64,000 nt of DNA from NCBI GenBank assembly GCA_022843175.1, contig JALHOE010000024.1:1-64000 (forward strand), read 5' to 3'. A program made the translations under genes and the position numbers. The DNA is from Deltaproteobacteria bacterium (GTDB lineage: Bacteria > Myxococcota_A > Polyangia > Polyangiales > JADJMO01). Below are positions 1 to 64,000 of this stretch, in pieces; the stretch's first letter is position 1; the number at the start of each line of letters is the position of its first letter. Under the pieces are notes generated by a model. It saw only the letters and a list, made by a program, of their open reading frames with translations, was not told the DNA's origin and did no database searches.

Positions 1-485
1 GTCGCCGCGCGCGCCCGCGCGTCGCCCTTCTCGAACCAGTGCGCCTCGACCCGCACGCGGCCGTTGCGCGCGAACGCGCCCGAGCGCGCCGCGAAGTGCG
101 CGCGCAGCGCCTCGTCGCTCGGTTCCGCGCGCACCCCGACGATTGCGTCGATCATCGCCGAGGCGAGCTGCCCTCGGAGCGCCGGCTCACGCAGCGGCAG
201 GCCGGACGCGATCGCCGCTTGCACGAGCAGCTCCTCGTCGACGAGCCGATCGAGGACGTGGCGTTGGAGCGCGCGATCGAGCGCCCCATCGCGGCGATCG
301 CTCGCCACCGCCGCGAGCGTGCGGGCGTACTCCTCCGCCGTGATCGGGACGTCACCGACCATCGCCACGACCCCCGGCGGCAGCGCGGACTCGCGCGGCG
401 ACAACATCCCGTGCATGGCGACCGCGAGCCCAGCGACGGCGCCCGCGAGCAAGAGGACACGCGACCGCCGCGCCCGAGTCATCAT
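1..485 (-). CDS. SurA/PpiC-like peptidylprolyl isomerase N-terminal region (partial, runs off window start)
   Basis: Reverse-strand reading from ATG at 485: MMTRARRSRVLLLAGAVAGLAVAMHGMLSPRESALPPGVVAMVGDVPITAEEYARTL...; signal anchor plus SurA-N-like 'VGDVPIT.EEY'; ATGA overlap with the upstream gene stop. Confidence 0.6.
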   Translation of the reverse strand, partial: MMTRARRSRVLLLAGAVAGLAVAMHGMLSPRESALPPGVVAMVGDVPITAEEYARTLAAVASDRRDGALDRALQRHVLDRLVDEELLVQAAIASGLPLREPALRGQLASAMIDAIVGVRAEPSDEALRAHFAARSGAFARNGRVRVEAHWFEKGDARARAA

Positions 486-2722
486 GGCTTCACCCAGCGC
501 ACGAAGATGGGAGAGGACCACGCGCGCTCCTCGTTGGGCGCCAGGCAGTCGTCCTTGAAGTCGGTGCGGTAGTCGCCGTAGCAGGGGTGGACCTTCACGC
601 AGTTGCCCTGCGCGTCGCGGTCGCAGCGCAGGCCCGCCGCGTTGATCGCCGGCGACGGTGCCTCGATCGCGCGCACGTAGTAGGTCGCGTCGCGCCCGAG
701 GGTGGCGAGCTCGGGATCGTTGAACGTGACCTTGCACCCCGCGTCGCCGGGAGGACACACGAAGGTGCGCCACGGATCGCTCACGAGCGAGGCGATCGGC
801 TCGTTCGGCTCGAGCTGCGGGAGGATGCGCACGACCTCGATGCGCGTGATCGGCTTGCGGGCTCCGCTCGGCCGATAGCACTCACCTCGACAGAGCGCCT
901 CGAGGCGCGCAGCCGGAGGACCGTACGGCATCGGCGCGCAGCCGGGGAGCTGTTCGAACGCGCCCGCGGCCCGCACCTCGAACGAGGGCGACGAGCTGAG
1001 CGTCACCTCGCTGCCCATGGGACGCAGACCGTCGTGGGTGACGAGATCGAACCAGAGGAGGATGCGATCGCCCGAGGTTCCGTAGACGGACCGCGACTTC
1101 ATCGCGGACCAAATCGCGTCGCGGCTTCGTCCCCGCGCGTGCACGGCCACAAGCCCCCCGGTCATGAAGAACGACGCCTGCCGCTCGATGTCGACGGCGA
1201 GCCACGGCGCCGCGAACGGCTTGGTCGGATCGACGGCGAGCGACTCCGCGGCGGCGGCCGTCGGCGGCGCCATGAACTCGTGCCACGCCTCGTCGCGCGC
1301 GCCGGTGGCCTCGGTCATCATGCGGCGGGCGAACTCCTTGAACCCGGTGCCCGGACGCGCGCTGTGGTTGTCGCTCGAGGCGATGAAGCCGAACGGATAC
1401 CGCTTGGGGTTCCCCGGGTCGGTGAAGTCGGTGGTCGCGAGGACGAACTGCGCCGAGCCGCCCGGCCGGTAGTTGAAGGAGGGGTTGAAGCAGTCGAGGC
1501 ACTGACCGCACCCGCCCCAGTCCTCGACCCTCGCGCCGGGCACGGTGAGGTGCGCGGCCGTGCCTGCGGCAAGGTAGCGCCTCCGCGCGTCCGCGACGCG
1601 CTGCTCGCACTCGGCTGCGGGGATCGCGCCGCAGCGGCTCCGAATGATCTCTCCTGCACGATGGCAACACGGCTCGTAGCGCGCGGACGGCGCGGGACAC
1701 GCAGGCTCGCCACCTGCGCCGACGTCGACATCCTTCCACGCACGGTACTCCTCCGAGTTGCCGTGCCCGGAGTACACCTCGAAGAGGAGCTGGCGCGTCG
1801 GATCGTGCTGCGCGGGGGTGAGCTGCTTCTTCCAGTCGCTGCCGGGTGGCGTATAGAAGCCCCATGTCGTCCCGTGCGGGATGACGATCGAGTCGAAGCC
1901 CCAGTCGGCGAGTCGGTCGAAGAGCTCGCGCGGCGTCGCGACCTCCTCGCGGCACTCGAGCGGCATCGCGCGCTCGGGGACGGAGGCGGGACAATCGGGG
2001 ATCGCCCGCGTCTCCCGCGTGAACGTGACGAAGTCCATGTACACGTCGCGGTGCGCGAAGTCGCGGAACGGAATCTTCCAGATGCCCGGCGCGGGACGCG
2101 CAGCGCGCATCGCGGGCCCAAGCGGCCCCGTCGCAGAGATCACGCGAGCGGGGAGGTGTGCGTCGTCGGTGTCGCGGAAGATGACGTTCTTGTGCCCGTA
2201 GTGCTGCTCCGGCACGAGCCCGACCTGCGTCCACTCGAACCCCGTGAACGCGACGAGATCGGGGTTCGCCGGATCGCCCGCGACCGCGTTGCACTGCCGG
2301 ATCGTCTCGCGCTCCTCAGCCCAGCGCTTGGGGGTGATCGTCTCGGCGTGATCGGTGAGCGCGAAGAAGTCGAGCCCGGAGCAGAACCGCGCGAAGTCGC
2401 ACGCGTCGGCCGGCGGATGTGCGCCCTCGCCCTGCAGCAGCGGTAGGCTCCGTAGGAACGCGTCGCCGGAGTAGGTCGTGTGCACGTGCAGATCGCCGAA
2501 GAGGATCTGGTCCTCCTCGGCGCCGAGCGCCTTCGCGGTCACCGAGTCGGGCGCGGAGCGCGCTGCGATCACGGCGGTGGGCACGCGCGCAAGGTGCACG
2601 GTTCCCGGACCGCGGCTGCGACCGCCGCCGTAGATCGTGTGCAACCCGCCGCCGAGGAACGCGACCGGCAAGAGCGCGGAGGCCCCCCAACGCCGAGCAG
2701 TGATCCAGCGCTGCTGTCCCAT
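482..2722 (-). CDS. DUF3604 domain-containing protein (PHP-like metal-dependent hydrolase)
   Basis: 746 aa; 'LFGDLHVHTTYSGDAF', 'FFALTDHAE', 'FIASSDNHSARPGTG' motifs. Confidence 0.85.
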   Translation of the reverse strand: MGQQRWITARRWGASALLPVAFLGGGLHTIYGGGRSRGPGTVHLARVPTAVIAARSAPDSVTAKALGAEEDQILFGDLHVHTTYSGDAFLRSLPLLQGEGAHPPADACDFARFCSGLDFFALTDHAETITPKRWAEERETIRQCNAVAGDPANPDLVAFTGFEWTQVGLVPEQHYGHKNVIFRDTDDAHLPARVISATGPLGPAMRAARPAPGIWKIPFRDFAHRDVYMDFVTFTRETRAIPDCPASVPERAMPLECREEVATPRELFDRLADWGFDSIVIPHGTTWGFYTPPGSDWKKQLTPAQHDPTRQLLFEVYSGHGNSEEYRAWKDVDVGAGGEPACPAPSARYEPCCHRAGEIIRSRCGAIPAAECEQRVADARRRYLAAGTAAHLTVPGARVEDWGGCGQCLDCFNPSFNYRPGGSAQFVLATTDFTDPGNPKRYPFGFIASSDNHSARPGTGFKEFARRMMTEATGARDEAWHEFMAPPTAAAAESLAVDPTKPFAAPWLAVDIERQASFFMTGGLVAVHARGRSRDAIWSAMKSRSVYGTSGDRILLWFDLVTHDGLRPMGSEVTLSSSPSFEVRAAGAFEQLPGCAPMPYGPPAARLEALCRGECYRPSGARKPITRIEVVRILPQLEPNEPIASLVSDPWRTFVCPPGDAGCKVTFNDPELATLGRDATYYVRAIEAPSPAINAAGLRCDRDAQGNCVKVHPCYGDYRTDFKDDCLAPNEERAWSSPIFVRWVKP

Positions 2723-2731
2723 CCGCCTCCG

Positions 2732-4660
2732 TCACGGTGTGATCGCGAGCTCGGCCGACGCGATCGGAACCGGCGGGCCCTTCGACGTCTTCGTCCACGC
2801 GGTGTGAAGTCGTTCGCCCCAGGTGTCAGTCTTGTTCGCCTCGCGCAGGTGCTCGATGTAGGCGCGGGGCGCCGTCTGGTAATACGCGGTGACCTTCACG
2901 CGCTTGCTGCCCGCGGGGAGCGTGTAGTCGACGATCGCCCAGTGCTGCCCGTCCGCGTACGTCGCGCCGACGACCGGGGCGCCCGCGGCGGCGTACGTGG
3001 CGTTGACGAAGCCACGCGGCGGGATGCGGTTGTCCTTCACGATCGAGTCGGCCAGGGCCATGTGCGTCGTGAGCCCCGGGGGCAGCCCGGTCGCGGTCGA
3101 TGCCTTCGCGCTCAGCCCGACGTGCATCTCGAAGACCGTCGTCGTCTTCTCGTCGAGCGTCGCGGTCGCGAGATCGTACTTGCCGTATTCGACGAGGATC
3201 GCCGACGACGCGTCGAGCACCTGAACGTCGAGCCAGACACGGCGCCCCTCGATGTGCCCCGTCGGCAGCTTGTGACCGGTCTCGTTCACCAGCTTCACGT
3301 GCAGCGTGGCGGCGGTCTGCGTGAGCTCGAGGGTCGCCGCGCGCGAGACCATCGTCTCGGCGGCGACCGCGCCCTTCTCGAGGATCGCTGCCGAGCTCGG
3401 GTTCTCGGTCGCGATCGCGCGGAGCACCCACGCTGATGCGCCGGCGAAGTCGTGGCGCGCGAGGTCGTCGCGCTCCGGGCCCCACTGACAGCCCCTCCCC
3501 TTCGCCCGCGGCATGTGGCAGTCCTGACAGGTCGACACGACCGTCGCACCGACGCCGCCGAAGCGACCCTTCATGTCGACGCCCTTGGCGGCGAACGTCG
3601 AGAGCTTCCACTCGGTGTACGTGCGCTCGAGGGGGAACTGCGCGCGCGGGTCGGGATCGGGCGCGGCAGCGCCCATGGTGTTGTAGGCGTAGCTGCCGTC
3701 GGGTTGCTTCGAGACCGCGAGGTTCCCCACGTCGTGGCAGGTGCCGCACATGTCGCCGCTGCGCACGAACGGCGATTGCAGCGTCGGGTGGTAGGCCAGC
3801 GACAGGTCGTACGGCCCGCGGCGCGTGCCGTCGGGGTCGAGCACGAACTGCGCGTTGCCGTAGTGCTTCGGCGCGTCGGCGAGCTTCGCGAGGATGCCCT
3901 CGTCCTTGGCGGGGTTCTTCCCCTTCACGAAGATCGGGTCGACCATCGCGTGGCAGAAGTGGCAGTTGACGCCGTCGCGGTCGTAGTCGTCGAGCGTCGC
4001 GCCCTTCCAATCGAGCGCGTGGCCGGACGGGATCGTCATCGGTACGTGGCAGCGCAGGCAGTAGTACCCGACGCCGGGCACGTCCTGGTTTGCGGTCGTC
4101 ATCTGCGCGAAGAACAGCGGATCGCGCCCGCCCCACGCCATCAAGCTGGTGCGCCACGTCGGGTACGGCGCGTGCGGCATGTCGGCGTCGGTGTCGCTCC
4201 CGTGGCAACCGAGGCACCCCGACGAGGGGAGGAGCGCGCTCGACGCGACGTCGCCCACGGCGGTGCCGGGGACATGAAAGTCGATCGGCACCTTCGCGGG
4301 CGGCGCGTCGATCGTGTCGACCTCACTCGCGTCGGCGAGCTCGCTGGCGTCGATGACGTCGGTCGCGTCGGCGACATCGGTGGGCGCCTCGAGCACGCTG
4401 GTGTCGTCGACGCTCACCTCGGCGTCGGTCTCCCCGAGGCTCGCGTCGGTCTCCCCGAGGCTGGCGTCGGTCTCTGCGAGGCTGGCGTCGGCATCGACGC
4501 CCTCGGCGTCGACGAACACGCTGGCGTCCTCCGCCACGGACGGCATCACCTCGTCGTCGCTGCACGCGGCGAAGCCGCCGACTGCCATCGCCAACCAGAG
4601 CAGGTTCGTCGCTCGCACCCGCACGCCTCGAGCGTGTCCGGCGCGAAACGCGCTCACCAT
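2732..4660 (-). CDS. Multihaem cytochrome c lipoprotein (five CXXCH)
   Basis: Start MVSAFRAG; lipobox-like 'GGFAAC'; CLGCH, CLRCH, CHFCH, CGTCH, CQDCH. Confidence 0.8.
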   Translation of the reverse strand: MVSAFRAGHARGVRVRATNLLWLAMAVGGFAACSDDEVMPSVAEDASVFVDAEGVDADASLAETDASLGETDASLGETDAEVSVDDTSVLEAPTDVADATDVIDASELADASEVDTIDAPPAKVPIDFHVPGTAVGDVASSALLPSSGCLGCHGSDTDADMPHAPYPTWRTSLMAWGGRDPLFFAQMTTANQDVPGVGYYCLRCHVPMTIPSGHALDWKGATLDDYDRDGVNCHFCHAMVDPIFVKGKNPAKDEGILAKLADAPKHYGNAQFVLDPDGTRRGPYDLSLAYHPTLQSPFVRSGDMCGTCHDVGNLAVSKQPDGSYAYNTMGAAAPDPDPRAQFPLERTYTEWKLSTFAAKGVDMKGRFGGVGATVVSTCQDCHMPRAKGRGCQWGPERDDLARHDFAGASAWVLRAIATENPSSAAILEKGAVAAETMVSRAATLELTQTAATLHVKLVNETGHKLPTGHIEGRRVWLDVQVLDASSAILVEYGKYDLATATLDEKTTTVFEMHVGLSAKASTATGLPPGLTTHMALADSIVKDNRIPPRGFVNATYAAAGAPVVGATYADGQHWAIVDYTLPAGSKRVKVTAYYQTAPRAYIEHLREANKTDTWGERLHTAWTKTSKGPPVPIASAELAITP

Positions 4661-4668
4661 GACATCGG

Positions 4669-5604
4669 TCACGCGGGCGCGGCGCCCGAGGCCTCGAACA
4701 CCAGCCGCTGCGCGGGCGCAAACCCGAAGTGATGAAAGAAGCGCAGGAGCTCGTAGTGGTCGTGCGCGACCTCCGTCTCGAGGCGCTCGACCATGAGCGC
4801 GGCGAGGTTCTCGATCATCTGGGTGAGCAACGCGCTCGCGAGCCCCTTGCCCGCGAGCCCACGGTGGATACCGATGGTGTCGAGAGACGCCGTCGGCTCG
4901 ACATGGCCGAAGTCGCCGAGGTCCACCCGTGCCATCGCAAAGCCGACGACGAACCCATCGTCCTCCACCACGAGCGACACCGCGATCGGCGACTCGTGCA
5001 GCGTCTCGTCGAACTTGCGCTCGAAGTAGTCGCGGCGCACGCGTCCGGTCGACATCTCGTCGATACGTACGATCATGTCGAGATCGTCCGCGCGCAGACG
5101 CCGCACCGGCGGAATGGGTCGCTCGAACGCGTCGTCTGTCGACGGGAGCGGCATGCGCGAGACGCGCCGCTCCAGGAGCAGGCGCGGCGAGAGCGCGAAG
5201 CCCACCCCTGCGAGAAAGCGCAACATCGCGTGATCGCGCCAATCGGCCTGGGTGACGATCGCTCGACCGTCCCGCGATAACGACGACACCATCCGTCGCC
5301 CAATTCCGGCGTGCTGCATCGTTGGATCGACGCCGATCGATTCGAGCAGCACGACCGGCGCCGCCCGGCCGTACTCGCCGGGCGCGACGCGCGCGAGCGC
5401 GAAGCCGACGAGCCCGCGCGCGCCCGACGCCGCGAGCTGCAGGTGGCCGCGCGGATCGCGGAGCGCCGAAGCGAGACGACGCTCGAAGTACCCGCGTCGC
5501 GGTCGACCGGTGATCGCGCGATCGAGTGCGATCACTGCGTCGAGGTCGCTCTTCGAGAGCGGTCGAATGGCGATTGCGGAGGTCTCGTGCGTGCTCTGGT
5601 TCAT
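4669..5604 (-). CDS. Tandem GNAT-family N-acetyltransferase (two fused domains)
   Basis: 311 aa; N-half 'IRPLSKSDLDAVIALDRAITGRPRRGYFERRL' and C-half 'VRRLRADDLDMIVRIDEMSTGRVRRDYFERKF' repeat each other. Confidence 0.75.
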   Translation of the reverse strand: MNQSTHETSAIAIRPLSKSDLDAVIALDRAITGRPRRGYFERRLASALRDPRGHLQLAASGARGLVGFALARVAPGEYGRAAPVVLLESIGVDPTMQHAGIGRRMVSSLSRDGRAIVTQADWRDHAMLRFLAGVGFALSPRLLLERRVSRMPLPSTDDAFERPIPPVRRLRADDLDMIVRIDEMSTGRVRRDYFERKFDETLHESPIAVSLVVEDDGFVVGFAMARVDLGDFGHVEPTASLDTIGIHRGLAGKGLASALLTQMIENLAALMVERLETEVAHDHYELLRFFHHFGFAPAQRLVFEASGAAPA

Positions 5605-5668
5605 GGCGCCGCTCCGGCACCATGGGAGCGCCCCTATGGCCGGGCGCCTCTGATTTCGGTCATTCGCC

Positions 5669-7117
5669 TCACGGCCGGGACGTTGTGAGCGGCAGCGAGA
5701 ACCAGAACCGGCTGCCCTTCCCGACCTCGCTCTCGACCCCGACCCTGCCGTAATGGGCCTCGATCACCTCGCGGACGATCATGAGCCCGAGGCCAGTGCC
5801 GGCGACCGAGCGCGCATCGACCGCGCGCGCGTAACGTTGGAACACGATTGGCAGCGCGGCGGCGGCGACCCCCACTCCGGTGTCACGCACCGAGACGATG
5901 ACGTCGCCGCTCTCTTGCGCGAGGTCGACATCGACGCGACCGCCGCTCGGCGTGAATTTGATCGCGTTGCTCAACAGATTCGTGACGACCTGACGGATGC
6001 GACGCGCGTCGCCGAACACCGGCTGCGGCCGCTCGCAGCCGTGACAATGGAGCGCGAGCCCCCCGTCGTCGGCAACGCCGCGGATCTGTTCGACAGCCTC
6101 GCGGACCGTCGCCGAGACATCCATCTCGGCGGGCTCGATTCCCAGGCCCGACGCGTCGACGCGCGCGAGGTCGAGGAAGTCGTTGAGGAGCTCGCTCATC
6201 TGCAAGAGCCGCCGCCGCACCGTCTTGAGCTCGTCGTTGACGGGCGCCGGCAGGTCTCCGCGCCGGCCGCGGAGCAACTGCTCGGTGCGCAACAGCACAG
6301 CTGCGAGCGGGGTTCGGAGGTCGTGGGCGACGATCGAGTAGAAGTCGAGCCGACGTGCCTCGGCGCCGCGCTCGGCGGTGACGTCGCGGAGGGCGATCGC
6401 CGTCCGATGGCTGCCGTCGTGGGGCACCGGCCCGACAACGGGCGAATACGTTCGCTCGCCCACGGTGATATCGGGCACGGCACGCAAATGGGGCGCGGTG
6501 GGGAGCGCGAGCGTCGGCAGCACGTCGCCAATGAGTCGCCCCACCACCTCGCCAGCGAACGCGTGCTTGGCGGCCTCGTTCGCGAAGACCACGTGCATGT
6601 TCGCGTCGACCATCAGCAGCGCGTCGGGCAGATGTTGGAGCAGCACCGAGACCCCCGCCTCGGCGTCCTCGGCGCGCTTTCGGAGCTGCGCGGAGCGGAG
6701 CAGTGACTCGACGCGCGCCAGGAGCTCTTCCGGCGCGTACGGCTTCTTCAGGTAGTCGTTGGCCCCCGCGCGCAGTCCCTCGACGACGTCACGGGTCTCA
6801 CTGTGCACCGTGAGCAACAGAATCGGGAGCGCGGCCGTGGCGTGATTGGAGCGGAGGTACTGACAAATCTCGACGCCCGATAGCCCGGGCATGTGCCAAT
6901 CGAGGATCAGGACGTGCGGAACAGCTCCCGCGGAAACGCGCTCGAGCATGGTCGAACCGTCGCTGAACACCTCGACGGCAAAGCGCTCCTGTGGCTGTGT
7001 TGGGCGAATCGATTCCAGTGCCCCGCGTGCAAAATTCGCTTCCAGCGCGCTGTCGTCGACGATCCAGACGGCCGCGCGGGAGTCGACGTGATATGAACTG
7101 ACTTGCAGCACGGTCAC
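5669..7117 (-). CDS. Hybrid sensor histidine kinase: REC-PAS-HisKA-HATPase
   Basis: REC 'VLILDWHMPGLSGVEI...YLKKPYAPEEL'; HisKA 'FYSIVAHDLRTPLAAV'; HATPase 'VTNLLSNAIKFTP', 'GTGLGLMIVREVIEAH'. Confidence 0.9.
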   Translation of the reverse strand: MTVLQVSSYHVDSRAAVWIVDDSALEANFARGALESIRPTQPQERFAVEVFSDGSTMLERVSAGAVPHVLILDWHMPGLSGVEICQYLRSNHATAALPILLLTVHSETRDVVEGLRAGANDYLKKPYAPEELLARVESLLRSAQLRKRAEDAEAGVSVLLQHLPDALLMVDANMHVVFANEAAKHAFAGEVVGRLIGDVLPTLALPTAPHLRAVPDITVGERTYSPVVGPVPHDGSHRTAIALRDVTAERGAEARRLDFYSIVAHDLRTPLAAVLLRTEQLLRGRRGDLPAPVNDELKTVRRRLLQMSELLNDFLDLARVDASGLGIEPAEMDVSATVREAVEQIRGVADDGGLALHCHGCERPQPVFGDARRIRQVVTNLLSNAIKFTPSGGRVDVDLAQESGDVIVSVRDTGVGVAAAALPIVFQRYARAVDARSVAGTGLGLMIVREVIEAHYGRVGVESEVGKGSRFWFSLPLTTSRP

Positions 7118-7191
7118 CGAATGCGGTTCATCGCGCTGGCGCTGTCCGGGCGCAAGAGCCCTGGCGGCGATGTTGTTTAGAGAGGAACACC

Positions 7192-7575
7192 TTGGCGGAC
7201 GTCCTGGTCGTCGACGATAGCAATGTCATGCGCGACATGATCGTCGCTTGCCTGCGCAGTCTTCCGAACCTCGCGTTCACCCACGCGACAACCGGGCTCG
7301 AGGCTATTGAGCGGCTCTCGCTCAAGAAGTTCGATTTGGTCGTCCTCGATTTGAACATGCCGGACGTGGGCGGAATTGAGGTCGTGGAGTTCGTCCGCGC
7401 CCAAGACCAGCTCCGCGCGCTCCCCATCGTCATCGTCACGACGCGCGGCGACGAGTCGTCGCGCACCCGCGCGCTCGATGCCGGAGCCGATCGCTTCATG
7501 ACGAAGCCGTTCACGCCGGACGCGATCGTCGCCGAAGTCCAAGCATTGCTCGCCTCGGGCCGGCCTACGACGTGA
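7192..7575 (+). CDS. CheY-like response regulator
   Basis: TTG start after 'gaggaacacc'; 'ADVLVVDDSNVMRDM...FDLVVLDLNMPDVGGIEVV...FMTKPFTPDAI'. Confidence 0.85.
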   Translation: MADVLVVDDSNVMRDMIVACLRSLPNLAFTHATTGLEAIERLSLKKFDLVVLDLNMPDVGGIEVVEFVRAQDQLRALPIVIVTTRGDESSRTRALDAGADRFMTKPFTPDAIVAEVQALLASGRPTT

Positions 7576-9584
7576 GTGACCCCGTCGATCTTCGGGAGTT
7601 CGTCTCTGCGTTCGTCACCGAGGCAGCCGAGCATCTCGAGGTCGCGAACTCCAAGCTGCTCCTCATCGAGAGCGCGGCGCGTGGCGGCCAGCCGATGCTG
7701 CGTCACGTGCGAGACGTGTTTCGCGCACTCCACACGATCAAGGGGCTCGCCGCGATGGTCGGCGTCGAGTCGATCGTCACCATCTCTCACCGCATGGAGG
7801 CGATCCTCCGCACCGCCGACCAGGCCTCGACCGCGTTGTCGCTCGATACCATCGACGCCCTTCTCGAGGGGACGCGCGCGATCGAGGTACGCGTCAAGCA
7901 ACTCGCGGATGGACTCCCGGTCGGCGAGCCGCCGGCCTCGCTGGTATTGCGGCTCGACACGCTCGACGCCGAGCCCGAAGCTGCGACGCGCGCGATCACG
8001 CGCGCGACCAGGCTCGATCCGGCGATCGCGCAGAAGCTCTCGGCCGCGGAGCACGAGCACCTCGCCACCGCCTCCGCCGCGGGACAACGCGCGTATCGGG
8101 CCGACTTCTTCCCTTCGCCGGCGCGCGCGGAGCAGGGCTTCAGCATCAACCGCGTACGCGAGCGCGTCTCGGCGATCGGCGAGTTGGTGAAGGTCCTTCC
8201 GTTGTCGGTGCCGGCCACCGAGCACGCGCCCGGCGGGCTCGCCTTCGTGATCCTGGTCGTCACAAGCGCGCTGCCCGCGCAGCTCGCGGCCGCCGTCGGG
8301 ATCGACGCCGACGCGGTGATCGCGCTCGACGCCGAGGTAAAGCCCGAAGTCGCCGCCGAGTCGGACGCGGTCGAGGACGAGCTGATCGTCAACGAGCCGG
8401 CGCGGCGAGGAATCGTGCGGGTCGACGTGAGTCGCCTCGACGAGGCGATGGATCGCCTGTCGTCGCTGGTGGTCAGTCGCTTCCGGCTGTCGCGCGAGGC
8501 GGTTCGCCTCGCCGAAAGGGGCGTGGACGTGCGCACCCTGCAGACGCTCCTCGCGGAGCACTCGCGGCAGCTCCGCGACCTTCGCGCGGCGATCCTCAAA
8601 GTGCGCATGGTGCCGATCGCCGAGGTGCTCGATCGGGTTCCGATGATCGTGCGCAGCCTCCGACGCTCGACGGGCAAGTCGGTTCGACTCGAGATTGACG
8701 GCGGGCACACCGAGCTCGACAAAGCGGTGGCCGAGCGGCTCTTCCCCGCGATCGTGCACCTCGTACGCAACGCGGTCGACCACGCCATCGAGACGCCAGA
8801 TGAGCGCGCTCGGCGTGGGAAGCCCGAGGAGGGGCTGGTCCGCGTCACGTGCACCGAACACTCCAACGCGCGGCTCGTGCTCTCGGTGAGCGACGACGGG
8901 CGCGGCATCGATCGGGAGACGGTCGCGCGGCGCGCAGAAGTGGAGGTCCCGGCGACGGACGCCGAGCTCCTCGACTTGCTCTGTCGCCCCGGCCTCTCGA
9001 CGCGCGACGAGGTCTCAACGGTCAGCGGACGCGGGATGGGGCTCGACATCATCCGTCGCGTCGCCGTCGAGCAGCTCGGCGGCGAGCTCGCCGTCTCGAG
9101 CGTGTGGAGGGTCGGCACCACGTTCACGATGACGGTGCCCCTGACCGTCTCGATCGTCGACGCGTTCACGTTCGAGTGCGCCGGACAACGGTTCGTGGTT
9201 CCGGTCGCGATCGTCGACGAAATCGTCGAGGTCGACGAGGGCGTGGCGACCCGCCTCGCGGGCTCGAAGGGGAACGTGCGCGTGTTCTTTCGCCGCGGCG
9301 AGTCGATCCCGCTGCTCCCGCTGGAGGAGGTGCTGGGCCTCGGCGTGGAACGCGTCGGCGCACGCAAGGCCATCGTCGTGCGCCGCGCCGGCGAGCCGAT
9401 CGCGTTCGCGGTCGATCGAATGCTCGGTCAGCAAGAGGTCGTGGTGCGTCCGCTCGAGGACCCGCTGGTGCAGGTCCCCGGGATCACCGGGGCGACCGAT
9501 CTCGGCGACGGCCAACCGACGCTGGTCGTCGATCTCGTGGCCCTCGGCGGCGTGGTGCGAATGGTGCGTGGGGCGGCCGCATGA
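7572..9584 (+). CDS. cheA: Chemotaxis histidine kinase CheA
   Basis: Hpt 'FRALHTIKGLAAMVG', dimerisation/HATPase 'HLVRNAVDHAIETP', 'GRGMGLDIIRR', CheW-like C-terminus; ATGA-type overlaps with neighbours. Confidence 0.93.
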   Translation: MSDPVDLREFVSAFVTEAAEHLEVANSKLLLIESAARGGQPMLRHVRDVFRALHTIKGLAAMVGVESIVTISHRMEAILRTADQASTALSLDTIDALLEGTRAIEVRVKQLADGLPVGEPPASLVLRLDTLDAEPEAATRAITRATRLDPAIAQKLSAAEHEHLATASAAGQRAYRADFFPSPARAEQGFSINRVRERVSAIGELVKVLPLSVPATEHAPGGLAFVILVVTSALPAQLAAAVGIDADAVIALDAEVKPEVAAESDAVEDELIVNEPARRGIVRVDVSRLDEAMDRLSSLVVSRFRLSREAVRLAERGVDVRTLQTLLAEHSRQLRDLRAAILKVRMVPIAEVLDRVPMIVRSLRRSTGKSVRLEIDGGHTELDKAVAERLFPAIVHLVRNAVDHAIETPDERARRGKPEEGLVRVTCTEHSNARLVLSVSDDGRGIDRETVARRAEVEVPATDAELLDLLCRPGLSTRDEVSTVSGRGMGLDIIRRVAVEQLGGELAVSSVWRVGTTFTMTVPLTVSIVDAFTFECAGQRFVVPVAIVDEIVEVDEGVATRLAGSKGNVRVFFRRGESIPLLPLEEVLGLGVERVGARKAIVVRRAGEPIAFAVDRMLGQQEVVVRPLEDPLVQVPGITGATDLGDGQPTLVVDLVALGGVVRMVRGAAA

Positions 9585-10066
9585 GCACGCTCTACGTCGT
9601 CCTCGAGGTCGCCGATGCGGCGTACATCCTCCCGGCGAGCGAGGTGCGCGAGCTCGAGACGTTCGCCGGAGCGACGCCGGTCCCCGCGGCGGCAGCTTTC
9701 GTGGCCGGCGTCGTGCACATCCGCGGTCGCGTGGTCCCGGTCGTCGATCTTCGTCGCCGCTTCGGGCTCCCGGCCGTCGAGCGGACGCTCGAGACGCGGG
9801 TCGTGGTCACCGAGGTCGGCGACCGCTTGGTCGGCCTGGTGGCGGACCGCGCGCGCGAGCTGGTGCGACCAGCCGCAGAAATTACACCCCCGCCGCGCGT
9901 GATCGCGGAACAAACGCTGGGGTTCGTAAAAGGCATCGTTGAGCTCGATAAGCGGATCTATCTGCTGCTCGATCTCGACCGAATCATCGGTGAGGAGCAA
10001 GACCATGGCGAACGAGACCTCCACCTCGACGACGGCGGGCCTCGACGCCGCGCACTCCCGCGCTGA
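9581..10066 (+). CDS. cheW: CheW-like adaptor
   Basis: [25 protein letters not shown]...[20 protein letters not shown]-terminus runs 62 nt into the MCP gene. Confidence 0.88.
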
Positions 10067-12545
10067 GCGGGTCGCGCGCACCCTGCAAGCGACGCTCGGT
10101 ACCGCGAAGAGCGCCGCCGAATCGTTGGAGCGTGCCGCGACGAACGGTGAGGAGCGCGCCCGCGCGGGCGAAGACGTACGGCGAGCGGTCGAGTCGCTGG
10201 TCGCCGGCGTCGAACAAACCTCAGTCGCCATCGGCTCGATGGCCCGCATGCAGGCGAGCGTCGCCGAGAGCGCGCGTTCGCTGCAGGGCCTGTCCGAGTC
10301 CAACGTGGCAGGCGTGGAGCAGCTGTCCCGCTCGATCGAATCGACCCGCAAGGACGCGGCGCTGCTCGCCTCGTCGGTCGAAGAGGGCGCGGCGACGATC
10401 GAACAGACGACCCGCTCGGTGCGCGGCGTCGCAACCAACGCCGAGGACCTCGCTGCGGCAGCCGAGGAGCTCCTCGCCACGTGCTCGCAGACGAGCAACG
10501 GCATCCGTGAGCTCAGCGCACGCGGCGAAGCGAACGCGAGCACCATCGAGCAGGTCGCGGCGACCCTCGAACAGATGGCCAAGGGCATCGTGCGCCTCGC
10601 GCAAGACGCGCGTGACGTCGGCGAGCGGATGGGCAAGGTCACCACCGACGTCGAGGCGGTCGGCCGGTCGCTCGGCGAAGTCGCGCGCGACGCCACCGAG
10701 ATGTCGTCCTCGGTCGAGGAGACCGCCTCGACCACCGAGGAGCTCGCCCGATCGATCCGCACGGCGGCCGATCAAGCGAAGGCGTTGCAGGCCGACGCGG
10801 CGGAGGCGGCGAGCGCGGTCACCGAGATCGCGGCGTCGGTGGAGGAGGTCGCGGCGACCGCGGAGAAGAGCGCGGCGACGATCGACGCCAACGCAGCCAG
10901 CATCGAACAGCTGTCACGATCGGCCATCGCAAGCGCCCGCGCTGCCGATGAGATTCGTCAACGTTCAGGGGTCAGCGCGACGGCGGCTGCCGACCTCGAG
11001 AAGACGTCGCGGCGCCTCTCCACGTCGACCGAAACGGCGAAGGCCGCGAGCGAGCGCGTCTCGAGCACCGCGCGCGAGGGTGGAGCCGTGGTCACCAAGT
11101 CGATCGCCGGGTTCGTCAAGATCCGCGGCGCGATCTCCGAAGCGGCGACCGTGATCAAAGAGATGGGCAAACGCTCGGAGGAGATCGGCGACTTCGTCCA
11201 GACGATCAACCTCATCGCCGACCGCACGAACCTCCTCTCGTTGAACGCGAGCATCGAGGCCGCCCGCGCCGGCGAGCACGGCCGGGGTTTCGCGGTCGTG
11301 GCCGAGGAGATTCGGGCGCTCGCCGATCGCGCGGCCACCGCCAGCGGTGACATCGGCAAGGTCATTCGAAGCCTCCAGGGCACCTCTCGCGATGCCATGA
11401 GCGCGACCGCCGAGGGCGTGCGCGCCGCCGAAGAGGGCTCGACCCTCGCGGCGGAGGCCGACCGCGCGCTGAGCAGCATCCTCGGCGGGATCGAGGGCGT
11501 CGCGACCGGTGTCCGCGAGGTCTCGGCGGCCATGGACGAGCAGCTTCGTCTCGCGCAGACCGTGAGCGGCTCGACGAGCGAGGTCACCGAGCACGCGCGT
11601 CGAGTCGCGATCGCCGCCGAGGAACAGGCGACCGCGAGCCAGTCGCTCTCCCGCGGCTCCGCGGAGATGCGCCGCAGCGCGAAGCAGACCTCGGAGGCGA
11701 CCGCCGAGCAGGCGCGTGCGCTCCGTGAGTTGGTGAAGATCGCCGGGCGTCTGCGTGGCAGCGCCGAGCAGGTCTCTTCGGCCACGGCCGAGCAGGCGGC
11801 AGCAGCGGGGCAACTCGCCCGTACCGCGCAGCAAATGCGAACGATCACGCATCGAACCGCGAGTGCCATGAATGAGCAGAGCAGCGTCGTCGAGACGGTG
11901 GCCACCAGCGCCAAGGAGGTGCTCACGTCTACCTCGCGCGCCATCGCGGGACTCGGCGAGCAGTCGAAGGGCGCGGTCGAGGTCGCCAGGGCGATGGACG
12001 TCGCCCGCAAAGAGGCGGTCGCGAGCTCGCGCGCCGTCGTCGAACAATCGAAGGCGCTGAGGCAGCTCGAAGAAGCTTCGCGGCAGGTGGCGCTCCTCTC
12101 GACCGAGGTGCGCAAGGCGACCGGCGAGCAAGCCAAGGCGATCGTCTCGCTCAGCGCGGCGAGCGAGGAATCCAAACGAATCGCTCGGCAGAACGCGCGC
12201 GCGCTCGACGAGCAGACCAACACCTTGCGCATGCTCGCCGGGAACCTGGTCAAACAGAACCTCACGATCGCCTCGGTCGCGAGTGCGACCAGCGAGCACA
12301 CCGCCGGCACCGAGCAGCTCCTCGCCGCGATCGCCGAAATGCGCGGTCGTGCGCGAGAGATCGCCGCGCTCATCGCGCAACAGGCGAAGGCTGTGGCCGA
12401 GCTCGCGATGGAGATTCGCGCGACCACAGCCGGAGTCGCCGCGGTGCGCGCATCCACCGAGGAAAACGGTCGCGACCTGCGCGCGGTCCTCTCGGCGATC
12501 GACGAGGCACGGGTGCCCCTCACGGGTAACGGCGGTGCCCGATGA
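10005..12545 (+). CDS. Soluble methyl-accepting chemotaxis protein, 846 aa, no visible TM segment
   Basis: ATG at 10005 (MANETSTS...); hairpin tip '[43 protein letters not shown]'; Ala/Glu/Ser heptads throughout. Confidence 0.88.
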
Positions 12546-14866
12546 CGGGTTCGCCCACGCTCTCCGACAGCGATCGCGCCCAAATCGCTGAACTTCGCGG
12601 CAAGAGCCTCGACGCGAGAGCGCTCATCGATCGCCTCCGGACCGACCGTTGGGCGGTGCGGCGCGCCGCCGTCACCGCGCTCGCCGAGCTCGCCGAGCGC
12701 TCCACCCGAAGCCTCTGCGAGGCGCTCGTGCGGAAGCGCGATCACGAGGCGCAGATCGCCGCCATCGTCGACGCGCTGAGCACGTCGCGCGGCGAGGTCG
12801 TCGCAGACGTCGAGGCGCTCGCGACTCACGACAACCCAGCCGTCGTGTGCGATGTGGCGACGATCCTCGGACGTCGGCGGAGCGTCGCCAGCATCGGGCT
12901 CCTCGGCAAGCTCACCGCCCACGCCGACGACAACGTCGCGGTCGCCGCGGTCGAAGCGCTCGGCCGTATCGGGGGCGATGCGGCGGTCGACGCGCTTCTC
13001 GCGCTGTGCGAGACGCGCTCGTTCTTTCGCGTGTTTCCGGCGATCGACGTGCTCGGTCGCAGCGGAGACGCGCGCGCGACCGAGGTGCTGTTGCGGCTCC
13101 TCGACGACCCGCTCTACGCGCCGGAGGCTGCGCGCGCGCTCGGCCGAACCGGCGACGAACGCGCGCTCGAGGCGCTCGTGCGGCTGCTCGCCCACTCGAC
13201 CGAGGCGCTGGTTCGCGTGGCCGCCGTCGCGATCACCGAGGTCCACGATCGCCTCTACGGCCGGTTCGGCAGCACCCGCCGCCTCTTGGAGCTGCAAGGA
13301 GCCACGAGCCCGATCGCGCGGCTTCGCGATGCGCTCTCGTCGGCCGACGAGCTCGAGGAGACGGCCATCGTCCGCGTCGTCGGGTTGCTCGGCGGCGACC
13401 AGGCTGCCGCTGCGCTCATCGAGCTGGTCACCCGAGGCGAAGGTCGCGCCGTCGCCTCCGCCGAGTCGGTGCTCCGTGATCTCGATCCCCCCGCCCTGGC
13501 GCCGATGCTCGAGGCCATTCGCTGTGGCGACAGCGAGACACGCGCGACGCTGCTGCCGCTGATCGGGGCGCGCGCCACCGACTCGACCGCGCTCGCCGCA
13601 TGCCTTTTGGATCCGTCGCCGCGCGTCCGCGCGCTCGCCGCCGACAGCCTCGCGCGAATGGGCGCGATCGACGCGGTCCCGCCATTGTTCGACGCGCTTC
13701 GCGACCCCGACCAAAGGGTAGCCCAGGCCGCCATCGCGGCGATCCAGTCGCTGGGGAGCGTCGAGACGGAGCGCTTGGCGCTCGAGACCGCAAAGGACCG
13801 CGATCCGGCGGTGCGGCGCGCCGGAATCCGCATTCTCTCCTATTTTGGGTACGCCGCTGCGCTCGAGCCGCTCCTCGATGCGGCGGTCGATCCCGACGAA
13901 CGGGTGCGCGAGGTCGCGCTCGGCGGGCTCCCCCTGCTCGACAGTTCGCGCGCCGACCGGGCGATCGCGTCCGCGCTTCACCACCCGTCGGCCCGCACCC
14001 GCGCGGCCGCCGTTCGCGCGCTCGGGCACGTCGACCGCGCGCGCGACGTGGCCGACGCGTTGATCGCCGCCCTCGCCGATCCAGATCCGTGGGTCCGCTA
14101 TTTCGCCTGTCAGGCGCTCGCGCGGCGTGGTGACGAACGCGCCGTGCCCGCGCTCGTCGCGCGGCTCGACGACGAAGCCGGGCAAGTGCGCGTCGGCGCG
14201 ATCGAGGCGCTGGCCCAGTTCTCCGAGCCCCGTGCGATCGCCGCGCTGACGTCGGCCGCGGAGGGTAGCGACCCCGACCTCCGGCGCGCCGCGATCATCG
14301 GCTTCGGCCTGACCGGCAACGCCGCCGCGTTCCCGATCATCGCGCGCGCGATGCGCGACTCGGATGCCTCGACGAGGCTCGTGGCGGTCTCCGCGCTCGC
14401 GAACCTCGGGGGCACGGGCGTCCTCGACGCCATCGTCCTCGCGACCCGCGATCCCGACGGGTCGGTGGCGAGCGCGGCCCTCAGCGTCCTCGGAGGGCGC
14501 GCAGAGCCGGCGGCTTTCGAGCTGCTCCTTTCGCTCCTCGACGAGCCCTCCACCTCCGACCGCGCGCTCTACGCCATCGCTCAGCCGGTCGTCGGACGGG
14601 TGCACGCGATCGCCGCGGCGTTGACTGCAGCGTCTGGCGAGCTGGCCTCACTCCTCGCCGCCGCGCTCGTACGCATGAAGACCCCCGACGCCAGCGCAGC
14701 GCTCATCGGCGCGCTCTCGTCGCCGACGGTCCGCACGCGTCGCGCGATCGCGAGCGCGCTCTCGGTCGTGCCCCTCCCGGAGCACCGCTCAGCGATGTTG
14801 CACGCTTTGAACGCAGAGCACGACGCGGATGTCCGCAAGCTGCTTCGCAAGGCTCTCAGCGCGTGA
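12542..14866 (+). CDS. HEAT repeat domain-containing protein
   Basis: 774 aa of repeating 'D.R...A...LG..GD..A...L...L.D' helical units; ATG overlaps MCP stop. Confidence 0.85.
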
Positions 14867-14876
14867 CCCACGAACC

Positions 14877-15683
14877 ATGGCGCTACCCATGACGCCACAA
14901 GTGTTCGCGATCCTGAGCGCGCTCATCGAAGAGCAGCTCGGAATCCACTATGAGCATGCCGATGCCAACCTGCTGGCCGACAAGTTGACTCCACGCGCGG
15001 CCGATCGCGGGTTCGAGTCGCTCCTCGACTACTACTACTTCCTTCGTTACGACCCGGAGGCGTCCAGCGAGCTCGCGGCGCTGGCCGACGCACTCGTGGT
15101 CAACGAGACCTACTTCTTCCGCGAGGCCGACCAGCTCGCGGTCTTGGTGTCGATCCTCACCGAGCTCAAAAGACCGGCCCGGGTTTGGTGCGCGGCATCG
15201 TCCACCGGAGAGGAGCCGTACACGCTCGCGATGATGCTTCGCGAGCGGGGCATCGCGGACAAAGTCTCGATCTTGGCGAGCGATGTCAGCACACGAGCAT
15301 TGTCCCGTGCGCGCTCGGCGATCTACCGCGGCCGCTCGCTCCGCGCGCTGCCGGATGCGATGCGGCGACGCCACTTTCAGGTGGAAGGCGACGCTCTTCG
15401 GCTCGACGAATCGATCCGTCGCGCCGTGACGTTTCGCCCGCTCAACCTGTTCGACGACGCCGGCGTGGCCGCGCTGGGTGAATTCGACGCCATTCTCTGC
15501 CGCAACGTGCTGATCTACTTTCGTGATTCCGGTGTTTCGCGCGTCGTCGAGCGCTTGACGCGCCGGCTCGTCAACGGAGGCTACTTGCTGGTCGGGGTCT
15601 CGGAGTCGCTGCTTCGCTTTTCGACGGCGCTGACGTGCGCCGAACGGAGCGGCGTCTTCCTCTACCAGCGAGTCGACTCATGA
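14877..15683 (+). CDS. cheR: CheR-type protein-glutamate O-methyltransferase
   Basis: 'VNETYFFREADQL', 'VWCAASSTGEEPYTLAMML', 'DAILCRNVLIYF'. Confidence 0.92.
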   Translation: MALPMTPQVFAILSALIEEQLGIHYEHADANLLADKLTPRAADRGFESLLDYYYFLRYDPEASSELAALADALVVNETYFFREADQLAVLVSILTELKRPARVWCAASSTGEEPYTLAMMLRERGIADKVSILASDVSTRALSRARSAIYRGRSLRALPDAMRRRHFQVEGDALRLDESIRRAVTFRPLNLFDDAGVAALGEFDAILCRNVLIYFRDSGVSRVVERLTRRLVNGGYLLVGVSESLLRFSTALTCAERSGVFLYQRVDS

Positions 15684-16696
15684 CCGTTCGCGTCCTCGTC
15701 GTCGACGACTCCGCCTTCGCCCGCAAGGTGGTCCGCGAGATTTTGCAGCGGGCACCCGGTATCGAGGTCATCGGCTTCGCGCGTGACGGGCTCGATGCTC
15801 TCGAGAAGATCGGAGAGCTTCGCCCGGACGTCGTCACGCTCGATCTCGTGATGCCGCACCTCGATGGCGTCGGCGTGCTGCGCGCACTGACGATGCCACA
15901 CCCGCCGCGCGTCGTCGTGGTCAGCATGGTGGACGAAGAGAGCGCGCTCGGTGTCGAAGCGCTCCGACTCGGCGCCTTCGACGTCGTGCGCAAGCCGACA
16001 TCGCTCGCGGTCGCCACCCTCTACGACATCGACGAAGAGTTGATTCGGAAGGTACTCGCCGCAGGTGACGCAGGCGTCCGCGCTCCCGTGGTCACGATTG
16101 CACCGATTGAGAAGAGCGCGCTTCGCGCGAGCAATCGGATCGTCGTGCTCGGCACCTCCACCGGCGGCCCTCAGGCGCTGACGCGCCTGGCTCGCGCGCT
16201 GCCGGCAGATTTCCCCGCGCCGATCAGCGTCGCGCTCCACATCCCGGCCGGCTACACGGAGGCGCTCGCGCAACGACTCAACGAGGAGTGCGCGCTCGAG
16301 GTCCTCGAAGCCAGCGACGGACTCGCGATGCGGCCCGGGCGCGTGATCATCGCGCGGGCGGGCGCCCACATGAGGCTCGCGATCGCCGACGGGGTCGACT
16401 GCGTACGGGTCGACGTCCGCCCGGTCGACGCTCTCTATCGCCCGTCGGTCGACGTGCTCTTCGAATCGGCGGCGGCCGTGTTCGGCGCGCGCACGATCGG
16501 CGTGGTGCTCACCGGCATGGGCGACGACGGCACCCGCGGCGCCCGTAAGATCCACGAAGCCGGAGGCACGATCATCACCGAGGCCGAGAGCACCTGCGTG
16601 GTGTATGGCATGCCGCGCGCGGTACACGAGGCCGGCCTGAGCGACGAAGAAGTGCCGCTCGATCGAGTCATCGAAGCAATGGTTCGCCGGCTGTGA
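15680..16696 (+). CDS. cheB: CheB protein-glutamate methylesterase
   Basis: REC 'VLVVDDSAFARKVV...LDLVMPHLDG'; catalytic 'STGGPQAL', 'HIPAGYT', 'GMGDDGTRG'; ATGA overlap with cheR. Confidence 0.93.
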   Translation: MTVRVLVVDDSAFARKVVREILQRAPGIEVIGFARDGLDALEKIGELRPDVVTLDLVMPHLDGVGVLRALTMPHPPRVVVVSMVDEESALGVEALRLGAFDVVRKPTSLAVATLYDIDEELIRKVLAAGDAGVRAPVVTIAPIEKSALRASNRIVVLGTSTGGPQALTRLARALPADFPAPISVALHIPAGYTEALAQRLNEECALEVLEASDGLAMRPGRVIIARAGAHMRLAIADGVDCVRVDVRPVDALYRPSVDVLFESAAAVFGARTIGVVLTGMGDDGTRGARKIHEAGGTIITEAESTCVVYGMPRAVHEAGLSDEEVPLDRVIEAMVRRL

Positions 16697-16712
16697 TGGG
16701 GACTGCGCGGCT

Positions 16713-17870
16713 TCAACAGGTCAGGTTCGCGCCGGGCGACACGCCGAGCATCTCGCAGAACCGTCGGTAGGCTTCGATGCGGCTCTGCACCTGCGCCGGA
16801 TTGCGACCGCCGCACTCCAGGCTGCCGTTGATCGAGCGGACCGTCTCGCCAAAGCCGCGGTCGAACGCCATCGCGTCGTGGCACGTCATGGTGCCGGGGC
16901 CCGTGGAGGTCATCCAGTACCAGATGCCCGTGGCCCACGCGACCCACGACTCGCGCGCGACGCGGTCGGGGTCGCGACGCAGCACCTCCTGATCGCCGAA
17001 GATCGCGCGGCTCGCCGCGCAGTAGTTGTAGTTCCACGAGAGCTGGATCGGCCCGCGACCGAAGTACCGCTTGCCGGCCTCCGGCGCGCACCCGGCGGCG
17101 CCCCAATCGGTGTAGTCCGACTTGTTGATCTCCTCCACGTACACGAGCGCGCCGGTCTCGTGATTCACGTTGGCGAGGAACGCCGCGACCTCGCGCTTGC
17201 GCGCGTCGGCGCTCCCCGTCGTCGCGAAGGCCGGGAACTTCTTGGTCGCTTCGACGAGCCCCTCGTAGGTGTAGAAGCCGTTGCGACTCGGGAACATCGC
17301 CTCGAACGTCGACTTGCCGAGTATGGACGAGAGCCCCGAAGCACCCGTCGTGCCTCCGGTCGTGCCTCCCGCGCTGCCGCCCGTGGTTCCCCCGGTGCAG
17401 GTCTTCGGATCCCAGAACCACGTGCTGATCGTCGGGTCGTATCCGGGATTGTCGTGCTCCGCGACGTAGTGGCTGCCCTTGAATCGAACGACGTCGCCCG
17501 TGCGGTACTGCTTGCCCGCGCTCCACTCGGTCGCGCTGCAGCCGCCGCCGGTCCCTGGCGGCGCGCTCGGCGGGGCGCCGGTCGTCCCACCACCGGAGCA
17601 GCCAGAGACCTCGCTCCACGCGTCTGCCCACGCGAAGCCGGTGCCGGGCGCGTACGCGCTGCCGATCGAGCACCAACCGGAATACGGGTACGGCTTGCAG
17701 CGGTAGGTCTTGCCGCTCGCGGTGACGAGGTCTCCCGCTTGATAGGGCGCACCGGCGCGGTAGGCCGGCGCCGAGCAGGCCGCCTGCGCGCCGCGGTCGA
17801 TCTCGTCTCCCTCACCGACGGCGCAACCGAGGAGCATCGCGGTGACGATGAGAGCGGCAACTCGTGTCAT
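16713..17870 (-). CDS. GH19-like chitinase lipoprotein with two CBM5/12-like modules
   Basis: 'MTRVAALIVTAMLLGCAV' lipobox; 'YRAGAPYQAGDLVTASGKTYRC' and 'WSAGKQYRTGDVVRFKGSHYVA'; 'NVNHETGALVYVEEI', 'YFGRGPIQLSWNYNYC'. Confidence 0.85.
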   Translation of the reverse strand: MTRVAALIVTAMLLGCAVGEGDEIDRGAQAACSAPAYRAGAPYQAGDLVTASGKTYRCKPYPYSGWCSIGSAYAPGTGFAWADAWSEVSGCSGGGTTGAPPSAPPGTGGGCSATEWSAGKQYRTGDVVRFKGSHYVAEHDNPGYDPTISTWFWDPKTCTGGTTGGSAGGTTGGTTGASGLSSILGKSTFEAMFPSRNGFYTYEGLVEATKKFPAFATTGSADARKREVAAFLANVNHETGALVYVEEINKSDYTDWGAAGCAPEAGKRYFGRGPIQLSWNYNYCAASRAIFGDQEVLRRDPDRVARESWVAWATGIWYWMTSTGPGTMTCHDAMAFDRGFGETVRSINGSLECGGRNPAQVQSRIEAYRRFCEMLGVSPGANLTC

Positions 17871-18084
17871 GGGCGTTCCCTTCCTCGTCGACAACGAGAT
17901 CGCGTCGACGTGGCCGAGCGCATAGCGAGCGCGATGCCACCTCGCGGCCGCGCCGGAACGCCATTGTTTCGTGCGAGATCTTGCGGCTCGTCGCGGTCAC
18001 GCGAACGAGACTCGGGGGAGCGAATTCCCCGGGCGTCGACTCGACTCCCCGCGCGCTGGTCCAGAGCACTTTCCGGCCGACCCA

Positions 18085-18156
18085 TAGGCGCGCGCGTCAG
18101 CGAGCGCCTCGGTGATTCGCACCCGCACGATAGGCGCTCGCTGACGCGCGCGCCTA
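18085..18156. repeat. Perfect 25-bp inverted repeat (22-nt loop) overlapping the stop codon of the dihydrolipoyl dehydrogenase gene
   Basis: taggcgcgcgcgtcagcgagcgcct (18085-18109) / aggcgctcgctgacgcgcgcgccta (18132-18156). Confidence 0.9.
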
Positions 18157-19563
18157 CTTATTGAGGATGTCGACGGCCTGGCCGATGGCGTGCTGGGCGG
18201 AGATCATCATCGCCTCGCCGAGCGTCGGGTGCGGGTGGATGGTGAGCGCCACGTCTTCCGCGAAGGCGGCCATCTCGAGCGCGAGCGAGCTCTCGCTGAT
18301 CATGTCCGTGGCCTGCGGGCCGACGATGTGGACGCCGAGGATCTGGTGGGTCTTCGCGTCGATGACGTGCTTGATGAAGCCGTCGGTCTCCTGGACGGCC
18401 ATCGCGCGGCCCGAGGCGCCGAAGGGCATCTTGCCGATGCGGACCTCGAGGCCCTTCTCCTTGGCCTGCGCCTCGGTCATGCCCACGCTGGCGATCTCCG
18501 GGTCGGTGAAGACCGCGCCCGGCATCGAGACCCAATCGCGCTCGGCTTTGTGACCGGCGATCACCTCGGCGGCGATCTCGCCCTCTTTGATCGCCTTGTG
18601 GGCGAGGAGCGGGGGCTGCGACACGTCTCCGATGGAGTAGACGTTGGGCACGTTGGTGCGGCAGTGCTTGTCGCTCGGGACGTAGCCGCGCTCGTCGACC
18701 TTCACGCCGATCTTGTCGAGGCCGCCGAGCGACTTGCCGTTGGGGCGCATGCCGACCGCGACGAGCACCACGTCGGTCTCGATCGTCTCCTGCTTGCCGC
18801 CAGTGTCGATCTTCACCGCGACGCCGGTCTTCGTCTTCTCGTAGCCGAGCGCCTTGGCGCCCTTGTAGATCTTCGCGCCCTTCTTCGTCATGCGGCGCTC
18901 GAGGACCGCGGTGCAATCCGGGTCGGTGCCGGGGAGCAGCCCGGGCGTGGCCTCGACGACGACGAGCTCGGCGCCGAAGTTCTGGTAGACGCAGCCGAGC
19001 TCGAGGCCGATGACGCCGCCGCCGATGACCAGCAGGCGCTTGGGGACCTCGGGCAGCGAGACGGCCTCGCGGGCGCCGATGATCGTCTTGCCGTCGAACT
19101 TGAAGGTGGGGATCTCGATCGTCGAGCTGCCGACGGCGATGACCAGGTTCTTGAACTCGATCGTCTCTTTGGCGCCCTCTTTGGTGACGACCTCGAGCGT
19201 GTTCTTACCGGTAATGGTCGCGGTGCCGTACATGTGCTCGCCGCCGTTGGCCTTGATGAGGCCCTTCACGCCGCCGGTGAGCTTCTTGACGATGCCGTTC
19301 TTCCACTCCTGCATCTTCCCGACCTCGAGCTTGGGCTCGCTGACTACGATGCCCGTGGCTCCGGCGTGCTTGATCTTGTCGAAGACGTGGGCGTTGGCGA
19401 TGAGCGCCTTGCTGGGGATGCAGCCCCAGTTGAGACAGACCCCGCCGAACTCCTCTTTCTCGATGCAGAGCGTTTTGACCTTGAGCTGCCCGAGCCGGAT
19501 GGCGCACGTATAGCCGCCCGGTCCACCGCCGATCACCACCGTGTCGTAGCTCTTGGTCGCCAT
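18154..19563 (-). CDS. lpdA: Dihydrolipoyl dehydrogenase
   Basis: MATKSYDTVVIGGGPGGYTCAIRLGQL..., 'GGVCLNWGCIPSKALI' redox disulfide, C-terminal 'HIHPHPTLGEA'-like 'TIHPHPTLGEAM'. Confidence 0.95.
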   Translation of the reverse strand: MATKSYDTVVIGGGPGGYTCAIRLGQLKVKTLCIEKEEFGGVCLNWGCIPSKALIANAHVFDKIKHAGATGIVVSEPKLEVGKMQEWKNGIVKKLTGGVKGLIKANGGEHMYGTATITGKNTLEVVTKEGAKETIEFKNLVIAVGSSTIEIPTFKFDGKTIIGAREAVSLPEVPKRLLVIGGGVIGLELGCVYQNFGAELVVVEATPGLLPGTDPDCTAVLERRMTKKGAKIYKGAKALGYEKTKTGVAVKIDTGGKQETIETDVVLVAVGMRPNGKSLGGLDKIGVKVDERGYVPSDKHCRTNVPNVYSIGDVSQPPLLAHKAIKEGEIAAEVIAGHKAERDWVSMPGAVFTDPEIASVGMTEAQAKEKGLEVRIGKMPFGASGRAMAVQETDGFIKHVIDAKTHQILGVHIVGPQATDMISESSLALEMAAFAEDVALTIHPHPTLGEAMMISAQHAIGQAVDILNK

Positions 19564-19629
19564 GTGCGTGCGAGTTACCACGATCGAACGTTGGGGTCAT
19601 CGGGTCTCGTGGGGTACCCTTCCGGGCCG

Positions 19630-21300
19630 GTGACGCGCCGCGTTCTTCTTTTGTTCGCATCGCTGGTTTTGCTCGGCGGTTGCAAGAAGCACCGCGGCGG
19701 CGGTGGTCCGTCGCGCGCGCCGGCCAGCACCTGCCTCAGCATCGTCGGGTGGAACGATCTCCACGGGCAGCTCGAGCCCGACGATCCGCTCGTGGACACC
19801 GCGCGCATCCCGTCCGGCGGCGTGGTCGCGCTGGCCGACCAGGTCGACGCCATCCGCAAGGGCGGCGACACGGTCGTCGTCCTCGACGCGGGCGACCTGT
19901 TCACCGGCCCGATGGAGTCGACGCTCGCCGAGGGCGCACCGGTCATCGCCGCGTACAACGCGCTCGGCGTCGACGCGGCCGCGGTCGGCAATCACGAGTT
20001 CGACTTCGGACCGGTCGGCTACCAACGGGTCATCGCCGCCCCGACCGTGGGTGACGGCGCCGGCCCCGACGGCCCGCGCGGCGCGCTCTTCGCGCGGATC
20101 GGCGAGGCCAAATTCCCGTTCCTCTCGGCCAACCTCCGCTACGAGGACGGCTCCGCGCTCCCCGGCATCAGGCCGCACGTCATCGTCGAGCGCGGCGGCT
20201 TCCGCGTTGGCGTCGTCGGCTACTCCACCAAGGAGACGCCGACGACGACGCTCAAGCCCAACGTCGTCGGCCTCGACTTCGACCACGACGCTGGCAGCCG
20301 CGTGGCCCACAGCGTTCGCACGCTGCGGCTCGCGGGCGCGGCGCCGGTGGTGCTCATCGCGCACGCGTCGCTCGAGGGCGAGCTCCCGCAGGAGCTCGAC
20401 AGCAAGCGCGCGGTGCACGGCGAGCTCGCGCGGCTGCTCGACGACATGGGCAACGACCTGCCCGACCTGGTGATCGCCGGGCACCGTCACGCGTGGATGC
20501 TCGGTCGGGTGCGCAACGTCCCGGTGGTCTCCAGCGACCAGCACGGCGTCGGCTACTCGCGAACGCGCTTCTGCCGCCTCGGCAAGGCGGTGGCGCTCAC
20601 GAGCCTCGAGCGACAGCTCACGTTCGCGACGCAGACACCGGTCAGCGAGCTCGGCCGGCAGATCGCCGCGATCGTCGAGCCCTACCTGCGGAGCGTGCGC
20701 GCGAGCGCCGACGAGGTGATCGCGACCGTCCCGCGCTACTGCATCGCGCAGGGCCCCAACGGCACCGCCCTCGCGGAGCAGATCGCGCGCTCCATGCTCG
20801 AACGCGCGGTCAACGATGGCTTGATCCCGCCCGGCCACGCGGCGGTCGCGGTGGTCAACGCCGGGGGCATCCGCTCGTCGCTCCACGCGGGGACGGTGCA
20901 CTACCGCGATCTGTTCGGGATGCTGCCCTTCGAGAACGCGATCGCGACCTGCACGACCAAGCGCGAGGGGCTCGCGAGGGCGCTGCGAAACCTCACCACC
21001 CGGGTGAGCGTGCGCGACCGGTTCCCCTTCGGCATCGCCGGGGCCAGGGTCCGCGCCCGGCGCACCAAGGACGTGCCGCTCGAGCTCGTCGAGGTCACGA
21101 CGGACATCCGGAGCGACGACGTGACGCTGGTGATCCCCGATTTCCTGCTCTACGGCGGTGACGGTTTTCTCAACGGGCTCACCTGTACCGCGAGTCACAC
21201 CTCGGCGACGCGAATCCGCGACGCGTATCGCACGGTGCTCGCGCGAGAGCCGGGCGGCTGCGACGGCGCGCCGCTCAACGTGAAGATGGAGGCGCTATGA
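19630..21300 (+). CDS. 5'-nucleotidase/UshA-like metallophosphoesterase lipoprotein
   Basis: GTG start VTRRVLLLFASLVLLGGCKK; 'NDLHGQLEP', 'LDAGDLFTG', 'VGNHEFDFG', 'VIAGHRH', C-terminal '5_nucleotid_C'-like 'NAGGIRSSL'. Confidence 0.88.
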   Translation: MTRRVLLLFASLVLLGGCKKHRGGGGPSRAPASTCLSIVGWNDLHGQLEPDDPLVDTARIPSGGVVALADQVDAIRKGGDTVVVLDAGDLFTGPMESTLAEGAPVIAAYNALGVDAAAVGNHEFDFGPVGYQRVIAAPTVGDGAGPDGPRGALFARIGEAKFPFLSANLRYEDGSALPGIRPHVIVERGGFRVGVVGYSTKETPTTTLKPNVVGLDFDHDAGSRVAHSVRTLRLAGAAPVVLIAHASLEGELPQELDSKRAVHGELARLLDDMGNDLPDLVIAGHRHAWMLGRVRNVPVVSSDQHGVGYSRTRFCRLGKAVALTSLERQLTFATQTPVSELGRQIAAIVEPYLRSVRASADEVIATVPRYCIAQGPNGTALAEQIARSMLERAVNDGLIPPGHAAVAVVNAGGIRSSLHAGTVHYRDLFGMLPFENAIATCTTKREGLARALRNLTTRVSVRDRFPFGIAGARVRARRTKDVPLELVEVTTDIRSDDVTLVIPDFLLYGGDGFLNGLTCTASHTSATRIRDAYRTVLAREPGGCDGAPLNVKMEAL

Positions 21301-21770
21301 GGCATGGGTGGTGGTTGTTGCTGGTGCTCGCCGGGTGCTCTTCCAAGCCGAACGCGCAGTCGTGCGCGACGATCGACCGCGAGAGCCGGCCGAAGGTGTC
21401 GCTCACGTGGAAGCTCGACCCGGGTTCGATCGACAACGATCCCCCGCGCGCGAAGGTGAAGCTGCTGGTCGCCGGCGCGGCGAAGGCCGAGGTCGACGTC
21501 GGCGAGCTCTATGGCGACTGCAAGCTCGTCGTGGTCGGCGCGCTCCCGGACGTCCCGGCGCCGGGTTCCAAGGTCACCGAGCTCGTGTGCTCCCACGGCA
21601 ACCGCGAGATGTACGCCTCCGTGGTCTTCGTCGAGGCCGGCAAAATCGTGCTCCGTCGTTACGACCGAGTCGACGAGACGATGAAGCCGGGGATCGACGT
21701 GCAGACGATCGAGACCCCGACGTGCGCCTCCTTCACCGCGGATCTCGCGCAGCAGGCCGGCGAGCTCTGA
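21297..21770 (+). CDS. Hypothetical lipoprotein (157 aa)
   Basis: ATGA overlap with upstream gene; 'MRHGWWLLLVLAGCSS' lipobox. Confidence 0.7.
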   Translation: MRHGWWLLLVLAGCSSKPNAQSCATIDRESRPKVSLTWKLDPGSIDNDPPRAKVKLLVAGAAKAEVDVGELYGDCKLVVVGALPDVPAPGSKVTELVCSHGNREMYASVVFVEAGKIVLRRYDRVDETMKPGIDVQTIETPTCASFTADLAQQAGEL

Positions 21771-21884
21771 TGGCGATGGAGCAGAACGCGCCGCCGTAGC
21801 CTTTTGCCACATCGCCAAAACCTTCGACAGCGGGCGGTTTGCAGCTGCGACACGCGGCATGGTTGCTGCTGAACGCACGCCGAC

Positions 21885-23888
21885 ATGTTCGAAAGCTCGC
21901 ACGCGACGGACGCCGTCGCCGCGCTGTCCGACGTAGCGGCTCGACTGGGGCTGCCGCTCGACCCCCGAGCGGCGCGGCGCGCCCGCGAGCGGGTCGCGCG
22001 CACGAGCGGCGAATGGCAGGCGCACCTGGTCGCCGCGGGCGCGCAGCTCGGCCTGCGCGTCACCTTCATCGAGACCGATCTCGAACGAGCGCAGAGCCTG
22101 GCCGAGGCGCACGGTCCACTGATCGGCTGGGACGACGGCGAACGCCGGTACATCACGCTCGCGGGCCGCGAGAGGGCGAGCTCGGACGACGATCCCCAAA
22201 CCTGGGCGATCGTCGAGCCCGCGCTGCCACTCGATCCGAGGGGCGAGGGCCCGCCCACCCCGCAGCGACGGTTGCTCGAGCTCCTCCGCGACGAGCGCCC
22301 CGATCTCAAGGTGGTCGTCGCGTACGCCGTCGGGATCGGGGTCCTCTCGCTCGCAGTGCCCATCGCGGTGCAGGCGCTCGTCAACAGCGTCGCGTTCGGC
22401 ACGGTGGTGCAGCCGGTGGTGGTCCTGACCCTGATGGTCGCCGTTGCGCTCTCGTTCGCGGGCGCGCTGCGCGTGCTGCAGTCGACCGTCGTGGAGTGGA
22501 TGCAGCAGCGCATGTTCGTGCGCGTCGCGTCCGACATGGCGGCTCGCCTGTCGGCGGTGCGACGCGACGCGCTCGGAACCGCGTACATGCCCGAGCTCGC
22601 GAACCGCTTCTTCGACGTCGTGACCGTGCAGAAGAGCGCAGCGACGCTGCTGCTCGACGGCGTCGCTCTGGTGCTGCAGACGGTCGTCGGGCTGGTGCTG
22701 GTCGCGTTCTATCACCCGCTGCTGCTCGCGTTCGACGCGGTGCTGCTCCTGCTGATCGCGTTCGTGGTCTTCGGGCTCGGGCGCGGCGCCATCGAGACCT
22801 CGATGAAGGAGTCGAAGGCGAAGTACGCGGTGGCGTCGTGGCTCGAGGAGATCGCGCGCCACCCGACGACCTTCCGCTCCGCGCATGGCCGCGCGTTCGC
22901 GCTCGATCGGCTGGACGAGCTCGCCACGCAGTACCTTCAGTATCGCGGCAAGCACTGGAAGATCCTCGTCCGGCAGATCGCCGGCACGAAGGTGCTGCAG
23001 GCGCTCGCGAGCGCTGCGTTGCTGGGCGTGGGTGCGCTCCTCGTGATCCAGCGTCAGCTCACGCTCGGCCAATTGGTCGCGGCGGAGCTCATCGTCACCT
23101 CGGTGCTCGCCGGCATCGCCAAGTTCGGCAAGCACCTCGAGAGCTACTACGATCTCGTCACCGCGATCGACAAGGTGGGGCAGGTCGTCGACCTGCCGCG
23201 CGAGCATGGCGGCGGCGAAACCTTCGCCGACGCCGACACCGGCGTGCGGGTCTCGCTCCGGGCGGTTTGCGTGCGCGACGGCGCGCCCCCGGCCGACCTC
23301 GAGATCGCGCCCGGTGAACGCGTCGCCATCCGCGGGGCCAACGGCTCCGGCAAATCGACGATCGTCGACGTGCTGTACGGCCTGCTCCAGCCCACGAGCG
23401 GCGCCGCGCTGGTCGACGGCATCGACCTGCGGTCGGTCGAGCGGGCGAGCTACCGCGCGCGCGTGGCCGTCGTTCGCGGCAACGAGGCGTTCGACGGCAC
23501 AGTCGCCGAGAACGTGCGCGTCGGACGGCCAACCCTGACCGATCAAGACGTGCGCGACGCGCTGACCGCCGTCGGGCTGATCGACGACGTGCTGGCGTTG
23601 CCCGCAGGTCTGGAGACGAGGATCACGCCGGAGGGCTTCCCGTTGTCGGCCGGACAAACGCGCACGCTGATGATCGCGCGGGCGATCGCCGGCGCGCCGC
23701 GCCTGCTGATCCTCGACGAGGCGCTCGACGGCGTCGACGACACCACGCGGGCGCGCCTTTCGGGCGTCATTTTCTCGCGCAGCGCGCCATGGAGCGTGCT
23801 CGTGACGACCCACTCCCCCGAGGTCTCTGCTCTCTGCGATCGGCGCTACCGCATCGATCGCGGCCAACTCCTGCGAGATGAGGCGTAG
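21885..23888 (+). CDS. ABC transporter, peptide/type I secretion-like, with N-terminal C39-like domain lacking an obvious catalytic Cys
   Basis: TM region followed by Walker A 'GANGSGKST', signature 'LSAGQ', Walker B 'LLILDEALDG', H-loop 'TTHSPE'. Confidence 0.85.
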   Translation: MFESSHATDAVAALSDVAARLGLPLDPRAARRARERVARTSGEWQAHLVAAGAQLGLRVTFIETDLERAQSLAEAHGPLIGWDDGERRYITLAGRERASSDDDPQTWAIVEPALPLDPRGEGPPTPQRRLLELLRDERPDLKVVVAYAVGIGVLSLAVPIAVQALVNSVAFGTVVQPVVVLTLMVAVALSFAGALRVLQSTVVEWMQQRMFVRVASDMAARLSAVRRDALGTAYMPELANRFFDVVTVQKSAATLLLDGVALVLQTVVGLVLVAFYHPLLLAFDAVLLLLIAFVVFGLGRGAIETSMKESKAKYAVASWLEEIARHPTTFRSAHGRAFALDRLDELATQYLQYRGKHWKILVRQIAGTKVLQALASAALLGVGALLVIQRQLTLGQLVAAELIVTSVLAGIAKFGKHLESYYDLVTAIDKVGQVVDLPREHGGGETFADADTGVRVSLRAVCVRDGAPPADLEIAPGERVAIRGANGSGKSTIVDVLYGLLQPTSGAALVDGIDLRSVERASYRARVAVVRGNEAFDGTVAENVRVGRPTLTDQDVRDALTAVGLIDDVLALPAGLETRITPEGFPLSAGQTRTLMIARAIAGAPRLLILDEALDGVDDTTRARLSGVIFSRSAPWSVLVTTHSPEVSALCDRRYRIDRGQLLRDEA

Positions 23889-25187
23889 ATGATCGAGTCG
23901 CATCCCTACCGCGACGTAACGATTCCGGCGATGCGCTTGGTGCGGACCCCCCACAGCGTGCGCGGCCCGGCGCGAATGGTGTCGCTGTTGCTCTTCCTCG
24001 TCGCGATCGCGCTGACCGTGACCCCATGGCAGCAGACGGCGTGGGGCGACGGCCGCGTGATCGCGTACTCCCCGCTCGAGCGCGAGCAGAAGCTCGAGGC
24101 GCCGATCGAGGGCCGCGTGGCCAAGTGGTACGTCCAGGAGGGCTCGGTGGTGAAAGAGGGCGATCCCATCGCCGACATCTCGGACAACGACCCGGACATC
24201 GTCAGCCGGTTGCGCGGCGAGCGAGAGGCGATCGACAAGCGCGTCGAGGCGGCGAAGTCCCGAAAGATCGCCGCCGAGGCGCGGATCAAAGCGCTCGAAG
24301 CGAGCCGCACCGCCGCGCTCTCGGCCGCGAAGCTGCGGGTGGCGATGGCGCGGGCGCGCGTCGTCGCCGCCGACAAGGCCGTGGAGGCGAGCATCGCCGC
24401 CGAGAAGACCGCGAAGCTCAACCTCGAGCGTCAAAAGGCGCTCGTGGAAAAGGGCATTTCGAGCGTGCGCGCGCTGGAGCTTGCGGATCTCGACTACGCG
24501 CGTGCGACGACGGATCTCGACCGCGCGAAGGCCGGCGCCGCGCTCGCCCGCAGCGACGAGCTCGCCATCGACAGCGATCGCTTGAAGGTCGACGCCGACA
24601 CCACGGCGTCGATTGAGGACGCGAAGGCGACCATCGCGCTCGCCGCTGCGGAGGTCGCCAACGCGACCGTCGAGCTCCAGCGCGTCGAGGTGCGGCTCGC
24701 GCGACAGGGCGCTCAGTCGGTGAAGGCGCCGCGCGCGGGCACCATCCTCCGGGTGGTCACCAAGCAGGGCGGTGAAATGGTGAAGGCGGGCGACACGCTC
24801 GCGCTGTTCGTGCCGACGATCACCGAGCGCGCCGTCGAGCTCTGGGTCGACGGTCGCGACGTACCGCTCCTCCGACTCGGCGGCGAGGTGCGCCTTCAGT
24901 TCGAGGGGTGGCCGGCGCTGCAGTTCAGCGGGTGGCCGTCGGTGGCGGTCGGCACGTTCGGCGGGCGTGTCGCGTTGATCGATGCGACCGACGACGGCAA
25001 GGGGCGCTTCCGCGTCCTCGTCGTTCCGGAGCCGACGGAGCCCTGGCCGGCCGCCGCCTACCTGCGGCCGGGGGTGCGCACGCATGGTTGGGCGCTGCTC
25101 GGGCGGGTGCGCCTCGGCTACGAGCTGTGGCGGCAGTTCAACGGGTTCCCGCCGGCGGTGCCCGCTCCGGCGAAGGAGACCAAGTGA
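23889..25187 (+). CDS. HlyD-family membrane fusion/periplasmic adaptor
   Basis: Single N-terminal TM, 'EAPIEGRVAKWYVQEGSVVKEGDPIADI', long coiled coil, 'VKAPRAGTILRV'. Confidence 0.88.
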   Translation: MIESHPYRDVTIPAMRLVRTPHSVRGPARMVSLLLFLVAIALTVTPWQQTAWGDGRVIAYSPLEREQKLEAPIEGRVAKWYVQEGSVVKEGDPIADISDNDPDIVSRLRGEREAIDKRVEAAKSRKIAAEARIKALEASRTAALSAAKLRVAMARARVVAADKAVEASIAAEKTAKLNLERQKALVEKGISSVRALELADLDYARATTDLDRAKAGAALARSDELAIDSDRLKVDADTTASIEDAKATIALAAAEVANATVELQRVEVRLARQGAQSVKAPRAGTILRVVTKQGGEMVKAGDTLALFVPTITERAVELWVDGRDVPLLRLGGEVRLQFEGWPALQFSGWPSVAVGTFGGRVALIDATDDGKGRFRVLVVPEPTEPWPAAAYLRPGVRTHGWALLGRVRLGYELWRQFNGFPPAVPAPAKETK

Positions 25188-26572
25188 TGCGCGCCCTTCT
25201 GCTGCTGCTCGCGTTGCTGCTGCTCCCGCTCTCGGCGCGCGCGGCCGATGTCCCGCTCACCGTCGCCGACGTCATGACGACGCTCGATCGCCACCCGCTG
25301 TTCAACGCCGCGATGAAGGACAAGGCGATCGCCGAGGCCGAGGTGCTCACCGCCACCGGCGGCTTCGACCCGGTGTGGCGTACGCGCGCGGTCTTCATGC
25401 CGCTCGGCTACTACGACCACAAGCGACTCGACACGCTGCTCGTTCAACCGACCGCGATCGGCGGCGCGACGCTGTTTGCCGGCTATCGAATCGGCGTGGG
25501 CAACTTCCCGATCTACGACGGCAAGCTCGAGACGCTCGGGTTCGGCGAGGCGCGCGCCGGCATCAACGTGCCGTTGTGGCGGGACTCGTCGATCGACGCT
25601 CGCCGGGCCGCGCTGTGGTCGGCGAAGCTCGCGCCGCGGATTGCTGACGCTTCGCTGTCGGCGCAGAAGCTCGACCTCGCGCGCTCCGCGGCGCTCCGCT
25701 ACTGGAACTGGGTCGAGGCCGGCAGAGCGCTCGCCGTCGCGCGTGAGCTCCTGAAGCTGGCCGAGGACCGCGACGCGCAGCTCGCGGCGCGGGTGCTCAA
25801 GGGCGATCTCGCCGAGATCGAACGGCAGGACAACCAGCGCGCGGTCCTCGCGCGTCGCGCGGCGGTGATCGCGATCGAACGCGGCTTCCTCAACGCGTCC
25901 TACGAGCTGTCGTTGTTCTACCGCGACGAGAAGGGCGCGATGCAGACGCCGGACGAGACGCGCGTGCCCTCGTCGCTGCCGGAGCCGAGCACGCTCGTCG
26001 TCACCAACGTGAACGACGCGGTGCGAGACGCTATCGCGAAGCGTCCGGAGATCGTTCGACTGGTGGCGATGCGCGAGCAGCTGTCGCTCGAGGCCGAGCT
26101 CGCCGACAACCAGACGAAGCCGGCGTTGGACTTCCAGACCGTCGTTTCGAAGGACTTCGGGCCGGGGCCCGGCTACCTGCGGCCGACCGAGGTGGAGTTC
26201 GCCATCGTCATCGACATTCCCCTGCTCGCCCGCACCGCGAACGGCAAGCTCGCGGCGGCCAACGCCAAGAGCGAAAAGCTCGCCGCGCAACAAAAGCTGG
26301 TCGAAGACCGCATCACCGCCGACGTCAAGGACGCGCTCGCCGCCGAGAAGGCCGCGCGCGAGCGGATCGCCCTGGCGCGCGCCGAGCTCGCCCTCGCCAA
26401 GAAGCTCGCAGACGCGGAGCGAGACGCGTTCGCCCTCGGCAGCAGCACGATGCTGATCGTGAACCTGCGCGAGCAGGCGGTCGCCGAGGCAGCCGTGCGC
26501 GAGGTCGTAGCGCTCGCGGATCACCAACGCGCGGTCGCGGTCTACCGCGCGTCGACCGGGGTGCTCTCATGA
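25187..26572 (+). CDS. TolC-like outer membrane efflux protein
   Basis: Signal peptide MRALLLLLALLLLPLSARA; coiled coil and 'INVPLWRDSSIDARRA'; TGATG overlap with upstream gene. Confidence 0.82.
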   Translation: MRALLLLLALLLLPLSARAADVPLTVADVMTTLDRHPLFNAAMKDKAIAEAEVLTATGGFDPVWRTRAVFMPLGYYDHKRLDTLLVQPTAIGGATLFAGYRIGVGNFPIYDGKLETLGFGEARAGINVPLWRDSSIDARRAALWSAKLAPRIADASLSAQKLDLARSAALRYWNWVEAGRALAVARELLKLAEDRDAQLAARVLKGDLAEIERQDNQRAVLARRAAVIAIERGFLNASYELSLFYRDEKGAMQTPDETRVPSSLPEPSTLVVTNVNDAVRDAIAKRPEIVRLVAMREQLSLEAELADNQTKPALDFQTVVSKDFGPGPGYLRPTEVEFAIVIDIPLLARTANGKLAAANAKSEKLAAQQKLVEDRITADVKDALAAEKAARERIALARAELALAKKLADAERDAFALGSSTMLIVNLREQAVAEAAVREVVALADHQRAVAVYRASTGVLS

Positions 26573-26922
26573 ACGAGAGCCGCGTCGTCGCCGAAGCGCT
26601 CGCCGAGCTGCTGGCCGTGCTGGCGCATGCCGATCGGATTCGCATCGTGGAGGAGCTCTCGCATGGCGAGCGCGACGTCGGAACGCTGCAGGGCATCGTC
26701 GGCGCATCGCGCACGTCCATCTCACAGCACCTCGGGTTGCTTCGCGCGCGGCATCTCGTGACCTGCGTGCGCCGCGGGCAACACGTGTTCTACCGCCTCA
26801 GCCAGCACGAGTTGAGCCGCTGGCTCGTCGACGGAGAGCGCCTTCTCGCGATCGAGACCGAGAACACCCGCCGGATCGCGCGCGCGGTCCAACGCCGCAA
26901 CGGGAGCTCGACCTCACGCTGA
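26569..26922 (+). CDS. ArsR-type winged-helix regulator
   Basis: 'LAHADRIRIVEELSHGERDVGTLQGIVGASRTSISQHLGLLRARHLVTCVRRGQHVFYRL'. Confidence 0.85.
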   Translation: MNESRVVAEALAELLAVLAHADRIRIVEELSHGERDVGTLQGIVGASRTSISQHLGLLRARHLVTCVRRGQHVFYRLSQHELSRWLVDGERLLAIETENTRRIARAVQRRNGSSTSR

Positions 26923-26981
26923 CGGGGCGCGGCGGCCGTCGCCGCGCTACGGCGTGCACAAGTCGGAAGACGACTGACCGG

Positions 26982-28268
26982 TCACAGCGCCGGCAGGCCC
27001 CCCGTCCCGTGGCCGGTGTAGCCGAAGCTGTCGATCGCGACGCCGGCGTACTTCGCCATCGAGACGAGCAGCTTCGCGTGGCTCTCGTTCTCGCCGCCCT
27101 TCCCCTTGCCGGTGAAGTCGAGCGCGCGGCCACCCTTCAACCCCGCCGCGCCACCGCCGGCGAGCACGAACGGCATCGACTTGTGATCGTGGGCGTTGCC
27201 GTCGCCGAGCTCGCTGCAGAGCAGCACCAGGGTGTGATCGAGGAGCGTCGAGCCGCCGTACGGTCGCGCCTTGAGCGACTGGATCAGCTCGGCGAACTTG
27301 GTCGTGAACCAGCGCTTCATCTTCACGAACTCCTTCGCGTTCGCGCTGCCGGAGCTGCCGTAGTGGGAGGCGTCGTGGTTGTTGAGGGTGACGCCGAGGC
27401 CGGGCACCTTGGTGGGGCTCACGGGGTGCGACCACATCATCGCGACCGAACGCGTGATGTCGCAGCCGAGGGCGAGGATCGCGAGATCCTGCTGCAGCTT
27501 GCCGACGGTGCCGAACAGGTCCTCGCGCTCCCAGGTCTTCGGGTAGTAGTCGGTGCCGTTCACCTTGAAGCCCTCGGCGTTCCAGCTCGTCGAGGCGCAG
27601 GTCGCGGGGACGGCGACGTCGAGGCGCTTCTCGACCTCGCGGAGCGCGTCGAGGTTGGTCTGCAGCTTCTCCCGCTCGGCGCCGCCGAGGCCGGTTTGGA
27701 GCGCGTTGAGATCGGACAGCGCCGCGTCGAGGACGCTCTTCTTGCGCTTGCGCGCGAGGATCGCGGCGGAGTCGTCCTTCGTCGCCGAGCCGCCGAACAG
27801 GCGGCCGAACGCGTTGATGGGGTTGTCGTCGGGCTTCACCTCCTGACCCGTGCCGGTGAACGACATGCTGCCCGAGCCGTTCTGGAAGTTGGCGCCGACG
27901 CCGAGCTGCACCGACGCGTGCGGCGCCGCGCCCTGCAGCTTCTGTCCGAGGACCACGTCGAGCGACTGCGGGCCGTTGGCGGTCAGGACCTTGCGGATGC
28001 CGCCCTCGTGGGTCGCGCCGCCGGCGTACATGTTGAGGCCCTTGAGGAAGACGCAGTGCTCTTTGACGACCTCGAGCGGCGCGGTCATCTCGGGGAGCGC
28101 GAAGCCGGTCTCGCCGCCGGTCGGGTGCCACAGCGCGGGGATGCACCCGTCGGGCACGTAAACGAACATCACGCGCATCGGCGCGGCGGCGCGCGCGTCA
28201 CGACGGAGCTGGGTGAGCACGCCCGCGGCGAGGGCGCTCGCAAGAAAACCGCGACGACCAATCATCAT
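26982..28268 (-). CDS. DUF1552 domain-containing protein with Tat-like signal
   Basis: 'MMIGRRGFLASALAAGVL'; 'VYVPDGCIPALWHPTG', 'LLDHTLVLLCSELGDGNAHDHKSMPFVLAGG'. Confidence 0.85.
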   Translation of the reverse strand: MMIGRRGFLASALAAGVLTQLRRDARAAAPMRVMFVYVPDGCIPALWHPTGGETGFALPEMTAPLEVVKEHCVFLKGLNMYAGGATHEGGIRKVLTANGPQSLDVVLGQKLQGAAPHASVQLGVGANFQNGSGSMSFTGTGQEVKPDDNPINAFGRLFGGSATKDDSAAILARKRKKSVLDAALSDLNALQTGLGGAEREKLQTNLDALREVEKRLDVAVPATCASTSWNAEGFKVNGTDYYPKTWEREDLFGTVGKLQQDLAILALGCDITRSVAMMWSHPVSPTKVPGLGVTLNNHDASHYGSSGSANAKEFVKMKRWFTTKFAELIQSLKARPYGGSTLLDHTLVLLCSELGDGNAHDHKSMPFVLAGGGAAGLKGGRALDFTGKGKGGENESHAKLLVSMAKYAGVAIDSFGYTGHGTGGLPAL

Positions 28269-29953
28269 TTCTTCACCTGCTCCCGACGAACGAGGAACGA
28301 GCGCTGCGTGACCGCGGCGACCATCAGCTCGCGGATGTCCTGCTTCTTCTCGAGGAACTTGCTGCCGAGGGCGTGGGCGGCGCACACCTCGGCGCCCGCC
28401 TCCTTCATGCCGCGCGCGAAGCGGAACCACTGGGTGGCGAAGCACTTCGGCGCGGTCTCGCTCTTGGCGAGCAGCGCGGCGAGGCCCTTCGGTCCCTCGA
28501 ACGCCTCGCTGGTGCCGGACTCGATCGACTCGCGTCCCTTGATGACACCCGACGCGTCGATCGGCTTGCCGTTCTCGGTCTCGCGGTAGGCGCCGACGCC
28601 GTCGTAGCGCTCGAACGCGAAGCCGACGCCGTCGATGAACTGGTGGCACGACGCGCACGCGGCGTTGCTGGTGTGCTTGGCGAAGCGCTCGCGGGTGGTG
28701 AGCGTGGCGTCGAGGCCGGGCGGCGTGGTGTCGGCGCTCGGCGGCGGCGGGAGCAGCTCCTGACAGAGGATCCGCTCGCGCACGAACTTGCCGCGCCGGA
28801 TCGGCGACGACTCGTTGGCGTGCGCGTGGCTCGCGAGCACGCTGCCGAGCGTGAGGATGCCGCCGCGGTTCGGACCGCCGGCGATCTTCCCCTCGCCGCC
28901 CAAGCCATAGAAGCCGGCGACGGCGGGGTTCGCGAACACGTAGTCGGCGGTGAGCAGCTCCTGGAACGAGTGCGTGCCGTCGAACACCACGTGGTTGACG
29001 AACGCCTTCTCCTCCGCGGCGAGGCCCTCGCGCACCGGATCGGTGAACGACGGGTAGATGTCCTTGTCCTTGTTCGTCGAGAGCAGCGCGCCGGTGTCGA
29101 GCCACTGATGAAAGAAGCGACCGACCTGCACGCGGCTCCGCGGGTCGGCGAGGAGCGCGCGGGCCTCGGCCTCGACGTCGAAGGGCCCCTTCTGCGCGAG
29201 ATCGAGCAGGCGCTCGTCGGGGCCGACGCCGAGGAACGTGTACGACAGCCCCGTCGCGAGCTCGAAGGGCGTGAGCGCGAACGTGCCGTCGCCGGCGTCG
29301 ACGCCGACCTCGGAGCGATAGAGGAAGCTCGGCGACACGAGCATCGCGGAGACGGCGAGCGCGATGCCCTCGTCGGCGGTCGGCGACAGCTCGCTCGCGA
29401 ACATCCCCTCGAAGCGGGCGCGCTCCTCGGGACGCAGCGGCCGGCGGAACACGCGGCGCCCCATCTTCTCGACGAACGTGGTGCGGCAGCTCGCGGTCCC
29501 GAGATCGCACGACACGAGCTTGCTCTTCGCCGTCGCGATCGACTGGCGCACGAGGCGATCCGCGATCGCGAGGTACGCGTCGAGGTGACGGCTCGTGACG
29601 ATCGAGGCGGCCGCGTTGTTGTCGTACCCCGCGACGCGCGGCTCGACGGGCAGGTCGTCGACCGCCGGCTTCGGGATCGAGAGCAAGTCGGCGACGGTGT
29701 TCGCGTACTCCTCGCGCGTCAGCAGGCGGAGCACGCGCGGGCCCGGCTGATCGGGGTCGGTGCAGTCGACGGGCGCAGTGTTGGTGCCGGGCGTGCCCTC
29801 GGGATCGCTGCCCGAGGCGCCGGGGCCGCCCGAGGACTCGGAGGGATCGGAGATGACGCCGATGCAGGCCGAGACCGGCAGGGCGAGGAGGAGGAGCGCG
29901 GCGGAGAATCGGGGAGTCACGGGGACTCCCTTCAGCAACCCCTGATCCACCAC
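28265..29953 (-). CDS. DUF1592/DUF1588-family lipoprotein (start may be GTG at 29920)
   Basis: 'RVLRLLTREEYANTVADLL', 'RVQVGRFFHQWL', 'RRGKFVRERILCQELLPPPP', 'CASCHQFIDGVGFAFERYD'. Confidence 0.85.
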   Translation of the reverse strand: MVDQGLLKGVPVTPRFSAALLLLALPVSACIGVISDPSESSGGPGASGSDPEGTPGTNTAPVDCTDPDQPGPRVLRLLTREEYANTVADLLSIPKPAVDDLPVEPRVAGYDNNAAASIVTSRHLDAYLAIADRLVRQSIATAKSKLVSCDLGTASCRTTFVEKMGRRVFRRPLRPEERARFEGMFASELSPTADEGIALAVSAMLVSPSFLYRSEVGVDAGDGTFALTPFELATGLSYTFLGVGPDERLLDLAQKGPFDVEAEARALLADPRSRVQVGRFFHQWLDTGALLSTNKDKDIYPSFTDPVREGLAAEEKAFVNHVVFDGTHSFQELLTADYVFANPAVAGFYGLGGEGKIAGGPNRGGILTLGSVLASHAHANESSPIRRGKFVRERILCQELLPPPPSADTTPPGLDATLTTRERFAKHTSNAACASCHQFIDGVGFAFERYDGVGAYRETENGKPIDASGVIKGRESIESGTSEAFEGPKGLAALLAKSETAPKCFATQWFRFARGMKEAGAEVCAAHALGSKFLEKKQDIRELMVAAVTQRSFLVRREQVKK

Positions 29954-29987
29954 GATCTAGCGCGGATCTACCGCGTATTTGCGTTAG

Positions 29988-31073
29988 TTAGGCATCGGTT
30001 CGGGGAACCACGCTCCCCGACCCGGGGACTCGACTCCCCGATCCCCGCCTCTGAGCGAGCGCGAGCGCCATCGCGCGGGCGCGACGGGCGCTCGGCAGGC
30101 CGAGCTGCTCCTGCATCGCCGTCGTCGGCTCGACGGCGAGCTCCCGCGCCAGCGTCGCGGCGGCGGCGGTGCGGGCGCGGGCGATCCTGCGACGCGCGGT
30201 CGAGGGCAGGCGTCGCATCGCCCAGCGATCGATCGCGTGCGCGAGCGCGGCGTGGCGGGTCTCGTCGGCGGCGATCCGCGCGAGCGACGTGCGCATCCTG
30301 CGATCGCTCGCGAAGCGCGCCTGGTGCGTGGCGAGGAGCGCGCCGAACGTCTCGCGCACGCAGCCCTCGACCGCGTTCTCGAGCGCCAGCGCCTCGAGCG
30401 AGCGGAGCGGCATGGGCGTGGGCTTCGGCGCGTGCGGCTTCTGCCCCTCGCGTCGCGCGAGCGCTGCCATCACGCGCGCGTGTCGCACCTCGTCGCGCGC
30501 GGCCCGCGACGCCTCGCGCACCAGCTCTCGTGGTGCGCGATGGAACGACAGCTCGTGGGCGAGTCGCTCGAACGCCTCGACCGCCGATGCCTCGAGCCAC
30601 GCGGCCGACGACAGCCACGACGCCACGTCGCGCGGCGCCGCGATCGAGCCCTGCCCCTCGGTCATGCGACCGCACGGCGGCGACGCGAAGGTGCACTCGA
30701 TCTCGGGCTTGCCGGCGTCGCTGGTGAGCAGACGGCAGTTGGTGAAGCCGCCGAAACCTGTCGGCGACACGCCGCACACCTCGTTGCAGTCGAAATACTC
30801 TTCGCACGGCGCGTCGCTCGCGTCGGTCGCGTCGGCCGCGTCGGTCGCGTCGGCCGCGTCGCCGCTCGCGTCACCGGCGTCACCCGCGTCGGCCGCCGCG
30901 GCACATTTCGGCGCATAGGGCTTGCGCACGACCTCGGGCGGCGGCGGGCGGTAGCACTGGCAGGCCTGCGAGCAGTCCTCTTTCGTGGTGGAGGATCCCT
31001 CGGAATCGCCGCAGCCAGCGGCGGTCAGAGCCATCGCAAACAGATACCGAAGGCGCTGCAGCTCGTTCCGCAT
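29988..31073 (-). CDS. Ferritin-like (diiron-type) domain lipoprotein
   Basis: MRNELQRLRYLFAMALTAAGCGDSE; 'EASAVEAFERLAHEL...DEVRHARV' and 'LENAVEGCVRETFGAL...DETRHAAL'. Confidence 0.75.
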   Translation of the reverse strand: MRNELQRLRYLFAMALTAAGCGDSEGSSTTKEDCSQACQCYRPPPPEVVRKPYAPKCAAAADAGDAGDASGDAADATDAADATDASDAPCEEYFDCNEVCGVSPTGFGGFTNCRLLTSDAGKPEIECTFASPPCGRMTEGQGSIAAPRDVASWLSSAAWLEASAVEAFERLAHELSFHRAPRELVREASRAARDEVRHARVMAALARREGQKPHAPKPTPMPLRSLEALALENAVEGCVRETFGALLATHQARFASDRRMRTSLARIAADETRHAALAHAIDRWAMRRLPSTARRRIARARTAAAATLARELAVEPTTAMQEQLGLPSARRARAMALALAQRRGSGSRVPGSGSVVPRTDA

Positions 31074-31102
31074 GACACGGGACGAAGCACCAAGCGTGCC
31101 CG

Positions 31103-33421
31103 TCACTCCACGATTTGCACGAACCGCATCAGGATCGTCATCTGCCCCCAGCCCGGGAAATCTGCGACGACCTTGGGCTCCGGGCCCTCGACCGTCTCGA
31201 TCACGGCGCCGTCGCCGAACTTCTTGTGGCGCACCGTCATGCCGCGGCGAAGGCGCGGGCCCTCTTCGTCGTCGTGCTCGACGAAGCGCTCGCCGACCGT
31301 GCGCTCGACGTTCCGCGGCGGGTTGCTCACCCACATCGGGTGACGCCACTCCTGCTCGCCGCGCTTGGGTTGCTGCATCGGCGGCGCGTTGCCCCACCCG
31401 CGCGGCACGTTCGCGTCGCTCCGGCCGCCGACCTGCACCACGTCTTCTCTCGGTAGGTCCTTGAGGAAGCGGCTCGGCCGCCCGTAGCGCGTCTGCCCGT
31501 AGAGCGTGCGCTGCGCGGCGTAGGAGAGGATCAGCTTCTCGCGGGCGCGGGTGATCGCCACGTAGGCGAGGCGACGCTCTTCTTCGAGGTCGTCGGCCTC
31601 GCTGCTCCCGTCCTCGTCCTGCGCGCGGAAGCCCTTGTTGGGGAAGAGCTCGTCCTCGAGGCCGACGATCATCACGCCGCGGTATTCGAGGCCCTTGGCG
31701 GCGTGGACCGTCATCAGGGTGACGGCGTCGTCGGTCTTCACGTCGTCGCCCACGTTGATGAGGGCGGTGCGCTCGAGGAAGCCGGCGAGCGAGACCTCGA
31801 CGCCCTCGGCCTGCGCGGCCTGCTCGTAATCGCGGATCGACCCGACGAGCTCGGCGAGGTTCTCTTCGCGCGTCTGCGCCTCGGCGCTGCCCTCGGCCTG
31901 GAGCATGCCGGCGTAGCCGCTGCGCTCCACCGCATACGACGCGAGATCGGCCGGGGAGAGCCCGGGCATCTTCTTCTGCAGGTCGTCGACGATCTCGACG
32001 AACGCCGCGAGCTTCTTGCGCGCGGCGGACGCGACCCCGGCCTCGACCTTGCCGCTCGCGACGAGGCGCACGGCGTCGAGCAGCGGCTGCCCGTGGGCGA
32101 CGGCCTGCACGCGATCGACCGTGGTGTCGCCGATGCCGCGGGTGGGCGTGTTGATCACGCGGAGGAGGTCGACGTCGCTCCGGGGGTTCACCGTGAGGCG
32201 GAGGTACGAGAGGAGGTCTTTGATCTCGGCGCGGTCGAAGAACTTGAGGCCGCCGATGATCTTGTAGGGGACGCGGCTTCCGCGCAGCGCCTCTTCGAGC
32301 ACGCGGGACTGCGCGTGGGTGCGGTAGAGCACCGCGATCTCGCGCCGCGACCACTCCTCGCCCCACGCCTGCACGGTGCGCACGACCTTCGCGGCCTCGT
32401 CGCGCTCGTCGGTGCAGGCGCGCACCTCGATCTTGTCGCCGTCGTCGTTCGCGGTCCACAGGTCCTTGGGGACGCGCTGCGGCGACGGCGCGATCACCCC
32501 GAGCGCGGCGCGCACGATGCGCTTGGTGGAGCGGTAGTTCTGCTCGAGGCGCACGACCTTCGCGTCGGGGAAGTCCTCGGAGAAGCCGCGGATGTTGCGC
32601 ACGTCGGCGCCGCGCCAGGAGTAGATGCTCTGGTCGTCGTCGCCGACGACGGCGAGGTTGCCGTGCGCGCGGACCATGGCGCGCACCAGGCGATACTGCA
32701 CGGCGTTGGTGTCCTGGAACTCGTCGACCAGCACGTATTTGAACTGGCGCCGGATCGCCGCGCCCGCTTCGTCTGCCAGGTCGAGCTCGGGGGGCGGGAA
32801 CTGCAGCTCGTCGCCGAGCTCTGGGTCGTTGCGCTCGACGAGGTGGAGGATGTGCAGCAGGAGATCGTCGAAGTCGCACGCGTTGGCAGAGCGGAGGTGC
32901 GCCTCGTAGGCGGTGTAGACCTTGACCGCGACGTCCTCGAGGTAGGACTGCACGGTCATCTCGCTCGGGCCCCGGTCCTCTTGCTTGTGCGCGTGGATGA
33001 GGGACAGGAGCATGCGCGGCGGGTAGCGCTTGTCGTCGAGCTTGAGCTCCTTGCAGATGCGGTTGCACAGGCTGCGCTGGTCGGCGTCGTCGTAGATGAC
33101 GAAGTCGCGGCCGAGGCCGACCGCCGCGTGGTGGCGGCGGAGGAGGCGCGCGCAGGTGGCGTGGAAGGTGCCGACCCACAGGTCCCTGACGATGTCTTCG
33201 CCGAGCAGGTGCCGGAGGCGCTCGCGCATCTCGGCCGCGGCCTTGTTGGTGAAGGTGACCGCGAGGATGCGATAGGGCGGGACGTGGTGGGTCGCGACGA
33301 GGTTGGCGATCCGGTAGGTGATCACCCTCGTTTTGCCGGAGCCGGCGCCGGCGAAGACCAGGAGCGGGCCGTCGACGTGCGCGACGGCCTCGGCTTGCGG
33401 CTCGTTGAGCTCGACGTCCAC
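31103..33421 (-). CDS. UvrD/PcrA-type ATP-dependent DNA helicase
   Basis: GTG start VDVELNEPQAEAV; 'FAGAGSGKTRVITYRI', 'DFDDLLL', 'VDEFQDTNAVQY', 'VGDDDQSIYSWRGAD', 'VTLMTVHAAKGLEY'. Confidence 0.95.
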   Translation of the reverse strand: MDVELNEPQAEAVAHVDGPLLVFAGAGSGKTRVITYRIANLVATHHVPPYRILAVTFTNKAAAEMRERLRHLLGEDIVRDLWVGTFHATCARLLRRHHAAVGLGRDFVIYDDADQRSLCNRICKELKLDDKRYPPRMLLSLIHAHKQEDRGPSEMTVQSYLEDVAVKVYTAYEAHLRSANACDFDDLLLHILHLVERNDPELGDELQFPPPELDLADEAGAAIRRQFKYVLVDEFQDTNAVQYRLVRAMVRAHGNLAVVGDDDQSIYSWRGADVRNIRGFSEDFPDAKVVRLEQNYRSTKRIVRAALGVIAPSPQRVPKDLWTANDDGDKIEVRACTDERDEAAKVVRTVQAWGEEWSRREIAVLYRTHAQSRVLEEALRGSRVPYKIIGGLKFFDRAEIKDLLSYLRLTVNPRSDVDLLRVINTPTRGIGDTTVDRVQAVAHGQPLLDAVRLVASGKVEAGVASAARKKLAAFVEIVDDLQKKMPGLSPADLASYAVERSGYAGMLQAEGSAEAQTREENLAELVGSIRDYEQAAQAEGVEVSLAGFLERTALINVGDDVKTDDAVTLMTVHAAKGLEYRGVMIVGLEDELFPNKGFRAQDEDGSSEADDLEEERRLAYVAITRAREKLILSYAAQRTLYGQTRYGRPSRFLKDLPREDVVQVGGRSDANVPRGWGNAPPMQQPKRGEQEWRHPMWVSNPPRNVERTVGERFVEHDDEEGPRLRRGMTVRHKKFGDGAVIETVEGPEPKVVADFPGWGQMTILMRFVQIVE

Positions 33422-33541
33422 CGAGCCTGCGTTAGCGCGCGTATCGGAGAGCCGAAAGGCGCCCGGACAGGCTGTGTCCGCCCGGAGCCGCGCTCCGAGT
33501 TGCGACGTCGACTCGGCGGGACTAACTCCCTCGACTCCGCC

Positions 33542-34234
33542 GTGACCCCGCTCCCGCCGCCCACGTCCGCGCCCTCGAGCCGCACGCCCACCCTGGGCGG
33601 CCGCGTGCAGCGCGACGTGCGCCTGCAAGCGGCGCTCGCGCTCATCGTCGGCATCGCCATCGTCGCGGTCCCGCTCTTCCTCTGGGGCCGCAACAAGAAG
33701 CGCGGCAACGACCACGCCGGCGCGGCGTCGGCGAGCGGCTCGGTCGAAGAGGGCGCGCAGCCCACCGTCATCTTCGGCGACGCGGGCGCGTCGGTCGCGG
33801 TCGATGCGGGCGGTCGCCTCGTCACCTTCGGCGAGCCCCGCTACCTCAAGTGCCAAGACCCGGGCCCCGCCAAAACCGCGCCCGAGAAGTGCGATCACCT
33901 CGGCGCGATCGAAGAGCTCGTCACCAAGGCCATCGCCGACCGCGTCGCCTCGTGCCTCCCGCCGCTCACCGCCACGCAAACGGTCAACGTGATCGTCGAC
34001 GTGAGCTTCAAGCGCAAGAAGATGAAGCTCAAAGAGGGCAAGGACGGCAGCTCGATGCCGGCCGCGCAGCGCAAGAAGCTCATCACCTGCGTCGAGAAGG
34101 GCCTCACCGCGCCCAACTGGGACACGGTCGGCCACGCGCACCAGCGCTACCTCTTCCAGTTCCTCGCCACCTTCGGCGCAAGCGGCGCCCCCGCCGCCGT
34201 CCCGCCCCCGCCCGGGCCCAGCGCTCCCCCGTAG
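33542..34234 (+). CDS. Hypothetical single-TM protein
   Basis: GTG start; 'LQAALALIVGIAIVAVPLFLWGRNKKRG' TM; C-terminal 'AIADRVASCLPP...VNVIVDVSFKRKKM'. Confidence 0.65.
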   Translation: MTPLPPPTSAPSSRTPTLGGRVQRDVRLQAALALIVGIAIVAVPLFLWGRNKKRGNDHAGAASASGSVEEGAQPTVIFGDAGASVAVDAGGRLVTFGEPRYLKCQDPGPAKTAPEKCDHLGAIEELVTKAIADRVASCLPPLTATQTVNVIVDVSFKRKKMKLKEGKDGSSMPAAQRKKLITCVEKGLTAPNWDTVGHAHQRYLFQFLATFGASGAPAAVPPPPGPSAPP

Positions 34235-34274
34235 GCCGAAGGGGCCGAAGGCGAAGGGCCCGAAGGTGAAGGGG

Positions 34275-34384
34275 CCGCGGGCGTAAGCCCGCGGTTGCTT
34301 GCACGGGCAACCGCGCGCTCACACGCGCGGCCCCGTCGAATGGAGGCGAAGGGCAACCGCGCGCTCACACGCGCGGCCCCGTCG
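34275..34384. repeat. Intergenic hairpin array including a 34-bp direct repeat x2
   Basis: ccgcgggc-gtaa-gcccgcgg hairpin at 34275-34294; gggcaaccgcgcgctcacacgcgcggccccgtcg at 34305-34338 and 34351-34384. Confidence 0.9.
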
Positions 34385-34461
34385 TTTTCGCCCGACACGC
34401 TCCTAGTTGCGGGCGGGCAGATCGCTCGCTAAGGTACGCGCCCCTTCCCTCGGGAAGGTGT

Positions 34462-34538
34462 GGTGGCCGTAGATCAGTTGGTAGATCACCGGATTGTGGC
34501 TCCGGTTGTCGCGGGTTCAAGTCCCGTCGGTCACCCCA
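34462..34538 (+). tRNA. tRNA-His (GTG anticodon), CCA encoded
   Basis: Acceptor gtggccg/cggtcac, anticodon arm ccgga-ttGTGgc-tccgg, T arm gcggg-ttcaagt-cccgt, G-1 opposite C73. Confidence 0.95.
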
Positions 34539-34572
34539 CGTAGTGCCGAAACCATGCGACCCTCCCAGTCGC

Positions 34573-37392
34573 ATGCGCGTGCTCCCTCTCCTGCTCCTCG
34601 TCTCCTGCGCTCCCGCCGCGGAGGAACGTCGCGTCGCTGCGCCGCCCCCCACGCTCGCCAGCGCCGCGCCGAGCACCTCTGCGAGCGTGGCGATCGCGGA
34701 AGCTCCGCCCGAGAAGGGCGACGCGCCGCCCTCGCCGATCGCGCGCACGCCGGTGCAACACCGCCTCGCGGCGGACGCGTGGCAGACGTGCCTGCTCCGC
34801 GCCAACGGCACCGTGACGTGCTGGGGCGCGGGCGCGCTCGTGGCGCCGAGCGTCGGGCTCAAGGGTGGGCTCACGACGCCGGTGCGGCCGGCGACGATCG
34901 CGAACCTCACCGACGCGGTCGAGCTCGCGGTGAGCGCGCACATGGTCTGCGCGCGAAAGAAGGGCGGCACCGTCGCGTGCTGGGGCGCGGGAGATTTCAA
35001 CAAGCTGGCGCTCTCGCGCACGACGGCGACCGAGCTCCCCAACATCACCGGCGTCACCCGCGTGTTCGCGGGCGGAGGGACCGCCCTCACGATGCTCGCC
35101 GGCGACTCGATCGTGCGGTTCGACTACGAGGGCAAGCTGCAGAAGGAGCCGCTGCCCGTCGCGGGGAGCGCGATCATCGACGTGAGCGCCGCGCGCGATC
35201 ACACCTGCCTCGTCGCGAACGACGGCGCCGTCCATTGCTGGGGGAGCAACAGCCTCGGCGCCGTCGGCGGCGTGGGCAAATTCGTCCGCGTGCCGGGGAT
35301 CGAGGACGCGATCGCCGTCTCCACCGACGACTCGTTAACCTGCGTCGTGCGCGCGAGCGGCTACCGCGCGTGCTGGGGCAACGGCCATCACCTGCCCGGC
35401 GGCTACGACAAGGGCAAGTACCCGGTCGTCACCGACAAGAAGCAGAACGATCACTTTCGCGTCGCCGCCGGTCGCACCACGTGCTGGCTCCACCGCGACA
35501 AGCGCGTGTTCTGCGAGGGCGAGGGCAAATACGGCCAGCACGGCGACGGGACGACGAACACCTACGCGAACAATCCGGTCGCGGGCCTGACCGACGCGGT
35601 TGAGATCGCCGTCGGCTTCGACCACGCGTGCGCGCTCCGCGCCAACGACGAGGTGGTGTGCTGGGGCGCCAACGACAACGCGCAGCTCGGCGACGGCACG
35701 CTCATCGATCGCACCCGCCCGATCGGCGTGCTCGGCCTCGGCGGAAAGGAGCCGCCGCCGCCCGCGAAGCCGGGGAGCGGACCGCCGCTCGCGCTCGTCG
35801 CGACATCGGCGGCGAAGGCGTCGTGGCGCGAGGACGAGGTGTGGGGGTACAGCAAGCTCGACCACCCCTTCAGCCTCGGCCGCAGCGAGACGCCGACGAC
35901 GTTCGGGAGCAGGGCAGCCCTCTTCCAGGGCGGCCTCGCGTTCCACGTCGACCGCGGTCTGCTCGGCCCCATCGTCACGCCGAAGGACAGCAAGCTCGTC
36001 GCGCTCGACGGGAGCGACGCGCTGTGGGTCGGCACCAAGGACTCGCTGTCGCGCGCCGCAGATCTCGTCGACGCGAAGAACGGCAAGTTCCAGAAGGTGC
36101 TCTCCATCCCCTACGCCGCGGATTTCTCGGTCACCGACGGGATGGTCGTCGCGGCCGACGCGAGCACGCTCCACATCACCAGGGACTCGGGGAAGACGTT
36201 CACCAAGGTGAAGCCCGCCGGCGATCTCTCCATCGACGAGGTCTACGCGCGCAACGACGGCCTGATCGCGGTCGTCGGCAGCGACAAGGCCGGAGAGCGC
36301 GCGTTCCTCATCGCGAAGGACGGCGCCGCGTTCACCCCCTCCGTCTTCATGCCCAAGAACGTGCAGCAGATCGGCTCGCACATCTACGGCAACGGCTGCC
36401 CCGGCGGCATCCTCTCGAGCGACGGCAAGACGTGGAACGAGTGGGACGGCGAGTACGGCTCGCCGTTCTCGGGCAGCGAATGGGGCAGCGCGCTCAACGT
36501 GTCCGCCTTCCCCGGAGCGTTCTCGAGCAGCTCGCTCAAGACCCACACCTCGCCGCCGGCTCCGGCGCCGGACAAGCAGGGGATCACCGGCAAGCCCGGC
36601 TCCTGTCAGAAGGGTGGCCTCGGCGGCGTCGGCATGGGCGGCTTCGGCCGCGGCCGTCGGCGCGGCGGCGCGTGCAGCGGCGTCACGTGCGTGCGCGCCT
36701 CGATCGGCGAGGAGCCGCGCAACACCAACAACCAGGTCGGCTTCTACACCGACGGCGCGTGCGATCGCGACGGCAAGGGCTTGTGCCAGAGGCCCTTCAA
36801 GCGGTGGCCGCACGTATGGATGACGCAGGCGAAGGCGCCGATCGATCTGCCGGCGGGCTGCGCTCCGATCCGCATCCTCACAGCGGGCGGCATCGGCGTG
36901 CTGCTGTGCGAGAACGACGCGAAGACCCACTCGGTGTACACGATCGCAAAAGACGGCGTCTTCCACGCCGAGGGCACCGTCGCGGCGCTCGCGACCGACG
37001 CGATCACCATCGCGAGCGACGGCACGCTCCTCATCCACCCGGTGTGCAACGAGAAGGCGGTCGGCCCCACGGCGATGTGCCCGGCGGCCCTGGTGCGCAA
37101 CCCCGTCGCGCTCGGCACCGCCAACGCGTGGCGCAGCGTGGGTCCGGCGTTCGCCTACCGCGTGCTCCCCGGCGGCGCCGCGCTCACGATCGGCGGCGAC
37201 GGCGACCTCAAGGTGCAGCTCGCGATCGACCGCGCCGGCAAGTCGACCCCGTGGGGCCCGGCGATCACGCTCACCGCCGATCTGCTCGACCTCGACGTCC
37301 TCAAGGACCGCGTCGTGCTCATCCAGCAGATGACGTCGCGAAAAGAGTTCAAGAGCTACGTCGCCGCCGACGGGCTCGTGCGTCAGGAGTAG
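34573..37392 (+). CDS. RCC1-repeat lipoprotein with C-terminal extension
   Basis: MRVLPLLLLVSCAPA lipobox; repeated 'C..R.NG.V.CWG' blades. Confidence 0.82.
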   Translation: MRVLPLLLLVSCAPAAEERRVAAPPPTLASAAPSTSASVAIAEAPPEKGDAPPSPIARTPVQHRLAADAWQTCLLRANGTVTCWGAGALVAPSVGLKGGLTTPVRPATIANLTDAVELAVSAHMVCARKKGGTVACWGAGDFNKLALSRTTATELPNITGVTRVFAGGGTALTMLAGDSIVRFDYEGKLQKEPLPVAGSAIIDVSAARDHTCLVANDGAVHCWGSNSLGAVGGVGKFVRVPGIEDAIAVSTDDSLTCVVRASGYRACWGNGHHLPGGYDKGKYPVVTDKKQNDHFRVAAGRTTCWLHRDKRVFCEGEGKYGQHGDGTTNTYANNPVAGLTDAVEIAVGFDHACALRANDEVVCWGANDNAQLGDGTLIDRTRPIGVLGLGGKEPPPPAKPGSGPPLALVATSAAKASWREDEVWGYSKLDHPFSLGRSETPTTFGSRAALFQGGLAFHVDRGLLGPIVTPKDSKLVALDGSDALWVGTKDSLSRAADLVDAKNGKFQKVLSIPYAADFSVTDGMVVAADASTLHITRDSGKTFTKVKPAGDLSIDEVYARNDGLIAVVGSDKAGERAFLIAKDGAAFTPSVFMPKNVQQIGSHIYGNGCPGGILSSDGKTWNEWDGEYGSPFSGSEWGSALNVSAFPGAFSSSSLKTHTSPPAPAPDKQGITGKPGSCQKGGLGGVGMGGFGRGRRRGGACSGVTCVRASIGEEPRNTNNQVGFYTDGACDRDGKGLCQRPFKRWPHVWMTQAKAPIDLPAGCAPIRILTAGGIGVLLCENDAKTHSVYTIAKDGVFHAEGTVAALATDAITIASDGTLLIHPVCNEKAVGPTAMCPAALVRNPVALGTANAWRSVGPAFAYRVLPGGAALTIGGDGDLKVQLAIDRAGKSTPWGPAITLTADLLDLDVLKDRVVLIQQMTSRKEFKSYVAADGLVRQE

Positions 37393-39149
37393 TCGTGCGT
37401 GGCCGTCGCGGTCGTGCTGCCGCCGGCCTCGGGCTTGGGGAACGACATGCCCGAGAACACGCCCTGCACGCACGAGCGCGTGGAGGAATCGGTGAGGCTG
37501 CCGCCGCTGACCTTCGCGGAGGTGACGCCGCCGTTCTCGTCGATGGTGAACGACACCGTGATCGTGCCGCTGCCGCTCGAGTGGCACGCGCGCAGTGAGC
37601 CGATCCGCCCGCGCACGACCTTGCGCACGACGTCCGCGGGGAGGCCGCCGGACGCGGTGATGGAGGACTCGACCACCTTCGACTTGGGCCCGCCCACGTC
37701 GACGCTGCCGCCGCCGCTGCCGATGCCGATGCCGCCGTAGCTGCCGCCGCCGCCGGGCCCGGTGCCGGCCAGACCGCCGCCGCCGTAGCCGCCGCCGGCG
37801 CTGCCGAGCCCGCCCATGCCGGGCTCGCTACCGAGCACACCGATCATCGCGGTGTCGTCGAACTTCCCCTCGCCGAAGATCTTGGAGACCGACGGGCCCG
37901 AGGAGCCGAGCGTGCCGAGGATGCCGATGGCGCCGAACCCCTTGGCGAACACGCCGTCCTCGCACAGCTTTCCGGTCGACGTGTTCTTCAGCGTCGGGCT
38001 CTCCCAGGGCTTGCAGTCCTTGTTCGACTCGAACGCTGCGCCGGTGATGTGGCGGAAGGTGTTGTTGACGAGCTTCATCTTCGACTCGTCGAAGGGCAGT
38101 CGGATCAACCCGGAAGAGCCCTTGGAGCTGCCGCCGCCGTATTCGAACGTCGAGCCGTCGATCTCCGCCGCGCTGTCGCTGCCGAACGAGAAGTGCTCCC
38201 AGTCGCCCGGCGCCGGAGTGGGCTCGCTCGAGGTGAACGTCACGCCATTGGCGATCAGCTTCACGGGCGACGAGCTGGTGCCGTGGAAGTTGACGCTCGC
38301 CCCCTTCGGGAACCGGATCGTGCTGCCCTTCTCGATCTCGAGCGTGACGGCCGTCCCCTTGGACCGAACGGTGGTCCACCGATCGAACTGGTAGGCGCGC
38401 TTCGGCAGCACCAGCGACTTCTCGAGCGCGCCGAACAACGTGATCGTCCCGGCCGGCGCGGCGCTCACCACGTCGGCGAGACCGATCGGCACCTTCACCG
38501 AGCCGGTGTCGAAATCGATCGCCTCGAGCTTGGTGACCGCCTGCTCGCCGTCGATCCACAGCGCGTAGCCCGCGTTGTTGCGCAGCTTGACGTGCGAGAG
38601 CGCGACGGTGTCGCCGACGAACGGCATCACGAAGAGGCCCGCGGTCTCCTTGCGATACGCGGGGAGGCCCTCGGCGCGGGCGCCGCCGAACTCGATGACC
38701 ACGTGCTCGAGCGCGGACTCGCTGTTCGGGGGCGGCGGCTCGGCGTCGGTGCCCGCGTCGGGCTTCGCGAGCTTCGGCGAGAGCGCATACGGTCGGTGAC
38801 GGAAGACGATCCCGGTCCAGTCGCCCGCCACGCGCGTCGCGCTCGTGAACACGATCGGCTCCTCGGTCGTGCCCTTCGCCTTGAGCGTGCCGCCGTCGAG
38901 CACGAGGCCCGCGCCCTTGGCGAAGGTGACCTTCGCGCCGGCGCCGATCTCGAGCGACTCGCCGGCGTGCACCTGCACGACCTTGTCGATCGTGAGATCG
39001 CAGCGCGCAGGCACCGTCGCCGTGGCGATCGGCTCGACGAGCTTGCAGGTCACGCGCGGCGGCCCCGAGCGCTTGTCGTCGGGGCGTACCTCGACCGTGG
39101 CCTTGCGGCAGCCAAAGACGATCAGGAGGAGGAGGAGCGAACGGCGCAC
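37383..39149 (-). CDS. Hypothetical lipoprotein: repeat/beta-helix-like N-terminal part with AgmX/PglI-type C-terminal tail
   Basis: 'MRRSLLLLLIVFGCRK'; Gly-rich linker; 'VRKVVRGRIGSLRACHSSG...ITVSFTIDENGGVTSAKVSGG...CVQGVFSGMSFPKPEAGG'. Confidence 0.7.
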   Translation of the reverse strand: MRRSLLLLLIVFGCRKATVEVRPDDKRSGPPRVTCKLVEPIATATVPARCDLTIDKVVQVHAGESLEIGAGAKVTFAKGAGLVLDGGTLKAKGTTEEPIVFTSATRVAGDWTGIVFRHRPYALSPKLAKPDAGTDAEPPPPNSESALEHVVIEFGGARAEGLPAYRKETAGLFVMPFVGDTVALSHVKLRNNAGYALWIDGEQAVTKLEAIDFDTGSVKVPIGLADVVSAAPAGTITLFGALEKSLVLPKRAYQFDRWTTVRSKGTAVTLEIEKGSTIRFPKGASVNFHGTSSSPVKLIANGVTFTSSEPTPAPGDWEHFSFGSDSAAEIDGSTFEYGGGSSKGSSGLIRLPFDESKMKLVNNTFRHITGAAFESNKDCKPWESPTLKNTSTGKLCEDGVFAKGFGAIGILGTLGSSGPSVSKIFGEGKFDDTAMIGVLGSEPGMGGLGSAGGGYGGGGLAGTGPGGGGSYGGIGIGSGGGSVDVGGPKSKVVESSITASGGLPADVVRKVVRGRIGSLRACHSSGSGTITVSFTIDENGGVTSAKVSGGSLTDSSTRSCVQGVFSGMSFPKPEAGGSTTATATHDYS

Positions 39150-39172
39150 GGGCGGCAGTGTACGCTGCCCGA

Positions 39173-40201
39173 GTGCGACGCGTGATCTTCCGCCGGTTCG
39201 GTGAAGCGGACGTACTCGAGATCGAAACCGTTACGAGGCGCACGCCCGGGACGGGAGAGCTCGCCGTCGACGTCGCGTTCGCCGGGATTAACTACGCCGA
39301 TGTGCTCGCGCGGCGCGGCTTCTACAAATGGGCGCCGCCGTTACCGACCTGCGTGGGGTTCGAGTTGTCCGGGACGGTCAGCGCCGTCGGGCCGGGCGTG
39401 ACGTCGCACGCGGTCGGCGATCGCATCGCGGCAGTGAGCCGGTTCGGCGCCTACTCCGAGCAGGTCATCGTCGAGGCCAGGCGCGCGTGGAAGCTGCCCG
39501 CGGGCATGTCGCTCGAGCACGCCGCGGCGATCCCGGCGGTGTACATCACCGCGTGGCAGTCGCTGTGCGAGGTCGCGCGCGTGCGGCGCGGCGACTCGGT
39601 GTTGATCCAGGCGGTCGCCGGCGGCGTGGGCCTGGCGGCGCTGCAGATCTGCAAGCACCTCGGCGTCACGACCTACGGCACCGCGTCCTCCGACGACAAG
39701 CTCGCGTTCGCGCGCGAGCGCGGCCTCGACCACGCGATCAACTACGCGAAGAGCGACTTCGAGAAGGAGATCGCGCGCCTCACCGGCGGTCGCGGCGTCG
39801 ACTTCGTGCTCGACTCGCTCGGCGGCGAGGGTCTCCGCAAGGGCTACCGTTGCCTCGCGCGCGGCGGGCTCGCGGTCACCATCGGCGCCGCGGGCGTCGC
39901 GCCGCCGCACCGCGATCCGATGTCGTTCCTGCGGGCGGGCGTCGAGCTGGTGAAGGGCGGCGTCTATCACCCGTTCCAGCTCATCGAGGACAACCGCGGC
40001 ATCGCCGGCGTGCAGGTGCTGCTCCTGTGGGACGATCTCCCGCGGCTCGATCGGGCGATGGCGCAGCTCTTCGAGTGGCATCGAGACGGCGCGATCGAGC
40101 CGCACATCGATCGGGTGGTGACGATGGAGCAGGCGGCCGAGGCGCACCGCGCGATCGAGGGGCGCGGGACGCGGGGGAAGCTCCTGCTCGCGATGAAGTA
40201 G
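39173..40201 (+). CDS. MDR-family NADPH:quinone oxidoreductase-like / alcohol dehydrogenase-like protein
   Basis: 'AFAGINYADVLARRGFY', 'VGFELSGTVSAVGPGV', 'VLIQAVAGGVGLAALQICKHLG'; exact start uncertain within 39158-39173. Confidence 0.87.
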   Translation: MRRVIFRRFGEADVLEIETVTRRTPGTGELAVDVAFAGINYADVLARRGFYKWAPPLPTCVGFELSGTVSAVGPGVTSHAVGDRIAAVSRFGAYSEQVIVEARRAWKLPAGMSLEHAAAIPAVYITAWQSLCEVARVRRGDSVLIQAVAGGVGLAALQICKHLGVTTYGTASSDDKLAFARERGLDHAINYAKSDFEKEIARLTGGRGVDFVLDSLGGEGLRKGYRCLARGGLAVTIGAAGVAPPHRDPMSFLRAGVELVKGGVYHPFQLIEDNRGIAGVQVLLLWDDLPRLDRAMAQLFEWHRDGAIEPHIDRVVTMEQAAEAHRAIEGRGTRGKLLLAMK

Positions 40202-40204
40202 CGG

Positions 40205-41452
40205 CTACTTCGTGTTCGTGAGCGCGTTCCTGCGCTCGAGATCGCCGACGCCGAGCTGACCGCGGTCGTTCGCGCCCGCGCACGCCACGACCCCGCTCGT
40301 CTTCTGCGCGCAGGTGTGGAACCGCCCGGTGCTGACCGACGCGAAGTCGGCGGTGGTCCCGACGCGGGTGGGCGTGGCGCGATCGACGTTGTCCCCCACG
40401 CCGACCGCGCCCTCCACGTTGCGTCCCATGCAGTAGAGGGCGTTGTTGCGCTTGCGCGCGCAGACGTTGAACGTGTCGACGCTGACCGACGCCCAGTCGG
40501 TGTCGGCGTTCACGCGGCGCGGCGTGGTGACGAACGGCGTGGACGTGGGCGCGCCGATCTGGCCGAAGTTGTTCACGCCCCAGCACCACAGCGAGCCGTC
40601 GGCGCGCACGCCGCAGCTCGTGTCCTGCCCGGTCTCGACGTCGATCCAGTCGCTCGCCGCACCGACGCGCGCGGGCGCGCGGATCTGGATCTCGGCGCCG
40701 TCGCCCTGCCCGAGGTGGCCGTCGGTGTTGCGCCCCCAGCACCACAGCGAGCCCGGCGCGCGAATGCCGCAGGTGTGCCCCTGCCCCGGCGCGATCTTCG
40801 TCCAATCGTTGCTCGTGCCGACGCGCAGCGGGCGCGCGCCGAGCACCGGCGGCCACTCGCCCTGGCCGAGCTGGCCCTCGCGGTTCTGCCCCCAGCAGTA
40901 GAGCGCGCCGTCGGAGACGATCGCGCACGCGCCCTCGAACCCCGCGGCGACCTGTTTTGCGGGCCCCGGCAGCGTGACCAGCGTCGGCGACAGGCGACGC
41001 TCGATGTCGCCGAGACCGAGCTCGTTTCGCCCGTTGGTGCCCATGCAGTACACCTGCCCGCCGTCGGTGCGGAAGCAGGTGAAGCGCTCGCCGCCGCTGA
41101 CCTCGGCGATCGCCTGCGCCACCCGTACCCGCGTCGGCTGATCGCGCGAGGCCGTGTCGCCGAGACCGAGCGCGCCGTCGGCGTTGTCGCCCCAGCAGAA
41201 GAGCGCGCCGGTGACGACGGCGCACGAGTGATACTGCCCGGCCGCGACCCCGGAGCCGGTGCCCACCGGCGCGTCGTCGGGAAATCCATCGGTCGTGGAG
41301 GCAGAGTCCTCGCCCCCCCCATCGCCGCTCACCGCCCCGTCCGGCAAGTCGAACAACGCCTCCACATGCAACCCACAACCACAGAAGAGGACAGCCCAAA
41401 CAGGCGCGCGCGTAAGCGAGCGCCTAAACACACTCCTCCACCCCCCCCTCAT
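40205..41452 (-). CDS. RCC1-repeat lipoprotein
   Basis: 'VWAVLFCGCG' lipobox-like; seven 'C...L.C.G' blades. Confidence 0.82.
   Translation of the reverse strand: MRGGWRSVFRRSLTRAPVWAVLFCGCGLHVEALFDLPDGAVSGDGGGEDSASTTDGFPDDAPVGTGSGVAAGQYHSCAVVTGALFCWGDNADGALGLGDTASRDQPTRVRVAQAIAEVSGGERFTCFRTDGGQVYCMGTNGRNELGLGDIERRLSPTLVTLPGPAKQVAAGFEGACAIVSDGALYCWGQNREGQLGQGEWPPVLGARPLRVGTSNDWTKIAPGQGHTCGIRAPGSLWCWGRNTDGHLGQGDGAEIQIRAPARVGAASDWIDVETGQDTSCGVRADGSLWCWGVNNFGQIGAPTSTPFVTTPRRVNADTDWASVSVDTFNVCARKRNNALYCMGRNVEGAVGVGDNVDRATPTRVGTTADFASVSTGRFHTCAQKTSGVVACAGANDRGQLGVGDLERRNALTNTK
41402..41425. repeat. One-mismatch copy of the 18085 repeat arm
   Basis: aggcgcgcgcgtaagcgagcgcct vs aggcgcgcgcgtcagcgagcgcct. 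Confidence 0.8.
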
Positions 41453-42390
41453 CGAAACCCAAGCCCCACAAACGCAGCCCCCCCCACCCAAGCCCCGTGA
41501 AAGCTCACGGGATCCTCCCCGCGCACATCCGCCGTCACGCGCGGCACCATGAACCCGAGCTGCCCCTCGACCCCGAGCCGAAACGGCCCGACGAGGAGCG
41601 TCGGACCGAGCGCCGCCGCGAAGTCGATCGCCGTGCCGAGCCCGCCGCCGGCGATCGTCCGTTCGCTCCCAGGTCGCCCGTCCACACGCACGAACACGAG
41701 CGACGCGCCGGCGCGCACGTCGATCGCCAGCATCCCCGGCGAGCGATACGCGCCGCCGAGGCCGATCGACGCGATCGACGCGTCCACGTTCCCACGCACC
41801 CGCTCGACGCGCATGGCCTCGAAGCCCGCGGTGACGAACGCGCCGAAGCCGCTCGGCGCATACGCCGTGGCGCGGAACGAGCCGCCGACGTCGTTGAGCC
41901 CGTGCCCGCCGCGCGAGCGCAGGATGCCGGAGAGCACGCCCTCGGCGTTCCACGAGGGCGGCGGCAGCACCTTCTTCTGGATGATGATCGTCGCGGCCTT
42001 GCTGCCCGGCGCGTCCTTCGGCGGACCGACCGGCTCGGGCGGCGGCGGCAGCGCGAGCTCGGCCCACGACGTGAGATAGAGCTGCGAGATCGCGAGCGCG
42101 AACGTGCGCTCACGCCCCTTGCCCTTGGGCAGCGGCAGCTCGCGCTCGAGCTTCTTCGCGGTCACCGGATCCTCGATCACGATCCGCAGCTTGTTGCCGT
42201 CGCACGTGACCCGCGCAGGCGGGAACGAGTCCTTGCGCTCGTCGATCACCGCGGCGAGGTCGACCGAGACCAGGCGCTCCACCTCGGCGCTGTCGAGCGA
42301 GCCGCAACCCTCCGCGTCGACACGCACCCCATCGGCGCGTGCTCGCGTAGCCAGTGCAGTCATCGCCACGACCAGCGCCGCTCGTCTCAT
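41449..42390 (-). CDS. Hypothetical exported protein (possibly outer-membrane associated)
   Basis: Signal-like MRRAALVVAMTALATRARA; Gly/aromatic-rich C-terminal half ending GLGFR; overlaps upstream gene stop. Confidence 0.65.
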   Translation of the reverse strand: MRRAALVVAMTALATRARADGVRVDAEGCGSLDSAEVERLVSVDLAAVIDERKDSFPPARVTCDGNKLRIVIEDPVTAKKLERELPLPKGKGRERTFALAISQLYLTSWAELALPPPPEPVGPPKDAPGSKAATIIIQKKVLPPPSWNAEGVLSGILRSRGGHGLNDVGGSFRATAYAPSGFGAFVTAGFEAMRVERVRGNVDASIASIGLGGAYRSPGMLAIDVRAGASLVFVRVDGRPGSERTIAGGGLGTAIDFAAALGPTLLVGPFRLGVEGQLGFMVPRVTADVRGEDPVSFHGAWVGGAAFVGLGFR

Positions 42391-43370
42391 TCGGTCAGAG
42401 GCATCATACGCGCGGCGTGCGGCCCCGAGGGGTGCGCCTTGAGGTATCGCTGCGCCGCGGCACGTGCCTTGGCGGCGTTCCCCGCGCTCTTCCACGACAC
42501 GGCCTCTTCGGCCAGCGCGTCCTCGGCCAGGGCGCCGTGCGGGGCTGCGCCATGACAACGGGCGAAGGCCTCGGCTGCGGCGCCGTGCTTGCCGCGCATG
42601 CGCTCCACGCGCCCGAGCGTGAAGAGCGCGCTCGCGATGCGACCATCGCTCGGATAGGTGGTGATCATCGTGCGAAGCGCGGTGGCGGCCTCGTCGTAGC
42701 GGTGCGCGGCGCGGGCCTCGTCGGCCTTGGCGAGCAGCGCCTCGACGGTGGGCGGCGCGGGCTTCTTGTCCACCGTCGGCGGCGGGGGCGCGCTCACTGT
42801 CGGCTCCACCGGACGCACCGCGGGGACCTCGAGCGTCTCGCCGATCGAGAGCTCGGTGGTCTTGCCGCCGCCCTCGACCTCGACCCGCCCGCGGAGCACG
42901 TGCACGCGCACCTTGCCGCTCTGCATCGTCACGCTGAACGCGGTGCCGAGCACGCGGACGGTCACGTCCCCGGCGTGCACCACGAACTTGCGCTTGGGGT
43001 TCGGCTTGACGTCGTAGCGGGCCTCGCCGCCCGTCTGGGTGAGGCGCACCTGCTCGTCGCCCTGCTCCTCGAGCTTCACCTGCGCGTCCTTCACCAGCGC
43101 GACCTCGGAGCCGTCGGCGAGCTGCATCGTCGGCGTCGTCGGCGCGACCGCGACCGGCTGCGGCGTCCCGCGGAGCTTGTAGGTGGCGAGCCCGATCACC
43201 GCCGCGAGGAGCACGGCCGCCGCCGCCATCCACATCACCGGCAGCGGCTTCTTCGCGAGGCGCGCGCGCTTCTCGTCCTGCACGCGCATGAGCACGCGCT
43301 GCTCGCGCAGGTCGTTCCACGCGGGCTCCATCGATCGCTTCACTCGTGCCCAGCGTTCTTCGCCGCTCAT
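42387..43370 (-). CDS. FecR-domain protein with TPR-like C-terminal region
   Basis: One TM; 'LADGSEVALVKDAQVKL...VHAGDVTVRVLGTAFSVTMQSGKVRVHVLRGRVEVEGGG'; C-terminal helical repeats. Confidence 0.8.
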   Translation of the reverse strand: MSGEERWARVKRSMEPAWNDLREQRVLMRVQDEKRARLAKKPLPVMWMAAAAVLLAAVIGLATYKLRGTPQPVAVAPTTPTMQLADGSEVALVKDAQVKLEEQGDEQVRLTQTGGEARYDVKPNPKRKFVVHAGDVTVRVLGTAFSVTMQSGKVRVHVLRGRVEVEGGGKTTELSIGETLEVPAVRPVEPTVSAPPPPTVDKKPAPPTVEALLAKADEARAAHRYDEAATALRTMITTYPSDGRIASALFTLGRVERMRGKHGAAAEAFARCHGAAPHGALAEDALAEEAVSWKSAGNAAKARAAAQRYLKAHPSGPHAARMMPLTE

Positions 43371-43918
43371 GACGTCCTCCGATTCACACGCACTTCGGCC
43401 TCGGCGATGCGTCGCTTCACGGTCGCGAGGGAGACGTCGCACAGCTTGGCGACGTCGGGCAGCGTCTCGCCCTCGACATGGTGAAGGACCCACGGCACGC
43501 GGAGGTCGGGTGGAATTTGGTCGAGCGCCTGGTAGAGCTCCTCCACCAGGCGTTGGTCGTGCGGATTCGATGCGCGCGGCATCACCAGCTCGACAGCACG
43601 CGATAAGAAACGAAAGCGACGGCGTTTGCTCAGGCGCTTGTGCACCCGATTGATCACGATGCGCACGAGCCACGGACGAAACCCGGCGGGCTCGCGCAGA
43701 TCGTCGAGCGCGAGCGCCGCGTCGGTGAACGCCTCCTGGAGGACGTCGTCGACCTCCTCGTCGTTCCCGAGCAAGCGATAGACGACCCCGGCTACGTAGC
43801 GCGCGTGCCGGCGGTAGAGCGAGGCGAACGCCCGTTCGTCCCCACGCCGCGCCTGCTCGACGAGGGTGGCGTCGTCGGCCGGTACGGCGGCGACTCGGGG
43901 CGTGTTCATCTCGCTCAT
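43367..43918 (-). CDS. ECF-type RNA polymerase sigma factor
   Basis: 183 aa; 'AFASLYRRHARYVAGVVYRLLGNDEEVDDVLQEAFTDAAL', 'VEGETLPDVAKLCDVSLATVKRRIAEAE'. Confidence 0.9.
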   Translation of the reverse strand: MSEMNTPRVAAVPADDATLVEQARRGDERAFASLYRRHARYVAGVVYRLLGNDEEVDDVLQEAFTDAALALDDLREPAGFRPWLVRIVINRVHKRLSKRRRFRFLSRAVELVMPRASNPHDQRLVEELYQALDQIPPDLRVPWVLHHVEGETLPDVAKLCDVSLATVKRRIAEAEVRVNRRTS

Positions 43919-44052
43919 AAAGAGGCCACGCGGGCGGAAGACCGGCTCAGAAATCGAAAGTACACGACATTGCTGGCTTTTTGCCAGCCTCGACCCGGCG
44001 CGTGACGCGGAGCGCTGATCGGGCTCGATACGGGCGGTGCTACGATCGCAGG

Positions 44053-44220
44053 GTGATTCGCGAACAGGATCCGGCCGTCGAGGTGCGGCTCCTCCAGGCG
44101 CTCGCCATGATGGAGAGCGGCATTCGCCTCAAGCGCGTCAGTCTCCGCGAGCAGCATCCCCGAGCGAGCGAAGCCGAGCTCGACGAGTTGCTGGACCGCT
44201 GGTTGGCCCGCGATGAGTGA
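44053..44220 (+). CDS. Small protein (55 aa), candidate antitoxin
   Basis: GTG start VIREQDPAVEVRLLQALAMMESGIRLKRVSLREQHPRASEAELDELLDRWLARDE; overlaps the nucleotidyltransferase gene. Confidence 0.55.
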   Translation: MIREQDPAVEVRLLQALAMMESGIRLKRVSLREQHPRASEAELDELLDRWLARDE

Positions 44221-44800
44221 ACCGACGCCGCTCGCGGCGCTCGGCGAGGTGGCCGCGGTCCTGCGCAAGCGCCAAACGGCGTTCGCCCTCGTCGGCGGTC
44301 TCGCAGTCTCCGCACGCGGCGAGGTTCGCTTTACACGCGACGTCGATCTCGCCGTCGCGCTCGACGACAGCGCGATCGAGTTACTGGTCCGCGACCTTCG
44401 CGCAGCCGGTTATCGCATCGACACGCTGCTCGAACACGAGACCGCGCAGCGCATCGCGACGGTTCGCATGCGCACCCGCGCCGGGATCTTGGTCGACATC
44501 CTGTGCGGCAGTAGCGGTATCGAGCCCGAGATTGTCCTCGGCGCGACAATCATGACGCTCCCCGAGGCGGGGGACATCGCCGTTGCGCAGCGCGAGGAGC
44601 TGCTCGCGATGAAGATCCTCTCGATGACGGACAAACGACTTCAAGACCGAATCGATGCCCGCGCTCTCGTGGCAAGCAGCCCTCCCCTGAACCTCGAACG
44701 CGTGCGTCTACGACTCCGCCAGATCAGCGAACGAGGCTACGATCGTGGGCAGGACCTGGCGGCTAAGCTGGCCACGGTGCTCGCAGAGGTCGGCGCGTAG
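44213..44800 (+). CDS. Nucleotidyltransferase, AbiEii-like
   Basis: 'FALVGGLAVSARGEVRFTRDVDLAVALDD' NTase core motif. Confidence 0.7.
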   Translation: MSEPTPLAALGEVAAVLRKRQTAFALVGGLAVSARGEVRFTRDVDLAVALDDSAIELLVRDLRAAGYRIDTLLEHETAQRIATVRMRTRAGILVDILCGSSGIEPEIVLGATIMTLPEAGDIAVAQREELLAMKILSMTDKRLQDRIDARALVASSPPLNLERVRLRLRQISERGYDRGQDLAAKLATVLAEVGA

Positions 44801-44935
44801 TCGCTCTCCGCCAGTGTCTCGCGGGCCCCCCCCTGCGCGCCTCGCGATGACGCGAAACGGGCTGCCGAATAGCCCATTCCGGGGGAGTGGCCGAGTCGCC
44901 CGGGTCCCGTATCGTCGCCGGCGGGAGGTCACCCC

Positions 44936-45352
44936 ATGTCCCTCGACGCCGAAGCCCTGCGCGACAGCCTCGCGCTCGTCGCGAGCCGCGAGCCCGCGAT
45001 CACCAAGCGTTTCTACGAGATTCTGTTCGAACGGTACCCGGCCGCGCGGCCGCTGTTCTCCCACAACGCGCCGGAGCGACAGCAGAAGATGCTCCAGGAC
45101 GCGATCGTCGCCGTCGTCGATCACGTCGAGGACGCGTCGTGGTTGCAGGAGACCCTCTCTGCGATGGGGGCGAAGCACGTCGAGTACGGCGTCACCGAGG
45201 AGATGTACCCGTGGGTCGGGGAGTGCTTGCTCGCGACGCTCGCGGAGATCGCGAAGGACGCGTGGACGCCACGCGTGGAGCGCGCGTGGACCGACGCGTA
45301 CGGCGCGATCTCCGGCCTGATGCTCGCAGGCGCGAAGCGCGCCGCCCAATAG
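44936..45352 (+). CDS. Bacterial single-domain globin
   Basis: 'ITKRFYEILFERYPAARPLFS', proximal-His region 'GAKHVEYGVTEEMYPWVGECLL'. Confidence 0.85.
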   Translation: MSLDAEALRDSLALVASREPAITKRFYEILFERYPAARPLFSHNAPERQQKMLQDAIVAVVDHVEDASWLQETLSAMGAKHVEYGVTEEMYPWVGECLLATLAEIAKDAWTPRVERAWTDAYGAISGLMLAGAKRAAQ

Positions 45353-45368
45353 AAGTTGCGTGACCCCG

Positions 45369-46309
45369 TCACGGGAGCGGCGCGCGGAAGAGGACGACCT
45401 CGCCCTTCAGGTCGGCCGGGTTCTGCGCGGAGGATTCCCAAACGACGGTCCTCCCCGCGACCATCGCGGTCCAGACGTCGCCTGGCGAGTGGGCGATCGT
45501 TCTGCGACCCGCATCGGTCACCAGCACGAGGTCGTGACCGTCGACCGCGATGACGCCTCGTCATAACCCATCGGCCTCAGCTGGTCGCCGCTCTTCATGT
45601 ACGCGCGCGGCACGCGCCCGACGCGCGCGGCACGCGCCCGACGCGCGCGGCACGCGCCGCAACGTCGCGCCGGTGTCGTCCTGCTCCACGAAGTACACGT
45701 GCTTCGCGTTGGCGGTGCATCCACGAAACAAACTGCGCCGGTGGCCCACCACGACCCTCTGCGCCCGCGTCGCCAGGTTGAACGAGAGGATCCGCCCGTC
45801 CGTCGGGTGACCGGCGGCCACCGTGCCGGAGCTCACGACAAAGAGGTCGTTTTCAAAAAGGTGCAGCCCTTTGATGTACTCCGGCAACTCGACACGACGC
45901 TGCTCGCCGGTCCGCCGTGTAACGCGGCGACCACCGTCGCCTTGCAGCTGCTCGAGCACTTCTTGTCGTAGGTGAGCCACGCCGCGCCGGCAGGCGACGC
46001 CGCGACGAGACGGTGGTCTTCGATCGCGGCGACCTTCGCCGTCGTGCCATCGAAGTCGGTGGAGCTCAGGGTGTCCTTGGTGAGCCACCAAACCCGGTTG
46101 TCGTGCGCGGCGACGAGCCGCAGCTCACCGCGCGTCACTTCGATGGGGGTCGCGCCCTCGATCGGCTTCGCGTCGACGCCGGTGTCGACGACGCCTGTGT
46201 CGACGACCTTCGGCGGGTCCGGGACGATCGCGATCTCTTCCCGCTTCGGGCGCTGACACGCGGCGACAAAGACGAAGAGCAACGCGAAGCCGCGCAAGGG
46301 AGCCTGCAA
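45369..46309 (-). pseudogene. Frameshifted lipoprotein gene (at least three frame breaks)
   Basis: Coherent sequence continues across frames: 'LQAPLRGFALLFVFVAACQRPKREE...' -> 'VELPEYIKGLHLFENDLFVVSSGTVAAGHPTDGRIL...' -> 'RVPRAYMKSGDQLRPMGYDE' -> 'RGVIAVDGHDLVLVTDAGRRTIAHSPGDVWTAMVAGRTVVWESSAQNPADLKGEVVLFRAPLP*'. Confidence 0.75.
45601..45658. repeat. 20-bp tandem repeat, 2.9 copies
   Basis: (acgcgcgcggcacgcgcccg)x2 + acgcgcgcggcacgcgcc. Confidence 0.95.
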
Positions 46310-46349
46310 AATGATCGGCCCGCGATCACCCGCACGCGACCCGAGCCGA

Positions 46350-46715
46350 CTACTCACCGCAAATATCGACGAGCTTGTTGCCGAGGACGACGACCACATC
46401 GTCCCCCGCATGCTCCTTGGTAACCGCGTTGATCGGCCCCTTGAGTCGGGAGCACAGCTTCTTGCACGTCGGCGCCGCGCTCTTGCCGTCACACGACGAG
46501 GCGTGTTTCTCCATCGCATCGAGCGCCTTGTGACACGCCGCCGCGAACTTGGGCGCCCCGGTGTTTGGCAGCTTGCCGGGGCGCGCGCACACGGCCAGGC
46601 ATGTCTCGAGGTTGCTATCGGACGAGTCCGGGCATTCGGCTTCTGCCTTCTGGAACTCGTCCTTGCAAGCGATCAGCGAGACACAGTAGGCGAGCGCCAA
46701 CAGTTTCCTCATCAC
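46350..46715 (-). CDS. Hypothetical Cys-containing lipoprotein
   Basis: 121 aa; 'MRKLLALAYCVSLIACKDE' lipobox; multiple Cys. Confidence 0.65.
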   Translation of the reverse strand: MMRKLLALAYCVSLIACKDEFQKAEAECPDSSDSNLETCLAVCARPGKLPNTGAPKFAAACHKALDAMEKHASSCDGKSAAPTCKKLCSRLKGPINAVTKEHAGDDVVVVLGNKLVDICGE

Positions 46716-46766
46716 TTCCTCCGTCCGGCGAGCGTACCCCGCGGAGCGGTAATTGTGGATAATTCC

Positions 46767-47669
46767 TTATCGAAGCAGCGCGCGCAGCATCGGAAGGACG
46801 ATCTCGATCGGCGGGACCGCGCTCGGAGCTGCGGACAGCTCCGCGCGAAGCTCCTCCAGGGCGGCCGTCTTCGCCGCGCCCACGCGGGCGCGCGCGGCGG
46901 GCGACAACCGGGCTGCGAGCCAGCGGTCGAGATCGGCGGAGAGGGCGGCGTGGCGGGTCTCGTCGTGGGCGATGCGTTGGTAGGCGGCGCGGACGTCGCG
47001 CTCGGGCGCGTGGCGGGCGCGCCACCACGCCGCGAGGGCGCCGTAGGTCTCGCGCACGCAGCCCTCGATCGCGTTCTCGAGCGCGATCTCCTCGAGCGAG
47101 CGGATCGACATCGCGGCGACGACCGGTCTCACCACCGTGAGACCGCGTTGGCGCGCGAGGGCGGTCGTGGCGCGCGTGTGGCGGACCTCGTCGCGACGCG
47201 AGCGACGCGCCGCACGGAGCAGGCGACGAGGCGCGCCGTGGTGACGGAGCTCCTTCGCCAGGTGCGCGAAGGCGTATACCGATGCGGCTTCCAGGTGCGC
47301 GGCGGCGGCGAAGTCGGAGCCCTCGGCGTGCGAGCGAAGCGCGCTCGGCCGTCGACCCTCGCACATCGGCTGCGTCCGGCACTCGACGGCGTCGACCGTC
47401 TGCCCCTTCTCCTGCAGCTTGGTGAAGCTGCACGAGAGGAGCGTGGCGAAGTCGTTGAAGCGCTCGCACGCGGCTTCGCAGGTCGTCGGCCGCGGGCCCG
47501 CATCCGACGCGCCGCCGTCGGCGGGGACGCCGGCGTCGTCCAAGAGCGCCATGGCATAGGTGGTAGTAACCGTTCCTCCACAGCCGTCGGTGCTCGAGCA
47601 GGCACACAACGACAGTGACGCCGAGGAAATCGCGGCGAGGAGCAAGCGCTGAAGGAGCTTCGCGTTCAT
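46767..47669 (-). CDS. Ferritin-like (diiron-type) domain lipoprotein, paralogue of 29988-31073
   Basis: MNAKLLQRLLLAAISSASLSLCACSS; 'EAASVYAFAHLAKEL...DEVRHTRA' and 'LENAIEGCVRETYGAL...DETRHAAL'. Confidence 0.75.
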   Translation of the reverse strand: MNAKLLQRLLLAAISSASLSLCACSSTDGCGGTVTTTYAMALLDDAGVPADGGASDAGPRPTTCEAACERFNDFATLLSCSFTKLQEKGQTVDAVECRTQPMCEGRRPSALRSHAEGSDFAAAAHLEAASVYAFAHLAKELRHHGAPRRLLRAARRSRRDEVRHTRATTALARQRGLTVVRPVVAAMSIRSLEEIALENAIEGCVRETYGALAAWWRARHAPERDVRAAYQRIAHDETRHAALSADLDRWLAARLSPAARARVGAAKTAALEELRAELSAAPSAVPPIEIVLPMLRALLR

Positions 47670-47710
47670 CGGAACGCGCCCTGCTGCACGGCACGTGCCG
47701 GGGGCGTGCG

Positions 47711-48208
47711 CTACGTGCCGAGCTTGTCGATCCGATTGAGGAGATCGTCCTCTTGCACCGTGGTGAGCCCGCCAGTGCTCGCCCACACGACCTTGCCGGC
47801 AGCGTCGAGGACGATGATGTTGGACGTGTTGCTCGACGCGGAGAACGAGGTTCGTCCGCCGCCGCTCCAATCGGCCCACACGGTGATGCCGGCCTTCTTG
47901 CCCGCGCTGCGGAGCGCGTCTTTCACGAAGCCCTTGGCCGGCCAGAAGTCCCACGACTTCACGTCGGCGATGGCGAGCACCGAGACCTTCTTCGCGGTGG
48001 GGCTCTTGCCCTGCAGCTTGCCGAGCCGCTGCTTGAAGCGCTCGTTCTGATCGCCGCCGTCTTTGTCCTCGTAGAAGACGATGGTGGGGTGGCCCTTGGT
48101 CAGCGCGCTGACCTTGGCCGATTTGTCGTCTGCGTCGTGCACGACGAAGTCGGCCGGCACAGCGCCGGGCTTGAGGAGCAGGAGCACCGACAGCGAGAGG
48201 AACCGCAC
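47711..48208 (-). CDS. Exported thioredoxin-fold-like hypothetical protein
   Basis: 165 aa; signal peptide then 'ADFVVHDADDKSAKVSALTKGHPTIVFYEDKDGGDQN'. Confidence 0.55.
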   Translation of the reverse strand: MRFLSLSVLLLLKPGAVPADFVVHDADDKSAKVSALTKGHPTIVFYEDKDGGDQNERFKQRLGKLQGKSPTAKKVSVLAIADVKSWDFWPAKGFVKDALRSAGKKAGITVWADWSGGGRTSFSASSNTSNIIVLDAAGKVVWASTGGLTTVQEDDLLNRIDKLGT

Positions 48209-48261
48209 CGAGATAACGATGCCGGTTGTCGCCCGCGCGTCACAGGCTTTTCGTGGCGTCG

Positions 48262-49422
48262 ATGCGTGAGCCGAAGCTGTCGGAGCGGACGCGTTGGAAG
48301 CTCGACGACAACGCGTTGTCCCGTGCAGTCCGCGAAGCTCGCGCTCGGCGCAGCGTCGTCGATCTCACCGAGTCGAACCCGACGCGCGCGGGGCTCTCGC
48401 CCGGCGCAGAAATGCTCGGCGAGCTGGCCCACCCGCGCGGCGCCACCTACGAACCGGTGGCGGTCGGCCACGAGGACGCCCGCGCGGCCATCGCCGCCTA
48501 CTACCGCGACAAGGGCGTCACCATCGATCCTGCCCGCGTGGTCGTCAGCGCGAGCACGAGCGAGGCGTACAGCTGGCTGTTCAAGCTCCTCTGCGACCGC
48601 GACGACTCGGTGCTGGTGCCGCAGCCGAGCTACCCCCTCTTCGACTACCTGGCCACGCTCGAGGACGTGCGCCTGGTGCCCTACCCGCTCATGCGTGACG
48701 AGCGGTTCGCGATCGACCTCGCCGCGCTCGAACGCGCGATCGACAGCCACACGCGCGCGATCCTCCTCGTCCACCCCAACAACCCCACCGGGACGTTCGT
48801 GCGGCGCGCCGAGGCCGAGGCGCTCGAGGCGCTCGCCCGGCGTCACGGGCTCGCGCTGATCGTCGACGAGGTGTTCGGCGACTACGCCCACGGCCCCGGC
48901 GACTGGCTCCCCACCTTCGCCGGCCGCGGCAACGCCATGACGTTCGTGCTCAGCGGGCTGTCGAAGGTTTGCGCGCTCCCGCAGTTGAAGCTCGGGTGGA
49001 TCGTCGCCGAGGGTCCCGTCGAGCAGGCGTTCGGCCGCCTCGAGATCATCGCCGACACGTACTTGTCGGTGGCGACGCCGATCCAGCGTGCGCTGCCCAC
49101 CATTCTCGGCGAGCGCGCCGTCGTGCAGGGAGCGATTCGCGCGCGCGTCGGCGAGAACCTCGCGGCCCTCGACGCGCTCCTCGCAGCCCACCCGAGCGTG
49201 CGGCGCCTGCCGGCGGATGGGGGCTGGTCCGCGGTGCTCGAGGTGCCGCGCACCCACGACGACTGGGCCGAGGTGCTCGTGCACGACGAGGGCGTGCTCG
49301 TGCAACCCGGCTGGTTCTTCGACTTCGAGCGCGAGGGCGTGCTGGTCGTCAGCCTGCTCCCCGAGCCGCGCACCTTCGCCGCGGCCATGACCGCGGTGCT
49401 CGGCCGGATTACGCGCGACTGA
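48262..49422 (+). CDS. PLP-dependent class I/II aminotransferase
   Basis: 'VVDLTESNPTRAGL', 'LVHPNNPTGTFVRR', 'LSGLSKVCALPQLKLGWI'; start uncertain. Confidence 0.88.
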   Translation: MREPKLSERTRWKLDDNALSRAVREARARRSVVDLTESNPTRAGLSPGAEMLGELAHPRGATYEPVAVGHEDARAAIAAYYRDKGVTIDPARVVVSASTSEAYSWLFKLLCDRDDSVLVPQPSYPLFDYLATLEDVRLVPYPLMRDERFAIDLAALERAIDSHTRAILLVHPNNPTGTFVRRAEAEALEALARRHGLALIVDEVFGDYAHGPGDWLPTFAGRGNAMTFVLSGLSKVCALPQLKLGWIVAEGPVEQAFGRLEIIADTYLSVATPIQRALPTILGERAVVQGAIRARVGENLAALDALLAAHPSVRRLPADGGWSAVLEVPRTHDDWAEVLVHDEGVLVQPGWFFDFEREGVLVVSLLPEPRTFAAAMTAVLGRITRD

Positions 49423-49768
49423 GCGCGTCGACCACGCGCTCTTCGACGCCCTTGCCGTCGATGCCGATCGCGGCGCCGACGGCCTCGAGATACGCGCGCT
49501 CCTCGGGCACCACCTGGCCATCGGCGCAGGCGGCCTCGACGAGACGGGTGAACGCCTCTTGCTGCACGTCCGCTGGCAGCGACTTCATCTCGGTGACCGC
49601 CTCGTCCTTGTCGACGATCGGGAAGAGCTCCTCGCGCTGAGCGGGCGGGATCCCGAACTTCAGCATCATCCGATCGAGGAACGCCTCTTCCTTGTCGTCG
49701 AGGTCGTCGTCGGCGACGACGATGCCAGCGATCAGACGACAGATCTTCTTTCGGAGCACTTCGTCCAT
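49409..49768 (-). CDS. TerB-like protein
   Basis: 'CRLIAGIVVADDDLDDKEEAFLDRMMLKFGI...LVEAACADGQVVPEERAYLEAVGAAIGI'. Confidence 0.7.
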   Translation of the reverse strand: MDEVLRKKICRLIAGIVVADDDLDDKEEAFLDRMMLKFGIPPAQREELFPIVDKDEAVTEMKSLPADVQQEAFTRLVEAACADGQVVPEERAYLEAVGAAIGIDGKGVEERVVDALSRA

Positions 49769-49855
49769 CGGTTCATCCTAACGCCCTGCCCGCGGTCACG
49801 CGCTACCGACCTGATCCGCGCCCCGATTCCCTCCCAAAACGCGGACCGGGTCTGG

Positions 49856-50464
49856 TTAGAACACCCCGCCGAGGCTCACCGTTTGCGCCGTGGCCGAGAG
49901 CTGAACGCCCTCGAGCGCGCGCTCGTACTTCGCCCCACGCGCGTGGGCGAGCGCGTCGAGGGCGAGCATGGTGGTGCCCTGGATCGCGAGGCCGATCCCG
50001 ACGCCGCGCCACGTGTCGCGGGTGGCGAGGGCCAGCGTGGTGCCGCCGACGATCAGCGCAGCCTCGACGATCTCGAGGATCACGAACGTCCGGTTCACCG
50101 AGCGGATACGCGCGAGCTCCTCGTCGCGAAAGAGCTGTGGCGAGGCCGCGAGCTTGTCGTCGTTCTTACGGATGCGCGCGTCTGTGCCGAGGAGGAGCGC
50201 GCCGCCGAGGATCGTCTGGATGGCGCCGACTACGATGAGGGGGTAGGCGGCGCCGCGGGTGACGGGCGTCTTCCGCGTGAGGAGGTAGCCGCCCGACGAG
50301 ACGGCGAGCAGGCCGACGCTCCCCCAGAGGACGCCGCTCTGCTTCTCACCCTCGAAGTACGTGTGGGTCGCGGACGACAGCTCGTTCGCGCGGGCATCGC
50401 GCGAGTGCAGCAGCCCGAGCGGCCCGAGAAGAACAACGGCCGGCAGGAGCCGGCCGAACCTCAC
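49856..50464 (-). CDS. Hypothetical multi-TM membrane protein
   Basis: GTG start; signal-like VRFGRLLPAVVLLGPLGLLHSRDARA and three or more hydrophobic segments. Confidence 0.6.
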   Translation of the reverse strand: MRFGRLLPAVVLLGPLGLLHSRDARANELSSATHTYFEGEKQSGVLWGSVGLLAVSSGGYLLTRKTPVTRGAAYPLIVVGAIQTILGGALLLGTDARIRKNDDKLAASPQLFRDEELARIRSVNRTFVILEIVEAALIVGGTTLALATRDTWRGVGIGLAIQGTTMLALDALAHARGAKYERALEGVQLSATAQTVSLGGVF

Positions 50465-50589
50465 GGCGACACGTAGTAGATGAAGACGAGGAACGAGCCG
50501 AGCGTGAAGAAGATGAGACCGATCAGCTTGGGGACGGTCCAGTCGCCCTCGTGAACGCGCGGCAGATCCTTCGGATTGGTCGTCGCCAT
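50461..50589 (-). CDS. 42-aa single-TM small membrane protein
   Basis: MATTNPKDLPRVHEGDWTVPKLIGLIFFTLGSFLVFIYYVSP*; stop overlaps the GTG of the next gene; not in the ORF track. Confidence 0.6.
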   Translation of the reverse strand: MATTNPKDLPRVHEGDWTVPKLIGLIFFTLGSFLVFIYYVSP

Positions 50590-50637
50590 ATCGGGCGGGG
50601 ATTTGGCCCCGATCGGGGCCGCCGTCAACGGCCCGCC

Positions 50638-51249
50638 TCAAAAAGAGGAGCCGGGCTCCTCGAGAAACGCGATTTCGGCCTCGGTCGAGGGGCGGCCGAG
50701 GACCTGGTTCCGGTGTGGGTAGCGGCCAAACCGCTCGATGATGGCGCGGTGCTTGTGCTCGTAGTCGAGGGACGACTTCGCCCGGTCCACGTCGCCGGGG
50801 GGCGCTTCCTCGACGACCCTGGAGAACTCCCGCACCGCCACGTCGTGGATCGCGAGCGACTCGCTGTGCATGAGCGGCATGAGGAAGAACAGCCGCTCGG
50901 CGGTCGTCAGCCCGAGGTGCTCGTCGCGCGCGAGGCCCGCGAGCGTGGTGTGGAGCGCGAGCGCATCGCGCGAGAACGAGTCGGGGCTCCCGCGGAAGCA
51001 GTTCCGCGAGAACTGATCGCACAGGATGATGAACGCGAGCGCGCCGCGCGGCGTGCTGCACCAGCCCCCGAGCTCACCGCGCGAGGCGCGCGCGAGATCG
51101 GGCGCGAACCGCTCGCGGAGCGCGGAGTCGAACGCCTCGTCGCGCGAGAACCAGCGCTTGGCGACGGCGGGCGCGATCGCCGCGTCCGTGGCGCCCTCGA
51201 ACCACACATCGAGCACGGCCCGCGCAGCGTCGGGGATCACTTGCTGCAT
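50638..51249 (-). CDS. DUF924 family protein
   Basis: 'VLDVWFEGATD', 'WFSRDEAFDSALRERFAPDL', 'ALAFIILCDQFSRNCFRGS', 'RFGRYPHRNQVLGRPSTEAE'. Confidence 0.88.
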   Translation of the reverse strand: MQQVIPDAARAVLDVWFEGATDAAIAPAVAKRWFSRDEAFDSALRERFAPDLARASRGELGGWCSTPRGALAFIILCDQFSRNCFRGSPDSFSRDALALHTTLAGLARDEHLGLTTAERLFFLMPLMHSESLAIHDVAVREFSRVVEEAPPGDVDRAKSSLDYEHKHRAIIERFGRYPHRNQVLGRPSTEAEIAFLEEPGSSF

Positions 51250-51788
51250 GCCTTGATGCCGGCGCCGATGTCGACGCAGTTCTTCATCGAGCCGCTGCAG
51301 TCGGCGTTGGTCGCGCAGGTCGTCGTCGAGGGACACATGCCCGCCGCGGTGCAAGACCCGCCGCCCGCGCCGCCCGCGCCGCTCACGCAGCAGACCTGAC
51401 CCGAGCCGCAGTTGCTCGGGGCGGTGCAGCCCCACCGCGCGCCCGCGCACGCCGCGCCGCTGCTGATGCACGCGCCGATGCCAGCGATCACGCAGCACTG
51501 CTGCGTCCCGACCGTGCAGGTGAACGTCCCGCACTTCATCGAGGTCGTCGTCGACGGGGTGTCCGCCGGGGTATCCGCGGGGGGCGTCATCGTGTCGGCC
51601 GGGGGCGGCGTGGTGTCGCCGGCTGCGTCGGCCGGCGGCGTGCCGGTGTCGGCGGCAGTCTCTTCCGTCGACGTGTCGGCGGGCTGGATCCCGCCGGTGT
51701 CCTCGTCGAACTCGGTCGCCGTTGCGCCATCGCTGCCGCAACCGATCAGGAGCAAGGTCGTGAGGGCGGAGAGAGTGCGGAAGGTCAT
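51237..51788 (-). CDS. Cys-rich hypothetical lipoprotein with Pro/Ala/Thr/Asp linker
   Basis: MTFRTLSALTTLLLIGCGSD lipobox; 'CTVGTQQCCVIAGIGACISSGAACAG...'. Confidence 0.7.
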   Translation of the reverse strand: MTFRTLSALTTLLLIGCGSDGATATEFDEDTGGIQPADTSTEETAADTGTPPADAAGDTTPPPADTMTPPADTPADTPSTTTSMKCGTFTCTVGTQQCCVIAGIGACISSGAACAGARWGCTAPSNCGSGQVCCVSGAGGAGGGSCTAAGMCPSTTTCATNADCSGSMKNCVDIGAGIKACSK

Positions 51789-51802
51789 CCCCCTAGTGTA
51801 CG

Positions 51803-53245
51803 TCAACGCCTGGTCGCGCCAGCGAGGTCGGAGATTCCGGCGATCCGCGCGGCGTTCTCGACCTTTTCGTCGAGGTTGGCCTGTACCTCCATCCGCACCC
51901 GCTGCGCCTGCGGTGAGCCTGCGCCGTGCATCGACTCGGTGCGGATCGCGACCGCCGTCGGACCCAACGTCATGTTCTCGATGAGCCGCAGGACCCGCAC
52001 ACGGTCCTCGGGGGTGCCGCGCGCACCGGTGACGTACTTGCGCAGCAGCTCGCCGTACTCGGGGTGCTCGAGGTCCTCGGCCGCGGGCATCGACACCATC
52101 AGACCTCCGGCGAGGTCCTCGGCGAGGCGGGTCATCTCGTAGGGGAAGCGCGTGACGTTGTGCTTGCAGACGTTGGCGAGCAGCGGGTCGACCATGTACG
52201 TGCCGGCCGGCGTCTTGTGACAGCGCGCGCCCGCCGCGAGACCGCCCGCGTGCATCGTCTCGTTGAGGTGCACCATCTCGACGAGCTTGTCGCGCACGTG
52301 CGACGCCTTCTCGGTGCCGTTGAGGCGCGCGATGAGCGCCGCGGCGCCGATGAGCACGTCGCCGTTGCCCGGCTTACAGCCGCCGTAGGACGCGCGGTGG
52401 TGGCCGGCGAAGTACTCGACGAGCGGCGTGGCCATGTGCGTCTCGCCGAGCATGAACACGTGATCGAGCGGCACCTCGACGTCGTCGAAGATCACCACGG
52501 CCTCTTGGCCGCCGTAGCGCGCGTTGCCCTGGTCCATGTCGCAGCCGTGCCGCCGGTCGTCGCTGGGCTGACGGCCGTAGATCATGGTGATGCCCTTGTG
52601 GTCGACCGGGATCGCGAACGACACGGCGAAGTCGGCCTCGCTCACCGAGAGCGAGCGGCCGGGCATCGCGAGGATCCAGTGCGAGTTCACCGCGCCGGTC
52701 TGGTGCATCTTCGCCCCACGCACCACGATCGAGTCGCTGCGGCGCTCCACGACGCGGAGGAACTGCTCCGGCTGCTCGGCCGGCGCCTTGCGGCGGTCGC
52801 CCTTGGGATCGGTCATCGCGCCGCAGAGGATGAGATCCTCGCGCTGCGCGAACTGAAGGAACCGGAGGAAGCGCGCGTGGTAGTCGCCCCCCATCTCGAA
52901 CGTGACGTTGTAGAGCGCGTTGAGCGCGTCCATGCCGACGCAGCGCTGGAAGCACGTGCCGGTGCGGCGCCCGAGCACGCGCTGCATCTCGGTCTTCTTT
53001 CGCAGATCGTCGGGCGCCTCGAAGATGTGCGTGAAGCGGTTGACGCGGTCGTTGATGAAGCGCGAGTGCGCGGTGAACAGCTCGCGGTGCTCGGGGTCGT
53101 GCGCGAGCGCGTAGCTCTCGGCCACGGTGCGCACCGACGGCGCGATGTTCGGGTGATCGACCGGATTGTCGACGCGCTTGCCCTTCACGAACACGCGGAG
53201 GTCGCGGCTGCGCAGGCTCGCGACGTATTCCTCAGCCGTCTTCAT
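51803..53245 (-). CDS. abfD: 4-hydroxybutyryl-CoA dehydratase/vinylacetyl-CoA isomerase-like (HpaB superfamily)
   Basis: 'GTCFQRC' and 'HHRASYGGCKPGNGDVLIGAA' match the Cys/Cys/His/Cys [4Fe-4S] ligand pattern of AbfD. Confidence 0.8.
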   Translation of the reverse strand: MKTAEEYVASLRSRDLRVFVKGKRVDNPVDHPNIAPSVRTVAESYALAHDPEHRELFTAHSRFINDRVNRFTHIFEAPDDLRKKTEMQRVLGRRTGTCFQRCVGMDALNALYNVTFEMGGDYHARFLRFLQFAQREDLILCGAMTDPKGDRRKAPAEQPEQFLRVVERRSDSIVVRGAKMHQTGAVNSHWILAMPGRSLSVSEADFAVSFAIPVDHKGITMIYGRQPSDDRRHGCDMDQGNARYGGQEAVVIFDDVEVPLDHVFMLGETHMATPLVEYFAGHHRASYGGCKPGNGDVLIGAAALIARLNGTEKASHVRDKLVEMVHLNETMHAGGLAAGARCHKTPAGTYMVDPLLANVCKHNVTRFPYEMTRLAEDLAGGLMVSMPAAEDLEHPEYGELLRKYVTGARGTPEDRVRVLRLIENMTLGPTAVAIRTESMHGAGSPQAQRVRMEVQANLDEKVENAARIAGISDLAGATRR

Positions 53246-53257
53246 GCGCAAAGTCTA

Positions 53258-53341
53258 CCGGAGCCGCGAGCGTCAGCGAGCGGGTTGTCGAGCGCTGAGA
53301 GCGACGGCTGACAACCCGCTCCCTCACGGTCGCGGCTCCGG
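53258..53341. repeat. 32-bp imperfect inverted repeat (3 mismatches, 20-nt loop), possible terminator
   Basis: ccggagccgcgagcgtcagcgagcgggttgtc / gacaacccgctccctcacggtcgcggctccgg. Confidence 0.85.
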
Positions 53342-53349
53342 TCGCGGCT

Positions 53350-54327
53350 CTACCTCGTGATCGCCACGCGCGGGGGGCTCACCACGACCTCGCTGCAGCC
53401 GGGCACGTCGACCTTCACGTCGGTCTCCTCGGGGCCCTTCTTGGCGAAGTCGGCGCCGAGGGCCTCGAGATCGATCTTGGGGACGACCGCGTCCTCTTTG
53501 AGCTCGTCTGCCTTCTTCGGCGGGCAGGTGACCACGACCGACACCGCGCGCGGGCGAAGGGTGACTCCCTTGCCCTTGAGGAGCAGCACCGGGACGTTGG
53601 CGAACGTCCTGGTCTTGGTCTCGCTCACGAGCTCGAACCGCACCTCGACCTGATCGGGCTCCACCGTGACGTTGCCGTCGATGAGCCCGGCGGCTCCGAT
53701 GTCGATGAACACGCTCTGGATGTGGCTGCCGACCGGGCGGTCCTTGAGCTCGACGGTCGTCGACTTGAGCTCCTGGATGGGATCGATGCGCGAGCGCGGA
53801 CCGGTGAGCATCACGGTGGCCGGTGTCACCGTCCACGCGCCCTTCACGACCAGGCCCTCGGGGCTCGCGCTCCACGTGGGGTCGACCTTGAGCCGCTTGG
53901 TGACGCGCGTATCCCAGCGCAGGTTGAGCGCGCTCGGGTTGACGCTCACCTTGCGTACGCCGGGGGGAAGCTTGAGCGAGTACTCCTCGAGGCGAATCAC
54001 CGTCGGCTGGCCGTTCAGATCGAGGCTGATCGCGTCGAGCGGGTTGGCGAGGTCGTCGATGAGCGACCGCGGGCCCTGCACGGTGACGTGCACGCGCGGT
54101 GGGATCTGCGTGAGCAGCACCTTGGTCGCGTCCTTCTCGGGACCGCGAATGAGGTCGACCTCGAGCGTGCGCATCGACTCGCCGCCGCCGTGAAGCACGA
54201 CGTAGAGCACGAGCGACACCACCAGCGCCGCCACCTTGAGCGTCCAGTTCTCGGTGACGAACGCGACGAGGCGACCGCCGGCCGACAGCTCCTCGGCCTC
54301 GTTCTCGTCGACGGGCGGCGCGCTCAT
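53350..54327 (-). CDS. cdaR: YbbR-domain protein (CdaR-like)
   Basis: N-terminal TM 'NWTLKVAALVVSLVLYVVLHGG' and YbbR-like repeats 'VLLTQIPPRVHVTVQGPRSLIDDL'; ATGA overlap with cdaA. Confidence 0.83.
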   Translation of the reverse strand: MSAPPVDENEAEELSAGGRLVAFVTENWTLKVAALVVSLVLYVVLHGGGESMRTLEVDLIRGPEKDATKVLLTQIPPRVHVTVQGPRSLIDDLANPLDAISLDLNGQPTVIRLEEYSLKLPPGVRKVSVNPSALNLRWDTRVTKRLKVDPTWSASPEGLVVKGAWTVTPATVMLTGPRSRIDPIQELKSTTVELKDRPVGSHIQSVFIDIGAAGLIDGNVTVEPDQVEVRFELVSETKTRTFANVPVLLLKGKGVTLRPRAVSVVVTCPPKKADELKEDAVVPKIDLEALGADFAKKGPEETDVKVDVPGCSEVVVSPPRVAITR

Positions 54328-55427
54328 TGATCGGTGCCCTCCTCGGGCGGCGCGGTGTCGAGCGGGGGCGGCAGGCTCGGGCGCTGCGGCGGAGTCTTCA
54401 CCTCGGCCCTCGGCTCCTTCTCCTGCTTCTCGGTCTTCTCGGCGCCGCGCTCGGAGACGGGAGCCGCCGGCGGCGTGTACGCCAAGAGCTTCTGCGTCAT
54501 CGGCGGCGGCGTCTTGATGACCAGCACCGGACCGGTCGCCGTCTTCGACGGCGGCACGTCGCGTCGCGACGACGGAACGCCCGGCGAGCGCGACGGCGGC
54601 GGCACCGACCGACGCGCCGGAGCGGTCGCGGCCTTGCGCAGGCGGCTCGGGGTCTCGTAGTGGCGGAGCAGGTTGCGGAGCGCCTCGGGGGTGACGTTGT
54701 CGACGTGGTTCTCCTGGAAGCAGAACATGATCGTCCCGCGCTCCTCGGAGACGACGATCGCGACGGCGTCCGTATCCGCCGTGATGCCGATCGCGGCGCG
54801 GTGACGCGAACCGAACTGCTTGTCGAGGCCGAGCTTCTCGGGCATCGGGAAGAACACGCCGGCCTGCGCGACGCGTAGGTTTCGGATGATCACCGAGCCG
54901 TCGTGGAGCTTGTTCTCGCCGACGGGGATGAAGATCGAGACCAGCAGCTCGCGGGTGACCTGGGCGTCGATCGCGGTGCCGGCGCCGACGATGAACTCGT
55001 CGAGGTTGGCGTCGCGCTCCCAGGTGATGATCGCCCCGTAGCGCAGACGCGCGAGCTCGGTGGCCGCGGCGACGACCTCTTCGATCACCTTGGTCTCGTC
55101 GTTGCGAACGAGACCGCCGAGAAGCGGCCGCCCCGCGCGCATCAGCCCGCGGCGGAGGTCGTTCTGGAAGACGACGACGATCACGAGGATGATGGACGAG
55201 AGCAGGGTGGACAGCAGCGTGGTCAGCGTGACCAAGCCCATCCAACGCCCGATCACGTAGATGCCGCCGAGGAACACGAGGCCGATGCCCATCTGCATCG
55301 CGCGCGTGCCGCGGAGCACGAGGAGCACGCGATAGACGAGGTAGGCGACGAGGAAGATGTCGATCAGATCGGTGACGATCTGGCCGAACGCGCGCGGCGC
55401 GAAGAGCTGGCGCAGGCCCTCAAACAT
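54324..55427 (-). CDS. cdaA: Diadenylate cyclase (CdaA/DisA_N)
   Basis: Three N-terminal TM segments; 'NKLHDGSVIIR', 'GSRHRAAIGITADTDAVAIVVSEERG'; Pro-rich C-terminal tail. Confidence 0.92.
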   Translation of the reverse strand: MFEGLRQLFAPRAFGQIVTDLIDIFLVAYLVYRVLLVLRGTRAMQMGIGLVFLGGIYVIGRWMGLVTLTTLLSTLLSSIILVIVVVFQNDLRRGLMRAGRPLLGGLVRNDETKVIEEVVAAATELARLRYGAIITWERDANLDEFIVGAGTAIDAQVTRELLVSIFIPVGENKLHDGSVIIRNLRVAQAGVFFPMPEKLGLDKQFGSRHRAAIGITADTDAVAIVVSEERGTIMFCFQENHVDNVTPEALRNLLRHYETPSRLRKAATAPARRSVPPPSRSPGVPSSRRDVPPSKTATGPVLVIKTPPPMTQKLLAYTPPAAPVSERGAEKTEKQEKEPRAEVKTPPQRPSLPPPLDTAPPEEGTDQ

Positions 55428-56382
55428 GGCGCGCCTCCTCGATGGCCGCGTCGACGGCCAGCGCCTGGCGAAGCGCGCGCACGTCGTGGACACGGAGCAC
55501 CGCCGCGCCGGCCCGAGCGGCGGCGAGGCAGGCAGCGACGGTGCCGCCGACCCGCTCGTCGGCGACGCTCTTGGTGAGGCCGGCGCGCTCCTCGGAGACG
55601 CCGATGAACGCCTTGCGCGAGGGGCCGACGTAGACCGGGTGACCGAGCTCGTGGAAGTGCGCCAGGCCGGCGAGGACGCGCAGGTTGTCGTCGGTGCCCT
55701 TGCCGAACCCGAGGCCCGGGTCCATCACGATGCGATCGCTCGGGACGCCCGCCTCCCTCGCGCGGTCACGGGCAGACCACCACTCGCGGGAGACCTCGAC
55801 GAGCACGTCGTCGTAGGTGGACACGGCGCCCGCGCGCGAGTGCATCAACACCAACCACGCGTCGTGCGACGCGCACACCCGCGCGAGCTCGACGTCGGCC
55901 AGACAGGAGACGTCGTTGACGATGGTGGCGCCCGCCTCGATCGCTGCCCGAGCCACGGCCGGGGACGTGGTGTCGATCGCGACCCGCGTCGAGCGCGCCG
56001 CGTGCGCGATCGCGTCGGCGGTGCGCGCGATCTGCGTCTCGGCGTCGACCGGGGCGTAGCCCGACCCGTAGGCAGCGCCGGCCGGACGCGTGGACTCGCC
56101 GCCGACCTCAATCACGTCGGCGCCCTCTTCGAGCAGACGATCGACGCGGGCGCGCGCAGCATCGGGAGCAAGGTAACGACCACCGTCCGAGAACGAGTCC
56201 GGCGTGACATTGAGCACGCCGACCACGACCGGCCGATGCCCCGCCGCATAGCGGATGGACGAAGGTCCGGACTCGCGACGATCCGGCGGGGAAACCGGGC
56301 GACGGAGCCATTCGGGGATACCCCGTACGGCGCAAGTCGGCGCGCCGCGGGAGCCCCCCACTTGGGGATCCACCGTGGCCAC
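55420..56382 (-). CDS. folP: Dihydropteroate synthase
   Basis: 'VVGVLNVTPDSFSDGG', 'VIEVGGESTRPGA'-like 'GGESTRPAGA', 'GPSRKAFIG'. Confidence 0.93.
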   Translation of the reverse strand: MATVDPQVGGSRGAPTCAVRGIPEWLRRPVSPPDRRESGPSSIRYAAGHRPVVVGVLNVTPDSFSDGGRYLAPDAARARVDRLLEEGADVIEVGGESTRPAGAAYGSGYAPVDAETQIARTADAIAHAARSTRVAIDTTSPAVARAAIEAGATIVNDVSCLADVELARVCASHDAWLVLMHSRAGAVSTYDDVLVEVSREWWSARDRAREAGVPSDRIVMDPGLGFGKGTDDNLRVLAGLAHFHELGHPVYVGPSRKAFIGVSEERAGLTKSVADERVGGTVAACLAAARAGAAVLRVHDVRALRQALAVDAAIEEARHV

Positions 56383-56428
56383 TGACTAAGCGCTAGCAGT
56401 CAGCGGCTTTTCCAGCAAGTTCAGCGCG

Positions 56429-57388
56429 CTATTTCTTCGGTTGCCGGGGGATCGGTCGCGGCCCGACGTCGATGTTCACGAGCGGGAGGAGCTCTTCGTC
56501 GACCTCGACCTGCTTGGCTCCGCGCAGGCGCTCGACCAGTGCTTTGTAGGTGGTCTCGCGGCGCTGCTCGTAGAGCACGTCGCGGATCGAGGGGGTCTCG
56601 TCCGCGAGGCTGCGGGTCATCGCGGGGACCGAGCCCTTGCGCCAGAGCACGTGCCAGCCCGCGCTCGACTGGACGGGCGCGGCGGAGATCTCGCCGTCCT
56701 TCATGGCGAAGACCGCCCCGGCGAGCTCCTTCGGGACCACGACCTTCGGCTCGGTGGTCTTGCCGTCGGCGCTGATGAAGCCGAGGTCGCCGTTGGACGT
56801 CTTGGTGGCGGGGTCGAGGCTCGTCTCGCCGACGATCTTCGGCCATCCCTCGCGGGTGGGATCGGCCTTCACCCGGGCCAGCGCCGCGTCGGCTGCGGCT
56901 TTGTTGGCGGTGACGATGTGCCAGACCCGGACCCGCTCCGGCGTTTTGTATTCGGCGAGGTGGGCGTCGTAATAGGCCTTGATGTCGGCCTCGGGGATCG
57001 CGGCCTTGCCGCCGAGCGCGTCGATCTCCTTGCGCACGAGCGAGCCGGCGAGCGACTTGTCGATCGCGTGTTTGACGGAGCGGTCGTCGAGCGCGCCCTT
57101 CTGCTTCGCGGCCTCGGCGAGGACCTCTTCGCGCACGATCGCCTCGTCGACGTACTTGCGGAGGATGTCGGCCTTGGTGGAGCCGAGGGCTGCGAGCTCG
57201 AAGGCGGGAACCCCGGCGAGCGCCTTCTTGATTTGGGCGGCGGTGACCTTGCGCTCGCCGATCGTGGCGACGACCGCGCCGTCGTCGACCGCGCGCGCGG
57301 AGCTCGCCACGCTGAGCGCGATCAACAGAGCCGGAATGGACGAGCGACGCACGGGGGCCTTCGTAGGCCACCCGCGCCAAGGGCTCAA
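56429..57388 (-). CDS. Parvulin-type peptidylprolyl isomerase
   Basis: 'VVATIGERKVTAAQIKKAL', 'VRVWHIVTANKAAADAAL', 'NGDLGFI', 'GWHVLWRKG'. Confidence 0.87.
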   Translation of the reverse strand: MSPWRGWPTKAPVRRSSIPALLIALSVASSARAVDDGAVVATIGERKVTAAQIKKALAGVPAFELAALGSTKADILRKYVDEAIVREEVLAEAAKQKGALDDRSVKHAIDKSLAGSLVRKEIDALGGKAAIPEADIKAYYDAHLAEYKTPERVRVWHIVTANKAAADAALARVKADPTREGWPKIVGETSLDPATKTSNGDLGFISADGKTTEPKVVVPKELAGAVFAMKDGEISAAPVQSSAGWHVLWRKGSVPAMTRSLADETPSIRDVLYEQRRETTYKALVERLRGAKQVEVDEELLPLVNIDVGPRPIPRQPKK

Positions 57389-57849
57389 GCGGCCCGGCGA
57401 CGACGCGGCGGACGCTTGCCCTCGCCGGGGATGACGCCCGCATCGACGAGGACCTCGTCGGAGATGCCCACGAAGCGGTAGGTCTCGCGCCGAAAGGCGT
57501 AGGCGTGGTGCAGCCGCTGGATCAGCTCCACGGTGGCCGCGCTCGCCGCCATCGGGCGCGGGAGCTTGCGGACCTTCTTGATGTTCGACAGCGGCTCGCC
57601 GAGCTCGAGGAGCTCTTGCACCCGCTGGAGGACGTCGAGCGGCTTGAGCTCGCGCTCGCCGTGTGCCTGGTTCTGCTCGAGCTCGCGCAGGAGTCGCTGC
57701 CTCCGCTTGGCGGTGCGGCCGTCGAGCTTGGGGCCGACGGCGCCTCCGCCGAGCACGTCGTTGAACATACGCGCGACGCGGCGCTTCTCGATTGCCTCGG
57801 GGCTCCCGCGTCGGTTGAGCGCGCGCGCCGGCGTCTTCGCTTTGGCCAT
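57385..57849 (-). CDS. Conserved hypothetical protein (154 aa)
   Basis: ATG-overlap with the parvulin gene; basic N- and C-termini. Confidence 0.6.
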   Translation of the reverse strand: MAKAKTPARALNRRGSPEAIEKRRVARMFNDVLGGGAVGPKLDGRTAKRRQRLLRELEQNQAHGERELKPLDVLQRVQELLELGEPLSNIKKVRKLPRPMAASAATVELIQRLHHAYAFRRETYRFVGISDEVLVDAGVIPGEGKRPPRRRRAA

Positions 57850-57924
57850 TCCAGCGCTGACTCTATTCGATTCAAACCGGCGGTCAAAATCGAATCAAAC
57901 GCGGTTCCTCGACTCTAGAAACAC

Positions 57925-59229
57925 TTATCTATCGCCGGCCAATAGCAGCATGAGTCCAAAAGCGGCGAGCACCCAGAGGGGCCAGGTAACCCGGAGGAAA
58001 CGCCCGAAGTCCGAGGCGAGCCAGCCCGCGCCGACGGCGAGATCGGTCGCCGCGCTTCCGCCGACGAGGCGCCGGTGCTCGGTGGCGATCGCTGCGCGCT
58101 CCTCCTCGTCGAGCGGATCGTGGCCCTCGAGGAAACCCACGTGGTGCTCGAGCTCGTGCTCGATCGTCTCGCGGATCTCGGCGTCGACGTCGTACGGCTC
58201 GTCGTCGAACATCGACTTGAACGTGCGGTAGTACACGGCGATGACGAAGGGCGAGGACTGCACGCGCACATCGCCGTCTGCCGCGAGGTTCGGGGTATAG
58301 CTGCCGAGCAACGGCTCGCCGCCGTCGTCGCAGGGCGGAACGCCGTCCTCCACGAGGACCTCGAGCCCGCGTGGATCGGTAATGCCGAGGTCCTCGAACA
58401 CCGAGCGGGTGATCTTCGCGGCGCGCTCGGTGAACGCCTCGAGCGAGGGAAACTCCTCGTCGGCGTGCTCGCCGCGCGCAGGCGCCCAGTCGAGCGGTCG
58501 CCGCACGACCTCGACGTCGTGACGCGCACCGCACTCCGGGCACGGCGCCGGCGCGAGCAAGCGCGGCGGCCAGTGCTGGCGGTCGTAGGCGCGGCAGATC
58601 GCGTCCCACACCGGGGCGAACGCGTCGTCGTCGAGCGCGTCGAGGGCGCGCGCGATCGCGATCGGGCTCTTGGCGATCTCGGTGTCGCCGTCGGCGAGCG
58701 CACGGATGCCGAGCGCGCGGATGAGCGGCGCAGCCACGTCGAGCGGACCGCCGAGGTGTCGCTCGAGCTCGATTCGATCGCGGAGCGTGCGCCGCCCGAG
58801 GAGGAACCGATTCGCGACGCCGCGCCGAGCGACGGCAACCGGCGCATCGAAGTCGTGCCACTCCTCGCGATCGACCGGAGGATCGAGCTCGGGATCGCCG
58901 AGGGGCGCGAGCAGCGGCGTGACGGGGAGCGCCCGCGCACCGTCGAGCTCGATGGCGGCGTCGCAGTTCCGGCAGTTGAGCTTGGTGGGCTCCGCCTCGA
59001 TCGCGCCCATGGCGGCGACGATCGCCTCGATGACGTTCGCGTCGGCGAGCGGAAGCGCGAGGAGGTCGGACTCGCTCGTGACGAGACCGCGCTCGATCGC
59101 GGCGGGGAGATCCTTCGGGAGCGGCCGCTCGAGCCCATCCGCGCGGGGCGGCCGCTCGGCGCGCACCGTGACCTTCGCGCCGCTCGGCAGCGTGAGATCG
59201 AAGGGCGCGCCGAGCCGCGGTCGAGCCAT
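57925..59229 (-). CDS. Zincin-like metallopeptidase domain protein with CXXC Zn-ribbon-like motifs and C-terminal TM
   Basis: 'IRETIEHELEHHVGFLEGHDPLDEEE' HExxH; 'LNCRNCDAAIEL', 'PCPECGARHDV'; C-terminal 'PLWVLAAFGLMLLLAGDR'. Confidence 0.7.
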   Translation of the reverse strand: MARPRLGAPFDLTLPSGAKVTVRAERPPRADGLERPLPKDLPAAIERGLVTSESDLLALPLADANVIEAIVAAMGAIEAEPTKLNCRNCDAAIELDGARALPVTPLLAPLGDPELDPPVDREEWHDFDAPVAVARRGVANRFLLGRRTLRDRIELERHLGGPLDVAAPLIRALGIRALADGDTEIAKSPIAIARALDALDDDAFAPVWDAICRAYDRQHWPPRLLAPAPCPECGARHDVEVVRRPLDWAPARGEHADEEFPSLEAFTERAAKITRSVFEDLGITDPRGLEVLVEDGVPPCDDGGEPLLGSYTPNLAADGDVRVQSSPFVIAVYYRTFKSMFDDEPYDVDAEIRETIEHELEHHVGFLEGHDPLDEEERAAIATEHRRLVGGSAATDLAVGAGWLASDFGRFLRVTWPLWVLAAFGLMLLLAGDR

Positions 59230-59315
59230 CGCTCGTCGAGTAGGACAGCGTGGGCCCGAAAGAAAGCATCCCCGGCTCTTGCGCGGGCGGCCGGGATCCG
59301 CGAGCTTGATTGTCG

Positions 59316-60221
59316 ATGGATCCGAAGGCCCCGCCGGTGGCGGTGCGCGTGCTGCGCCCCTTCGCCAACGAAGACGCGTTGCTCGAAGCGGAGGCCAACG
59401 CGTTCACCCGCACCGGCGTCGTCCTCATCGGCGCGCCGAGCCGGCCCAACGGCGTGGTGCTGCGGTTCGAGATCTGTCTGCGCGACGGCCAGGTCGCGAT
59501 GCGCGGCGAGGGCCGAGTGGTTGGGTTCCGCGCGCAGTCGGCGGAAGAAGAGAGCGCGTTGATGCTGCGGTTCACCCGGCTCGACGTGAAGAGCAAGGCG
59601 CTGCTCGATCGCGCCGTCGCCATCCGCGAGGAGCGACGATCGCTGGCGCCGCCGAGCCAGCCCAGGCCGCCGGCCAAGGCGCTCACTCCTCCTCCCCCCC
59701 CACCCAGAGCGCCCACCCCTCCGCCGCCGCCCCTGCCGCCGCCCCCGTCGTCCGTCGCGCCCAACACCGAACGCGACCACGTGGCGGACAACAACGACGA
59801 CGACGACGACGACGACGACGCGATGGACGTCGACGACGCGGATCTAACCTCCGCCGATGAAGAAGACCTCACGCAGCAAGCGCCGCCGGTCGCGATGATG
59901 GCCGACATTCTCGCCCATCAGGCGGCAGAGAAGCTGCCCGTCCCGCAGCCGCCGCCGGTCGAGCCAGCGCCGCATCCAGTCGCGCCGAAGACGCCGCCGC
60001 CGAAGCCGATGCCCAAGGAGCACGCGCCCCCGCAACAGGCGCCGCGGGAGAAGATGCCGATCCCGCAGCCGTCGCCGGGGCCGAAGCGTCATGCCTCGGA
60101 GCTCGTGGCGCGCGCACGCGGCGAACGCAACAGCGGCGAGTTCCGCCCGTCGCTCGAGCCCGGTCAGCGCGACAGCGCGCTCGACCGCCTGCGAGAGCGC
60201 AAGCGCACCTCGCAGGCCTAG
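59316..60221 (+). CDS. PilZ-like domain protein with Pro-rich and poly-Asp linker
   Basis: 'VRVLRPFANEDALLEAEANAFTRTGVVLIG...GVVLRFEICLRDGQVAMRGEGRVVG'; PPPPPP and DDDDDDDD tracts. Confidence 0.55.
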   Translation: MDPKAPPVAVRVLRPFANEDALLEAEANAFTRTGVVLIGAPSRPNGVVLRFEICLRDGQVAMRGEGRVVGFRAQSAEEESALMLRFTRLDVKSKALLDRAVAIREERRSLAPPSQPRPPAKALTPPPPPPRAPTPPPPPLPPPPSSVAPNTERDHVADNNDDDDDDDDAMDVDDADLTSADEEDLTQQAPPVAMMADILAHQAAEKLPVPQPPPVEPAPHPVAPKTPPPKPMPKEHAPPQQAPREKMPIPQPSPGPKRHASELVARARGERNSGEFRPSLEPGQRDSALDRLRERKRTSQA

Positions 60222-60236
60222 GCAGGCGACAAAAAC

Positions 60237-60266
60237 ACAACCGCGCGCTTTCGCGCGCGGCTGTGG
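60237..60266. terminator. GC hairpin between convergent genes, possible bidirectional terminator
   Basis: ccgcgcgc-tttc-gcgcgcgg between genes ending at 60221 (+) and 60284 (-); no T-tract. Confidence 0.5.
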
Positions 60267-60283
60267 CGGTTTGGGTCAGCGGA

Positions 60284-63200
60284 TCAGCCGACGGTTCCGC
60301 ACTTGTTCGGACCGCCCACGCCGCACGAGGCGGGCGCGACGCAGGTGCCGCAGTCGAGGAGACCGCCGCAGCCATCCGGATACGCACCGCACTCCGCGCC
60401 CGCTGCCGAGCACGTCGTCTTGGTGCAGGTGCCGCCCGGACAAGCCGGGCAGGTGAGGACGCCGCCGCAACCGTCGCCCTGCGGACCGCAACGGCCGCCG
60501 CACGTCAGCGGGGTGCACATGGGCACGCCGCCGTCGCAGGGGCCGCAGTCCTGCGTCCCGCCGCAGCCGTCACCCGACGGACCGCAGGTGACACCGAGCT
60601 CGGCGCAGGTCTTCTTCACGCAGCCCGTACCGCCGCACTTGCCGGGCACGCCACCGCCGCCGCAGGTCGCGGGAGTGACGCAGGGCGGACAGGTGACGGT
60701 AGAGCCGCAGCCGTCGGCCCACGAGCCGCACTCGACGCCGAGCGTCGCGCAGGTCTTGGGCACGCAGGACGCGCCGCCGCACTTGCCGGGGACGCCGCCG
60801 CCACCGCACGTGCCGGTGGTGCACGGCGCGCAGGTGACGGTGCCGCCGCAGCCGTTGGGCCACGAGCCGCACTCGACGCCGAGCGTCGCGCAGGTCTTCG
60901 GGGTGCACGACGAGCTCGCGCACTTGCCGCCGGTGCTGCACACCGAGGGCGCGGGGCACATCGGGCAGGTGAGCGTGCCGCCGCAGCCGTCCGGCGCGGA
61001 GCCGCAGTCGATGCCCTGCTCCGCACAAGTGCGCTTCGTGCACGAGGGCGGCGGGGGCGGGAGCTTCTCGTCGCAGACGCGCGACGAGAGGTCGAAGATC
61101 ATGAACTCGAGCGCCTTCTGTTGCGCCGTGAGCGAGGAGATGCCGCCGCAGCGGTTCGGGAACGGGCTCGAGGAGCTGTCGTTCGCCGGGTTCTTCGTCG
61201 AGTCGACGTGGATGTCGGTGAGGACGAAGCGACCGCACTGCGAGGTCGAGCCGACCGGCGTGTTGAAGCTCATGTACTGGACGGCCGACGGGATGGTGCT
61301 TCCACCCATCGGGCCCACATCCTTCGCCCCGTACGCCGTGATCCAGTTGGTGGCGCGCGTCGTGTCGACGGCGTCGATGCTGTGCTGCGCCTGCTGAATC
61401 GACAGCGTGCCCTTGACGCCGGACGCGCCGACGTTGACGAGCCAGGTGGCGAGCGCGTCGCCCTTCGGGAACGTCGTGATGACGGTGCCGTTGGTCGGGC
61501 TCTTGAGGTCGTAGCCGAGGTTCCAGGTGGCGAGCGACGGCCAGGGCGACGGCGCGTCCTTCACCCAACCAAGGTGGTAGTGGGTGCCGAACACGCGGCC
61601 GCCGACGGCCGTGTAGTCCATCATGTTCTTGTAGTTCGGCGACTTCTCGGTCGCGAACTCACCGCCGTAGCCGCCCTCGCAGTCCATGAGGACCGCGTCA
61701 TACTTGGACAGGCTCGCCACGCTGTTCCACAGCGCGTCCTTCGCCTTCGGCAGCGTCGTCGTACCGATCTTGTCGGCGCCGCAGACCTTGGTCTTGATGA
61801 CGCACTTGCCCTTGTTCGGCCCGCTGCTCTCGCAGGTGGAGCCCGAGGGACAGAGCGTGGGCGGGCAGGTGTACGTGCCGGTGTAAACGGCCGTCGTCAC
61901 CAGATCGCAGAAGCCGGTGTAGAGGTGCACGCGACCCGCGCCGCTCGGCGCGCTGAACTCGCTGTCGGCGATGCCGATGTTGCGGAGCAGGCACTCGAGG
62001 TTGTCCTGCGAGCCCGTGGTGATCGCGAACTGCGGGATGTCGCCCTCGGCCTTGGTGCGCGGGAAGCGCGTGAGGGCCGCGTCGATCGGCGTGTCGATGC
62101 AGTTGCGCGTGTTGATCTTGACCTGGCGGCGCCACTTGCCGATCTGGATGACCAGCGGGATGTCGTTGCCGACCGGGACGTTGGTGAGCTTGAACTCACC
62201 CTTCTCGTTGGTGACCGTCTGCACGAGCGGGTAGCCCGAGAGCGCGTCCGCGCACTTGTCGCAGGTGGCGCCGGTGACGAGCGCCGCGGGGGTGCCGTTC
62301 GGGATGTAGACGAACACGCCGTAGAGCGGGTTCACGCCGGCCGGGTCGTACACCTTGCCGCTGATCGAGCTCGTCGCCGGCGCGGTGCACTTCACCTGCT
62401 TGCACTCGAGGTTGACGCAAGAAGCGCCGCCGCCGCCGCCGCACATGCTGGGCACGCCGCCGCCACCGCAGATCGCGGGCGCGGTGCACATGCCGCAGTC
62501 GGCGGTGAGGCCGCCGCAGCCGTCGGAGACCTGACCGCAGGTGCCCATCGGGTAGTCCGCGCAGGTCTTCTTCACGCACGCGGGCGCGCCGCCGCATTGA
62601 CTGGCGACGCCGCCGCCGCCGCAGGTCTGCGGCGCGGTGCACATCCCGCAGCTGACGGTGAGGCCGCCGCAGCCGTCGGCCATCTGACCGCACGTGCCGA
62701 CCGGGAAGTCGGCGCAGGTCTTCTTCGTACACGCGGGCGGCGCACCGCCACACACGCTGGAGACGCCGCCGCCGCCACAGATGTTGCCGCCGGTGCAGGT
62801 ACCGCAGCTCGCCGTGAGGCCACCGCAGCCGTCGCTGACCGGACCGCAGTTGGCGCCCCAGTCGGCGCAGGACTTCTTGAGGCAGGGCGACGTGCTGCTG
62901 CCGCAGACGTTGGGCTTGCCACCGCCGCCGCAGCTGCCGGACGCACACGCGCCACAGTTCACCAGGCCGCCGCAGCCATCGGCGACGGGACCGCAGTTGA
63001 AGCCCATCTCCAGACAGGTCTTCGGCGTACACGCGGGCTTGGGGGGCGCGCCGCACTTGTTCGGAGTGCCGCCGCCGCCGCAGGTCTCGCCGGCGGTGGT
63101 GCAGGTGCCGCAGTCGATCAGCTTGCCGCAGCCGTCGCCCTGCTTGCCGCAGTTGGCGCCGAGGTCCGCGCAGGTCTTCGCCGTACAGGGGGCCGAGCCA

Positions 63201-63520
63201 CACTTGCTCGTGCCGCCACCGCCGCAGAACTCACCCTCGGGGCACGTGCCGCAGCTGTCGATCAGACCGCCGCAACCGTCGGCCGCGGGGCCGCAGTTGA
63301 CCCCGAGCTCGGTACACGTCTTCGGCTTGCAGCCGGAGCCGTCGAGATTGAACGACGAGTCGCCGCCGGAGTCGTCGGTGACCGAGGTCTCGCCCGCCGA
63401 CGACGTCTCCGTCGTCGCATCGCCCTCGATGGCGACGTTGAGGTCCGTGCCCTCATCGCCACCCGCGCAGCCGAAGACGGCGAGCGCTACGCAAAGCCCA
63501 AAGCCACGAATCCCGCGCAT
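60284..63520 (-). CDS. Cys-rich repeat lipoprotein (1078 aa), 6+6 repeats around a central domain
   Basis: MRGIRGFGLCVALAVFGCAGGD lipobox; repeats of 'KTCA.LG..CG...DGCGG...CG.C.....CGGGG....CG'. Confidence 0.8.
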   Translation of the reverse strand: MRGIRGFGLCVALAVFGCAGGDEGTDLNVAIEGDATTETSSAGETSVTDDSGGDSSFNLDGSGCKPKTCTELGVNCGPAADGCGGLIDSCGTCPEGEFCGGGGTSKCGSAPCTAKTCADLGANCGKQGDGCGKLIDCGTCTTAGETCGGGGTPNKCGAPPKPACTPKTCLEMGFNCGPVADGCGGLVNCGACASGSCGGGGKPNVCGSSTSPCLKKSCADWGANCGPVSDGCGGLTASCGTCTGGNICGGGGVSSVCGGAPPACTKKTCADFPVGTCGQMADGCGGLTVSCGMCTAPQTCGGGGVASQCGGAPACVKKTCADYPMGTCGQVSDGCGGLTADCGMCTAPAICGGGGVPSMCGGGGGASCVNLECKQVKCTAPATSSISGKVYDPAGVNPLYGVFVYIPNGTPAALVTGATCDKCADALSGYPLVQTVTNEKGEFKLTNVPVGNDIPLVIQIGKWRRQVKINTRNCIDTPIDAALTRFPRTKAEGDIPQFAITTGSQDNLECLLRNIGIADSEFSAPSGAGRVHLYTGFCDLVTTAVYTGTYTCPPTLCPSGSTCESSGPNKGKCVIKTKVCGADKIGTTTLPKAKDALWNSVASLSKYDAVLMDCEGGYGGEFATEKSPNYKNMMDYTAVGGRVFGTHYHLGWVKDAPSPWPSLATWNLGYDLKSPTNGTVITTFPKGDALATWLVNVGASGVKGTLSIQQAQHSIDAVDTTRATNWITAYGAKDVGPMGGSTIPSAVQYMSFNTPVGSTSQCGRFVLTDIHVDSTKNPANDSSSSPFPNRCGGISSLTAQQKALEFMIFDLSSRVCDEKLPPPPPSCTKRTCAEQGIDCGSAPDGCGGTLTCPMCPAPSVCSTGGKCASSSCTPKTCATLGVECGSWPNGCGGTVTCAPCTTGTCGGGGVPGKCGGASCVPKTCATLGVECGSWADGCGSTVTCPPCVTPATCGGGGVPGKCGGTGCVKKTCAELGVTCGPSGDGCGGTQDCGPCDGGVPMCTPLTCGGRCGPQGDGCGGVLTCPACPGGTCTKTTCSAAGAECGAYPDGCGGLLDCGTCVAPASCGVGGPNKCGTVG

Positions 63521-63736
63521 GACAAGACTCCTCCGTTCCGTCCCATACCGAGGGGGACGGACCCTAACCCCGGGGCGCACTCTTCACGACGTCCCGTCCT
63601 GACGCAAGTCAAGGTGGAGGATGGACGGAACTGACCGGTCGCAATGTTTGGGAAAGTCGGGAAAACTGCCGCAGCTTCTGGTCCGCAGGGGTTGTGGCGT
63701 ATGTTCGGCGCGCGCGTTTGCGCCACCGGAGGACTC

Positions 63737-64000
63737 ATGAAGCACGCAGCACCGTTCCTCTTCATCGCCGCCGTCGGCTTCGCCGCGATCGGTTGTACGC
63801 CGTCGCCGGAGAAGACCTGCGACAAGCTCCAGGAGCTGGCCGACAAGGAGAACGACTCGAAGTCCTCGGGCAAGGGCTTCAACCTGTCTCGCGAGAAGTG
63901 CATCAAGAACATGAACGAGATGAAGGAGCGCGATCCCGACGCCTACAAGTGCGCGTCCAAGGTGATCCAGAAGCTCTCCAGCCTCGACACGGCGTTCCTC
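63737..64000 (+). CDS. Hypothetical lipoprotein (partial, runs off window end)
   Basis: MKHAAPFLFIAAVGFAAIGCTPSPEKTCDKLQELADKENDSKSSGKGFNLSREKCIKNM...; lipobox. Confidence 0.65.
   Translation, partial: MKHAAPFLFIAAVGFAAIGCTPSPEKTCDKLQELADKENDSKSSGKGFNLSREKCIKNMNEMKERDPDAYKCASKVIQKLSSLDTAFL

Follow-up and report, generated by a model that had tools for sequence, protein, structure and literature searches.

Introduction

Receptors of the MCP type signal through a paired-heptad hairpin with a conserved tip, and they are classified by the number of heptads in it. The described classes run from 24H to 64H (MiST3, PMC6943060; PMC6628036), corresponding to 12–32 paired heptads per arm at ~10.5 Å per paired heptad (PMC6628036). 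The longest class thus has 32 heptads per arm, beyond which only "a few rare receptors" are mentioned, with no detail given (PMC6943060; PMC6628036). Receptors of this kind also form membrane-free clusters with CheA/CheW baseplates, and in the cytoplasmic arrays of Rhodobacter sphaeroides and Vibrio cholerae these baseplates lie 27–35 nm apart (PMC3964821).

Among described systems, the locus analyzed here comes closest to Che7 of Myxococcus xanthus. Its receptor, Mcp7 (MXAN_6962), is cytoplasmic, has no transmembrane (TM) segment, HAMP or other domain, and is found in one or two mobile subpolar clusters; two-hybrid work has used the Mcp7-CheW7 pair as its positive control, and the receptor was classed as 40H at a published length of 821 aa (PMC3945109). 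For Cpc7, the HEAT protein of the same system, a review that cites Darnell et al. 2014 reports an interaction with CheY7 by which development is regulated (PMC11514114). Here, we analyze an Mcp7-type receptor from a myxococcotal genome whose two coiled-coil arms are each nearly twice as long as those of the longest described class.

Results

The window carries the Che7 gene cluster

Seven adjacent genes were annotated on the forward strand of the window (the whole 64,000-nucleotide stretch of contig JALHOE010000024.1 that was analyzed).

7192–7575, + strand: CheY, single-domain response regulator and CheY7 orthologue (PF00072; 75.8% identity over 124 aa to M. xanthus CheY7).
7572–9584, + strand: CheA with Hpt, dimerization, ATPase and CheW-like domains (Pfam; 52.6% over 669 aa to M. 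xanthus CheA7).
9581–10066, + strand: CheW, with a frame overlapping the MCP start by 62 nt (PF01584; 52.4% to M. xanthus CheW7).
10005–12545, + strand: MCP, soluble Mcp7 orthologue of 846 aa from an ATG start, probably a full-length hairpin (Pfam, register, orthologues, AlphaFold).
12542–14866, + strand: HEAT-repeat protein, Cpc7 orthologue (HEAT_2 PF13646, E=8e-80; 46.6% to M. xanthus Cpc7).
14829–15683, + strand: CheR methyltransferase, start uncertain, with CheR7 similarity from 14877 (PF01739; 57.8% to M. xanthus CheR7).
15635–16696, + strand: CheB methylesterase with receiver, with CheB7 similarity from 15686 (PF01339, PF00072; 59.2% to M. xanthus CheB7).

The order CheY-CheA-CheW-MCP-HEAT-CheR-CheB matches the locus of an M. 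xanthus strain (L073) gene by gene at 46.6–75.8% identity. Judged by its sequence, the locus belongs to the Che7 system already described and is not a new one; the original prediction had not recognized this. The start of the HEAT-repeat gene overlaps the MCP stop by 4 nt (ATGA), and Pfam matches to the window HEAT protein are of HEAT/ARM type only. A fatty acid desaturase adjoins the cluster in Myxococcus and Pyxidicoccus loci and their close kin only (L073:12264-13238) and is absent near the window cluster, so it is not a defining feature of Che7 across the phylum. Downstream, at 18190–26572, a 5'-nucleotidase-like protein is followed by genes for an ABC exporter, an HlyD-type adaptor and an outer-membrane efflux protein, the last three forming a type I secretion-like set. 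The host genome (9.75 Mb) encodes just two other MCP signalling domains (C258 and C30), few for a genome of this size.

An alignment of the HEAT proteins of four clusters was used to search 84,980 species genomes, which identified 45 loci, all but one of which (L108) match Che7 genes. The MCP gene lies upstream of the HEAT gene in 45/45 loci, in most of them with the 4-nt stop/start overlap, and CheY was found in every locus extending far enough upstream. Nearly all loci belong to Myxococcota, with a few labelled Comamonas, Planctomycetota or Bdellovibrionaceae; at least the Comamonas record (L080, Comamonas sp. KCTC 72670) nests within Myxococcus in the tree and is therefore probably mislabelled or contaminated. 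When plasmid records were searched with tblastn, none covered 80% of the MCP, and one partial match led to a cluster on plasmid 2 of Gemmatirosa kalamazoonensis, a record that is unannotated, where CheY, CheA, CheW, MCP, HEAT, CheR and CheB occur in the same order. Its MCP (688 aa) gives a gapless alignment that runs from the tip almost to either end of the chain.

The M. xanthus receptor itself appears to be longer than published. From the conserved ATG, its frame (L073:5416-7968) encodes 850 aa with the tip at 423, whereas an internal GTG gives 821 aa, which is the published length; the published start may thus lie 29 residues too far in. Mcp7 shares with the window receptor its orthology, the same seven-gene order and the lack of TM, HAMP or sensor domains, and differs in being annotated as 821 aa and class 40H rather than 846 aa and ~58 heptads per arm. 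This 40H class counts the conserved part alone.

A symmetric receptor with no TM helix or sensor domain

The MCP was divided into the following parts.

10056–11273, + strand: N-terminal arm of continuous heptads, approximately residues 18–423 (constant heptad phase; predicted AlphaFold helix from residue 8).
11157–11384, + strand: signalling tip, residues 385–460, with the turn glutamate E424 at 11274–11276 (MCPsignal; orthologue conservation; structure matches).
11277–12512, + strand: C-terminal arm of continuous heptads, residues 425–836 (register; predicted AlphaFold helix to residue 836).

The turn glutamate E424 has 423 residues before it and 422 after it. The CheA/CheW-binding tip motif [12 protein letters not shown] begins at residue 418 and is invariant or nearly so across orthologues (L071 has D for E), and the tip region matches the structures of TM1143 (2ch7) and Tsr. 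A tip at about residue 417, as originally proposed, was therefore right to within a few residues. Across the full 846 aa, Pfam and hydropathy analysis identified neither TM helices nor a PAS, GAF or other sensor domain, including in the N-terminal 400 aa, where such a domain would have spoken against the proposed hairpin. The sole Pfam domain is MCPsignal (PF00015, residues 385–529, 140.9 bits against a gathering cut-off of 34.6), and the highest 19-residue Kyte-Doolittle mean is 1.16, which leaves no TM candidate. The entire chain contains a single proline (P838).

Pfam and PDB sequence matches to the MCP are confined to approximately residues 288–569, and its M. xanthus orthologue is filed as 40H. 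Both facts favor an alternative in which the hairpin is of normal length (~20–22 heptads per arm, 40H/44H) and the distal extensions form separate, unpaired coiled coils or scaffolds. The register, length variants and structural models described below bear on this alternative.

The heptad register is continuous in both arms

Register was analyzed in 45 aligned sequences including the window protein (~29 independent at 80% identity). The averaged hydrophobic period is 3.50 residues in both arms, with a normalized power at 3.50 of 73.8 (N arm) and 73.3 (C arm) and just 0.2–0.6 at 3.60 and 3.67. Between a point ~20 residues from the tip and residues 18 and 830, local heptad phase varies by no more than a few tenths of a residue; the steady register spans ~58 heptads per arm. 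Counted from E424, core positions of either arm fall at distances 2 and 5 modulo 7, which makes the register mirror-symmetric about the tip. Most of the 45 sequences have no internal indels between approximately residues 18 and 836. Against a hairpin of normal length, the phase is unbroken at the boundary which that alternative proposes, and one-sided indels are nearly absent. As no residue-by-residue mirror correlation of core hydrophobicity was present between N and C arms, the evidence for pairing is one of length and register rather than of side-chain complementarity.

The ends of the arms were located using leave-one-out log-odds of heptad-specific composition. By this score the arms of the window protein comprise 419 and 412 residues, or ~60 and ~59 heptads; these lengths are estimates, the score being the third of three rules tried. 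The original prediction of a hairpin approaching 60 heptads per arm agrees with this score and with the unbroken register, and is also borne out by the equal shortening of the arms and the AlphaFold fragment described below; the coiled-coil and register analysis that it called for returned the 3.50 period at constant phase in both arms. Its figure of 20–30 heptads per arm for normal MCPs was roughly correct, with the described range, 12–32, being slightly wider (PMC6628036). Judged by heptad count, the receptor falls outside the 24H–64H classes (12–32 paired heptads), with which it shares the paired-heptad hairpin and the conserved tip; it has ~58 heptads per arm where the longest class has 32. 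Length, register and symmetry, like the synteny described above, are directly visible in the sequences.

Natural variants shorten both arms together

Arms that are packed on each other must shorten together, and natural members of the family differ in length, with about 44, 49, 50 or 58 heptads in each arm. Leave-one-out N/C arm lengths are 340/339 in L084, 350/356 in L090 and 308/313 in Gemmatirosa. By the same score, the median difference between N and C arm length is 1 residue with a correlation of 0.85, and less even arms occur in L085 (333/370) and L107 (418/375). With the chosen starts, the proteins have 414–438 residues before the tip and 412–429 after it, the exceptions being the short proteins L084 and L090. 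As these two are sisters in the tree, they may share one shortening event; Gemmatirosa represents a separate lineage. The three variants with jointly shortened arms argue against unpaired distal extensions. In L084 (5731–5856) and L090 (5626–5772), basic N-terminal tails containing Lys, Arg, Gly and Pro replace the missing helix, and these could act as a tether, for instance to nucleic acid.

Structure prediction favors a long two-helix hairpin

AlphaFold was used to model the full-length receptor and a tip-centered fragment. The full-length model (35 sequences) was poor, with a mean pLDDT of 69 and a pTM of 0.42, and comprised helices 8–179, 235–610 and 667–836. Its low-confidence gaps (~181–231 and ~610–666) occupy mirror positions, and these breaks in both arms would suit the normal-length alternative. 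A fragment spanning both doubtful stretches (residues 150–698, 549 residues, 32 sequences) was instead predicted as two unbroken helices (fragment residues 2–272 and 274–548) with a sole break at the tip, giving 39 heptads per arm, with a mean pLDDT of 82 and no residue below 50. The gaps in the full-length model read as a size artefact of the prediction. With a pTM of just 0.33, the fragment model is firm in helix content but does not predict long-range packing with confidence.

Foldseek matched both models to MCP hairpins in the PDB, including a soluble Thermotoga maritima receptor (3g67) and a cytoplasmic domain (2ch7). The former (Tm14; 3g67/3g6b), which is not known to carry a sensor domain, is likewise soluble and has a signalling coiled-coil hairpin of ~213 residues, in a chain about a quarter as long as the window MCP. 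A normal 40H/44H hairpin combined with an unrelated N-terminal fold was also considered and rejected, given the register, the symmetry and the fragment model. Taken with the unbroken phase and the length variants, the continuous helices of the fragment make a normal-length hairpin with unpaired extensions very unlikely. We favor a single symmetric hairpin over the full length of the receptor, with a probability of roughly 0.8; its helices and its hairpin fold are predicted features.

Methylation-type sites and a Glu-Gln grid on the arms

Two sets of glutamate-containing pairs were mapped on the arms.

10380–10847, + strand: N-arm methylation-type Glu pairs at residues 126, 154, 182, 238 and 280 (motif count, conservation).
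11538–12470, + strand: C-arm grid of core Glu-Gln pairs every 28 residues (conservation, motif count).

Using the consensus [ASTG]2xx[EQ]2xx[ASTG]2, 8 methylation-type sites were identified in the window protein compared with 3.5 ± 1.7 in heptad-preserving shuffles (P=0.019). This is a modest excess, in keeping with the repeated methylation-like sites originally described on the flanks, whose composition is also as described. Several of these sites are conserved in position, and the N-arm pairs at 154, 182, 238 and 280 (−270, −242, −186 and −144 from the tip) are among the best-conserved sites of the family. With consensus sites and the genes for both CheR and CheB present in the sequence, the receptor is putatively subject to reversible methylation.

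The C arm shows a superperiod of 28 residues, with prominent lags of 28, 56, 84 and 112. Its grid consists of EQ at residues 512, 540 and so on to 736, followed by EH 764, QQ 792 and EN 820. The grid glutamine occupies a core position and is 92–100% conserved at nine consecutive sites; in the window protein, 10/11 glutamines at core positions of this type fall on the grid (P about 1e-7). The Gemmatirosa MCP retains the grid as EQ, EQ, DQ, EQ, EQ, EQ, EQ, EQ, ET. By alignment, the T. maritima receptor also has the first pair, which suggests that the grid repeats an ancestral layer.

A stack of duplicated adaptation regions had been suggested as an alternative to one long hairpin, and the superperiod and its conserved EQ pair bear this out in part for the C arm. 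They could mean that this arm was lengthened through tandem duplications of an adaptation unit of four heptads, mainly as a means of adding methylation sites. However, few C-arm pairs fit the methylation consensus, the best-conserved consensus sites sit on the N arm, and a nearly invariant glutamine in a core position reads as a structural layer. We consider duplication of an adaptation unit unlikely; the EQ grid may be structural rather than adaptational.

Discussion

The Che7 system and its named receptor Mcp7 are already known. What is new, on sequence evidence, is an architecture of ~116H and ~61 nm conserved across Myxococcota, including M. xanthus, together with a divergent version in Gemmatimonadota. 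We found no description of this architecture, its length class, the symmetric variants, the EQ grid or the PAS-HEAT relative in a literature search that covered mostly papers available without subscription.

In the full-length hairpin that we favor, each chain would form a helix of ~58 heptads, turn at E424 and return as a second helix of equal length packed antiparallel to the first. Two such chains would make a four-helix rod of ~61 nm (58 paired heptads at ~10.5 Å each), whose tip would recruit CheA and CheW into a cluster free of membrane. The distal arms would serve as a shaft, with most of its methylation-type Glu pairs in the N arm and, in the C arm, a polar Glu-Gln layer at intervals of four heptads. 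The CheR and CheB of the same operon would set the packing of the shaft and, through it, kinase activity. The dimer, its array, its methylation and the docking of the HEAT protein are inferred parts of this model. Since there is no ligand domain, either the shaft itself or a protein docked to it would have to detect the stimulus, and the adjacent HEAT solenoid would be the first candidate for such a protein.

Input from a partner protein, as the original prediction proposed, is plausible, with the HEAT protein as the obvious candidate. The HEAT protein would then bind the distal shaft, alter its packing and replace the missing ligand domain, and the HEAT gene always adjoins the MCP gene, with the 4-nt overlap in most loci. 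The best hint of sensory input, as judged from sequence and in one case, is an N-terminal PAS_4 domain on the Gemmatirosa HEAT protein (L109:7290-9968; 29.9 bits against a cut-off of 23.1, E=6.8e-7), which makes the HEAT protein a candidate input; in the MCP of the same cluster, Pfam again identified no sensor domain. On the other hand, Pfam identified no sensor domain on the HEAT protein of either the window or M. xanthus, a report of Cpc7 interacting with Mcp7 was not found in the literature searched, and the interaction that is reported for M. xanthus is with CheY7 (PMC11514114). An input role is a real possibility that we hold at somewhat less than even odds.

The reported binding of Cpc7 to CheY7 means that the HEAT protein may equally be an output. 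In this case it would be the target of CheY, and the receptor would sense a state of the cytoplasm, physical or metabolic, by way of its shaft or its methylation. The Cpc7-CheY7 interaction and developmental role given in the review (PMC11514114) favor this arrangement, as does the presence of CheY wherever a locus extends far enough upstream. The PAS fusion is less simply explained by it, and sensing by the shaft is hypothetical. We put an output role close to an even chance; the two roles carry nearly equal weight and are not mutually exclusive.

A broader proposal, which we advance tentatively and regard as doubtful in its entirety, is that these receptors form a ~116H class without ligand domain, in which a 61-nm shaft with regularly spaced polar layers assembles into an unusually thick array free of membrane, and sensing falls to a separate HEAT solenoid (carrying PAS in Gemmatimonadota) that would read or clamp the shaft. 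Membrane-free clustering on CheA/CheW baseplates, as in R. sphaeroides and V. cholerae, is inferred for Mcp7-type receptors; compared with the 27–35 nm of those arrays, 61-nm rods would give a much thicker sandwich, perhaps 60–120 nm depending on overlap. Receptor length governs how thick an array is and which receptors can belong to the same one. The sensorless length variants are a natural experiment on how far a signal reaches in a four-helix coiled coil and on array formation without a membrane. For work on M. xanthus Che7, the family yields a definite prediction of structure, and it gives grounds for re-examining the start codon of Mcp7.
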